Assembly (NCBI RefSeq): GCF_000003815.2
Contig: NC_049984.1
Location: forward strand, 7,721,446-7,785,445
Length of the DNA: 64,000 nucleotides
DNA from: Branchiostoma floridae
Lineage: Eukaryota > Chordata > Leptocardii > Amphioxiformes > Branchiostomatidae
Reading direction: 5' to 3'
Under the pieces are notes generated by a model. The model made no database searches. It was not told the origin of the DNA and saw only the letters and a program-made list of their open reading frames with translations. Below, one piece after another: positions 1 to 64,000 of the stretch. Within the stretch, counting starts at the first letter, position 1. Each line of letters starts with the position of its first letter. Position numbers and translations under genes: made by a program.

Positions 1-1265
1 TATAGTCATCACCCAACAATTAGGCTAAACCAAGTGTGACGATGTCAAAAGTGATCTCACATAAAACATATCGGACAATATTCTGGGAATTAAGTTTTGT
101 GGCAAAATCATTTAACTTAACTGACCATTAAGTTAGCGGCACAAATGTGAAATGTCAAGACAGTCAAGGGATCCATTATCTATCATTTAAATACTGTATC
201 AGAATAATTTATTAGAGCATCAGAACAAGACTGTGAAAAATTACACGACGTGAATTTATATCATATGCCTCAATTGTTAGCCAATACGCATTGCACACAA
301 GAAATTTGACTCAAGTACACAAGCCAACAAATTACAATGCACATGTAACTGTAATCCATAATTCTGTCTTCAGTCAAAACCAACAGTTTGTGATTGAAAC
401 AATTATCGTGTCGAGTAATAAAATGCGAATGTCGCCACTATTAACAGGCATGACGAATCAATTCACAGCTGAAAAGTGTGCACTTGAACGTCTTCAATGA
501 TTTCAAGATTATTTTTTATAGAAACATGATAATATATGTACAGCCTTCTATATACCTAGTGTATTTTCACATGGCTGCCAGATGCTTCGCTGCTCATTTG
601 AATCTCGTTCCAGTCTTTGAAAACCTTTATGATTCTTGTCAATCAACCAGATTCATGTAGCCAGCTTTAATGCCACAGCAAAATCTTTAGAAAAATCATG
701 TCCCATGTCTTTTGACAACATGATACAACAAAGACATTCAAACCTGACATGACAGTTATAAATTGTATCTTTTATTCTAGTCCTGATATCACGACTGACA
801 TGTACTTTATCGCTAGAAAGCTTTCAAACACACGACATGAAAAATCGCAACATAACTACATTAGCAATTCAGGATCCTGTCTAAATGGGTCCAATGAGAA
901 CATTGGTGTGATACCCTTGGGGGATCAAATTTATCAGTGCACTTCCACAAGTCCTTGCAGTCATGTACATTTGTGTGGCAGCTATGATATGTAAATAAAT
1001 AGTCCTCCTCTGAGGCATTGTACGTGTAGGTGCAGGGCTCGATATTCCTTTTAGTGAATAAGTGCAGTGGTGTGCGTAACCCAAAAAAGGTGCACAGAAC
1101 ACACTTGGGGTGCAAAGTCAACATGAAATAAGGTAGAATGTCAGCAGAACCTAGTTATGTTTTTATTCCAAAGGTTCCAATAAATCAAAATTTTTTACTT
1201 CAGAGTAATACAGGAAAGGTCTCCCATTTTTTTTACTCTTTTGACACATAAATGTAGGTGAAATC

Positions 1266-1498
1266 AGGGCTGTCTCCAGGACCTAACCTAGCCTTTTATG
1301 CTGGGACGGAAGTTTCCTTTTTGGGACGGAAAAAGAATTCACCCCAAATCCTAACTTAATGACATAAAACTGATGAGAATGTATATTCCTAACCTCAAAA
1401 TAACATAACATACTGTGTAGCAACAAAAATTAACAACCTGGGCTCCCAAACAATAACTGAGTGGGATGGGAAAAAAATTCAAAGCTGCAGACAGCCCC
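1266..1498. mobile_element. Short TIR-like (MITE) remnant
   Basis: The left end reads GGGCTGTCTCCAGGAC and the right end GCAGACAGCCC, which is an imperfect inverted repeat. The inside repeats a TGGGACGGA motif near 1302 and 1323. No coding capacity. A decayed non-autonomous DNA transposon is the simplest reading; boundaries are approximate. Confidence 0.35.
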
Positions 1499-2897
1499 GG
1501 GTAAAATACTCTCATCTGCTTCCTCATCATCATCTATGAGTATGAAGACCCCCTGCTTCTTACCCATAATCCTTTGCACTGAGCATCTCCAAATATAATG
1601 GATGGACTTGACATTTGCACAACAGGAATAACCATGATCGCAGTCCCCTCAGATACGCTGCATGATGGATTCTCGTATTTTCCCGCCTAATAAACAAGGA
1701 CGTGCACCTGCAACTCCTCGTGTGCGAATAGCGGGTGCAAATGAAGCTAATTTGTACTCTCAAATGATGGATTATTACAGCGAGTGTTAGCACGAAGGAT
1801 TTGTGTTTCGCCAATTGGTAAGAAAGATTGCTGACTATTAGGCATGGATTCACATGAAATACATGGACTGAACTTAAAAACATAGCAATTTGCCTTTTTT
1901 ATATAGATACAAATGTATAAAGACTACCTATCTATCTATCTACATGAATACATACAATCATACACATACATGTAGGCATGAATAACAATATTACTTTTTC
2001 TTTATGCTATTTTATTTTGTCTGTCATAGAATGGAGTTTACATGGCCAAATGGTGATGGGACATAAAACAACTCCCAACTATATACATCTGTTGAGATTT
2101 ACCTCCTTGCAATTACTGAAAAGGTTTCCACTTTTATGTGGGAAGGTTCTTGAATCTTGGCCAAATAGATGGTGGGCCCCGGTGCATGAAGGAATGCTTC
2201 AAACTAAATGTACGCTTTATCTTAGAATCACACAATTCATCTCACTTGTGGCTTGAAATGATTTGTGTACAATACCAGATCAAAAAACCTCAACCACTCA
2301 ACAAATCTATCAGAAATAAACATTACACTAGTTCACATTATTCAGCTAGTAATGTTAGTTAACACTGAACGACCTTGGCATATCTAGCTGCATGCATTGT
2401 TTATAGCTTGCAGCTGAGGATGCTTTTTCTGTACATTTGTACTTAGTGGCAACGAGTTCCTCTTTACAATAGATTTGATCACTTTGAAATCTTGGGTTGA
2501 TAGATAACTCTGGTACTTGGAAACATAGATATTTCTTCTACTTTTCTGAGCTGGTATCTAGATATTTAGTATTTGGTACATCTACCAGTTTATTAGTCAT
2601 TTTGTGCATTATGCGCAGTGTGGACTTTTTTCTTCTTTCATAGAATTGTTTTGGTTTCTGTGACACTAGCATTTTCCCCGGACAGGAATTCACGAGAGAG
2701 AGGCAAAAGAACACATGTAGCTTAACCATGAACCACGAAAGAGTAATGTGTGGCCCAGCTGCAGGCAAACAGCATTTATATGTACAATCAATACCCTCCC
2801 TGTCATAACTTCTTCATACTAAAGCAATATAAGAACCATCAGTATTCAAGAGACTTCTTCAAATTTACAAGTGCTTTTTTCCGTATGAACAGAGAGA

Positions 2898-3150
2898 GGT
2901 CAAGACAAGGACGAATTCACTTAAACTTTCTCCTCTTCGCTATGTGCAAGAGATGATGTAACATCATTCTACAAATGAGTATTCTTGAATTTTTTGGTTG
3001 CAGTCATTAAATTGAGAAAAGAGAGAAAGGTCAAGACAAGGACGAATTCACTAAAACTTTCTCCTCTTCGCTATGTGCAAGAGATGATGTGACATCATTC
3101 TACAAATGAGTATTCTTGCATTTGTTGGTTGCAGTCATTACCGAAACTGC
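2898..3150. repeat. Tandem duplication, two 131-bp units
   Basis: GGTCAAGACAAGGACGAATT begins at 2898 and again at 3029. The two units match nearly base for base through GGTTGCAGTCATTA, with only a few substitutions, so the duplication is recent. Confidence 0.85.
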
Positions 3151-3193
3151 TAGGGGGCATTGTTGACTGAAGCTACAGTTCCCATATTATTAC

Positions 3194-3381
3194 TGTTCAC
3201 TGGGATTTAATTTCGAGGGAGAAAGGACTTTTCGCGGTGGTTTTAAGTTCGCGGTAACACCGTAGACTGCAGTCTAATACCATAATAGAAAAATGTCCGT
3301 GGTAGATTTAAGTTCGCGGTGAAGTGGTCACCTCAAAAACCGCGAACATTAATCCACCGAGAACGTTTCTGCATTTACAGT
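3194..3381. mobile_element. CGCGGTGG-family MITE copy
   Basis: Contains the family blocks GGGATTTAATTTCG, TTTTCGCGGTGGTTTTAAG, TTCGCGGTGAAGTGG and AACCGCGAAC, and ends in GCATTTACAGTA, as does the complete copy at 52411-52622. The left terminus is eroded. Confidence 0.65.
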
Positions 3382-3916
3382 ATCTTCTGTATGCAGTACA
3401 TGCATTTGTTAAATTCCTTTGGTGGGAAAGACGTTTATCTACATTAAGTAAGTGTCTATTTGTATAAAAGTCACTGTAAGTGGAGGAGAATGTGTGTAAT
3501 CTTTGAAAGGTCAAGTTGCTTTAAAGTTCAGCAACTATCTAAACTACTACAATCCTAGCTTTAAGACTTCTTCTGTATATATCAATAATACAAACAACTT
3601 CGACATTCAGAGGCAATAACCTTAGCAAAAAAAGAAGTTTGCACTTTAAAAATATGAAATACTTAAAGCTGGTATCTCACTCAAGCTGTGACCTTGCTGA
3701 GGCCAAATTATTTCACAGTAGGATCAGAGAATTTCATTGATTAGAAAAAAATAAAACCTTCTCATTTTTATTTTACTCTTTATGTGTTTTGTTGCCTTTT
3801 AGTCATGCTTGTGCATTTGCATGATATTTTCATTATCAAGTCAACAGTTACAAATCCAGCCTAGGTAGAATCGACGATGCCAATGTGCAGTGAGATGCCA
3901 GATTTACTAACCTTTT

Positions 3917-4304
3917 CAGGGTTCTCCCCAGAATTTTTTAGTATAGTGGAGGGGCTGGCAAAAATAACCCGCATCAACGCGCTGCACTTTCATGAAAATG
4001 GGTTCATTTTGCAATGACAGAGGGTGTCAAATACTACAAGTATAATATACTGTTGTTATTCCTTTGTTGTGAAGTGGCAAAACTACTATTGTTTTGATCA
4101 TTGCTCATTCACAAGTTTTTGCAGACAATGCTGACTGGAAAAGTGATGCCACTTGGTACAAAAATCTGTGAATTGTCATTAATCTAAGCAAAACTAACAA
4201 AGAAAATAGGGAAGAAACACACTAAATTTGAAAAATAGTATAGTGGAGCTGGCTGAGAGTATAGTGGAGGGCCTCCCTTATTCCACTCTCTGGGGAGAAC
4301 CCTG
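3917..4304. mobile_element. TIR element (CAGGGTTCTCCCCAGA ends), non-autonomous
   Basis: The left end reads CAGGGTTCTCCCCAGA and the right end is its inverted copy TCTGGGGAGAACCCTG. CCTTTT flanks both ends (3911-3916 and 4305-4310), a likely target-site duplication. The interior has no ORF but repeats TAGTATAGTGGAG near each end. CAGGG ends resemble hAT-type elements, though the visible duplication is 6 rather than 8 bp. Confidence 0.7.
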
Positions 4305-4369
4305 CCTTTTGTTAAATAAATGTGAATAAGGAAAAAATGTCAAGATGTAAGATACCAATACAAACTTAC

Positions 4370-7300
4370 CAGCACAACCTCAAAGTCGCTGGGATAGTCG
4401 CTGGCTGGGTTGTTCCGTGGTACGATCTGCCAGGATGGAACCTCTGCTTCCCGTAACGCTGCCTGGATGAAGTTCTTGCGGGCAGTCGTTGTGAAATAGC
4501 CATTGAAGGTCACGATGTATTCTGTGGATGAGGTAAAGAATACCACATGTTACAAAGGATGTAGTTTCATTATTGTTGCAGTACAAATTTCCCCATATTA
4601 GAGACACAGTATCATTCATTTTCTTGACCCCTACCAACATACCATATATCAATAAGATCCATACACAACTTCTCTAGTTATGCTGTTTGTGCACACACAG
4701 ACACATACATGCGCACACACACACACACATGTGTGTTCACCTACATCCCACCCTCATACACAGAAAAATACTGAAAACATAACCTTCTTGGCAAAGACGA
4801 TTTAAGTAAACAGCTTTTTTCTAGTTCTAACCATTATAAACCACACCTTACGTCTAACTGATTTACTTCCTTTGCAATGTCAAAATGAAATCAAAGTGCT
4901 GGAAAAACTTCAGTCTGATATGTTTCTATCCCCTGAAACATTATGGGCAGATTTACAACAGACTCTTTCAGATCAGCTTTTAAATCTGAGAACTGGCAGA
5001 CTAAACTGTCAGGGGCTATCCTCAAAAATTGTACCCAAACATATTTATCAGGTCTTCTATTTCTAATACAACAGTTTGTATGCTCCAAATATCACAAATA
5101 CTTGCCCTGTCTTTGGTCAAAGGTCAGTTGTAGTTGACTGACTGAAATTCTAACAGGGGCTCAGAAAGACATCCCTACATACCCCATCCTAATGTCCTTG
5201 ACACTAGGTGGACCTAACTGTCAGGAGTAGGAATTGAACCCATGAGTCTAGGTTACATATTTGGTTTAACAAATACTGGTAAGTGAAATTTCTCAGAATT
5301 TCCATACCTTACTACCTGACTATTATATGTATAAACAGTACAATAAACCAATTTCTTTTTCTCACAAGGAACTATTCCACAAAGTTTACATTATAGACTA
5401 CAAAATGTAAATGTTTATGCTGCATACTAGGAGCAACACAGAGTCTTCCCAAGGGGAAACTGTGGTACCAAATGTAGCCACACCTCACAAAGAGGATGTG
5501 ATAGGGGACAAGAGGATTCTGCATCTCTTCAAAATTTGTGAAGTATCAGGAATCACCAGGACTAAATCTGTCGCTACAGAACTAAATCTATTGCTACATG
5601 CTACAACTCAAAGTCATGAAATGCCTTCCTTTCCTTTCAGCTATCCTGTTTCAATGTTAACAACTTCTACAAGAAAATTGCTTTTGCAGTTCCAAGGAAA
5701 CCAGCTAGAGGAAATGTCTTCCTGAGCAACATATGCCCCACGATACAGTACTAGCCTGGGTATCAGTAGCCTATGTATTAGCCTGGTCCCGACCTCCAGT
5801 CGCTGATGTATGTATGTACAGTACTTCCTCAGTTCCTGTCCGTGTGCCTAAAGATACCCATTGCTCATGACGAAAGTCTCACGACTGTATACTGTCGTCA
5901 GTCTGAAGAAGGCCTAAGTGTCTAAGTGTCTTCACTTTTGCTTTGGGTAAGAATATATTATAAATATTAATAATTTTCTTCTGCCATGATATGCCCCAAA
6001 TAATGGCATCATGTAAAGGTCATAATATACATGTAGTAATTGTGATGTATATCAAATGTGACAAACCATCTCAAATGGAGTTTCAATTTGTATATATCAT
6101 GTATTTAATACCATATTTTCCTTAGCTCAGGGTGTTAACACTTACAACACATACATGCAACCATACTATCAAGCAACTTCTCCTCAACAAAGTATAAATT
6201 TATTTTACGAAATGAGCTCATCATTGTACAGAAACTTCATCCCTTTTATCATTACCTCATGTTGTGACATATAATTTGCTATGAATATACCATACATATA
6301 ATGAAGGTGGAATTCCTATCATACTTATGAATTCCTGAGTTGAGATTATGGAATTTTCAAGGCCAGTCATTTCAAAATGACAGGCAATCATACATGTAGT
6401 TTCCTTGAGACCACGATATTAAAAGGGGGAATTAGATTTAATGGCAAAGTTTGTCGTGCACTCACTTTGACTCAAAATTACATGTACGTCAGTCAACTTG
6501 CACACAATTTGCACACAAATTACATTTTCTCACTTCCCAAATCCACTGGGGTGAACAAAAGTAAGAACAAGTCAGAGAAGTTAAAGCAAGTCATCTTGTC
6601 GGCCTGACATGATAAAAAATGCACCAGATCTAATTTAGATTTCAGTAAATGTGGTACTTTTAAGTTTTAGATCAACAATTGCTACCTACTGGCATCTGTG
6701 CTCTTCCACAAGGTAAATATATTCTAGAAAGACAAATAAGCAAGAGAGGTTTTCAGACTAGCAAAAATCTCAGGGTACCAAATAAAGCTGGTAGACACAT
6801 GACCTTGTGACAAGATTTCAGTGAAGTATCTATAGTATTTCTTAATGTTCCATAGCCCAAGACATCACACAAAAAAGATGTTAGTGATCCTTCCCAAATC
6901 CCTTCATCAATCCCAGCTACTGTATCTCCCTCCTTTGGTGGTTGGCTGGCAAGATGTCCATGACTATACTATACTATTTTTAGGTATGGGGCATAATGAT
7001 GCAATACCTGAAAATATCAAAAGGGGGCCCAAAATTGTTACACTTCTTTAGGACCTCAATAATAAAATGGGGGGAAAAAACATACAAGTCCAATGAAAGG
7101 ATCTTGAGTTCTAGGTGCGAACAAACATACGATTGCAAAGCAAGTATCACATTGGACCTGAACCTCTGTCCCAAAGTTAACTATTTTGAAAGATTTTCAT
7201 CTAGTATGATCTACATGGGGTAATAATGTAGTTGTGCTTATTATAGCAGACCACAACATAACCAGATATAGCCTTAAACAGCAATGTCTGTGTTACATTG

Positions 7301-10300
7301 GCAAGCATGATGTCTTTGCTGTTTCAGTCTGAATGACATCAATATTATATTCATGATACAAGAAGCTCATTCTTGCTCATATGCAAATCCATACAATCAC
7401 ATTCAAGAAGTGAGCAAAAATCCTTTGGCCTAAGCCCAACAACAGACTTGTCTGACTCCCAGTCCCAGAGTGACTATGACCTGTGCCAGTATGTCTGTCA
7501 TCAACAAAAAAATAGTTTCCTAAAAGAAGCATTAGTCTCAGACTATACATTTAATGGAAGTCTCATGTTTGACTTTGAGGAGAGCCACAATTCGAAAGGA
7601 ACAATGGAACAATGAAGAGGAATGACAGAGGCAAAAAGGATGGTGACTTTCTGTTCAACCAGAGAAGTTTCCTAAAAACTATATATCTGTACGCATAGAT
7701 CCCAAGCGACAGATTATGCCAGGCGGGAGAAAGCATATACCTACCAGGGTTCTAGCCAGGATTTCATTTTAGCGTAGTGGGAATGGTGTGGAAGGGGGGT
7801 CTTGGCCCTTCTATGGTGAGACTTTGAAAATGTAGAGTTAAAAGTTGGCACTTTGTTAACATCACATGTAAATTGTAGGATTTTCTGGTCAGTTTTAAGG
7901 GTCATATCACCATTTTTCATTGTGCAGACATTGATTAGACATTGTTGAACAAGCAAATGATACCAAAACACCACTACACTAGTTAAAAATTAGCGTAGTG
8001 GCCCTTATTTTAGCGTAGTGGTCACAAATTTGAGCGTAGGGGCCCACTACGCTAAAATGCACTGGCTAGAACCCTGGCCTACTATGGTTACCCGTTTTGG
8101 GCCCCAAACACCCTTGATACCCTAGCATAGTCTAGTCTAGTCCCATATGCGTTTCAAACAAAGAAACACTATTCACAAATACAATCTAATTCTTCCCAAT
8201 CACAGGAGTCTATCCATACATGTCCAACCTGTACCTTACTAGCTTGGGAGACCTTTGACCCAACAATGGACACTGAAGTTCTATAGCCTGGTTGACAGAC
8301 TGTTTTCAGGGGCTATATATAATGCAAGCCAGTTCTCAGGGGACTGTGGTAAAATTTCAAGGGGGTATGGGGACCCTAGAGCCAAGAAGATGCCTGAGTG
8401 TATGCCCTGGAAACAGTCTGGCATCCAGGCTATTACAAATGGTCTATTGACCTCCATGCCGCAAAATGAGAATGATTCATTATTACAGACTGTGAACTTT
8501 TCAAAACACTATTGCATTAGAAACATGTCATTATGATATATACACAAACTCCTCTCTTACAAATACAGTAATACAGTCAGTATGCTACATATTCTTTCAC
8601 ACGACAGAAGAATTTCACCTCAGAACTTACCACTATTCGTATTACTTCTGAAGTCTGGTAATAGTAATAGAGTAGCATCACAATTCCAACCTGCATGCCC
8701 TGGCTTACAAATCAACAGGAATGTGGGAGAAGAGATAGCTGGAAACGTGGAAACTATAACCACACCCAGTAGTATGTGCTACTGTAGTGAACTGTCTGAG
8801 TGGGAGACATGTGTTATTGCTTGTGAGACTGATATCTGATAGGTGCTCCCCTCCCATGAACTCAGGGATGCCATTGGGATGGGAAGGCCCCCCTGCTGCT
8901 AGGGTTCAAGGGTCAAATCCTTCCTATTGCTTCCTAGAGGCACAGCGCAGCATTGGGAGGGACTGTGATTTCTAGGGCTATAGTATTAAGAAATTCACAA
9001 ACTTAATATTTCAGTGAACTATGAGATATTCACATTCATGTTATGTACATACTTACTGTCATTCATGGAAAAATAGAAACAGGGATAAAATCATCAACAA
9101 AAAATCAATAACAATATTCTCTTTTGACATCATCAGAAAAAAATTTAAAATGAGTAACTTCAAGTGACTGAAGGTGGACTTGTAGTGCAATTTTTGTAAC
9201 ATATACATCGCTGGATTTCTTGCCATCCCCATCCTCGTCCTGGCCCCTATATTGTAAAATTAAATCCTGCAGGAGTGTTCCATTTAGGAAGTCTGGCTAT
9301 TACAGAGTGTTAGCTATTGTTCAGATCCAGATGTACAAATGCCATGAGTCACCGCCAACATTACGCAATCCAAGACCCATGGATGTGTGTGTCAGATTTA
9401 TAAATAAAGCAGGGTTAACAATAACCACCTGCAACCTCCTATTAAATTGGCAGAAGAAAAGTTGTGAAAATGTAAATAATTTAAGATTCAGCTTATTAAA
9501 AATTTGGGATGCAGTTCTTTGGGACAGACTGTGAAAGTTTTGCTTGCTTTCCTGTAGTTTTCAGAGAAAAGAAATAGACCAATATGACTGTCTATCACAT
9601 TCAGCAGTTCAACCAATGATAGCATGGCAATTATACTAATAGCATGGCAACGTGTGTGCCTGCTACATGTCAAATATTTGCATTTTCATATTCTTATTTT
9701 GCATTTCCTCATTTTGACGGAGGCATGCAGGGCTATGGGACCAGTCCAATTAACTTGAATTTCACCACACCAGAAACAGCTCTGTAAGGCCATGTCATAG
9801 ACTCATACACTACAAGAAGCAGCACTGATCCACAATCCTTTGCTATTGTGTTCATCACAAAAGCCTGTGAATACAAACTCAAGTAGACATGACATCATCC
9901 ATAGTGGCCATCCAGTGGCACATCTGTTCTTTCAACACAATTCTTCTACTTGTCTTCATTTCCGCCAGCATTTTGCCAACTCTGTGCATATTGCCAACAC
10001 CTGTGCTTGGCTCTCATTCACCACTCTCTCTTTAACTCATATAAATACACACATATAGACATACACCCTTTCCCACAGATGAGTAAGAAACTTAAAGACT
10101 AGGAGAAATAGGATCGATTTTTTAATTTTTGCAAACTTTTTTAACGATCTAGAGGATCATTTCCTCGCTATTAGATTGAGATATTTTTCATGTGATAATT
10201 TGGTCGGAAAGTTATGTTAAAACGTCTTTAAAAAGTGCGATTTGGGGCATCCGAGGGCGAATTCAAATGATATGCATGACGTCATTTTAGAGAGTCGCGT

Positions 10301-13300
10301 TCTTGTAGTAGCTCTACCCCTGTCCGCTGTAATGGCGTCTTGTACTACCGGTCGTGTTAGTACAAAGTCCAGTGGACGTTATTGTGTCGCAGGAGGCCCA
10401 CATGGCGTTAGCTGTAAGAATAGTCAGTCTACCGAGGGGATATCTATGCACAGATTCCCCAAAGTTAAAAATGACAGAACTGCGGCTGACAAATTGAGAG
10501 TCTCAGCGAGCTAGAAAACAGTGTACAAAATTATGTATCAAGTTTGTTCAGAGGCATGGTTCCTTCCGCGACATCTACGGCTCCGCACACTTCGAGCTCC
10601 GCACACTTCGAGCCCTCGTACTTCAACATGAACCTTGAGATTATATTGGGGAGAGCTGTGGGAGGACCAGAAGGATTATCGCAGGAAAAGTTCCAACTAT
10701 TGACACCGCTGGTCTGCCGACTCCCAGTCACGGAACGCGCGCGGAGAAGGGTGAATTCGCCACTGTTTATCACAGCTGCAGGACGTTTATCTGTCACATA
10801 CTAGTAGTAATTCACCCTGTAAATTTACCTTGTATTTCGCTTGTTCTGGTCATAACTGTGTTGCCATTATTGTGAAGTACTTGTACGCTTTGACTCCGAC
10901 ACAAAACAGCACAAATGATTCTTGGATTTTACATCTTTGTCGGCGTCCGGATAGATTTCATAACAAAGTGAACCGCTTATACCGAACTCGTAACAACAAT
11001 GATGCCGACGCTGTCCCAAGATTTTCAAGCACGAAAATTTGCTGACCGTATTCAAAATACGTTGGAAAAATAGTCACTAGATTTTGTCATGAGTATTGTA
11101 GTTTTTGGTCTCCGTAAAACCAAGTTACGAGCGAATCTGGGATTTTTCGTCGTCGACAACAACAACTCTAAGAAAAATGGCCCCAAAAAAGATGGCGGCC
11201 GTGCGCTAAAAACCTCAGAGACTTTTCGAATTTTCTTTCACGGAAACACCAGTCTGTATGTTTTTCCTCGAATCACTAGGAGCTTACGAAATCTGTGTGT
11301 TGTTTAGTGTCTTAGCGGTGGACATGTTGTTGATAGATGAGTTAAAATAGTTTGGTTTTGTATAAAAACTTCTAGCGTAACCTGAGCATGTAAACAAAGG
11401 AAAATATATCGAGGTTGCGGGACCACAAGCATGTACGTACTCGTTACTATGTCATCGATAACTCGTTTTTTTTGCTCGTGTAGCTACAAACTTGGCACTT
11501 TTGTCGCTAGATTTTGCCATGAATATTGTAGCATTTATATGTAGTACTGATATGGTCTCCGTAAAACCTAGTTACGAGTGAATCTTGGATTTTTCGTCGT
11601 CAACAACAAAGAAAAATTCCTCACAAAAAAATGGCGGCCCCGTGCCATGCGCTATTATTTAACCACACTTTTCGAATTTTCTATCACGGAAACACCAGTC
11701 TGTGTGTTTTCCTCGAATCAATAGGAGCTTACAAAATCTGTCTGTTGTGCAGACAAATATGAGACAGAAAGAACAGTCACTCTCAAAATGTTTCACGGAC
11801 TCGTCACAATCTGGAGGCGTTTAGCTAGCTATCGGCCGTGCTCACGACTAGAAATAGTCAGTCTACGACGTACTATCTATCCGATAAAAGCTTACAGGTT
11901 TGTAAACAAACACATACTTTGAGTGGGAATGTATTTTGAATCGCATTTCTTGTGGCAATGAGGTTGCTTCTCATTTTAAATCCTGGCGAACTGTACGTAG
12001 TTAGTTGCTCAGCTGTTGTATATTTGTACGCGACCGAAGCTTTAGTCCCGGTTTCGCTAGCAGACACAAGCTGAGACCGCAAAGAGGCACAAATTTCTGC
12101 GCTTCCGCTAGAAAACATCTTCAAATTAATGTACAGCATGGCCTCCTTACTGAGGATAATGTAAGCTAATGCTATCATTTGTGTATAGAAGAAGCGATGA
12201 CTGTTTGTCCCCGCTTATTCCACACGCTACAATAATGAACTTTCTCCCCGCTTGCGTTACGCACGCTTGGTACGTGCATCAACTTCAAGTGCCTCTAAGA
12301 TATATTTCAGTGGCGTGAATGCGAACGAAATTCTCTTCAAGTGAAGTGAAGTATGTGTTCTTTAGTCGTGCCGAGTTTCGTCAATGAATTATGTTTTCTT
12401 TATAAGATACGGGTCTATCAAATGTATATTATTCCCCTAGTCAACCATACCAGCTAGTAGGGACTAACTAAAATGACGTCACGGCATGTTCCTAATTAGT
12501 TCCAGCAAAGAGCTCAAAGTACACATTTTTATGTCGCTGTTTGAGGGACTTCCGGACGGACAATTGATTTGAAACTTGCATTGACTTTTTCAGAAAAGAT
12601 CAAATTTTTACATTATTGGTAGAAAATGCTACAGACGATTTCATTTCAGTTACACTTTAAATAAACACACAGACACAAACGTGGAAGTATGTATATCTTG
12701 TTGGGGTTCAACTCTAGGAGTACTGGTATCATCATGTATAAACAGACCATACTGTAAATTCAACCTGTTAGGCCACCCCAATTTAATTTCTTGGTTCACG
12801 GATTCGCTCGCTCCTATTTTTTGGAAAAAAAAATAAAAATAAAAATTAACACTCAGCAAATTTTCACCATCATTTTCACCCTCACTTTGGGTACCTACTG
12901 GCTGGCAAAATACACCAGATGATTATGATTATTAATGAAGCCATTCACCAACTTTCTGGTGTAGCAAATTGGCCTTTATATTCAATTATAAGCTCCTTAA
13001 AGTGTGGGTACAGGTACTGTTACTGTACAATAATAGTGTTTTTGTACTTTTTTCAAGCTGAAAACTTTTTTCTTTATGTTTTGGATTAGTCGTTACTTTT
13101 ACCCCAACCATTTTACAATTTTCATTTTTATTTCGCCCTCTCGCTCCATATTTTTTATGAAAAAATCCCTGAACCAAGGAATTAAATTGGTGTGGCCTTA
13201 TGGTGCGGGAAAATTTTGAAATCTAATAACCTCTGAAACGCCATTTTCTGTATTTTGAGTGGCAAATTTTGCAGGTATAGTAGACTCAGCTTGGGTCAAT

Positions 13301-13687
13301 GGCATACGTGCTGAATATCTGAAGATCTTTGCAAAATTTTTTCATGCCAATTTTTGTCCATCACAGAGGACGGAATAAGCAAACTTTTGTGTGTCCCAAG
13401 CTGAAAAAATTCCATTGAAGGATGGAAGGATGAACGCTACCTAGAACCCTGGTACAGTACCTTAGTAATGAAATACACCTACCATGCTCCACCACCCCAG
13501 TCTTGAAGCCTATCTCCACCCTCTCCAGCGCCGTCACGTTCCCGCACTGCCGCGGCGGGATGAACGGGAACGGCACCTCCGGCATCACGGTCACCGGCAC
13601 CAGGCGGTCACTGGTCATCTGCACCTGCTGACCAATCAGCAGCCAGGACAGCACCACCAGCCGCCACGTGGTAAAGAGTCGACTCAT
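4370..13687 (-). CDS. MBTPS1: Membrane-bound transcription factor site-1 protease, first two coding exons (partial)
   Basis: Site-1 protease is the Golgi subtilisin-like convertase that cleaves SREBPs, ATF6 and other luminal substrates. Two minus-strand exons are seen. Exon 1 (13687-13483) starts at an ATG followed by a hydrophobic stretch (about residues 8-22) that fits a signal peptide; it ends in phase 1 at a GT. Exon 2 (4521-4370) is flanked by CACAG and GTAAGT, and joins exactly in phase to read [14 protein letters not shown], then [17 protein letters not shown]. These are hallmark blocks of the S1P prodomain. Only about 119 residues of a family usually near 1,050 are present; the catalytic Asp/His/Ser exons must lie beyond the left edge, as I found none in 1-4369. 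The N-terminal 45 residues after the signal peptide are not conserved in my memory of the family. The intron is about 9 kb. Identity is strong from the conserved blocks. Confidence 0.85.
4693..4735. repeat. CA/AC microsatellite
   Basis: An interrupted run of CA dinucleotides between about 4693 and 4735, with no coding significance. Confidence 0.7.
6881..7130. repeat. Dispersed repeat copy (related to 32725-32960)
   Basis: Shares with 32725-32960 the ordered blocks AGTGATCCT, CTATCTCCCTCC-like, GGGCCCAAAAT, ACATTTCTTTAG-like, and CAATGAAAGGAT followed by TTGAGTT. The family is unidentified; a retroposon or MITE is possible. Confidence 0.45.
7745..8076. mobile_element. TIR element (CAGGGTTCTAGCCAG ends)
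   Basis: The left end CAGGGTTCTAGCCAGG is mirrored by CTGGCTAGAACCCTG at the right end. The interior carries several TTAGCGTAGTGG motifs in both orientations. It resembles the element at 3917-4304 in its CAGGGTTCT terminus. A flanking duplication is not clear beyond CCTA. Confidence 0.6.
10332..10800 (+). pseudogene. THAP-type zinc-finger domain remnant
   Basis: From an ATG at about 10332 the frame reads a THAP-like start with [15 protein letters not shown], then GISMHRFPK. This resembles the N-terminal half of THAP DNA-binding domains (C2CH zinc fingers shared by host factors and P-element-like transposases). The frame stops at 10514. Sequence related to the rest of the domain ([13 protein letters not shown]) resumes in another frame from 10544, so the domain is broken. 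A 16-bp tandem duplication of CTCCGCACACTTCGAG lies inside it. It sits antisense in an MBTPS1 intron. A decayed THAP transposon or a retrotransposed fragment is likelier than a working gene. Confidence 0.6.
11071..11308 (+). repeat. CpG-rich block, copy 1, with YY1-like site
   Basis: About 240 bp sharing ordered blocks with 11501-11748: CTAGATTTTG, TGGTCTCCGTAAAACC, GGATTTTTCGTCGTC, ATGGCGGCC, CTTTTCGAATTTTCT and CGGAAACACCAGTCTGT. AAGATGGCGGCC at 11189-11200 is a textbook match to the YY1 consensus. It may be a piece of promoter or element DNA that was duplicated. Confidence 0.7.
11501..11748 (+). repeat. CpG-rich block, copy 2
   Basis: Diverged second copy of the block at 11071-11308, 430 bp downstream in the same orientation. 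It has an extra segment after the TGTAG motif and a weaker AAAATGGCGGCC at about 11628. The spacer holds unrelated sequence. Confidence 0.7.
12771..13197. mobile_element. PIF/Harbinger-like MITE
   Basis: The left end GGCCACCCCAATTTAATT and the right end AATTAAATTGGTGTGGCC are inverted copies over about 30 bp (extending to TTGGTTCA/TGAACCAAG). Each end is flanked by TTA (12768-12770 and 13198-13200), the three-base target preferred by PIF/Harbinger elements. The interior is non-coding. Confidence 0.7.
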
Positions 13688-14062
13688 GTTCCTCTAACGG
13701 TCCGTTTCAGATCCCGCGGGTGGTCAGTCCAACAGTCGATATCGTACAGGGTCAGCTCATTTGTTTTGTGTCTTTATACAGCTGACATATATGAAGAAAT
13801 ATGCCGATAATTTGCTTGGATTTCTTTGGTTGACTAGGACCACTCCTGTCCTATATCATTCAAAATGAAAGAATCAATAGGGCAAAATAACACTGCCAAA
13901 TACAGTAATATCCTTCTTCAATATTTTTTCAATAAAAACAGACTTTATAGGGATTGTTTTGTAGCAAACTTTGACGATGGTATGCTCTAGATTTGGAGAG
14001 TGAGCAGTTGAGTATATAAAGCAACTTTGGTTCACAGTCATCCGAAGCAAAACGTGCAGGTG

Positions 14063-17000
14063 TGCTTATTTCTTCCGTGTGATCCGGTTCCTAGGAGGGG
14101 TGTCTTGGTACGAAACTGTGGGAGCACCATGATTCCACACCTGTAACAAATAAACAAACACATTAAAGTAAGAACGACAATGCTGAAAAACAAACTGTGA
14201 CATACAACTAAATGACTGTTACTGTTAGTGTTAAACTGCTATGACATTTTTTGCTTGCTAAGGATTTCCATTTATAAATTTTAACTTGTGAAGTAGTAGT
14301 AATGCTAAGACTTGCCAAGGCTTGCATTCTAAACCAAGCACACTGAGTTATCTCTACTCTTTTCCGTAAGTGTGCTGGGTTCTTTCACATGCACTATTGC
14401 CAGCTTTACATACCCATCCAAAAGGGCCAATATGCAACAGCCATGCCGAATGATTCAATGAGGCTGAAATCACTGGATCCAAAGAATTTGCCCCATTCTA
14501 CAAAGCTGCATGGTCACAATTCAGAACCTGTGACTCGGACCATTACAGTGTGCACTTGGCTGGAAAAACGAGTTGTAGTGAAGCCTCACAAGTCACAACT
14601 TATTCAGCTATCAAAATAAACTCCATACTTCCAAGGTTGGGCGCTTTATCTTACTTGACTGTCTTCACGTACAAGTGTATGAAAGGAACCGCAGGTTACA
14701 ATAGGTCAAACTATTAGTCCATGGGAGTGGAGCAGGACTAGTTAGTGTTGACCTTTTGGAAGGAGAAATGCCACATTTTATTCCCGAGAGTTTATGTACT
14801 GTTATCCTCTTTAGACACCAGTGTATATGGCATTTTAGTAGCGCCACTTTTATATACATCCAATTACGGGTTGGCAGTACTGGCATTCATGAAGGTTGGA
14901 CTGCGGCACAGTGGGAAAGGCATAAGCCTCAAGCATCAACATTTTACAAGTGTGGACCACAAAGAACCCCACACACTTCTAGAGAAGATGTGTGACCCCA
15001 ATTGCACTTCTTGCATTTGATGAAAGCAGTGTACATGACAACATGTACTACAACCCACATCCTTGCATTTAAAACATTTTAACTATTACAAAATTCCTTC
15101 TCTGCCAACAACAAACCTTTCCGTGGTCAAGCACAAACAATATCTAAGTCAAATTCAAACAGTATCAGAACTGCTGGAGGTTGTTTCTATGACCAAAACC
15201 CTCTTAGGAATTTGTGGAATGTTATAAGGGATGGAACTTATGGACTTGTTAGTCGAGTTGTTACACTGGACGGGCTACCATTTACTTACTTTAACAGCTT
15301 CTAGCATACTTTACAGGGAATTTTTAACACACATATCCATTTTAGCTTGTAATGACACTGGTTTACAGTTGCCCTCCACCCCCTTTTGGAAGTGCACGAG
15401 GTCCAGTAGAGGGAGGGAGGTAACTGTAAATCAGCGTTGTTTTCTTCCTCCCACACAAACAAAAAGTCCTTCATTTCAAGCATTTTGGAACAAACCACAA
15501 TTCATCATTCATGTACACGTATAGCCTGTAGTGAGCTATCAGTATATAGATATGTACACTGTGTCTACAGCTATTCTTTGGGGGCCTGAAAAGGGTATGT
15601 TATATGGAAGTGTATCAGGGTTCTATCATCAGCACTATTAAACATACATTGGACAAAACCATACCTAGCTTACTCCTTTCCTAGCTAATTTCTGTTAGTT
15701 TGTTTCTGTTTTAATATGATGATGATGATGAAAATGATGGTAAGTTTCAGAGTACGGCCTGGAGAAAACCAACATCAATACACACTTCATACACACACAA
15801 ATTATCTTTCATACTCAATCACAGACAAATATCATCCTCTATCTGAACTACACAAAAAATCATTCAACACATTATTACCAAAACATTTCAGTTCCAATTA
15901 GTTTTTACAATCAATTCCCACCCAATGTGACACAAAAATTCATGATGATTAGCTGCTGCCTCCAAAGAAGTCAAACCCCTCAGTAATTAGCATAACAACC
16001 TCAGATCTATAGTCTAGACATTTATATTGTTACAAATGCACTTGAAGTGTTTGTACGTTCCTAAAAATGCAATTAGCCTTTGGGCCTGAGCTTGCAAATA
16101 AATAAATACAGTACCAGGATACAGAAGTACCCTGCAGCTCCTGGGATCAGCTATAAAGCAAAATTTATTATACTACCTGTTAGCCCCCCCCCCCCCCCCA
16201 AAAAAAACGTCATGGCCCTAAATATATCCATCCAGCAGTATCTAATTTGACTACCAAAGAAGTAATCTTAAGACAGACACAGGGCACTAGAGCCTCTGAG
16301 CCTCACATGAGCAGAGGTAGGAATCGTGAGCTAACTGAAACCCTTTGAGATGCGGTGGGTGGTCACTCACTGAATCGTGATGCGTTCCTCTTGCTTCGGT
16401 GCCTCCGAATCTACAAACCCTCCATAATCTATTTCATCTTCAGCAGTAGCCCTGATGTGGATTCTTTTATCCATGGTGCATTGACTTGGTATGTTGCTTG
16501 TAACCAGCTTGGCATTCTGTGATTGGTTCAAATTGACCTGGAGGTCACCAAAGGCCTCTAAGACTTCCAGATGTGCAAGGGAATCCTTCAGCCCATTTTG
16601 TAAAGAGCTCTACTGGTCCATAATGCTACTGAATACGTTACACTACTGTTCTGATAAAACTAGGATAAAACTTGGACTCACCTTGAATTAAAGTGGGCCA
16701 TTTTACCAGAAAAGGTTATTATCGATAAACCTCGCTCAGAGAGAGCTTTCTTCCACAAAACACTCCTCCAAGCAGGCAGACTCTCTGTTCACAAAAGGTC
16801 ACACTGTAAATCCACTTACGTTTGCAAGGCAGGAAATCCAGTCTATCATCGCTAGACTTGTATGAGAAAACCACCTTGTACAACGTCCAAAAAAATCTAC
16901 AAAGTCTTGTCTATGAATCTAATTTGATTTGTAGTTGCAAGCAATAACCAGAAAGCAAAAGAATTCTTGTAAATAATTTTCCAAAGGCAGATCGAGACAC

Positions 17001-19177
17001 ATTTACAGTACACTGGCTCTACCTTGTACAAATATTCAAAGGTCCCAGAGGTAGGGAAAATTCACATGCAGGGATTGACAAATGTCACATACCATTTGGT
17101 AGCAGGGGAGATTCATGTGGATAAACCAACACAAGCTTAACCTTTGGAAATAACTTGAAGAAGCACAATTTCTACATGAAAATAAAAGTGTTTATTGATA
17201 TATATCTCCTTCTTTTTCTTCCAGTGCAAGCCCACATTCATGTGGATGAATATAATGGCTTGTGAAAGTGCAGCATAGCGTGTCAGAGTCAGTATAGAGA
17301 CATACTGTATACACTATACATGTGCTGTAGCCCTGTTTGCATACAATTCCTGATAAAAGGTGACCTACCTTTGGAGGGAATTAGAAATATCTCCTTCCAG
17401 AATTTGATTCTCCTCCTTCCACCACGCCAAATATTTCCAATTTATAGGTGGATTGTGCGGCCACATTTGGGGCCGTGCTCTCCGGTTTCTGTTAATGTGA
17501 ACCACATGGAGACACTGAAGTGCAGGACTTGTTGCATGGCCCCTCCACATGACCCCAGCTGGGAAACCTTGGCAGTCTGTGCCTGTGGTGGGTGGGACTG
17601 GGAACCTAGGAGGCTACCTATGGGGGTTTGGGGAGCATTGCTCAAGCTGCACAGCATGTGCCTTTTCTCATCAGATATTTTCCACATCACAGCGTGGATC
17701 TTCCCAGCTGGAGGGCTGAGCTACGAATTTTGGGAAATCAAAATAGATACTCTAGAAGGGCATACAACATTCTCTATTGGGACGCACGAAGATGATATCA
17801 TTTCATGAGTAGATTTAATAAATATGAGGGCAGCAAATACAGTTATTGAGATGTCTGCAATGTATTGACAATTCCAAACCTAACAGTAACAGTATTGCCT
17901 TGTAAATTAAAGGAACCACTTTTGGTTGCATCCTAGCTTCCTAGTAATAGACCTTCCTCAGGTTTATTTTCTAATAAAGAAAATCCCATATTCATAAAAT
18001 TCTTAATAACAACCTGCCTTCTTCTATTTGGGAATCATCGTCTAAGAAATGGCAGAGCCAGCGTTGAGTGGTGTTGTTCAATGGGCCGTTTCAGCACAGA
18101 ATGAGAAAAGTAATCGAAAGTCAATGCTGAATTTAACGCTTCATTGAGCTGTGCAAGCTATAAGGCTATAATAGCCATTTGATACCATGTTTTTCATTAT
18201 GAAATTGTTAAATTCTGTCACCTTATTGCCACATCGTTATTATTTTATAACTAGGATACTTCCATCTTGAACAGATGAACAGATGCCAATATCATCATAT
18301 CACCTGGATGATCTAATCATGGAACAATTATCCCAGGTAGAGCTTTCACGAATCAGACCATAATTATTATTGTCCAGCCATCTAGTAGCATGTTATACTT
18401 TAAACTTTTGCCTTTTTTGGGAGGAGGAAGATGATTTCACAGGAGGAGGAATGGTGGTTTCTGTAGTGTTTTAAGTTTGTGGTTGAAACAATTAAATTAA
18501 CATAAAAGAGATCTTACCCAGTTTGGCTCAAAGAAGAGCTGCTCTTTCAACAGGCAACAAATTATTGAAAGATTAAAAAAAGCTATTGTAAATTACTGAT
18601 GTCATCTCTCCCTCAATGATTTCAACTGTTACAGTAATCCCTAAATTCATGCACCAGGTCGTGTTACATCAAATGGGGAACAATATCTTGCCAACTTTGG
18701 GACAATGCATCTACAATGTACCTGCCAAGCAAGATGGACAAAAAAGTCAATGCTCAATATAATCTAGAATAAAAAGAAACAGACCTCTTCCCAATCAAAG
18801 TTTGCAGTGCCCTGTTTTCAAACTGCTCCGTGAGACACAGCCAAAACACACAGTAGGCAACCATCAGGAATAACAAAGCCACCACTTCATATCAATCTAA
18901 CTTCAAAGTCCCCCACATTACAAACACTTCTGTCAAAGACAAACCAGCCCCATGCTGCTGCCCACTTCCTGCGCAATGTCAAGTTCAAATGGTTCCACCA
19001 GACACAGTCTCATCACTCAAGTACATGTACATGGTTTCTTTCTAATTTGGTAGGCACAAATTGAACTGATTTTGCAGCCAAGTTACAATAGAAAAAATTA
19101 TATGGATAAATGCGTATCATGAGCCATAGTTTTACCTGTAATATATTTTTGGGTGGTGGAAGCTCCACAGCGTCCAT
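14063..19177 (-). CDS. Unrecognised small protein, at least three exons
   Basis: Exon 1 (19177-19136) runs from an ATG in a GATAATGG context to CAG before GTAAAA and codes MDAVELPPPKNILQ. Exon 2 (16609-16371) follows CAGTAG in phase 0 and codes about 79 residues, including LKDSLAHLEVLEAFGDL and DEIDYGGFVDSEAPK, ending at CA before GTGAGT. A further exon from 14140 follows a clean TTACAG. In the frame that fits the donor it runs to a TGA near 14040; in the next frame it reads VWNHGAPTVSYQ and ends in NRITRKK at a stop near 14066. The second looks more protein-like but needs one extra G at the donor. Between exons 2 and 3 another exon may be missed. I do not recognise the family. The product would be about 120-130 residues, acidic in the middle. 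It lies directly upstream of MBTPS1 on the same strand. Confidence 0.45.
16611..19135. other. Intron-like stretch, no further gene recognised
   Basis: Between the first two exons of the small minus-strand gene. An open stretch on the plus strand at 17320-17808 shows no family resemblance or splice support. The rest is AT-rich and plain. Confidence 0.4.
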
Positions 19178-19829
19178 TATCGTACTCGATATTCTGTATG
19201 CACATACAATCAGTTAATCTTTGTATGTTAGAATTTAGATTATTTACTCGTTTTCAGTCACTCCATGTATATGATTTTGTTCAATGGGCCGTACTAGTAT
19301 GGTTGTTTCAAAATTATGCAAACTAAAAGCAACGCAAAACTCTCTCTTCCAACGTCCAAAGTCCAACGAAATAAATTTCCATAAACATTAATTGATTACT
19401 TAAATCGAAACTTTAAAGCAGATGTACCTAGCCTTCTCCCGTTACATTGAAAGTACCCACAGACATGGCGTGTTTCAGCAAAACTCAAGCACAGCGTCAC
19501 CAAGAATAAACACCTCTGAGAATGACATTGAAACATTAGCCAAGTACTAGTACTAGTAAGTAGCTACTGGTGAAAGAGAATTCTCCTATATCCTATATTC
19601 TACAGACCTGATAAAAAATTATTTTCGGAACCAAGAATGACATTTGATTTCAGCCAAGAGAAACCCAGCACCAAGAGACTATGTCTACTACAGTCTAGCC
19701 AAATACTAGTAAATAGACATAAACAAGGGCAACAACATTGATTCATACCAAGGATATAAGTGCATGTGATAACATACGATTGATTTCAATCATCATACAC
19801 GTTGACTTCTATGAATGTGTATTTCAGTG

Positions 19830-20462
19830 GGGTTGGGGTTTTGTGCGCGTGAAAAATGTGCGCGTGAAAACTTGCGCGTGAAAAATCTGCGCGTGACAAT
19901 ATGCAAATTAGCTGATTCCCAAGGGATTCAAAAAGTTTTTGCAGTTTTAAACTTAAAAAGCTCAAACAAGATGGCACAGAATGGAATTAAGTATTGTATT
20001 GTTGCATTCTAGGGTACAAAATCTCGATCTGATTGATTTTCAAGTGATTTTCAAATGTTAAGTTTTCACGCGCAAAAAAGTTTGAAATCTGCGCGTGAAA
20101 CAATTTGCTTCAAAAAAGATTAAATGAAGCTTCTAGAATGGAGAAAAACCTCAAATTGTAACATTTTACAATGTAAAACCTCATACAAGTAAGTTTTCCA
20201 TGTATTTCTGTGAAATTAATGGGATTTTGGATTGTTCAAAATATGCAAATGAACCTATTCCCAAGGGATCTAAAAATCAGGATTTCTTCAAACCAAAAAT
20301 TCTGCTTACATATGGGAAATTATATCATAGGATCAAATTTTTCTGCCTTAGAATTCCTTGCTGCACATTTTCTGACATATTTCAGGAACTTTATTTTTTC
20401 ACGCGCAAATTTTTCACGCGCACGCGCAAATTCTCCACGCGCAGAAAACCCGTTCCCTTTCA
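19830..20462. mobile_element. Palindromic element with clustered TTTCACGCGC motifs
   Basis: The left end carries four copies of GCGCGTGAAA within 70 bp. The right end carries the inverted form (TTCACGCGCAAATTTTTCAC and neighbours). The outer ends GGGGTTTTGTGCGCGTG and CACGCGCAGAAAACCC also pair. Inside, TATGCAAAT...TTCCCAAGGGAT occurs twice in direct orientation (about 19901 and 20242), and isolated CACGCGC sites occur near 20067 and 20090. Non-coding; probably a non-autonomous DNA transposon with repeated subterminal motifs. Confidence 0.65.
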
Positions 20463-21099
20463 GGGTATATCATTATATGCCCATAAAAATTAATATGAAG
20501 CCTATAATTTAACGTTAGTTGTTTTGAGTTGTTAGTTGCATCTAGAAGGTCAAGTGATAGGTGAGGTGAGGTGAGTTGTTCACACATCTACTGCGGGCAT
20601 GTTTGGCTTAAATTGAAATTTCAAAGCAGACATCGTATGAAAATGACGGATGTTGAAGAGACAAAGTCGTTGCTGCTGCATATTATCCCGATAAACATGA
20701 TAACCGTTACCATCAGTACAAAGAATGAGTCAAAAGTTTCTACATAATATTTACTGTATACCATGCTAAGTTTTGCGCCAAACATCGTTCGGGCACGCAC
20801 AATTATCAACAAGTCAATGTAGACAGACTGTACCATAGAAGTTACAACAAATTATATAAAAGCACAACATGTTCCTGTACTGATGCTTGTTTATATATTC
20901 CAATACGGATGTTTATGGAAATTTTTGCAAGCCATGTGCAACAAAAGCCTCCATAAAATTTTCCCCAAACCTACCGGATTTTCGCCACTTTTCACATCTT
21001 TAGATGATCGCACACCCGACTGGTTACTTCAGAAAAGCGTCCACTTGTCGCTGGTGTTATAATTGAGATGAAAAGTTGTTATTTAGAGGTAAAAAAGAC

Positions 21100-21260
21100 G
21101 TGATAAACTTGATCTTTCGCAAGGACGGAGTCTAGTAATTCTGACACGCCATCTTGAGAAATGCATTGTGGGGTTGATTACTGACCCTTGACCTGTAGGC
21201 ACGGCTGTGGCGTCTGCTAGCTGACTGGAACTTGTAAAATTTCATGATTTCTTTGTTTTG
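21100..21260 (+). promoter_or_regulatory. Possible promoter region of the C39-like gene
   Basis: GCCATCTTGAG at about 21149 matches the YY1 consensus in reverse, and GCATTGTGGG a few bases on resembles part of a ZNF143-type site. Such pairs mark TATA-less housekeeping promoters in animals. It is 0.7-0.8 kb upstream of the proposed ATG, so a 5' UTR intron would be needed. Inferred only. Confidence 0.3.
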
Positions 21261-21599
21261 TGATTGTTTACAACAGCCCGTTACAATTTCGTTTGAGTAT
21301 TTGGATGATTCAAGAGCATCCGCAAATGTAGATGTTGCACTTTATTACGAAACGGCATCTAGGATCTACAAATAAAGGTATAAGTTTCACCACCCAATCG
21401 CCCCCCTCCCCACTGTGATTGGCATGTAGAAGCAAATGGTCCCTGCTGCATATCTGGCTTTTATGTGAGTATTACAATTGAATTATGAACAATGTGCGTT
21501 TTCTAACTCCGAGAGAACGAATGAGGTTTTTAGAATGTCAAAATATGAATACTTAATGTCACAAAATACCTTGATATAAATAAATAAATAGATATACTG

Positions 21600-21752
21600 T
21601 AAGAGGGGTAACGTTAACGTTCACAGGGATTTAATTTCGCAGTAGGGTTGAAATAAAGTGATAGACTAACATAATACAGAACAAAAAATTTGCTGTGGTT
21701 TTAAGTTTGTGGTGAAAATGTTACAGCAAAAACTGTGAACATAAAACCATGT
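21600..21752. mobile_element. CGCGGTGG-family MITE remnant
   Basis: Shows the family blocks TACTGTAA, GGGATTTAATTTCGCAG, GTGGTTTTAAG and AAAACTGTGAACAT, but is diverged and lacks the right terminus. It lies just upstream of the C39-like gene. Confidence 0.5.
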
Positions 21753-21951
21753 GAATATTCAATATGTCACCCTTTACTTTAACTGTTTAATTTGCTGCTC
21801 CAACCAAGTCCTTGCTCCAACAGATAGGATCACACAGACATATGAGAGCCTGCAGAGGAGGACAGCCTTCCCACTGATCTTTGCACATGAAGAAACAGCC
21901 ATCATCACTCCAACAGATCCCGACTGTACCTGACACATTCTGTGTAGAAGT

Positions 21952-24900
21952 ATGGCGACTAGTCTTCCAGCAAACAGCTTAATGGACAGTCCTTCGGAGG
22001 GTGAGGAGGACTTTGAGGACTGTTTGGAAGAACTTGCAATTGTCCCAACTGAAGATGTGAACATAAATGAAACAGACTCAAGAACTGCCATAAAGCCTCT
22101 GGAGGAGACCAAGAGTGAGGAAGAGGTCGGATGGATTGTTTATTTGGACAGACATTGAAATGCAAAATATATGTGATTGTTTAGATTTTGTTCATTTGTA
22201 CAACCAGTTAACTACCCTGAGTTATAACACGCCGCCCTATTGGATAGAAAAAGAAGTTGTTCAGTGCATCATAGTTACTTTTTGCAGCACAAGCCTGTAT
22301 CAGCCTAGGCGCCAGCTCTAATAGCTCTCCTACACGCTCTCTGTATATGTGCAGGTCCAGTCCTTTTTGAAGTAGGACCGACAGAGAGAATACTAAAGCT
22401 AAAAAGGCTGGCACCCAGTCTTATAAGCATATAAAATAAGCATGTATTGCTGGGGACAGCCCTGTGCTAGGATACTCAGGGTACTAGGTTGTTAGGGTTT
22501 TCTGATAAGTAGTACTAGTAGGGGTAAAACCTTATTTTTCTCTATGAACATTTCGGCAAAGTCGAGTCAAGTCAGGAGTTGCATTGGAGAACACGTCCTT
22601 GTCATGATATTTACTCCACAATATGACAAGGGGAATTCTTAGGTTTAGACAGTTCCTATCAGCATAGAACGGATTGCCTAATGATGATAAAACCATAGGA
22701 GGATGCGAATAATACAATGATTGTTTGATTTGCTGAACATTCATGGCTTGGCACCTTGCAGGATCCGTTGGCAAGATGCATACCCCCCTCCCACAACAGT
22801 GTGATGATCTGGACCCTGGAAGAAGCGCTGCAGCACCAAGTGGAACAGATAGGAGTCTCTGCATGTGGAGCCACTGCAGTCATTAATGTGTTGGTGAGTT
22901 CTCAGGTTTAGAACAAGCCACACTGTAAATGTCAGCTATTGTGTCAATCAACAATGGAAACACACACTTGCTCACTATCCTTTGTCCCATCTGAGAGGAC
23001 ATCATCATCTACGTGTACATGGCGCGTTGGACACACCCGATCCCTCGATCTCTTAAGGTAACGTGCAGTCCAATAATGATAAGGTGCTGAATATGCAAAA
23101 TACTAATTTGCATAATTTAAGTACTTTTTCAACCAAAATCATGGAATGCAGGGTCATATACAATCAATTCTTTTCATATTTTTCTACTTCAGTCAGCGCT
23201 TGGCATCCCATGTAACCCTGATGTTGTAGACCAGGCTGTTGACACTCGCCTAAGAGAGGAGGAGGCCCCCCTCCCACAGTACCTCTTCTCAAGAAGTGTG
23301 GCTGGCACTGTGCACCAGGTATGGCATCACTCAGGTTGCAAATTTGTTTTTGTTTTTATTTTTATGAGAACCATAGGATCATTATGGAAGCATTATACTT
23401 ATTAGTGCCACTTGTCAATGGACATTGGGACCTAACTACTGAGTGGAAAAAGTTTTCAGGGCACATCAACTTATTTTCTTGGTCCTTGGACAATTTGAGC
23501 ATGATGATTGAACATTTGCAGCCAGTTTAAGTTTAGAATCTTGCATATTGGCTTTCTAAATGCATCCTCTTGATGATTAGCATCAAATCTGACTCAAACC
23601 AAACCAAACCAAACAGTGCATAATCATTGTGACTACATACCATTGCAGGACATCATATTGTTTGCCTTGTTTGCTTGAAACTTGTAACATCTCCATTTTG
23701 ATTTTGTTCAGGACTTGATAAAGGGAATGTCAGCTGTTACTGATAGCAGAGTCGTAGGGAGGTTTTTTGACTTCCATCCAGACAGAGAGGTGAATCTGGT
23801 GCAGTGGCTTGGGCACTGGATGGAAAAAGGTTTGGTGTTCTGTTTTTATACATTTGTGTATGACAAAGAGATTGATGTTATTAAGTTGATATTCATAACA
23901 TATCATAACATAACATAAAAAGATACATCAGGTAGCAGTTATTCAAGCAACTGGAAATGATTTTCAAAACGGTCAGATGTTTCAGGTAGCATCCACTACT
24001 TTTCGTCAGTGACATTGATGAGCAAATCTTAACATTGGCCTTACTTCTGTCCCCTATTGGAGTATCTAAAACTTGCCTTATCTAGTATTTATCTATTTAT
24101 TCATTTTGTCCTCTACATATACTAGTATCAATAGTTTGGGTATAAAACCTGCTCTTTATAGCCCTGCTCAATGTAATTCTGCTATGTTTTGAGTTCAGTA
24201 GCATTGGTTTGTGTGTCTGTCTTTGGTATGACTCGGTTGGTAGTCAATTTACCTGTGACCTACCAAATACAAACCATTTTACTTTGTGTCTGTATCTGAA
24301 TCTATATAGCCGGTATAATCGCCCTTCAGCGTAACACATCAGCTGTTCGTGATGAGACCATTTTGCAATGTTTATTCTAGGTGCAGTGCCCATTGCCACT
24401 ATGAACATGCAGCAGGGCGTCCCCCTAGGCGAGCCTATCCCAGATGCCTGGCATCACCAGATGATTTTTGGGATTGGCCCAGAGGGTGTCCACATGGTCA
24501 ATCCTCTCATCACAGAAAAGGTACAGTTGTATTGAAACTACCAACTACTTTCAACTGGTGATATCAAAGTGCTAGTACCCTGGTCGCTGTACTACCGATG
24601 ACAAAGGATGCCCCTGTGGCTCAGGCTTTCACAATTGAGCTCCTGGTTCCAGTTAGTTGGTAACTTGGTGACCCTTGTTCAGGTCATCTCCATGGGGGAA
24701 GTAAAATGGGGGTCCTGTGTTTAAGTTTGAGCATGTTTAAAGGGGAAGAGCTAGCACCCCCTCCCTGTAAAAAATATACCCTGCTACAGAAGCAGCAAGG
24801 ACCCATGTGCCACTAGGCACTACAAGGGTTACAACAAGAACAAGTACCGATGATGCTGAATAAACCAGTTCTTGATTACATTCCACAATAATACATATTT

Positions 24901-27435
24901 CTTTTAGATTAAAGACGTTGGTCTGGTTACCGGAAGCAAATTTTTTTCAGGTCAAATGAATGGAGAACAGGCCTAGGGATGCTACAATCCTGAATGAAGT
25001 GAGCTGTGTTCTTGTTCACCCCTTGCCTTTCAGCTGGAGCTGTTCCAGCACCACATCTGTAGTGAGTCGGTGCTGCTGATTCGTCAGGCGGACGTGGTAA
25101 CCAGACTCACTCATTCACTCATTCCTTCCTTCCTTCCTTCCTTCCATCCAGCTGGAGCTGTTTCATCACCACATCTGTAGTGAGTCTGTGCTGCTGATCC
25201 GGCAGGCAGATGTGGTGACCAGGTGCAGCGGAGCCGACCTGAACCACTCATTCACTCATTCATTCCTTCTTTCCTTCCATCCAGCTGAAGCTGTTCCAGT
25301 ATCACATCTGTAGTGAGTCTGTGCTGCTGATCCGTCAGGCAGACGTGGTGACCAGACTCACTCATTCACTCATGCATTCCTTCCTTCCCTCCATCCAGCT
25401 GGAGCTGTTCCAGTATCACATCTGTAGTGAGTCTGTGCTGCTGATCCGTCAGGCAGACGTGGTGACCAGACTCACTCATTCACTCATGCATTCCTTCCTT
25501 CCCTCCATCCAGCTGGAGCTGTTCCAGTATCACATCTGTAGTGAGTCTGTGCTGCTGATCCGCCAGGCCGACGTGGTGACCAGGTGTAGCGGAGCCGACC
25601 TGACTCACTCATTCACTCATTCCTTCCTTCTTTCCTTCCATCCAGCTGAAGCTGTTCCATCATCACATCTGCAGTGAGTCCGTGCTGCTGATCTGTCAGG
25701 CGGACGTGGTGACCAGACTCACTCATTCACTCACTCATTCATTCCTTCATTCCTTCCATCCAGCTGGAGCTGTTCCAGCATCACATCTGTATTGAGTCTG
25801 TGCTGCTGATCCAGCAGGCAGACGTGGTGACCAGGTGCAGCGGAGCCAACCTGAGTCACCCATTCACTCATTCATTCCTTCCTTCCAGACAGCTGGAGCT
25901 GTTCCAGTACCACATATGTAGTGAGTCGGTGCTGCTAATACATCAGGCCGACGTGGTGACCAGACTCACCCATTCACTCATTCCTTCCTTCCTTCCTTCC
26001 TTCCATCCAGCTGGAGCTGTTCCAGCATCACATCTGTAGTGAGTCGGTGCTGCTGATCCGTCAGGCAGATGTGGTGACCAGACTCACTCATTCACTCCTT
26101 CCTTCCGTCCAGCTGGAGTTGTTTCATCATCACATCTGCAGTGAGTCGGTGCTGCTGATCCGTCAGGCTGACGTGGTGACTAGGTGTAGCGGAGCTGACC
26201 TGAACCTGCTAGAGAGGGGCGGGGACCCCAGGTGGAGCAACAGGTGGCAGGACATGCGGGTGGCAGGTAACACTACTGTACTTTCAAATTGTACATGTGT
26301 TCAATCCTCTTTAAGAATAGGAAGTCTCACTCACTATCAGGTTTAGCATCCATCGTTCCCTGTCTTACAAGGGTTGGACATTGCAAGTTGTCATTCAGAT
26401 GTGATTGCTGATCTCCAGCTGCTTTTGTCAAGCGGATTGGCTTTTTGCAGGCTCATTTTCTGAATATCAGGTAACTAGCACTTGGAATGGGTACTGGTTC
26501 AGAAACTTCTGGGGTACAGGTAAGATTCAGGTCCAGAGGACTGGTCCTGGTCCTGACCTGAAACTGGACCTAATTGTGAAAACTTTTGAATGGCCGATAC
26601 CCAAAACAATGGTCCAATTTTTCTACAAAGGTATCTATTGGCAGAGTATCTGACTCCCACTGGCATTTTATAATCCTGTCTTCAGACGACATGTAAACTC
26701 TGGTCATGCAGGTGGCAGGTAACATTACTGTACCTTTCAATGACTTGTAATGAAATGCAGTACACCTTTTTAAGTGGCAGACGTGCAGACATGATAGATC
26801 AAAAACGAGGACAATGTGTCAAACAGAAGCTTGTTCATCATAACTAGGAGTTCAACCAATGATAGCATGGCAGTTAGAAAATTGACCAATCAGAGAATGG
26901 CTGGATGCCCATCAAATATTAGCATTATAATTTATTGTGTTTTTATTTTGCATCTCTATGCTACTCTAAATTGCTACCTCATTTCTGTGCATATCACTAG
27001 TCTTACAATATTTATTATTTGATCTTATATTTAGAAGCTAAGTGTAGTTTGGGAGAAAAACTGAGTGGGAGCTGATTCTATGAGTAACTCTTAATAACGT
27101 TTGTTTGCCCCATTGACCTCATTTTCGTTCTGTCATATCTGCCGCATAAAAAAGGTGTTACACATTAGTAGATTACACTATTTGCTATCCCATTCTACAT
27201 GTATGTCATGTTTTCCCTTTTCTCCTTTGTAGAACAATGTATGGAGATGATGATGGAGACCTTACTGGCCTACAAGGGAGACATCCAGCCAGCTCAGATG
27301 ACCAGAACTCACGTCAGAATCCCAGCAGCATACAGGTCCGGCATCACTCTCTTCATGAAGAGGGACACCCCCGAATATTTGGAAATGTTGGACTCTCCCG
27401 GGCTCGCACTAAAGCAGATGCAAATTAGAGCATGA
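21952..27435 (+). CDS. Uncharacterised conserved protein with C39-like cysteine peptidase pattern, seven exons
   Basis: Exons fit in phase: 21952-22125, 22762-22893, 23193-23318, 23712-23829, 24381-24520, 26113-26266 and 27233-27435, giving about 348 residues. The first donor (GAG before GTCGGA) is weak; the others are good. The N-terminus (1-58) is acidic and probably disordered. Exon 2 ends with SACGATAVINVL (Cys93), like the CGxTA-x-NVL nucleophile block of C39-type papain-fold proteins. Exon 5 reads AWHHQMIFGIGPEGVHMVNPL (His208/His209, Asn224), like the His...Asn/Asp part of that site. Exon 4 contains FFDFHPDREVNLVQWLGHWM. No signal peptide or membrane segment is seen, so it is probably intracellular. 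I do not recognise an exact family name; peptidase activity is an inference and the domain may be catalytically inert. The 26113 exon is the last of ten tandem copies. Confidence 0.7.
25034..26266 (+). repeat. Ten-copy tandem array of an exon plus its splice acceptor
   Basis: Copies start just after CAG/CCAG at 25034, 25152, 25285, 25399, 25513, 25646, 25764, 25893, 26011 and 26113, at spacings of 118, 133, 114, 114, 133, 118, 129, 118 and 102 bp. Each holds the first 24 or so codons of the exon (LELFQ, then CSESVLLIRQADVVT), then TCACTCATTCACTCATTCC and TTCC repeats ending in a fresh acceptor. The 133-bp copies keep 19 bp more of the exon (GTGYAGCGGAGCCGACCTG) than the 114-bp copies. Only the last copy continues through the whole exon to a donor. 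Reading frames of copies 3 to 5 are open across the spacer. Confidence 0.9.
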
Positions 27436-30156
27436 GACGCTGCCTGCCATTGGTGGAAAGAACAATTTGAAACAATTTTTACATTATATTAATTGTTGAC
27501 CCATAATTTGGGTCATTTAACATTTGCATCACAGGGATGCATTTTGGTATTTTTTACCTGGTTACATTAACTTGTACAGAAGCTTTGTTTTTGGTGTGTC
27601 TGTTATCTTCTTGTGTGCATGTAAGTTACTTGATATTTATCCAATGTCAGTAGAGTGGTAGGAAGGGAGTGGGAAGATGGAGCCATTGCAGATATGACAG
27701 TTCATGGGTTCGTTTTTGGTCTTTCTTGCGTTGCTGTCATAATTAAACATTTTTTACTTGCATAATACAATTAAGTCATATAGGAACTTGAGATCTTCAA
27801 ACTCGTTACTATTGTAAATGCTTGTTTATATTCTTAAATTAAATTGTACTGAACAGGTAGCCATTTTTACTTGTCTAATTTGTACCACTTTTTATTATGT
27901 GTTGGTTAAGACATCCCATGCCTGTTGGCAGGGGGGTTGGACAAACCCTTTCACACACAATTAGAGGTACCCAACAAGAATGATCAATGCATCCTCCCTT
28001 GACTCTATTATTGACAGTCTCCTTTTTTTACTTTGAAATCCTCTCTAAAACGCAGGGAACTTTCAGAGGGTTAGAAGTTAGAAAGCTTGTGCCTGCAGCA
28101 CTCATCTCGCACCTTCAAGTCTAGAAAAATCCACCACAGAACCCAAGAAAATACTGGATATGGGCATGCAGTCTGAGGTTCTCAACATATCCAAGTTTGT
28201 CCGTGTGTTTGTTTTGTCATCCCAGGTATGCCATGAAGATCATGCCATTAGATAGAGACCAGAATGTGTAAACAACCTTGATTGAAAGTTTTGTTATCAT
28301 ACAAGCAGCGCTAGCAAGACCATGCTGACTTGATTTTATGGGTCTATCCCACTGTCTATTAAATCATGCAGCCTGGTCACATGCCGCTTGTACCCACCTT
28401 TTGAACAGTATTGTACAAAACTGGTGCGTTATGCCTTGAGGCAGTATACGAGTTATGCGAAACAAACAAAACAATCTAACAAAAAGACGTATTGAAAAGT
28501 GCACCTGTTGCTAGTTTTACAAAGACAGAAAAGGTTGGGAACGTTTGAAATATGTAGGTCACAAGGATAAGCTTCAATTGTTTTCCTGTCTTTTCTAAAT
28601 GCATATGGACCAGATCTACAGGGTATCTGTCCACTAGCCTGGGTACCATCCGTATTCTACCGTTGCTCCTTACACTCACTACCGTAATATATTCTACTGG
28701 GGCTATCTTTCCACCACAACACCCTTCAAAAAAAGACAACAATGCAAATTCATACCTTTTTTGCATGTTACTTTATTGTTAGAGATACTACCTTACAATA
28801 AATCCCTTCCATGCTCTGCAAGTTTCCAAGCTTGTCTTACGACTTCCTTATACTTCTTTTCTAGGCTTGGTGCTGGTTGAGCTGCAGTTCAATTGACAAA
28901 CTAACATCTAAAGTCCTGTGTTTCAGCAGTAAAAACCTTAAAATGTGTCCCTTCAAGTTGTTGGAACTCCATGCATTATCCCTGTACTGTAACTACACAA
29001 TCCCTGTAAGGAACATGAAAGAAATATATCTGAAAATACATTATTAAAGTATAAGGCGAGTGCTGTACAAAGGTAAATCTTTCCTAAGGCTTTGCTTGTT
29101 AAGGAATTAGCTGCTCTTTGATTCCCAGTGCAATCCTTTTTATCTAACTTACTTCAGGCTACATAATACTGGAATGCATATACAAAAGCCCTGTTAATAC
29201 ATCAAGAATGGTTAAGCATAGAGACATTGGATACAGTTTTTGGGCATAATTTTTCAAGTTAATCTGAAACGTGCAGATTTTTGGCAAAACTCTCAGAGAG
29301 GAAGCCATTTTTTTATCCAATGTTTCCAGCCTTACCATGTCAACCTGTACAAGCTGTGACCAGATTGATGCATAGAACTTCTGCCATTTGGGTAAAACCA
29401 TTACAGGAATGGTAGGGTTCAAAACCTCCTAACAACACTACAGGTGCCATAGGTGAGAAGGGGGGAACATTTCCTCTCTACATAGGAATCAATGATTTAA
29501 CCCTACATCTGGCACCTAAGGAATGCTTGCTTATTATAACTACAATAAACATCATACCAAGTCAATCAATGAATCAATAAAAAAATTATCAAAAATAAGG
29601 AAATAAATGCCATACAACACTTGTGCAAAAATGACACATGTTATGTTCTCAGAAATACACCTATAATTTCTGTGCAGATAAAAACAACTCAAATGCTAAT
29701 TATTATGTCATAAGTCATAGAGTCAATTTTTGGGTCTAAACGTTTTGAGATTTAAATGCAAGTGCATAATGTCTATAAGCAAAGCCCTTCATTGATGAAT
29801 ATGTGGAAGATTGAGTTCCTTCATGATGAGTGTGGAAAAAATCAAAATTGATACTCCTTTTGTTCCTACAAAATAGGCAGTACACTCAGTACACAGTTTT
29901 GCAAATGTAAGGCACATCAATTTGTGTCTGACTCTAACTTTATGAAAAAACAACACAAATATGGCTGGAATACAGAACAAATTTTGCTCTTTTTTTGTTA
30001 TTCTAAAAAATGGCAACAATATGGCTTTAAAAATTTGATCAAATCATCTTGTAGTAGCACCAGTCTCCTTTGCAACTGTTGAAACTTGTTGAGCCTGACT
30101 GGCAGATGGAACCCTCTCTGTAGAGATGGTAGCTGTGCCCTGTAGCTGTGCCACGT
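27436..30156. other. Intergenic stretch between convergent genes
   Basis: Begins with the 3' UTR of the C39-like gene and ends with that of the MS4A-like gene, which run toward each other. Only a truncated TAGCCTGGGTACC element at about 28635-28705 stands out. No further coding exon recognised. Confidence 0.5.
28635..28705. mobile_element. Truncated TAGCCTGGGTACC-family element
   Basis: Begins TAGCCTGGGTACCATCCG, followed by TTCTACCG, GCTCCTTACACTC and ACTACC in the order seen in the copies at 35698-35990 and 52070-52183. The right terminus is missing. Confidence 0.6.
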
Positions 30157-33100
30157 TCACACATTCATGGGTTCTTTCTCTGGGTTGTCACTCTCATGGG
30201 TTTTGCCTGTGACGAAAGAGAGAGAAAGTTGTGCATTTGTTCGAATCTATATATATTTTTGAATCTGTCCAACATCTGGTCCATTGATTTTTTCAGATTA
30301 CAAGAAAAAATGGTACCTACCCCTACTAAACACATGACGAATAAGGCTCTGTGTAGTACTGTTTTTAAATGCAATATAAACGGCACTTTTGGACCCACCT
30401 GACTTGACCACCTTGATGCTTCCGTCTGGCTGTTGCACAGCGCGCATGCCTGGCCTCAGAGCAGTGGCCCTCGTACCATCATACACCACGATAGCAGGGG
30501 CCTGGAATTAGGAACAACCCACACATCAATCAACTGTGTACATACAATCAGCTCTTTTCATTCAATGGCCTCATCTTTTTTCGAACGGTGTGATCAGATA
30601 GCCTGGTATCCAAACCTATTATGGCTCCCAAGTCTCAAATATGAAATATTCTCAAGTCTCAAAATATGAATTTGCGGAGAGTGTTCATTGGGTGACGGTC
30701 ACGACGAGATGCTGCTCTTCAAACCCTGGTGATCTCTAAGGACTCCTGGTTCAGGCCCTCTGGATGTAGTGTTCTGAGTTGATGAATCCAGTAGGACTCC
30801 CGTTGCAGGCGGCGTTGTCTTGTGGTGTCTTCATGTCCTGTGTAGCGTAGTTTTTCGATTCCAAGAACTTCAAGGTCTGCAATGTTGTGATCTGTGAGGT
30901 TAAAGTGGGCTGATACCGGAGTGTCCTTCTTCGTGTTGATGGATGATCGATGGCCGTTCAGTCTATTGGCCAACGTTTGTTTGGTCTCGCCCACATATTG
31001 TAGCCCGCATTTCTTGCATTGGATGAGATAGACAATGTTTCTGCTTTGGCAATTGATGTGGTTCCTGATGAGATGACGCTCTCCCGTGCGGTGGCTTGTG
31101 AAGTAGTTGATCTTCTCCCGTGAGGTGGCTTGTGAAGTAGTTGATCTCTCCCGTGCGGTGGCTTGTGAAGAAGTTGATGAATTTGCGGAGAGGACAGAAG
31201 AGACTCTGAGACTTGGGAGCCATAATAGGTCTGGATACCAGGCTAGTGATCAGATTCCCACAATCCATTAACACATTCTTTTAAAAGTTGTGCTGACCAA
31301 AATATCTGGAAACACAAACACACACACGCACACACACAGACATACACACACATACACATGGAACAATACCTCTATTTTTCACATGCATGTGCAATTGTGT
31401 GGAGTCTGTTTCCAATCACATTTAAATTTGTCAAGCACTTTAAGCGAAGGCACACCACAAAAGGTTTAATTGTTTGCGCATGTTTACCTCGTGTCCATGG
31501 TAGCCTGCACACAGTCCTGAGCAGCTGACGATGGACATGATCATGCACAACAGGAACTCGATGATGGCCAGCACGATGATGACGATGAGCAGGGCTGCCT
31601 GACTGTCCTACAATTATGGAGGAGAGATAGAAGGGACATTCATGTCTCACGAATGTCTCACAGCCTTGAGATAAAGCACAAATGTACAGCAGTTTTAGAA
31701 GGAGCTATGTCAGTCATCTGAAAGTGTTTAGAATTTAGGGGTTTTGTTGACATCATAATGATTTGATAATAGTGTCATTCCATGTTGAAGGGGGACAGCC
31801 CTATAATATTACCTTTATGGGGTTATGGTTAGGGGTAGGGGTAGAGGTAGCATTAGGTTAGGGTTAGGGTTTAGATTAGGGTTAGGGGATGTCAGGGCTT
31901 AGGAGCATCAGAAAATAGGGGGGGTGTCAGAATTAACATAGGCAGCTAGGGCTGTTGGTCTAACCAGGACTACCCCTGCAGGGAGCTGATGTGTGTCACA
32001 GACAGACAAAAGATGTACTCTAACATGGCATTAATGACTTCATCAATATCTTAATCCTTATAGATAGATTTGGTCACCACAGCTATTCAATGTTCCTCCA
32101 AATGAGATACCTTCCAGGTCTTGTACGGCGGGGGAGCGGCTGTGTTGTTAGCCGCAGCGGTGGGGATGACGTAGTCCACGATCCTGATGTAGTCATCACG
32201 TGACGTGTCCAGGGTGCTGTCAATCACTCCCAACACCCAGGTGACAAGCGTGAGCACCATGGCCAGCAGGCTGCAGGTCAGGAAACCTGTGATCTACAGG
32301 TGTAATAAAACCCATTAATATATTTACCAGCTTGGTATAGATGATTTACAGACAAAATAAGACCATGTTCATTCCAGGAATCACCCAGCCACAGGATTGG
32401 TCCCAATTCAAACTGTCGAATCCTTCTGAGGTGGATTCGTTGCCCTACAAGACACAAAGACAGCCCTAGTATGAGAGACTTCAGTCCCTTGAGGGAATTC
32501 AGACCCTCTTGCTAATTCAGACAGTGTAAGAAAACTTTTCAATGGCTTAGCGAGAAAACAGTATACATAAAAATCCTGTGTCAACTCAGTTGCTCTAGTC
32601 CTTCTCAACCCCAAGGCACGTTTAAAACAATAAATCAAAGATGTAATATCTAGGTGAAATATTCAGTGAAATAAATTAGATTTTGTGAATAACTTAATGC
32701 CATAGCCATTGCTAACACAGGTCAATGTTAGTGATCCTCCTCTTCCCTTCTTCCCTAAACCAATCTCAGCTATCTCCCTCCCATTCCACACTACTTTCAA
32801 GATGGCGGTTTCGTCAGTGCCGCAGTACCTTAACAAACTGCTAAAGGGCCCAAAATCGCCACATTTCTTTAGAACCAAATAAACTACTCACATGCTAAAA
32901 TTAATAATGTTACAAATCCATGAAAGGATTTTGAGTTATGGGCAAACACACAAACACAACTTAAAACAGTAACGTTACTCCTGTATGAGGTGAACCTCAT
33001 TGCCCAAGATAACTTCAACATGTGCTGTCTCACCTTACATCCATTGGAGGGCTCCCTGGCACTCGCGATGGCCAGAGCTCCAGCAGCTATGACCTGTTAA

Positions 33101-36100
33101 AAAGAAACAGATCAACCGTTACATTAACAAGTTTTACCATAGCAACTGCATCCGTCAATATTAATCATACTTCTTGTTGCACAAGCCCAAGAAGTTGGAT
33201 TTGTCATCATTGTTGAAAAAGTTTTCCGTTGACCTTTTCCAATGGTGATTTTCGTGTGTATGTGTTTTTTTTTTACATTTCAGTCTTGTACGATCATCTG
33301 GGTCAGCCGTAAATTGATCAAAATAAATCAATGAAAACCTTTAGGATCATAGTTTTATGAATTTGATCCCTTGATGCTTGATAGAATGCTTGATAGAATG
33401 GAATTTATTTTCCATCATTGCACATGGCTGACATCCAAGAAATTACTGCGCCCATCATTCTCCGGCGCCCCTATGTTCTGACGCCCCTACGTTGGGAAGC
33501 ACCCTTGTTCCCATGGCCCTACATATTGATTCTCCAAACAGAGGTTTCGGACGTGGAGGGGGATAGTATTGGTAGCGGCCTCGATGTCTTTACCGCTGCC
33601 TCCCTTGGCTGCTGGCAAGGCCACCACAAGCATCCCCTACCGAAACCTCAACTTGGAGAATACCTTACGTTCCGACGCCACTACGTTCGGAAGCCCCAAC
33701 CAATATTATGGTTAAAGGCTAGGGGTGTCAAATCAAAGGGGTGTAACCGCCGTGGCAACCTTCCAAACTTTTGCCTCAATGTATTTAGGTCATTGTGGAG
33801 AGGGTCAAAGACCTAGAGAGTGCAGTAACGTTATATATCTTCATTGCTTCGCTCCTGTGACCTAGGGGCGTCCGAAAATAGGGGCGTCTGAACACAGAGC
33901 AGATGCACACCCGTATTATCAAAAGCCAACTCAAAACACAGCACAACCGGAGACCATTTATGATTTATTCATCGGATTGAAAGTCGAAGTAAAGCTTCAA
34001 ATATTGATATGATTGAATTAAGAATGTTGGTGCAATTTTTTTCCCGCCGCCAGGAAAGGCCCTACCCCGCCCTTGTATACAATTTGTCACCAATTTTATA
34101 TACAATTTAGACATCAAATGTCTGAAGGAACTCCGTACTCTCCAAGCAGAGGTTATGCTCCGGCTTTATCATGTCCTTTTAAGCGTGTTCGCAGGGCTTT
34201 ATATTTTGTCAGCTTTTATTTATAACAAGAAAAACTCTGAAAATATGACAAAAAGAAACCAAAGCCCCTAGCTCTCTTATATTGAGTTATGAGGGAACTT
34301 GGTAACAAATCTCTAGTGGCAGTGCCGGAATGATTGTCATGTCACGTTCGACCTTCGCAATGTAGTAGCAGCTCTTCCCGCCCTCACAAACTTGTCATTC
34401 CTGTACCAACCCTTCAGCCTACAAAATGTAACCATAACACGCCAGAACCAATCATTTGTCACGCAATTAAACCAGTTAAAGTCCCTTCCAGACCTGACCG
34501 ACGCGACCCCTCTGGAATTTTCCTTGGTCGGTGGCCAAGAAGACCCTTTAATACCGTCTGCCCACGGTTTCTGGCATCTCACACACTTGGCATTCAGGTC
34601 AAGTACAACATTTTTATCGAGTCATGTGAAAATGAGGAGGCTTTTGTTAGGGGACCCCTAACATGTAGTGGTACATGCCGGGCTCGTGAACTAGGTGTGA
34701 GTCATGTGGATTATTTCACAGAGAAAGTAGGGGTGGCTCCAAACTAACAGTGACACTTTCTATAAAATTACGTATGTGAGTCATGTGAAAGGAAGGGAGT
34801 GTTGGCCACTGATATGGCTGAGACAAAAAAAAGACACACCTACATAAAATTCTCATGGTATCAGAAGGACGTTTGAAAGAGAACTTGCATTGACCGGATA
34901 TAGTGATACAAATGTAGTACTAGTTTCGACAATCGAAAATCAGTCTTGTATACTTTCTCTGTACTATGGTTTCGTGGTCCAATTTCATAATCAGACAGAA
35001 ACATGATTTTATAGCATATGTTTTTCTTGAGAAGTATGCTTTTGCATACAAAATTGATAGAATAAGGTCATCCCTCTCATATGTGCAGGATCCAGACATA
35101 ACCTCTGCATCATTCATACAGGCCATGCAATGGGACAATGGGGATAGTCCAATGTCTGTTACATGAGAGGGACTTGGCATATATACCGTCTTTTAGAGGT
35201 TTACGGAGAAGAGATGTTATGCTTTCCGACGTTTAGAATTAGATTGTCTCCAGTACAATTGTTGTTCTCGTTTGACAAAATTATACAGTGCCACCTGGTA
35301 TTTTTGCCAGCGCTGTTGAAGGCTCCAGACATATCTTGCCTCGGGGGATCTGTCTTTGAACGTTAGACTGGTGTTTTGTCTGTTAGCCGGGTTATAAATC
35401 GTGGCATTAACTGCAGTTACCTGCCAACAACGGAGTGATCTCTGGGACCCAGGGGCATAGAAAACGTGTGAACCTCCTTGGTATCATGTAAGGCGCATCA
35501 CCATTGGACGGGACAGTGGTGCGATCATATAGCAGTAACAAATGGCCATCACCTTTAGTGAGATAAACAGTCGTCACGTTCTCACCTGTCTGCCCTCAGG
35601 TAAAACTACACGTCATACAGGTGGGGTCATCTGCTAATGTGGTGTATGAAGGACGCGGGGCCCGGGGGCAGTTTGTTCGGTTGGAAGGGTTTGGAAGTAG
35701 CCTGGGTACCATCCAAGTTCTAGCTACCGGGGCTCCTTACACTCGCTACCCTAACAAATAGCCTGGGTACCATCCGACTTCTTAGCCTGGCATCCAGCCG
35801 TATTATAGCTCCCTACTCTCTTCTATCCTCTTCTTGTATTTGCGAATTAATACGACTAGATACCAGGCTAGCGATTTCTACCAGGGCTCCTTACACTCGC
35901 TACCTGTATTTTCTACCGGGGCTCTTCTACTAAGTTCTAGCGAGTATAACTATAAGTAGCCCCGGTAGAAATCGGATGGTACCCAGGCTAGTTCGGAAGA
36001 GGCATTTGGACTACCATTGTTACCACTATTCTATCACAGTAACCGTGGTACCTAAAATACCGACGTGTCTGTCATGTAGAAGACGAGCCATGTGATAACC

Positions 36101-36713
36101 TTTCCCGGTCAAGTAGCAAGCATCCGTACATGAATGGACAAGTTTCCTTTGCTGAATACGCACGTATACGATTAACACACGCGCACGTGCATCAAGTTGA
36201 CACTCACATTCACACAATCAGTCCCTTCTTTAACTTTCTTTTACCCTCTTTTCAATTTTAACCTATGATCCCTACTGTCTGATTTTCCAGCGCGTCGCTT
36301 CACTCCCAGGTTACGGCACCACCAAGGCATGCACAGTTAGATCCATACCGTCTGCCAACAATGCACGCATAAATAGCGAATGTAATTACACATAAACGCA
36401 CCGCCGACCTTTTACAATACAACTGCTTCTAACTGTTTGTCATGTAATTTGTTCACGTGTAAACTGTGGATATGCTTATGTTTTGCATCCCAAACTTAAA
36501 CACACAGCACTTACCTGTTTTAATCATACATACAAGACATATCGTAAGCCTTACCATAACGCTGCTCCAAATGGGGGCTCCGACTACCGCCGTCAGAGGT
36601 GCACAGTATCCATAGCACACCGCCAGGCCAACAATGCCCGTCAGCAGGCTGACACAGCCGAGCAGGACCAGCAGAATCCCCAGACACCACGCCGCGCGCA
36701 CGTTGTACCCCAT
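30157..36713 (-). CDS. Four-transmembrane MS4A/CD20-like protein, six exons
   Basis: Minus-strand exons 36713-36555, 33093-33034, 32293-32111, 31607-31488, 30501-30399 and 30206-30157 join in phase (0,0,0,0,1) to about 224 residues with a TGA stop; all junctions are GT/AG. Four hydrophobic segments are clear: about 11-33, 45-66, 74-97 and 138-163. The second, GAPIWSSVMVIAAGALAIAS, resembles the conserved second segment of MS4A family proteins (G.P.WG....I.SG.L...). The large loop between segments 3 and 4 has NNT (Asn122) as a possible glycosylation site and a proline run. The C-terminal tail (about 164-224) is polar and faces the cytosol in this topology. MS4A proteins act at the plasma or organelle membrane as signalling or chaperone-like adaptors; the function here is unknown. 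A TMEM176 or other tetraspan relative cannot be excluded. Confidence 0.7.
30599..31245. mobile_element. TAGCCTGG-family TIR element carrying an inner insertion
   Basis: The left end TAGCCTGGTATCCAAACC and the right end GGTCTGGATACCAGGCTA are inverted copies over about 39 bp with one mismatch. GTGATCAGA directly flanks both ends (30590-30598 and 31246-31254), a perfect 9-bp target-site duplication. The middle is occupied by a Penelope-like fragment. It lies in intron 5 of the MS4A-like gene's neighbourhood, between exons 5 and 4. Confidence 0.85.
30682..31176 (-). mobile_element. Penelope-like element 3' fragment with GIY-YIG endonuclease
   Basis: In minus-strand frame from about 31100 to a stop at 30719 it codes HINCQSRNIVYLIQCKKCG, LQYVGETKQTLANRLNGH and, near the end, ESYWIHQLRTLHPEGLN. 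This is the GIY-YIG nuclease tail typical of Penelope-like retroelements (nicking for target-primed integration). No reverse transcriptase is present, so the copy is 5'-truncated and dead. Three partial tandem copies of a 31-35 bp unit (CTCCCGTGCGGTGGCTTGTG) lie at 31080-31170. ATGAATTTGCGGAGAG flanks the fragment on both sides (30666-30681 and 31177-31192), a probable 16-bp target duplication inside the host TIR element. Confidence 0.8.
31315..31362. repeat. CA-rich microsatellite
   Basis: Irregular CACACA run with ACAT and GCAC interruptions, in an intron of the MS4A-like gene. Confidence 0.6.
31803..31887. repeat. Interstitial telomere-like repeat
   Basis: A degenerate run of TTAGGG-related hexamers (GGTTAGGGTTAGGG at its cleanest) mixed with GGGGTA and GGTTAT variants, in an intron of the MS4A-like gene. 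Confidence 0.7.
32725..32960. repeat. Dispersed repeat copy (related to 6881-7130)
   Basis: Second copy of the family described at 6881-7130. It also contains TTCAAGATGGCGG, a YY1-like site, near 32798-32810. Confidence 0.45.
33464..33900. mobile_element. Inverted-repeat element with GCGCCCC motifs
   Basis: The left end GGCGCCCCTATGTTCTGACG is mirrored loosely by the right end (AATAGGGGCGTCTGAAC). ACGCCACTACGTTCGGAAG and ACGCCCCTACGTTGGGAAG are internal near-copies. Boundaries approximate. It is in the first intron of the MS4A-like gene. Confidence 0.4.
35698..35990. mobile_element. Nested TAGCCTGG-family elements
   Basis: A left-end fragment starts at 35698. A complete element runs 35759-35990, with ends TAGCCTGGGTACCATCCGAC and GGATGGTACCCAGGCTA. 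Inside it an 88-bp element (35783-35870) runs from TAGCCTGGCATCCAG to TACCAGGCTA. The 9 bases before and after the inner element are CCGACTTCT and GCGATTTCT, nearly identical, agreeing with the 9-bp duplication seen at 30590. Confidence 0.75.
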
Positions 36714-37059
36714 CCTTTTCTTGAGACGTCTTCTAGATGCACGAATCTACACTGAGAGCGGGAAATGGTCCTGAGAAGAGAATGACTTGGGTTTAATACC
36801 AGGGAGGACTTGTAAATGGGCGATGAGTTGGCGTGTCGTCCACAATGCCCAATAGAAAAGAACGGTAGTTCACAGGCTCGGGTAAAAGCTCCGAACACGC
36901 TGGGTGGTTACACCCATCCGCCCGCGGGCTATAACAGACTGGAGGGCACGCCCATCCGGTCATGCACCACCCCGCCCCCATCTTATCGCCAAGCAGACGT
37001 GGGGGGAAGGAGATCGTGCTGTGAAACGGAAAATGTTATGGGTGGTTTTATGAAAGAGG

Positions 37060-37190
37060 TTTTCACGGTTATCCCTTTACTGCGAACTCAAACTATTCCT
37101 CGTAGTTTTAACCACCGCGAACAGTCCCTTTTCTACCTACCGCGAATTCAAATCCCCCGTGAACATTTCCCCTTTTACTGTATCACTATC
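37060..37190. mobile_element. CGCGGTGG-family MITE remnant
   Basis: Inverse-orientation blocks TTTTAACCACCGCGAACAG, TACCGCGAATTCAAATCC and CGTGAACATTTCC, ending TTTACTGTATC. Diverged. Confidence 0.5.
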
Positions 37191-40127
37191 CATCTTGTCT
37201 CTCGGAGGTGGTGACTCAGAAGGGCGAGACAAGTTGATGACGATCTGCCATCCTAACATCTGCTTGGAGATTAGCTCATTTCGCCCACAGCAGGCTGAAA
37301 TTTGGATACGTTTCACAATTCTTTCATTCATGTATCACTTTTTGTGTCGCTCTTGTAAGGAGTTATTGAACAGTGTTACGGTTATCAAACTAAACGTTTG
37401 GGACATTACATCCCAGTATTTGCTGATGCAGCGAGGAAGCGCTGATTGTTTTGTATGTTGGAGTTTAGAGATCTTTAGACGCCCGACCAAGCCGCCTACG
37501 CCAACTACTCCGTAAATACGGAGGATTAAATGTGTTTTTCAGCTCCCCTCCGTGTTCTTTTAATGCGTGATGCAAATGTACAATGGCGGGTACAAAGCAC
37601 GCCTTGTCCCATCTGCCATGTGACATTTACAGGAGAGTTGGTTGAACTTCTCGCAAGGTCGGACTAGGTGGAAGACAGTGGGCTAATCCATTGCTGCTGT
37701 ACGGGGGTGCTGCACAGTACTGTCCAAGCAGAGGTTAGGCTCCGACTGTTTTTTGACGTCTTTTGAGCGTTTTCTTAGGAGTTTTAACTTTACAGGTTTC
37801 CATTATGTCCACTAGCCAAACAGAAAGAAAACTTGATAAACTATAAAGCCCGACCAAAACGCCTAAGATGCAGAATAATAACAAAACAAGAAGAAATAAT
37901 GCTTCTACTAAATTCTAGTCGCATAGGATGACATGGGATGGCAATATAAAATCTAAAAAAAAAAACGTTTTAACAGATAATCCAAATCGTTTTGCTCAAA
38001 AATCTTATATATAAAACGCTGCCCCAATTTCTTTTCTTGGGTACCAGTTCAGCTACCATTGAAGACCATTGAAATAGCTACTATTGAAGACCATTGAAAT
38101 CTTCATATTGGCCCCCTTGTCAACCGTGACAGGCATGTCTTGGGAAGTAATTATCAGTCTCGAGATCTCCCGAGCGTAAAGACAGTCTCGCCTTCTACGA
38201 AGCAAATAACTCATTTCTGTGCCAACTCTACCAACTCCAAAACGCACCAGCTGCCAATGTTGTGAACTTCTCAAACGTAACGGTTGCACTTGTTAGTCTT
38301 ACAATGATTTTGGACAAATAGACAAAGTTACACGGCACTTCACGGCTGAACATGTCATGGAGGAGCCGTAAACATTTAAACCCAAGCTATCTTCATAGTG
38401 TTTTGTTTCCCTTTAAAAAATAAACACCCTACTGCTACAGTGGTCCAGTCCGCCTTGCGTCATAAATTAGTTAGCGATGTTACGTCTGACAGAGCTGTCA
38501 TTCAAGGCACTGACTTAACCATTAGGTCTTGGTTTGTAATCAGTCGTTGGTATGCACCGAAAAGGACGAAAACAACCCATCAAACGCGTTCAGGGTTCGA
38601 TACCCGTACATGTTGTGCTCGACTTTGAGATGTGTATGAATTTTGACGTGAAACAGTTACAAGAAGGCTGGAATTTTAATCGAAGTAATGAGGCACAAAG
38701 CCAACAGGCGTTTCCACCACCAGGTCAGAGGTTATCTGCGAGAGTTGGAAACACAACACGGATCTGGGGAGGAATTCAAACCATGTTCTTGTACACATTG
38801 TGTACAGTGGTGCTTTACCTCTATGCTATTATTTCTAACCATAACAGAGAGAGGGTTACCAGATGGGGCAAATGATCTCCAATCAGTTGTTGAGATGGGA
38901 GATCGTATAGTTTTCTTTCTGCACCATCCCAACATCTGCTTGGAGAAGGGAATAGATGTCTGGAGATACTGTAAAATGGAAAATGTTCGTAGCGATTCAA
39001 TTTTGTAGTAGGGAGAAAAGGGAGTGTTCGCTGTTGAAAACAATGTGGTAGACTGGCAGGACAAAGATTTCCGCGGTGATTTTAAGTTCGCTATGAAGAG
39101 GTCGTCGCCAAAACCGCCAACAAAGGACCGAAAGATAATAAGAGTACATGTACTGATTTTAAGTCGATTAACTTAAGTATCTAAGTAGTAGACTTAACAT
39201 TTCTAGAAAACGAGACAGTTTTTTTTATATAATCAGCGAAGATAATTTACAGTACAGCTGTGGATCAGCTCGTAGCGGCCTGTAGTAACTAACTGTTTAT
39301 ATTTTCCAGCCCCGCTGATAGTTTTGACAGCATTATGTAAATCAGGTGGCTGGAGATAACATTAGGGCATGCAGTCCGCTACGAAAACATCTGGAAAGAC
39401 TGTGCGTACGCGTACAGAGCTCATTATAACGTACTTACAGAATAGAGTAGAGTAAAACGTTACCAGCGAAGCATTACTGCTACAAATCGTCGCAAAGGGA
39501 GATTATTTGTTTTACAAAAGTCGCTGACAAAGTTTTGGTCCATTTGAATTCGAACTTGCAAGTCACCTTGAATCAATCAAATCCAGAAGTGTCTCCAGAT
39601 GTTATGTCCACAGGAGAGCCAAAGATCTGTCTAGATATTCACAAATTTGTCTTGACAAACGGGTCTGTAAGGATCATGGTAACTATTGTCTACTGGGAGT
39701 TCAACACAAACGCGCAGTTAACAAAAATCGTAATGATAATCAGGTCACGAGGTTGGCAGTGGTGTGGTGCCACACCCATTTGGTCACGATCAACCCTGGG
39801 GCAACATCCCAAACCCAGGAACGTGATATGTTGCAAATCTAGGGATCCCGGGGGAAAAGATGCCAACCGCGATAAGAAAATATAACACTGTTTTCGCCAA
39901 GCCAACTTTGATTTCAGGCTTGGTTAGAAAATGTCTCATTTCATTAAGGCAAGCAGCAGTCGGCCAAGTGTTTTTCTCAACAAAATCCTCTGGATAACAA
40001 AGATAATTTTTTTTCATTCACAGCCATACGTGTTTTTTTTTAAAGTCTGTAGTAATCTCGAAGCCTGGGTGTCATCCTAGTGTTATAGATGGATTACCAG
40101 AGCTCTCACTTACCTCATTCGCAGACT

Positions 40128-40335
40128 TCTAACTGTAAACAGCCATGCCAGCGCTGGCTATTATCTACTCCATTTATTGGAGGAGCACTGATTCGCAAAT
40201 GGCATGAAGTTCTGTAATGCTAGAAGAGGTAGGTATTTAAAGAGAACCTTCGCCGATGTTGAAAAGCGCGAATCAGCGCTCCCTCCACAAAATAAAAGCC
40301 AGCGCTGCTCCAGAAGTCTGCGAACAGGCTGGTAG
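40128..40335. mobile_element. Inverted-repeat element (CGCAGACTTCT arms)
   Basis: TTCGCAGACTTCT...GCCAGCGCTGGCTATTAT on the left pairs with ATAAAAGCCAGCGCTGCTCC...AGAAGTCTGCGAAC on the right. Inner arms GGAGCACTGATTCGC and GCGAATCAGCGCTCC also pair. Non-coding, foldback-like. Confidence 0.55.
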
Positions 40336-41849
40336 TCTCCTGGACCACACCCATCCCGGGTCACCCTACTGATCACCCCGTGTTTTACGACATGTCATGG
40401 AGGCGAGGATGAACTTCTTGGCCGCTCACACTGACGGGAAACATGCACGGCTCCACCTTTCACAAAATCGCAGGACATTGAAAGACTCTTTCCAGACTCC
40501 GGCGGCGCACCAAATTTTGGACCGCAGCCGTAACTCCAAACAAACAGCCTGACGGCTTCAACTCCAAGCTTGGAAACTACAACAGGGACAGCATCGTGCT
40601 ATGGCAGACGATATTTTCTTTTCGCTGGTCTGCAAAATTCAGCCTGACGGCATTTCCCAAGCGACAATCAAGTCAAGTTGTGTTATAGAACGATCGATGC
40701 TTATTGGAAATACGTGGAATCTGTGCTAAACAGCGCATAAGCGATAGCTATCTCCGTGAACCAACTCTTGTAGTAGCTGTATTAGTTTCTAACTGGTAGA
40801 AAATTATGTGTGTAGGTGGGAAGAGTATTGTGTTTACACAAGCGAGAGTAAATGTCAAAGTCATCGAGTGGAAGAGTAGCGTAGGTTGAGAAAAACAACA
40901 AATGATTCTGACTTACAGAATGAGGAGGTCCGGAGGGTCGGCATGCACAAATCAAGAGCCGAAGAGGGGCACGCCTAGTTTGGGGCAGGGGACGTCGAAA
41001 ACAGACCTGGCCAGAAAAACGCGCGGTATTTAGTGCATGCAATGGGGACCATGTGTCCACTAGGGGTCAAACTAGGGCGGTCTGACAGATACCACCTGTG
41101 TACGGGAGGCACAAGAACATGGGGGACAACTCACCGGTCGGACGGCTTAAATCTTTCCGCTCCTTCCTTGGAAAAAGACAACACACTGTGGTAGATCAAA
41201 CCCCGGGCGAATGGCGGGTGTCAGACGCGGTCTCTCTCTCTCTCGCCTCCTTCCCCAGTTGGTTGTTATGAGAACCACATGACGTGGTGGCGCGTGGTAG
41301 CTGCCGAGAAATCGGGGGATTTGCCTCCTGGGCCCCAGGGCTCTGCACGGGGTTATTGGACCGCCTTGTACCCGCACCGGGGGCCTCCGTCGGGGTCAAT
41401 GCCGATTCTATAGTAAACCAATCGGACGGCGATCGCAGACGCTTTATTGTGATTTAGACCACACAAGGCATGGATTGCCTGAAGGCTTGTTGCCGTTCCA
41501 TACAATATGGGTCAATGCGCAATGCCAGCGGTAATACAATTTACTTGCCATTCAACTTGAGAATCATCCACCAATAAGTATAATTCGAAGACGACTTCTA
41601 CAATGAGTTTAACCTCGACCTTCTCAAGTGGTTGTTTAGGTGGTTGAGAAAGTAAAGAACAGTGTGCGAGTATTGCATTTGGCGGAAAGAAGAATGTTGA
41701 AAACTCTTATGAAGAATTTTAAAGTCTGTCAGACACGGTCAGCTAAATCTAGGTCAGGGTTGCGCCGCTTTTTTTCAACAATGCCCTTCACAGCATACTG
41801 AACATGGCGTTGGTGGTGTCCTGGATATCTCGGGGGCACATCTGCACGA

Positions 41850-42141
41850 CTGTAGATGCAGAAATTTTCGCGGTGGTTTTAAGGTCGCGGTTTTCGCATT
41901 GCTAATTCACATTTTCCATGGCAGTAAGAGTAAGAGTAGAGTAGAGTAGAGTAGAGTAGAGTAGAGTAGAGTAGAGTAGAGTAGAGTAGAGTAGAGTAGA
42001 GTAGAGTAGAGTAGAGTAGAGTAGAGTAGAGTAGAGTAAGAGACTACAGTGCGTGGTGCTACCGCGAACTTAAAACCACCGCGAACAGTACTTTTCCCGC
42101 TTCCGCGAAATTAAATTCCCGCGAACTTGCATTTACAGCAT
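41850..42141. mobile_element. CGCGGTGG-family MITE split by a pentamer microsatellite
   Basis: The left arm TTTTCGCGGTGGTTTTAAGG pairs with the right arm TTAAAACCACCGCGAAC, and the termini CTGTAGATGCAG and TTGCATTTACAGC are inverted. Between the arms lies a run of GTAGA repeats from about 41930 to 42037 (more than 20 units). Confidence 0.75.
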
Positions 42142-42164
42142 TCTCCAAGCAGATGTTGGGTAGC

Positions 42165-42195
42165 GGTGCGTGTGTGTGTGTGTGTGTGTGTGTGC
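42165..42195. repeat. GT microsatellite
   Basis: Uninterrupted TG/GT dinucleotides, about 13 units. Confidence 0.8.
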
Positions 42196-42489
42196 CTGTC
42201 TGTGTGAAGGTGTGTCTGTGTGTGAACACGACAGTTCGAAGTTTGTTTTTTGATATGTCTGTAGGCCTTGATAAGACCTTACACAACCCACCCCCACCCC
42301 GTACGGTCAATAAAATTGAAGTGCCAGATAGCGCAGGGGGTGGGTACGGGCCATTATACGTTTAGCGTAATTTGCCTGTAATTCGTTCAGCGTAATTTAC
42401 GATGGATGGGAAAACGGTCGTCGTTAAGTGACGGTCGACCACAAGTTTGCCTTTGCGTGATCAACATCGCAGCGCCAAACAAGCCCTCT

Positions 42490-43105
42490 ACTAGTACTGA
42501 TACTTAACACCATCCATACCACACAGAGGCAAACAATCAGACCTTCCCCTGGTACTGAACACCATCAACACCGCATAACGTTACAGGCAAACAGACCTGT
42601 CTCTGGTACTGAACAACATCCACGTCACACACAGGCAAACAGACCTGTCCCCGGTACTGAACGCCATCCACAACACAAACAGGCAAACAGACCTGTCTCT
42701 GGTACTGAACACCATCCACACCACACACAGGCAAACACACCTGTCCCCGATACTTAACACCATCCGCAACATAAACAGGCAAACAAAATTGTCCATGGTA
42801 TTGAACACCACCAACACAAACAGACCTATCCCTGGTGCTGAACATCATACATTCCACACAGGCAAACAAACTGGCCTTTCCCTTGTGCTGGACACCACCT
42901 ACACCACACAGAGGCAAACAGACCTGTACTGAACACCATCCACACTAAAGACAGGCAAACATACCTGTGTCTGGTACTGAACACTATTCACACACACAAA
43001 CAGATTTGTCCTTGGTACTGAACACTATTCACACACACAAACAGATTTGTCCTTGGTACTGAACACCATTCACACACTCAGACAAACGGACCTGTCCTTG
43101 ACGCT
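42490..43105. repeat. Minisatellite, about 47-bp unit
   Basis: Thirteen or so units built on AGGCAAACAGACCTGTC, TGGTACTGAACACCATCC and ACACCACACAC, with unit lengths varying by a few bases. An open frame on the minus strand (42537-42917) merely reads through the repeat. Confidence 0.85.
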
Positions 43106-44812
43106 GAATACCATCACCAGCATAGCCGTTTTTCAATGGTTGCGGGACAAGTCTTATTCAATAATTTTTGTTTGGTTACATGGTTTTGTGCCAAACTGCA
43201 GTCACCTTTAGTGCAGGCGTTCTCAGTCTCAAAAGAGCCAAATGTTGATGCTTTTTCATGTTGTCAGCCAACTCACTTGATGACAATCATGATCAGTGCT
43301 TTATTAGCCAATAGTGTGATATTGTCTAGTTCCCTCGTTGGCACGTGAGGGAAACAGCCTGAAACGAATCATATCACGCCTATAACAATACCAAGTCAAT
43401 AAAACGGCAAGCCACACTGAGTATGACATCCTCTGAGCAACGAAAAATCAATGCTAGGGTGCGAAAAAAAAATTGAGGAGCAAAATAGAAATACTTTGTC
43501 TTCATTATGAAGCATAAGTGGTCACTTCAAATGACGTTGAAAGACTATCTTTTTCCTGACATTTTTTTTTTTTTGCAATAAACGGCGCATATATCCTCAT
43601 TTTGCAACTTCTTTGCTCGGTTTACAGTTTGGTCGCAACCTTTCTTTTATTTACAGACGGCGATGCCCTAGCGCTGTGTCAGACCTAAACGGAGGTCATA
43701 AGAAAAACCCTGCAGTAGATAAATCTTCAATGTCCATGAGGGTCGACAGGACTTGTGTTTGACACCAGAGGTGTTTACAACTTGTGGATAGAGCAGTCGA
43801 GGGGTCAGGCGTTGGAATGCCGCCCTAAGTCAGAGGTCAGCAGGATGATTAGAGAAACATGGGCGATTCAAGGAGCCAAGAATGTCTCAAGTCACAGCAA
43901 AGAAAATTGCACGTGTCAATGTTGGTTTCGGAGGGGGAGGGTACCATGGAGTGACCGCGCCCAATATTGGACTTTGTGGTAACAACGTACAATGTCTCTC
44001 TCTTTCCCTCATTGGCACTTCTACTCGGCTGATTACTTTGAATGAACTTAATTCCTCGACAATAGTACTCTACAACTAATCTTATCTATTATAATCTTAA
44101 TTACAAATTATCAACATCTGAATATGGGTTACTATACAGTCATGTATGAATGATATCGTCTCGCCTTTGGTATGAAGAATAAAACGTATGCAATTGATTC
44201 AAACAAATAGACATGTAGACTATATTGGTTGATCTTTTTAGGTCAACAGAAGACAGTTTTCGTTTGCATGGTTAAGAATCGCAAAGGGAGAAACTTCGAC
44301 ACTTCAAAATTTACAGTACAGTGTCAGTGCACAAGGAAGTAACAAAATAGAACATTTGTGACTTGGGGCTATAATCTACAAAATACGTGAAAATGAGTTT
44401 GTCCGCTCCTTCGCTTTTCAGGCCCACTTTTATTTGAAGTTCAGCGGAGGTCATATCGGAACTGCAGCCGACGCACAGTAGTAGGCGGCAACAGTATTTA
44501 AGCGAGAAGTTACGTTGACGGAGCAAACATCGTAATCAAAAGTCTCAAACTGACGCAATAGTATTCCTCTGCCATTCAGCACAATTTGTAATCTGCCTCG
44601 CTGACGTGCACAGGAGAATCTGCAAGACCTTATCAAGTACTGTGACGCACATCTTTATATCGAACTACTATTGATGGAGGTCGACGCAAATGAATACTGT
44701 GTTCTTTGACCTTGTTCATAAAAGGCTTAGTTTAAATGGTGTTATTCATGATCGACACAGAGTAGATGTCCTTGATGCGTCGATGTAGGTTAGACATCCA
44801 GGTAATAAGATA

Positions 44813-44897
44813 CGCCAAAAGGTAGTTACTCAAGCAACTGGATATTTTTTTCTTTTTCAAAACCACATCCAGTTGCTTGAGTAACTACTTTTTGGCG
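44813..44897. repeat. Near-perfect 85-bp hairpin
   Basis: CGCCAAAAGGTAGTTACTC followed by AAGCAACTGGAT, a T-rich loop of about 20 bases, then ATCCAGTTGCTTGAGTAACT and ACTTTTTGGCG. Arms are about 31 bp with one mismatch. A related ATTCAAGCAACTGGAAATG occurs at about 23940, so this is a dispersed foldback element. Confidence 0.8.
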
Positions 44898-46316
44898 ATG
44901 TCCTTGACAATGCTTGATCGGTAATAGCGTCCCCTAGCGTGTGGCATAAGATTGTATGGCATAAGTTTCCACCAAATCTCGTGTCCCTTGTTCGACAGAA
45001 AGGCTTACAAAAACGTCTTAATTATGGGTGTTTAACAGTTTAAATGGACCCTGTAGATTCGGTGTGATATCAGAAAGCCGTGTGGTATGTTCGTAAGGTT
45101 ACAGGTAGATGGTTATTTTGCGGGAGGCCATTAGCCAAGAAATACTATATACAAATGTACTATAACGTTGATAATATTATACTGACATTCCATTGCTGCA
45201 GAGTTTGATTCGATTTATTAGACAGCATAAAAACATACAGCCAGCGCTAGCATTGACTCTCATATTCCACCAGATGCCATAATACAATCACATGAGAAAT
45301 ATGTGAATTTAAAGTGATTTAGTTTAAGAGATGTATCAATGCAGCATCAGTAATCATGAGGAATATACACTGGCAATATTTACGTATTCAGGACAATATT
45401 GAGAAGGCCTCTTTAACAATTTTTTTTTTCTGGTGGTATTATGGCACACTGTGGAATTATGAGAATAAATGTTACCCAACTAGCCAAAGGCTGTTACAAA
45501 GAGTAAGCCCTGATAACTGAACAATTAGTGGTATGCAAGAGTTAATGAGGAAGAAATAAAGTCATCTACAAGTATAAGACTTAGGTACCATATATAGTTT
45601 TTACAGTTATACAGTTAAAGTCCTACAGATTAAGCAAGGCAATGACAGGCTGGGTTTACTAACCTAGCTAATGGTCACCATTGGTTGTTATCTAGTACTA
45701 GTGTTTGTAATTGATCAAAACCGTTTACATTTCTGTTTCAATTTGATGCCCATACTGGCCTGTTGTTGGCCCCCGACTTTCACAAATGCTAGTGATTTAT
45801 GTATTCTCTGTCAGAACGTGAGCATGACAATTTAGACAATGTCTGTCACACAACCAACTAGTTTGTTCCTTAGGACACACCAAATTATTTTCCTGATTAT
45901 TTCTCTGTATTATATTCTGATTTGAAAGAAACAGAAGAAAGACAATTCACATACATCAAAATATGAATCAACCCCAACTGCTCAAGTATTAGCACCAACA
46001 GTTTAGGAAACTTCTTGTCTTCCTAGTTGTTACAGTAACTGTTTATCCATTCATCTTTACATAAAAATTTTCAACATAATAGAGTATTAGTGTTCTTCTC
46101 ATAAATGTTAGTGTATGTTGATATTTCAATACTGAAGTAGAAATAGAACAGGTGTTATTGCACCTTTAATTGGTCCATGTCTTTCAATCATCTTCTATAC
46201 TATTGTTTTTCTTTACGTGCAATTAGCCCTTGGGCATGAATTTGCAACAACAAGCACATATATTTGTTACAAGTAAAATGTATATAGCTAAAAGCTGAGT
46301 TCAAATCAAGTTATTC

Positions 46317-49070
46317 TTAGCATGTTTCGGACACTCTGATTTCATTCCCCGTTCCCACCTGTACATTGGAAGAACCTGTGATGTTGATGTATGTTGCCTG
46401 ACCTCCCTTGGTGCTATGGACTGACCCAGCATCAGTACCTGACTGTTTATCTGTTACAGATGGAGGGTACACAAGGCGTATATCTACTGTCTCAGAAGCA
46501 CTACATCTTCGGCATCTCAGACTATGGATCCCAAGGGGACGCCTTTGCCTCAACAAATCACCCGGAAAGTAGTGGGCCTGCCCGCGTTGTGCATCTTCTT
46601 TCTTCAGGCAGTGGCAGCAGCCGATCCAGAAAGTGTAGGGAAGACCTGGCCACTCTTTCAGCAGGCTTCGGAGCACTCCATACACCTTCAAGAGGTCCTC
46701 CCATGCTTTGTCCACGTGGTCCATCGGAAACCTAGTCGCCATCGTGATGCTTGCGTTGTTCTCTTTGCTGACTTCACGTCTCACATGTAGGGGGAAGTCA
46801 CCAAACGAGGCAAGTATTCCGTTTGCCCAGTCCAGACGGTTCCCGATGTGTGGATCTATCTGTGCACAGAACCTTTCATACAGGCCCCATGGTGTGAACC
46901 CTCTCATCACACAGAGGATGGTCAGTTGGTCCTGCTTCTCTGGACACACAGGGAACCACTTCTCATGGACATCACCAGGCATCTCAGTAGAGAGAAGCCA
47001 GGTGAACTGATACATGCTGGAACTCTCCACCCTGTAAGCCCTGGCAATGGAGCCTGCTCCACTCATCGGGACTGGATAACAGATGCCAAATCTCTCCAGA
47101 AGCTTCACGACGATGTCCATGTTGTTCGGCGGCTGCTTCATCCCCTTCAGCAGATGGTGCAGGGTGTCTATGGACATCAGGCCAGATCGCAGCAGGTCCT
47201 CCTGAAGCTGCCTCTGCTGGATGTGGTCCACCTTCAGGCTGCTGATGTTCCTGATCATCGTGTCGGTGTTGTGGTGGTACAGCTGCTTCAGGATGTCTGT
47301 CAGCCTGGCCGGGTTCTGGAACACCACGTTCTTCAGGTCTGGGATGTCGTTGAAGTACAACACAACTCCTCTCTTGTGGAGATAGGCGATGGCTGGATGA
47401 AGTCGGTCCGCACTCAGTCCCACTTCCCGTCCCAATGTCTCCACCTCTTCCATGGTGAGCCACAGTGTTGGTTTCTTCCTTTCAGCCAACATCCGCTGCT
47501 CCAGACTTACCCATGTTTCTGGCAAAACACGACACAAAGCTGGGAAAACATCCTTGTTGAGGGCCAAAGACACCAGCTCTTTCTTGAGGTCTTCAATCCC
47601 TTTGAGAGGGTCGGCTGAGCTGACCTGTGCCACGCACCACTGCAGCTTTGGCTGGCTTTCTAGCATAGCTCGGAGCTTGTGATACCGTTTGAGCATTCGT
47701 TCTCTGGTGACACCATGTAATGGGTGACCAACCTCAATGACGCTGGAATCACTGATGACATCTTCGATGGTCTTCATCTGATCCTGGATGATCTGATCTT
47801 GCTTCTTCTTATCTCTGTGAAGCTGGTCACAGATGTCTTCACATTTCCACCTGACGTCCTTTGGTGAGCAGCGGTCAACGTGGGTGCCGACCAGGCGGAT
47901 GACTGCACCCGGAGTGTGCGCATTCAGAGCCTTGGCCCACTTCCCAACCAACTCTTCAAACTCTGCTGGCTTGTACTGCTCCAAGTTGACTGTCAGGACA
48001 TTCATGGCCAACGGGGACAGAAAGAATTGGTGTACAAAGTCATACACCTTGTGGCCCCCGAAATCATACACCTCCAACTGGAGGTCTTTATCAGCTTGCC
48101 ACAGCTTCACATCCATGCAGTGAGTCCTGTCTTCTTCTCTGGTTAACCTGGACCTCTCCTCCATCAGGGCATGGCAAAGGCTCGTCTTTCCTGCAAACGG
48201 ACTCCCCAGCAGGACCATCTTCATCTTAGGCTGCACAACAGCCCGACACCTCTGCAGCTCCTCTTGATACTTCAGTATGGCTTGAATCCCCTGTTCACAA
48301 ACCTCGTATGGCGGCTGCACCAAGGGGTTATTGGTGGTGCTGAGGTACTTGAGCGACGAAGCTAGCTGACCAAATGTGTCTGGAAGCTCCTGGATGCAGT
48401 TGTCCATTACAGACAGCCACTCAAGTTTTGATAGGTTACACATTGTTTTAGGCACAGATGCAATCTTATTTTCCCCTGCATCAATCCTTTTGATTACCTT
48501 TAATCTGTCTATGGCTTCTGGAAGATGTTTCAACTTGTTCATGGCCACTTCTAGTACCTGTAGGCTGTCTCCAACATCTAAGACGATAGCTGGAACTTCT
48601 TCAAACTGGTTCTGACTGAGGTAGAGATTCATTAAGTTTTGCAACTGACCAAAACTTGCAGGCAACTCCTTAAGATGGTTTCTGTGCACATCAAATGACT
48701 TCAGGAGTGACAGACTGCCAATACTACTGGGCAATGAATGTAACATATTCCCAAATACAAGCAAGGTTTCCATCTTTCTAAATATACTTATCTGCTCTGG
48801 GAGACTTTCAATGTTGTTGTCTGCTAAAGACAACTCTTCTAACTCTGACAAAGCAAACAGTTCTGAGGGAAATGCTGATAAACAATTGTTATCCAAATAA
48901 AGCTTTGTCAGGCAACCAAGTCTTGTAAAGTTTGATGGAAGCACCACGAGCCTGTTTCTGCTGAGAAACAAGTGTTCAGCCTTTTCTTTCTCCAAAACAT
49001 CATCTGGAATGCGGGAGAGACTGCGATCCGTCAGTCTGACTGCCTTGACATTTCCAGCTGCATTAGCACC
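46317..49070 (-). CDS. Large last exon of the ROCO gene: LRR, Roc, COR and RHIM-like tail
   Basis: It starts after TCCTAG with [13 protein letters not shown] and stays open for 2.75 kb. Counting from the Leu codon at 48995 as residue 1: LRRs at about 15-230 (repeated LP..F/I..L..L..L.L..N pattern); Roc at about 255-470 with P-loop 264-271, DFGG 311-314 and THVD 371-374, the usual NKxD position; COR at about 480-640; a conserved extension to 845 with Cys793, 794, 796, 828 and 831, possibly metal-binding; a polar linker; and VQVG at 878-881. All switch-region residues needed for nucleotide binding are present, so this exon looks functional. Confidence 0.9.
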   Translation of the reverse strand, partial: GANAAGNVKAVRLTDRSLSRIPDDVLEKEKAEHLFLSRNRLVVLPSNFTRLGCLTKLYLDNNCLSAFPSELFALSELEELSLADNNIESLPEQISIFRKMETLLVFGNMLHSLPSSIGSLSLLKSFDVHRNHLKELPASFGQLQNLMNLYLSQNQFEEVPAIVLDVGDSLQVLEVAMNKLKHLPEAIDRLKVIKRIDAGENKIASVPKTMCNLSKLEWLSVMDNCIQELPDTFGQLASSLKYLSTTNNPLVQPPYEVCEQGIQAILKYQEELQRCRAVVQPKMKMVLLGSPFAGKTSLCHALMEERSRLTREEDRTHCMDVKLWQADKDLQLEVYDFGGHKVYDFVHQFFLSPLAMNVLTVNLEQYKPAEFEELVGKWAKALNAHTPGAVIRLVGTHVDRCSPKDVRWKCEDICDQLHRDKKKQDQIIQDQMKTIEDVISDSSVIEVGHPLHGVTRERMLKRYHKLRAMLESQPKLQWCVAQVSSADPLKGIEDLKKELVSLALNKDVFPALCRVLPETWVSLEQRMLAERKKPTLWLTMEEVETLGREVGLSADRLHPAIAYLHKRGVVLYFNDIPDLKNVVFQNPARLTDILKQLYHHNTDTMIRNISSLKVDHIQQRQLQEDLLRSGLMSIDTLHHLLKGMKQPPNNMDIVVKLLERFGICYPVPMSGAGSIARAYRVESSSMYQFTWLLSTEMPGDVHEKWFPVCPEKQDQLTILCVMRGFTPWGLYERFCAQIDPHIGNRLDWANGILASFGDFPLHVRREVSKENNASITMATRFPMDHVDKAWEDLLKVYGVLRSLLKEWPGLPYTFWIGCCHCLKKEDAQRGQAHYFPGDLLRQRRPLGIHSLRCRRCSASETVDIRLVYPPSVTDKQSGTDAGSVHSTKGGQATYINITGSSNVQVGTGNEIRVSETC

Positions 49071-52000
49071 CTAGGAGAATACAGATTTACATTAAATAAC
49101 GGTACTCAATTCCTTCATTACAATCTTTAACATTAAACTACAAAAGTGTACCTCTCTCCCCAATGGCAGTAAGGTGAGGCCTGTGATAGCCTCCAATTCT
49201 AAAATGTACAGTATATGGTACACAGTCCATTTTATCATCTATTTTACTGAAATATTTTACAGCTGGAACAGTGTCTTTCTTCATCAAATTTCCAATCAAA
49301 GGGACAGAATGAATATTGCATTGACAAATTAGATGATCAAATAAACAAAACAGGCATGCAAACAAACAAACAAGCAGATGGGTGTATTACCTGTTTACCG
49401 CCATATTCCTCCAACACCTTCACCACGTCCAGGTGATGTCTCTCTTTGGCATGGTCAGTAGCAGTCATGCCCACCTGATGCACAGGAAACATGAACAAAC
49501 GTGAGTACAAATCACAAACAAGTATGAAATTCATCTCATTTGCCACTATGGGATTATATTATGCAATGAGATCTTAATTTGCATTATTTGTATTCCTCTC
49601 TTTCTCAGTTATATATGCCACATGTTTCAGAGTCCCATCATGGAATGCAGTAGATATATACAATATCCTCCATAATTATGCAAATTACTTCCTAATGTGC
49701 ATAATATGCATCTGAACATGTCAATTGTCACTAAAGTTATTTAAAGACTAAGAATTATGACTATCCATTTGACACCTTCTTGAGTTATTTTCTGTCAATA
49801 TATATATACGAGTGTACAATATGTGTACAATATTTCTACAATTTCCGTTTAGTCTGCATGTAACTGTTTGGCAGTACTGTACATGTTTGTCACATTATGC
49901 TATCTAAAAAGCTAAATTTTTGTCCTATCATAACATTCTTTGGAAGGATGGCAGAAATGATAATAGCCATGACTGGTGACAAATAAATACTAGTACCTTG
50001 TCAACAACATCCAGATTCACTCCAGTCTTTAGGAGGAGGTTCAGAATCTCCAGGTGTCCTGCTTTAGCGGCCAGGTGCAGAGGGGTGTAACCTTCCTGGA
50101 AGGGATTCCAGGAAAACAGTAATCATGACACACAGGGAAGCATTAGTCTGCTCTCTTTAAACTGTGTTTCAAGTCGCAGTAATCTGTATCTCTGTTATAT
50201 CTTATCTGACCCTTACCTCATGACCTATGATACATTGTATATGAAAAACGGACTGCAGGCTGTTTTGAGCTTCTTGTGCATATATATATATAAATAAAGG
50301 TTCCAACAAACAAAAAAAAGCAAACAATATCGGCCACTGCAGTTCCAAAGAGGCTGCTAGAAGCCTAAAGCCGACACCACAAACTCCTTGCATAATGACA
50401 GGAATATCTCACATCAATATGTGTTTAACTAAATCAACCAACCCAGTTTTGCTTGTTCTTGTCGGCACCATATTTGGACAGCAGAGCCTGAACCACGTCA
50501 AACTTGTTGTACCACACAGCACGGTGGAGAGGACTGCACCCAACCTACAGACAGATATCATGTGGACAAGAATACTTCAGGAACTGTATGTGTACATGTG
50601 TGCGTGTGCATACTTGTGTGTGAGTATGTGTGTGTGCATGAATTATCCAAATATAAAATAGAAACATAACAAAAAAATTTTGTCATATCTCATCATACAT
50701 TGATTTTCAATAGATTGCCACTTGTGTCCAAAAACTGATGTTCCATAAACTGTATCATATTATGTTTTGTTATCAGATGGAACAATAACCAACAGCCTTC
50801 AACCAAAATATTTGTGAGTGACCAGTCTGTATCGAATTCAAAGTTGGTTGGCTGAAAGTTGAAGGAGTCAAATGGAATTCTTATGAACTTTAAGATACTA
50901 GCAACAAAGGAAAAGTAATGCTAGGTCACCTTTACCGATGGAGTAGTGCACTAGGTATATACATTGTTTTTAAAATCAGAGTATTGAGCCGGACATCATT
51001 TATGTATACAGAGTCGATGGAGGGTGGTTTCAAACTGCAATATTTTCAAAATATTCCAATTGGAAACCACCATCAGTCAACAACCCTAAATATCAAGTTT
51101 CTAAAAGCAATGGATTAAGCTTACTCTGCGGATAAAGGTGAACCAGCATTAAACCTTGAGTAATATGGATAATCATCAGTAGTTTCTCCCATACCTCATC
51201 TTCACTGTCAACTTGAGCTCCAGCATTGATCAGTAGGTCAATGACCCCGAGGTCGGCCACCGCTGCAGCACAGTGTAGGGGTGTGAACTCGTGGGCCCTT
51301 TTCTATCAAGTTGGGAAGCATGAGAAATTCCATTATTAAAAAGGGATATAGGGTGATCACATAGCCTTTTAGGGGCCATATTTTTACCTCCCCAACCCAA
51401 ATCATTTTTACACCTGAGTGGAGTAAGGAAAGTCATGTTAAGCGCCTTTCCCAAGGACACAACGTCAAGCCAGAAATGCCAGGAATTGAACCTGTGACCT
51501 CTTGATTTCGTGTCCACTAGCCTAGCAATACGGCCATTCAATGCAAAAGTCTTTTCATCATAACACTTCGCATAGTCAGTTTGAAATTTTGAAGTTAGAT
51601 TTTATGTCACTTTGGATTGATACGATAACGCCTTTGATAAGATAAACGATTACTATAGGCATGTGGCATTATACCAAAGGTCTGTAAAATCCAAGCAAAA
51701 TACTGTATGAAGGAATTTAGATCTTATTTACTGTAGCCAGTTTGCACTTCAGCATACATGGAAATATATTTGTAATTCCATGCACACGTCAAACAAAATT
51801 CTGGCTTCCTTTAAGAGACCTTAAAGTTACAGAAATGACAAACTACATAACAGCTTTTCTACCATGCATGTGTAATAATATGTGTACATATTTATTAGCA
51901 CTTTGAATGATGTAACCTGTATCTATCTGTTATATTTTGTTTGACCCTAACTGCTTCCCTCATTACCTGAATGAAAGCGGCCTGCAGGCTGATGTGAGCT

Positions 52001-52308
52001 TCTCATTGATAAACAAAGGTTCAAACAAAAAAACACTGTGACCATTCTAAGAACACAGCAACTTGTCCCTAGCCTGGGTACCATCCTATTTCTACCGAGG
52101 CTCCTTGCACTTGCTGTCCTATTTTTTTTAGGGCAGCGAGTGCACAGAGCGCCAGTAGAAATAGGATCATGGTAAGCAGGCTTGCCTGTCCCATCAGACT
52201 CACCAGATCAGGCAGCTTACACTCACACCTGCCGTCCACATCCTCCCCTTCCTGTACCAGCTGGCTCACTCTGCGCTGGTCACCCTTAATAACTGCAGCA
52301 TGGAGGGG
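46317..52308 (-). CDS. Ankyrin-LRR-Roc-COR (ROCO) protein with C-terminal RHIM-like motif; 5' end not found
   Basis: Minus-strand exons 52308-52204, 51302-51195, 50544-50443, 50096-49997, 49474-49391 and 49070-46317, all phase 0. The first five each code one ankyrin repeat (for example [15 protein letters not shown] and [13 protein letters not shown]). The last exon codes 917 residues: nine or so LRRs; a Roc GTPase with P-loop [13 protein letters not shown] and THVD; a COR domain; a region with CCHC and CRRC cysteine pairs; and a tail ending [18 protein letters not shown]. Roc-COR proteins are GTP-switched dimers. The order matches LRRK1, but no kinase follows: a TGA ends the exon 11 residues after VQVG. 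The fourth ankyrin exon has 100 instead of 99 bases, a frameshift. Upstream exons with the start codon were not found. Roles in innate immune or cell-death signalling are inferred. Confidence 0.85.
49997..50096 (-). CDS. Ankyrin exon 4 of the ROCO gene, frameshifted in this sequence
   Basis: Between clean splice sites (TTCCAG and GTACTA) the exon is 100 bases. The ankyrin pattern reads [17 protein letters not shown], then continues as [13 protein letters not shown] only if one base of the T triplet at 50040-50042 is dropped. As written it runs into a stop. Neighbouring exons are both phase 0, which supports an intended length of 99. Confidence 0.8.
50190..50330. repeat. Dispersed retroposon-like repeat, copy 1
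   Basis: Shares with 51919-52036 the ordered blocks TGTATCTCTGTTATAT, TGACCCTTAC/TGACCCTAAC, GCCTGCAGGCTG-like, GAGCTTCT and AAAGGTTC...AACAAA with an A-rich end. Probably a SINE or LINE 3' tail in an intron of the ROCO gene. Confidence 0.5.
51919..52036. repeat. Dispersed retroposon-like repeat, copy 2
   Basis: Second copy of the 50190-50330 family, in the preceding intron, reading CGGCCTGCAGGCTGATGTG then GATAAACAAAGGTTC and an A-rich tail. Confidence 0.5.
52070..52183. mobile_element. TAGCCTGG-family MITE
   Basis: Left end TAGCCTGGGTACCATCCTAT, right end ATAGGATCATGGTAAGCAGG, with paired inner arms TTTCTACCGAGG and CCAGTAGAAAT. Flanks ACTTGTCCC and GCCTGTCCC look like a 9-bp duplication with two changes. 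It lies 20 bp from the donor of the first visible ankyrin exon. Confidence 0.7.
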
Positions 52309-52410
52309 CTGAAAGGGAGAACAGATTTATAATATGAACTCTGTATACTGTACAAAGGTATTGTTTTCAGAATGTGCCTGTCTGTCTGTATTTCTGCAGT
52401 TCTTTCCATA

Positions 52411-52622
52411 TACTGTAAATGTATTTAATTTCGCAGGGATTTAATTTCGCGGTGGCGAGAAAAAGGACTTTTCGCGGTGGTTTTAAGTTCGCGGTAGCAC
52501 CATGCACTGTAGTCTCTTGATGCCATTGAAAAATGTTTGCGGTGGATTTAAGTTCGCGGTGAAGTGGCCACCGCAAAAACCGCGAACATTAAACCACAGC
52601 GAAAGTTTCTGCATTTACAGTA
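52411..52622. mobile_element. Complete CGCGGTGG-family MITE
   Basis: The ends TACTGTAAATG and CATTTACAGTA are inverted copies, and CCATA flanks both (52406-52410 and 52623-52627). The interior reads TTTTCGCGGTGGTTTTAAG, TTCGCGGTAGCACC, TTCGCGGTGAAGTGG and AACCGCGAAC. This is the best preserved copy in the window and defines the termini. Confidence 0.85.
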
Positions 52623-52635
52623 CCATAATGCTTTA

Positions 52636-53178
52636 AAGGCGCCCAGAGCAGTTTTTTAGTCTTTTCAAATTTAATTTTCAAGTCATTTTTACACACAGTA
52701 AGCTTGAATAACACTATCTCATTGCATATCGACCTTTATTGAGCAAAGATGATACGTCGTTGAGTGGTGAGAACTCATTAAAAATCTGAGCGCTGCACGT
52801 GCCATTATTTCAAATTTGTGGAACGCACGCGAACATGACCGATGAATCCCGAACGCTTCCGGAGGTGTCGTCACTTGTTCGAATAAAGTTTCGATTTGCG
52901 AACGGGCGAATCAGATTCAATTTGCTCGGTGACCTCATGCGTTCGAAAAGTACCGACGGGAAACCGTTAGTGGCTCGATCCTGTGCTGATTTATTGTAGG
53001 ATATAATAAATCAAAGGGGTCCGTTTGCGGCATGTTTGTGCGTCCTTTTAAACGCTGAAAGTACGAAATAATGACACAAATGTGCTAGAATGGTAAAGTA
53101 AATGTCAATACCGTACCGATTGTCTCATCCAGAATATCCCCAATTTTAATGCACTAAAAACTGCTCTGGGCGCCTTTA
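52636..53178. mobile_element. TIR element (AAAGGCGCCCAGAGCAG ends)
   Basis: TTTAAAGGCGCCCAGAGCAG at the left and CTGCTCTGGGCGCCTTTAA at the right are near-perfect inverted copies. The interior is non-coding and richer in CpG. It abuts the CGCGGTGG element, so two transposons lie side by side. Confidence 0.75.
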
Positions 53179-55013
53179 AGCGTTATTTGCCAGATGTTGG
53201 GCAGTGCTATAGATGAGAGTTAATCAGGCTACCCTCTGTCCAATCCAGATTTTTTTACCTACTCCCGTCTAATCCAAAATTATTTTTACCCAACCCCATT
53301 GTCAACCCTTTCCGCATACCACAACACTGGCTTTTCATCGACGTCATAATAATTTGCATCCCCGGCCACAAATTATGTTGTGTAAAGGGACTCTCGAAGC
53401 TCCAGGGAAACATTTCAAAGTGGGCCAGAGGACAGTTGTTTTATGAGAAAGAGATCTAAATCTAATGCCCATGTAAGCCCATTAGATTCAGGCCGTATGT
53501 GCACATTGTTCCACAGCTTGGGTCAGAGAAATATACCGGAAGTGCCAGATTATTCTCACACAAACTTCTATATCGCCGCGGTTCTCGGTCTAAACAAGGA
53601 GGTTATATAGACCTTCTTGGTCTAAATTTCTTTTCAACGACTTACTGACCTTCATATCTCTGCGCTGATCCTGTTAACAGGGTACAGAGGAGTCCTCCTT
53701 CCGACTTGTTTCTTCACCAAAAGAAAACCGAAAGTTCTGGGAAAGTCCTGTCTTCTATCATCCATTGTCAGAAAGGTCAGAGTTTACTGGGTCAGAGTTC
53801 ACCAAGCACCACGCGTTCTGGTGTGATGTATTATGAATGTTTTCATTGATTATGTAAATAAGGTCTTTGCATAGATTTCAACAGGTGATCATCTCTAAAA
53901 ACACGCGACTTCTTGATAAAACATAATAGTATAAACCAAGGAGGTTAAAAATCGCCTTGTATAAACGGCAACGACTCACCAGCGAACTCCGTGGGGTGTA
54001 ATTCCCACGGATACCGCCCAGTGGCGTTATCCAGTCATGATGAAGGTTACAAATGTGCGTTCGAACATATTGAATGATGTCTACTAAATGTTTGGAGTTA
54101 TTAGAAAATGATTCTTTTATTAGACAAAAACAATTAGCAATTTCTAGCAACTACAGATAATTGGTATATATACGTTTCTGGCATTCATCATTATGTAACG
54201 TAAGGTTACCAGTTTACGTCAATACGTGCAGGACCAGTTTACGGTCACTTATTGGTGGATGCAGACTTCGAGGTCAATTGTAAAAAAGAAAATTCTCTTG
54301 AGTAGGAAAGAAGTACGTTTATATCATCTATGTGTCTTGCCTTATTTATCCTATAACTTTGCATCCAGCAAATCACGTCTGAAAAGTCCGACAACAATTT
54401 ACATTTACGCTTGAGTGCGCACAACACTATTACAGATGACCCGGTTCTGATCGTAATTCTAGACGGCTATTTTCGTCCCCTCTTTAAAATCCAACAAACT
54501 CTTTATGAATTGAAACATCACCTCAAACCAAACCTGGAGTTCTCATCTCAAGAATGCATGGTGATTTTATGTATGTTGTCCAAGGAAACTCTTATAAACT
54601 GCATAAAAACAAGTGACTGTCCTCGCCGAGCGGGTAGTTTTCGAACGCCATGTTGTATCACGTGACTTGCCCGTTAAACGTAAAACTGTTCTATATATAC
54701 CAGTAATACTCCATACCCTGGTCTATCGAACATAGTACAACGTAAAAGAGCGCGCCGCTTCCGGGTCCGCTCAGTTGTGCTCGGGACGCCGTGAAAGACG
54801 GACGCACGGCAAATGCGCTCCCGCAAGTCCGTTATCACACTCTTTGATTGATATATATCACCCACCATACACTTTGAGCGACTATCTTATGGTGAAATCA
54901 TTATGATCAGTGCTAAATAAAGGACTAATTTCTCCTGGTACCCATGCACCTGGTATCATAGTAGACTATATGGAGTAGATAACTATACACGATATACATT
55001 GAGTCGTAACGTC

Positions 55014-56581
55014 ATGGGTCATTATAAAAGGATGAAATCTGAAAAAGATCAGACGGGCACTTTCTCCAAAGATTATTTCACTGTTAGGAGCAACCTGACA
55101 AATGCCCAGCGGCAGACCACGGAGACCCGGAAAGGCGAAAGTCAGCGCATCGGTAAGTTTCTTTGTTTGTTTAGTAAGCCGTGTTTGTAATCAAAGGTAC
55201 CCTAGGTTTGACAGTATAGCATTAGTTGTGAATATTAGTTAATATAGGTAAAGTAACTGCTTAGCTTTTAATTAAAAATAAAAATAGGTCTAGCTAACTA
55301 AAAACGCTATGACTGCAGTGTGTGGATATGATAGATCACATGGGGTGAAGGTGCAAGGGTCACAGTGCACGTCCTTGCAACAGCTGACGGCAACTTCGTA
55401 GGGCAACCTATGCATGCTGGTAGAGAAGTCCACGGCACTTCAATTCTCAGTCTCTGCATTAGGTCGAAAGAACACATCATAGTAACAATCAACCGATTTC
55501 ACTCAAAGTTAGGCGACTTCACAACGTACTCGGATTTTTCTGCCAAATAGTTGTGTCTGTGAACGGGGTAGCGATTATCAACGCTGCTGACTTTCGGATT
55601 GCGTGTATCATCGATGATTGAGGTAATTCTAAGCTAAATTGCTATAAAAGCGTGGATGGTGGCTGTATTTACATCAGAGTGAATTGTAGTTGCTGTTTAG
55701 TGTCCCTAAACTGTTAACTTCAAGACTACAGTCGAACTGAACGGGCTATGATCTAACTTTATATGTATGACACTTAGCTATCGTGCAACACTTCTTACCC
55801 GCATTTGATCTCCTCAGACCCAGAGGTAACGTTATAAAGATGATAGTACATTTTTTGTCCATGGAAGTAACATACATGCATGAGAGAATTGTAGTGTATG
55901 AGACATGGAAATCAATACATAGAAAATACAAACACTAGCAAAATACCGATCAATGCTAGGAAAAAAAAAAAAATATGCCCATGGTGAAAACATTATGCCC
56001 ATAGTGAAAACATGATTATGCCCATAGTGAAAACATTATGCCCATAGTGAAAACTTATGCCTATAATGAAAACCTATGCCCATAGTGAAAACTCAATTAT
56101 TTGAACACACATGTCAACAAGGAGCTATAATTGTTCCACTACTGCAAGTGCAAAGACACTTTACAAATGAATATTCATGTACACTCTGGAGATATGACAT
56201 ATGATGACAGAAGTTAAAACTTGCAATAACTTGTTCAAATTCCAATAACAAATGTAAAAAAAAACTATGTCATATATAATGTACAGCAATAATTGTCTAA
56301 TTAAAGATTATCTCAGTCAACTTTGCTGTTAGGAAATTTCTCATACTTGTATACTGAGTAAAAATAGAGGCACTTGAACAAGCTAACTTCTCCAAAAAGG
56401 TAACTGTTTTGTACAATTGCTTTCAACTATCAAGTTTACTGGTATCATTGTGGCAAGGATGGACGATGAATTTGACTATAAACAAGCAACATTCATACCT
56501 AACTTGATAATGAAAATTGCAGGCATGGACAGTGATGAGTTGATCAACTGCTCAAAACTTCCACCTCTATATAGAGAGTGA
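55014..56581 (+). CDS. Weak candidate two-exon small protein
   Basis: An ATG at 55014 opens 46 codons to a strong donor (ATCG before GTAAGT, phase 1). A second exon after TTGCAG at 56523 would complete the phase and read GMDSDELINCSKLPPLYRE to a TGA at 56579-56581, overlapping AATAAA. Product 64 residues, basic, no known family. The acceptor has a poor pyrimidine tract. It may be chance. Confidence 0.2.
55974..56095. repeat. Tandem repeat, unit TTATGCCCATAGTGAAAACA
   Basis: Six to seven degenerate copies of a 17-22 bp unit; non-coding. Confidence 0.8.
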
Positions 56582-59191
56582 ATAAATAGAGGGCTGAAAA
56601 ATATTTGTGGTGACTTGTGCCTTCAACTGTGTTTACTGGAGTATTTGTTGTGTTCATGTATTTATCCAGAAATATGCTGTTGATATCTTTTCTTCAGACA
56701 ATATGTCATTAGTGAAACAAAGTCACAGAAGCATTTTACTTGCAAATAATGTTACCAGTGCAACATACAGTTGTGTATTTATTACATATCCTGGCACAGA
56801 ACACAAGTATTCTGAGTGTCACAGAAACCTATTGCTGACAAGTCCATCAGAACATTCTTGGGAAAAGAACAATTACATCTTCAATCAAGTTGCCTAGACC
56901 ACCTCATTGCTTTCAAAGCCTTCTCTCAGGGACAGTACTGTGTTTAACACACCATTTTGTATCGAATTATGGACAGTAACAATCAAGGAAAATATAGTCA
57001 TCAGGACCAGCAGCCAGATGTGTTGAAGCCTGTTGGATATGTATGATAGTATGTAGTTGTCCACTCCTTACAATCTGAACATAATGTGCAAAATGAGCCA
57101 TGTTTGGGTCTTTAAGGTGCAGTGTATCATATCATATTTTCTTCAGGATGAAGTCAAAATGGTTTTGCACTTGTAACATTAGGGGACATTACATGTTGTA
57201 ATGAGTTTGTTAGTTGATGTTGCAATGTACTGAAAGTAAAACAAGATCAATGTCAATTGCTCTCAGAACATTTTGTTGTATTTTTGATGTTGAAATGTGT
57301 ATTCTGTCAATCTAGCAACTTGAAATGTTTAAGTTTTGATTAAATGGTTGTCAGTTGGGAATGCTTTCCTATTTTATCATGTACAATGATAATAAAATAC
57401 TCAACTTTAGAGACGCATTGCCATCTTTGTGTCACAAAATAGGCATTAGATACCAGCATTGTGATGAAAACCCTATTAGTTTGTCAAAACTGTTCTGTTC
57501 AAAAAGCAACTGTTCATCAAGTTGCTTACATCGTAAATCACCTTACCAATCATAGCTGGTATAACTGTCTTTCCTCAGGTATGCCCTTCGGCCCACTCCT
57601 TCCCGGTTTTGTTGTTGTGTGTCCATTTAGGTGTCATATATCGGGCCAAGTGTGCGACATAACCGGGGGATTACGTTACCAATGCTGCATGTGGCGGATC
57701 TCGATAGCAACATACACTGTAGTTGACTTCAGCAGCATTAGGGTACGTTATATTGATTTTATGTGAGCTCAGATTTATGTGAAATTAGTCGACAAATAGT
57801 CCCAACTTTCTGCTTTGTTCCCGATACACTGGAGTCAGCGCTCCGTGTGAATCTGTTTTCTTACCGTAACAAATTCGAATTACCGTTCACCTCCCCTCCC
57901 AAAAACCATTACTCTACTCGTGAAATCGACATTTTCTTCTCATGGATAGGATTTAGAATCAGGTGAAGAAATATGAAATGAGCAGGGTACACCATACACA
58001 CAGTGTCCTTGTTCCTTATTGTGTCTATGACGCCGAGTTCTCTGTTACTGCCCGACGTCCCTTTCATGACCTTGCCACTGTTGAGTGAGAGTCACTACTG
58101 AACATGTTTGGGATTTCATGTTGGACCAAAAAAAATATCAACACTTGTATTTTCTAAACTAAGGGGCAAGTCTTTCGTTCAACAAGTCTGAAGCAAGTTA
58201 CGTACACCCAAGGATAAGATTGTGTGATCGGCAACAAACGATAGTTTGTTATCTTGTCATGTGATATAACGTTAGTTGTAAATACGTATGCGGGAGGGAG
58301 TTCGGCTTGTACACAGTGAAATGTACTGTATGTAACGCTACGGACTGTAAGTAACTGAAGGGCACGAGTCAGAAATTTATATTCTTAGTTACTGCAACTC
58401 TGAGTCACGTACTTACGTACGCTAGTGATGTATTGGACCGCACACACACTGCTACAGTTGTACGGGTTGACTACAGGTACATGTTACTGGTCAGTAATGG
58501 ACGTGAGTAGGCGTAAACCGCTGCGGTACAAGTAACTACAGTTGCAGTGTTGTGTGTTTTCATTGTGTCGCCAATTTGTAACCTAAAACGCCTGACATTG
58601 GCGGCGGCTTGTTTTACCGCGGGAGCATATCACTTGTACGTCTGCCCACCAAGACGGTCAGTGTCAAAATGAGAGGTTACCCTTCTGGCAGGAAGGTTTA
58701 GGATATATATAGTATTCTGAGCCGCGGCCGTTGGCGCGGCGTTCCACCCGCAGAAGTTTGGAAGGGTTCCGCCTTCTATAGCGAACTTTTCCGTTTAAGG
58801 ATGACGGGAGCTTGCGACATTTAATCTAATTCTGGATTTCCTATTAAGTACATTCGTCTATGATTATTTATCCTTATCCATGTCAAGCGACATAAGTAGC
58901 CACCATTACATCTCAGTCACATGACTGGTTTACTCTATGGAAATACTGCTCCACTCTTACAGCTACGCATCTAACTCTGAGTTTTGTTTAAGCGACTGAA
59001 TGAATTCCTCTAATACAATGAATCTTGAAAAAAAATTCCTCGATGACGTTCCACAAAAGACTACGTGCTGTTCTGATCCCATCCTTAAATGATGAAATGT
59101 TTATCTTCGAATGTTTAGCATGTATTGAATATGGAAAATAATAAGTTAAAACTCACGGATGTCAGAAATGTTTAGGAACATCTCAACCGGA

Positions 59192-59822
59192 TTAAAACCT
59201 ACTTGTGTTGACTTGACTTGTGTTACAGCCCACAACCTCCGCCCTCATGGCTATATGCCATTCCCAGGACTGAACCACGAAACGCACATAACGGGCATCA
59301 ACTGGGTTGTCCAGTAGGTTCGTTACAGGAGCGTACCTGTTGGTGTTGCCTGGAAAGACCTGAAAGGTAAACGGGTAACTTAAATGTAGCATTTACAGCG
59401 CCTCTCTATAGTACAGTATAATTCAGTCAGTTGTATATCTTCATCAGTAGAAATGGCCTGATCTACACTGTCCTGACAGTTAGAATCAGGAAAACCTAGA
59501 CTTATGAGCACCGCGGAAAATAGCTGATTCTGAAAAGGGAACTTTTTAAACTGACCCGAGTCACCTGAGTTACGTCTCATATTCAGAACTAAATCCATGA
59601 CACTTCCTGGTTTTGCATATATGGAAATCCAGAAATAAGAAATTGATACTTTTATTTCTTTTAACATAGTACCTTTTCTGAACCATTGCTGCCGACATAC
59701 GTCGTCCAATCAATCTGATCTGTACCGTACTGGAGTTTGTATGACGTAACCCACTGCTGGTAATTGGCAAAACGACCCTGAATGATGGTACCCATAACAC
59801 GCGTCATTTCCCCTAGATACAC
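59192..59822 (-). CDS. F5/8 type C (discoidin) domain protein, last two exons
   Basis: Exon 59822-59673 codes 50 residues including GEMTRVMGTIIQGR, then VTSYKLQYGTDQIDW. Exon 59359-59192 codes RYVRFVVQSWEWHIAMRAEVVGC and stops. Both junctions are GT/AG in phase 0. This is the C-terminal two thirds of a discoidin domain: the ITGIxxQGR-like strand, the W..Y...YG..... W strand and the closing A.R.E..GC cysteine. Such domains bind lipid or glycans on secreted or membrane proteins. The protein ends a few residues past the closing Cys, so the domain is C-terminal. The rest of the gene is upstream, across the N gap at 59913. Confidence 0.85.
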
Positions 59823-59912
59823 CTAAAGTGATAGACATGTTTTTTATTGTGTATTTCAAAATGACATGTTTTTAATGTGTATTACAAAATGAGAAAGCAG
59901 GAAAAACAGATT

Positions 59913-60012
59913 NNNNNNNNNNNNNNNNNNNNNNNNNNNNNNNNNNNNNNNNNNNNNNNNNNNNNNNNNNNNNNNNNNNNNNNNNNNNNNNNNNNNNNNN
60001 NNNNNNNNNNNN
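59913..60012. other. Assembly gap, 100 N
   Basis: Exactly 100 N, a conventional placeholder for unknown length. It separates the discoidin exons from upstream sequence and abuts an inverted-repeat element. Confidence 0.99.
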
Positions 60013-60255
60013 CTAACGTTCCCGGGGTGTCCCCTGCGAAGTCATGATCACACTAATTTGAATTTTGGTGCATATTTATATAAGACTTTATACTTGACGT
60101 CTATGCTTCGAAATGTGAGCTGTGCTTATCTTTTCTCGGTAAAGTCGGGGACTTATTGATAACCCCACGTACATGTATAAAGTCTTATATAAATGTGTAC
60201 CAAAATTCAAATTATTGTGATCATCATGTTGCAGGCGACACCCAGTAACGTTAGG
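60013..60255. mobile_element. TIR element adjoining the gap
   Basis: CTAACGTTCCCGGGGTGTC at the left edge pairs with GACACCCAGTAACGTTAGG at the right, and the arms continue inward through TGATCACA, TTTGAATTTTGGT and ATATAAGACTTTATAC, about 85 bp in all. A diverged relative follows at about 60390-60530. Confidence 0.75.
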
Positions 60256-61110
60256 TAAGGGATAACGAAAAAAAAAGGTGGACAATTGATCTGCAACCTG
60301 AGGTGTGAGGTCAAATTGTCTGATCACACTTCACCCTTCTTTTTCTCCCCACTTACCTTCTAATTTAGAAAAAACGAATGCCTGGAAAGTAATGACTCCA
60401 ATGATTTGTAATTTGGAGGATATTGATAAAAGACTTCATACTATGAAGTTGTGCCTGAAAATCTGAGTTGTGCTTGTTATTTCTTGGTGAGGCCAAGAAC
60501 TTATTGAACCCCCCTCGTACGTACCTGACGCAGCTCAGATGTACGTCCTGCAGGATGGAAAATAGAAGGAAATGCACTTTTCCAAATTATCATTTATGCA
60601 ACATTGATGTTATTTCTTTCTGTAACAGTAAGTAAGTAAAATTTAGGTAAGGAAGTAAGTAATATCATATAAATTTTTAATGTCCAACACAAGCTTATTA
60701 TTTTAAGGTGGAAATCTTGCAGCGGGAATTAGTAGAGTGCGTAGTCTAGTGGTTGATGAAGCTGCCTCTGGACCAAGAAGCCCTGAGTTCTTATTCGGGT
60801 GTGTCGCTCTTGCTTGACTTTAGGCTCCAAGGATGTACGTGCGGCTCGCCTTGTAGAAAACAAACTAAGACCATTGATTTTAAAGCATGTATGGAAGCAA
60901 TTCCATTGTATGGTTCAGAATCATGGGTAATGAACGGTCACCATCCTTATTGTACTTGTGTAAACGAGCGACGGGAATTTCCCAGGTACACAGTGAAACT
61001 TATATACATGTACTATATAATACTTTGTCTTCCCTATCACGACTAGTGGAAGTGAGCTACAATGGTTCGAGATCACGTTGTATTCTTGCCTCGCACGTCT
61101 GATTTGCTTA

Positions 61111-61351
61111 AGGTGCACTCTCAACGGACGTGGGGCACGCTTGCGGCATTGCGGGGTTCGAAAGATACTCAACGAATTTCAGTGATAAAGAACGAATTTT
61201 GTTACTTGTTGTGTATTTTGTCGTCTTCTATGCCATACGTTTACGTATTACGCAATATCTGAATGATAAAAAATCGGAGAAAATAACAAGACAGTGACGC
61301 AGTGAACGAACGCGGCCGCAAGCGTGCCCCACGTCCAGTGAGAGTGCACCT
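61111..61351. mobile_element. TIR element A of a chain of three
   Basis: The left end AGGTGCACTCTCAACGGACG and the right end CCAGTGAGAGTGCACCT are inverted; arms extend through GTGGGGCACGCTTGCGGC. TTA flanks both ends (61108-61110 and 61352-61354). 241 bp, non-coding. Confidence 0.8.
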
Positions 61352-61354
61352 TTA

Positions 61355-61661
61355 GGTGAGGTCACACCTGCGTATAAATTTAAGTCCGTATGAGGCGCGC
61401 ATGGGAGTATTTGCCTCCACCAGGCTCCACAGGTTGTTGTAAAAATAATAGTAATTGGACCAACGTAAACAGGTAACATGTCGGACGAGTTAGCCAGGTC
61501 GCTAACCATACTACTCGGTCAGCTACCTCATCTGTCATGTTATGTATATATATATGTCCAATTTGTACTATTTTTCCCGCGACCTGTGGAGCCTGGTAGA
61601 GACTAAGAGCTTCATACGCACCTCAAACGGACTTGAATATATACGCATGTGTGACCCCACC
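61355..61661. mobile_element. TIR element B of a chain of three
   Basis: The left end GGTGAGGTCACACCTGCGTA and right end ATACGCATGTGTGACCCCAC C are inverted, continuing through AATTTAAGTCCGT and ACGGACTTGAAT. TTA at 61352-61354 and 61662-61664 flanks it, so it shares its left target with element A. Non-coding. Confidence 0.75.
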
Positions 61662-61665
61662 TTAA

Positions 61666-63337
61666 AGGTGGGTTTACACCTGCGTATATTTTCATGCCGC
61701 ATGAGTTCCGTTTTGACATTTTTCGACATTTTGACTAATTTCTTCAATACGCGGCCGCACGCACAAGTCGCACCTCTATCGCATCTGAATCGTTTTTAGA
61801 AAGTTTCACGAACGCAGGCAAACGAAAATATACGCCCAGTTCACCTGATAGTTTTGGACATGCACAAAACTATCATTCGTACGCAGTTTGGTGCCCAAAA
61901 CGTTATGGATGCGCAATACAGTGGTCCCACGTCGGTCGATTGCGCTATGAAGACGCTACATGATTGCGCTTTATACGCAGTAATACGCGGATATCGCGGT
62001 ATTGCGAGTACATAGCGTTCTTACAGCGCAGACACAACGCACCATGAGCGACCGTATAACGAATGCACACATAGATCACGATTTAGTACCGTGCGTTCTG
62101 CAATCGCTTTGCGCATACTACGCGTCCTGATAGCGTGATCGACGCACACACTCCAGATCNNNNNNNNNNNNNNNNNNNNNNNNNNNNNNNNNNNNNNNNN
62201 NNNNNNNNNNNNNNNNNNNNNNNNNNNNNNNNNNNNNNNNNNNNNNNNNNNNNNNNNNNNNNNNNNNNNNNNNNNNNNNNNNNNNNNNNNNNNNNNNNNN
62301 NNNNNNNNNNNNNNNNNNNNNNNNNNNNNNNNNNNNNNNNNNNNNNNNNNNNNNNNNNNNNNNNNNNNNNNNNNNNNNNNNNNNNNNNNNNNNNNNNNNN
62401 NNNNNNNNNNNNNNNNNNNNNNNNNNNNNNNNNNNNNNNNNNNNNNNNNNNNNNNNNNNNNNNNNNNNNNNNNNNNNNNNNNNNNNNNNNNNNNNNNNNN
62501 NNNNNNNNNNNNNNNNNNNNNNNNNNNNNNNNNNNNNNNNNNNNNNNNNNNNNNNNNNNNNNNNNNNNNNNNNNNNNNNNNNNNNNNNNNNNNNNNNNNN
62601 NNNNNNNNNNNNNNNNNNNNNNNNNNNNNNNNNNNNNNNNNNNNNNNNNNNNNNNNNNNNNNNNNNNNNNNNNNNNNNNNNNNNNNNNNNNNNNNNNNNN
62701 NNNNNNNNNNNNNNNNNNNNNNNNNNNNNNNNNNNNNNNNNNNNNNNNNNNNNNNNNNNNNNNNNNNNNNNNNNNNNNNNNNNNNNNNNNNNNNNNNNNN
62801 NNNNNNNNNNNNNNNNNNNNNNNNNNNNNNNNNNNNNNNNNNNNNNNNNNNNNNNNNNNNNNNNNNNNNNNNNNNNNNNNNNNNNNNNNNNNNNNNNNNN
62901 NNNNNNNNNNNNNNNNNNNNNNNNNNNNNNNNNNNNNNNNNNNNNNNNNNNNNNNNNNNNNNNNNNNNNNNNNNNNNNNNNNNNNNNNNNNNNNNNNNNN
63001 NNNNNNNNNNNNNNNNNNNNNNNNNNNNNNNNNNNNNNNNNNNNNNNNNNNNNATGCGGTCGGTAGACGTTGTGTGCGTCCGGAAAACGCCCAACATACG
63101 TACCCCATACGAATCTATTCGCAGTACGGAAAATTTTGTTGCGCATTTCAGTTGCAATCATACGCATCTCATGCGAAATGAAAACGCTGAAGTCGTAATT
63201 CAAACGCCAGATGGGCTCAACGTACAATTTAATTTATTCCAAAAAAATTCCAAATGTTGGGCGTTCGGCCGCGTATTGACAAAATTTCATGCGGAACTCA
63301 CGCGCACTTGAAAATATACGCAGGTGTAAACCCACCT
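61666..63337. mobile_element. TIR element C of a chain of three, mostly hidden by N
   Basis: The left end AGGTGGGTTTACACCTGCGT and the right end ACGCAGGTGTAAACCCACCT are inverted, with TAA on both sides (61663-61665 and 63338-63340). Arms extend through ATATTTTCA and GCGGAACTC. Up to 1.67 kb, of which 894 bp are N, so any transposase would be in the gap. The visible interior is rich in CpG and ACGC/GCGT words. The 3-bp TWA flank and internal similarity to A and B point to PIF/Harbinger-like elements. Confidence 0.7.
62160..63053. other. Assembly gap, 894 N
   Basis: Continuous N run. All apparent long ORFs across it are artefacts of translating N. Confidence 0.99.
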
Positions 63338-64000
63338 TAAGGTATTACCCGCCCGGAGAACGCATGGACTGATGTCGCTCAGCCGTGCGTGATCTCTAAC
63401 AAAGTGACATTTACGTGTCCCTGGGCCGTATTAACGTTGACACGCGATTCTTTGGGCTGTTCCCTATTATATAACCGCCGATGGCCTCAGGAAGCATTGT
63501 CCCAGAACGTATTACATATACCGGGACTCCGGTCGATCAGCTGGTAACATTTCCAGCGTTTTTGCCGGGGCGCCGAAGGCGCCCGGCTTTGTGCCCGGTT
63601 TAATGGTTCGTCCTTGGATGGGTCTGCTATGGTCGCAAAATGTACCGTGCGTTTTTACGACAATTCTCAGCCCTTCTCAGCCCTTCAAATAAACGCAATG
63701 TACCGTGCGTTTTTACGACAATTCTCAGCCCTTCTTAGCCCTTCAAATAAACGTTGTAAGAATACTGTTTATCCATGACCTCTACTCGTACAGAAAACAT
63801 TGCAGCGCTCATTAGCAAAGTCTAGGAAAGGAAAATGTTTCTTGATTTGCAGTAAAACACTGGTCATGTAACATTTGAGGAGTTGTCGTTAAATCGCACG
63901 GTTCATTTTGCGATAGCGTTGACGGGTCCGGGTATTTAGCCAAATAACCCGGAATAACCCGGGAATACCCGGAATAACCATAAATAAAGATGAAAGCTAC
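63338..64000. other. Right-edge stretch, no gene recognised
   Basis: CpG-richer than average, with a small palindrome GGGGCGCCGAAGGCGCCCGG near 63567, the 58-bp duplication, and degenerate AATAACCCGG repeats at 63940-63980. No coding exon seen. Confidence 0.5.
63639..63754. repeat. Tandem duplication, two 58-bp units
   Basis: TGTACCGTGCGTTTTTACGA begins at 63641 and 63699; each unit also holds TTCTCAGCCCTTCTCAGCCC and CAAATAAACG. Nearly identical. Confidence 0.85.

Follow-up and report, generated by a model that had tools for sequence, protein, structure and literature searches.

A RHIM-like motif at the C-terminus of an ankyrin-bearing ROCO protein of Branchiostoma floridae

A minus-strand open reading frame (ORF) of Branchiostoma floridae, at positions 46317-49070 of the 64,000-nucleotide stretch analyzed here (the window), encodes an LRR-Roc-COR protein that ends in a peptide resembling the RIP homotypic interaction motif (RHIM). 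We propose, with a probability of about 0.6, that an ANK-LRR-Roc-COR scaffold carries a RHIM-type assembly motif in its C-terminal signaling slot, a proposal that concerns one gene in one genome. In some paralogs this slot seems to be occupied by a caspase, Death, OTU or SAM module instead.

Architecture of the window gene

The sequence-only reading had placed a RHIM-like peptide, behind a polar linker, at the very end of a ROCO protein, and both the linker and the peptide were located there by translation, with the protein recognized by its Pfam matches to Roc and COR. The features of the gene, listed in the direction of its reading, are as follows.

52204..52308 (-): ankyrin-like exon 1, by eye; preceded by AG, followed by GT
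51195..51302 (-): ankyrin exon 2, Pfam Ank 20.0 bits, slightly below the cut-off of 21.1; AG before, GT after
50443..50544 (-): ankyrin exon 3, Pfam Ank 33.7 bits; preceded by AG, followed by GT
49997..50095 (-): ankyrin exon 4, Pfam Ank 36.4 bits; preceded by AG, followed by GT
49391..49474 (-): ankyrin-like exon 5, by eye; preceded by AG, followed by GT
46317..49070 (-): large last exon with LRR, Roc, COR, Cys module and RHIM-like tail; 917 codons, stop to stop
48320..48990 (-): leucine-rich repeats, limits approximate; Pfam LRR_14 E 3e-22, LRR_8 E 8e-21
47874..48221 (-): Roc GTPase domain; Pfam Roc E 5e-12, 46.6 bits (cut-off 27)
46500..47522 (-): COR-A and COR-B; Pfam COR-A E 2e-13, 50.8 bits (cut-off 35.3), COR-B E 4e-4
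46461..46631 (-): Cys-rich module CCHC...CRRC...LVYPP, paralog-like, by eye
46392..46460 (-): polar linker preceding the tail, of Ser/Gly/Lys type according to the sequence-only reading; contains TCAG|GTACTG with GT at 46437-46438
46338..46391 (-): RHIM-like motif of 18 residues with the VQVG core at 46353-46364; from translation, Pfam RHIM and the same-genome RHIM profile
46317..46337 (-): terminal residues RVSETC and the stop codon TAA, from translation; GC 0.505 before the stop and 0.309 after it
46165..46170 (-): ATTAAA, a possible poly(A) signal about 150 nt past the stop, by pattern only

The order of a Roc domain followed by COR, which defines a ROCO protein, was found by Pfam, with COR-B at 20.7 of the 27 bits that its cut-off requires. 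The G motifs of Roc were assigned by eye to a 15-residue stretch and to THVD, and PDB chains of LRRK1 and LRRK2 matched the ORF over or near its Roc part. Because the five upstream exons read as ankyrin repeats and the ORF supplies LRR-Roc-COR, we read the encoded protein as ANK-LRR-Roc-COR. Three of the five ankyrin exons were recovered by Pfam, one of the three slightly below the cut-off, and in the upstream region 49071-58500 nothing but ankyrin matches scored above the cut-off. Pfam found no kinase domain of the kind that marks RIP kinases and LRRK, either in the 917-residue ORF or in the 9.8 kb downstream on the same strand, and no TIR or Death domain in the ORF or downstream of it. Within those 9.8 kb, no Pfam domain of any kind scored above its cut-off on the minus strand.

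Elsewhere in the window, two matches to the microRNA mir-2060, which we take to be a family known from Branchiostoma, scored above the Rfam gathering score at 42681-42770 and 43035-43117 (-), in or beside a stretch with repetitive-looking translations (CLPVCGVDGVQY...). A 176-residue ORF at 30719-31249 (-) looks by eye like a mobile-element nuclease of the GIY-YIG type (CGLQYVGETKQTLANRLNGHRS), and a withheld or masked stretch at about 62160-63060 reads N and is translated as X.

Resemblance of the tail to RHIMs

The C-terminus of the window gene consists of the 18-residue motif, RVSETC and the TAA stop codon (46317-46391, minus strand), which amounts to 24 residues by translation, one more than the 23 initially counted. 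The core tetrad V/I-Q-V/I-G is present as VQVG. In an alignment of seven sequences the V, Q and G of the core and an Asn three positions after the Gly (G+3) were invariant, and the tail has this Asn as well. It deviates in having Gly instead of the Asn or Asp that the majority of the compared motifs show four residues ahead of the core, and in having Glu at G+4. The VQVG core, the Asn at G+3 and the Ile and Ser before the core are shared with RIPK1, RIPK3, ZBP1 and TRIF (PF12721), and 8 of 14 residues of the tail are identical to the RIPK3 stretch NIYNCSGVQVGDNN of PDB entry 7dac. The window gene differs from these four proteins in that no kinase, Death, Z-alpha or TIR domain was detected in it, in carrying its motif on a ROCO protein, at the very C-terminal end, and in a motif score below the Pfam cut-off.

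When the last 27 residues were compared with 24,736 Pfam families, RHIM (PF12721) was the sole family listed (E 0.043), but the score of 13.8 bits fell short of the family cut-off of 20. The last 56 residues gave 12.0 bits (E 0.16), PF12721 was absent from the matches at E<=1 when the full 917 residues were scanned, and a PDB sequence search with the tail alone returned no match. As the tail misses the Pfam cut-off, we label it RHIM-like. Tandem RHIMs of the same genome fall below this cut-off too, namely both motifs of gene C11 (18.7 and 16.0 bits) and one motif of C148 (15.9 bits).

When the whole genome was searched with PF12721, seven matches reached E<=10, none of them in the window gene. 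Five of the seven fall in three two-motif genes, C135, C148 and C11, with C135 represented by its second motif only. A protein search added C235 (E 0.076, 27% identity), a fourth gene, whose two RHIM-like motifs score below the window-gene tail. The paired RHIM or RHIM-like motifs lie close to the ORF end at all four loci (L031 for C135, L032 for C148, L033 for C11 and L053 for C235). Weak, sub-cut-off TRADD-like matches were seen N-terminally at L031 (E 0.048) and L033 (E 0.017), and the flanks of two tandem-RHIM genes contained no kinase, TIR or Death domain at E<=0.01. The four paired-motif genes are possible partners of the window-gene tail.

The main RHIM profile was built from the six motifs of C135, C148 and C11, with the tail excluded, and was anchored on VQxG with default weights. 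It scored the tail at 20.2 bits as a 44-residue segment and at 21.6 bits as a 27-residue segment, and none of 20,000 full shuffles reached 20.2 bits (best 14.2; 17,952 reported). Within the whole ORF the tail scored 14.4 bits (best domain 13.1, E 0.02), and of the 6958 stop-to-stop segments from the 64-kb window and 37 loci, only the RHIM genes ranked above the window ORF. Segments with masked bases or shorter than 20 or 15 residues, depending on the search, were left out of the profile searches, with the masked ones retained in one search. Matches at L039 and L040 contain no VQVG core and were set aside as chance.

The register of this profile was chosen post hoc. A first profile of six sequences in a different register (--wnone --enone) scored the tail at 4.8-6.1 bits, which is noise, and its register was deemed poorer; the VQxG anchoring and default weights were adopted only once this result was known. 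We therefore used a PDB search in a MAFFT register, leave-one-gene-out models and an eight-motif profile as checks. The MAFFT alignment of the same six motifs matched eight PDB sequences at E<=10, comprising two of RIPK1 (20.6 and 20.5 bits) and four of RIPK3 (20.4 to 14.9 bits), the species of the chains not being given, a ribonucleotide-reductase-large-subunit-like protein (11.4 bits, E 1.6), and an envelope glycoprotein (10.4 bits, E 3.2) that was considered a chance match. The leave-one-gene-out models gave the following scores.

C135 omitted: its motifs 28.2 and 13.5 bits, tail 11.1 bits
C11 omitted: its motifs 30.6 and 24.4 bits, tail 16.2 bits
C148 omitted: its motifs 14.6 and 12.2 bits, tail 14.1 bits
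C235 omitted: its motifs 9.7 and 6.9 bits, tail 20.2 bits

Both held-out motifs outscore the tail when C135 or C11 is omitted; the tail falls between the two motifs of C148 and exceeds both of C235. Its lowest value, 11.1 bits, is not above the best shuffles of the other models. With the eight-motif profile the tail scored 17.3 bits, a score reached by none of 20,000 full shuffles (best 13.0). When VQVG was kept and the flanks were shuffled, only 8 of 20,000 sequences reached the tail score (best 19.5), so the flanking residues matter to it. The proposed RHIM pattern accordingly held in the same-genome profile and in the flank shuffles, but not at the Pfam cut-off.

Could the tail be translated, yet be no more than a common disordered C-terminus prone to beta structure, with a fortuitous likeness to a RHIM? 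The motif is short and sub-threshold in Pfam, the first profile returned noise, two of the four models rank the tail under held-out RHIMs, and the covered segments of the paralogs contain no such motif. We nevertheless hold a chance resemblance to be unlikely, given the rarity of core-kept shuffles that reach the tail score, the near equality of its score with those of the RIPK1 and RIPK3 chains, and its position at the place of cell-death modules in some paralogs. On balance these comparisons argue that the tail is quite probably a true RHIM.

ROCO paralogs and the translation of the tail

A ROCO search of the genome gave at least 74 matches, the best 30 of which were assigned to loci; these include the window gene, and the remaining 29 correspond to at most 27 distinct genes. 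The stretches covered reached about 1.5 kb to either side of a locus and, at six loci, a further 4 kb downstream. Within these limits, and among the loci that were resolved and scanned for modules, Pfam recognized a caspase, Death, OTU or SAM module past the LRR-Roc-COR core at 6 of the 29 paralog loci.

L003: OTU, downstream of the core; Pfam above cut-off, E 4e-15
L006 and L008: caspase, downstream of the core; Pfam above cut-off, E 7e-19 and 1e-16
L043, downstream of L009: Death; Pfam above cut-off, E 2e-13
L041, downstream of L002: SAM; Pfam above cut-off, E 3e-14
L007: Death in two pieces; Pfam below cut-off, 17.5 and 22.4 of 22.6 bits

We infer that these module exons are joined to the ROCO cores in transcripts. 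Further resemblances were noted by eye only, comprising caspase-like starts at L014 and L018 (the latter without a Pfam match), a Death-like stretch at L021, where Pfam gave one unrelated weak match, and a ZU5-like stretch at L044 without a Pfam match. The stretches scanned at L005 and L042 gave no Pfam match.

These paralogs share the LRR-Roc-COR core with the window gene, and L003, L006, L007, L008 and L043 also share the Cys module and an exon end of the LVYRP/LVYPP type. They differ in that a separate exon encodes their module, a folded domain, and in that no RHIM was found in them. The sequence-only reading had named the absence of the motif from the lancelet paralogs as a point against itself, and the RHIM profile indeed gave nothing above 6.4 bits in the paralog segments covered. 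Because these segments are without the motif and 6 of the 29 loci have other modules, the RHIM-like motif is particular to the window gene among the genes examined, and does not characterize the family. Query-anchored Roc-COR rows, L030 (coverage 0.53) excluded, gave a FastTree tree in which the window gene and L009 form a pair (support 0.958); the node after it is weak (0.254). The downstream exon of L009 encodes a Death domain, and an exchange between Death and RHIM at the C-terminal slot is plausible.

Comparison with the paralogs also bears on whether the tail is translated. By eye, a splice donor follows the Cys module and LVYRP/LVYPP or a similar sequence in 14 paralog rows, which represent 12 distinct genes (L027 is the same gene as L014, and L028 the same as L023). 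The donor is a phase-1 G|GT in 12 of 13 distinct paralog genes (11 of these 12 and L043), with L008 in phase 0. At the corresponding place the window gene reads TCA GGT ACT, and since this sequence occupies the donor place of the paralogs, a cryptic donor before the tail is possible. The tail would then be intron read-through, with splicing at an ancestral donor TCAG|GTACTG (46437-46438) into an unrecognized exon and a RHIM likeness due to chance, and the gene's own ankyrin exon 4 does end at a GTACTA donor. However, the best GC changepoint lies at 46327, near the stop codon, which itself fits 1.3 log units worse, against a deficit of 7.6-7.8 log units for the donor region. The 37 tail codons scored 10.5 bits. 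None of 330 overlapping non-coding windows came up to this value (best 7.1), and 29% of the 840 coding windows scored no higher than the tail; the codon tables were trained on the same stretches that supplied the comparison windows, with three paralog exons added to the coding table and the tail left out. Composition and codon use of the tail look coding. Intron read-through would further require the RHIM match to be a coincidence and a downstream exon although no above-cut-off domain was found in the 9.8 kb covered, and we consider it very unlikely.

A possible ROCO-based assembly

If the window gene does carry a RHIM-type motif on its scaffold, the ankyrin and LRR part may sense a ligand or damage, and the oligomeric state of Roc-COR would shift with the bound nucleotide under presumed GTP control. 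The tails, clustered or freed by Roc-COR, could then nucleate a cross-beta RHIM assembly of putative amyloid nature, which RHIM proteins of the same cell, such as the tandem-RHIM proteins, might join, and the assembly would pass the signal on to cell death or NF-kB. The effect of GTP on seeding may be reversed, as GTP-driven monomerization of a bacterial LRRK2 homolog is stated in the title of PMC11052575. In PMC12119088, where an NF-kB luciferase reporter was used, C-termini of non-mammalian RIPK1 are described as activating NF-kB in a RHIM-dependent manner, and a Branchiostoma RIPK1 homolog with a RHIM is reported; this contrasts with PMC9573974, which confines the RHIM to vertebrate RIPKs on the basis of SMART.

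The tail might alternatively act as a decoy that caps tandem-RHIM fibrils and restrains signaling instead of starting it. Herpesviruses have RHIM decoys (PMC7375649), and the ORF and its downstream region gave no kinase, TIR or Death match, which would fit a decoy. A multidomain, sensor-like scaffold of LRR, Roc-COR and ankyrin repeats is nevertheless more receptor-like than capper-like, and some paralogs have caspase or Death modules; a decoy therefore seems improbable to us, and an assembly-promoting motif on the ROCO scaffold is the reading we retain.

Among known proteins, LRRK1 and LRRK2 (RIPK6 and RIPK7) share LRR-Roc-COR with the window gene, and their structures are matched by it, but no kinase or WD40 was detected in the window gene, which has the RHIM-like tail in their place. 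PMC9573974 describes RIPK6/7 as ANK-LRR-Roc/COR-kinase proteins and MFHAS1 as LRR plus Roc, so that the likeness of MFHAS1 in LRR and Roc rests on published description, and it reports ANK-LRR-Roc/COR-kinase and other architectures among invertebrates, including amphioxus. Fungal PP and bacterial BASS3 motifs on NLRs likewise combine a RHIM-related amyloid tag with a nucleotide-switched, repeat-bearing receptor; they differ in having an NLR switch in place of ROCO, in the N-terminal position of the receptor motif in the fungal example and in their fungal and bacterial hosts (PMC7889193 and PMC12881547).

The combination of ROCO and RHIM is not known to be described, and no ROCO protein with a RHIM was found in the titles and abstract beginnings of the papers listed for RHIM, amphioxus, ROCO and NLR. 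Judged by their titles, the two papers naming both RHIM and Roc-COR concern kinases in neurodegeneration and alpha-synuclein, and the main text of the 2008 amphioxus domain paper contains neither RHIM nor Roc as a whole word.

More tentatively, and with somewhat less than even confidence, we suggest an animal ROCO-based amyloid signalosome, in which a GTP-switched Roc-COR scaffold signals by RHIM templating in parallel to fungal NLRs with PP motifs, and which would be one of the outlets of a ROCO family in lancelets whose members exchange caspase, Death, OTU, SAM and RHIM modules at a single C-terminal slot. Paralogs with caspase or Death modules at the same place make domain swaps natural, and the window gene would offer a simple test case for control of amyloid nucleation by a Roc-COR switch. 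If the proposal is true, RHIM signaling would extend beyond kinases, TIR adaptors and Z-nucleic-acid sensors to ROCO scaffolds, and the LRRK/MFHAS1 family would become linked to amyloid cell-death signaling.
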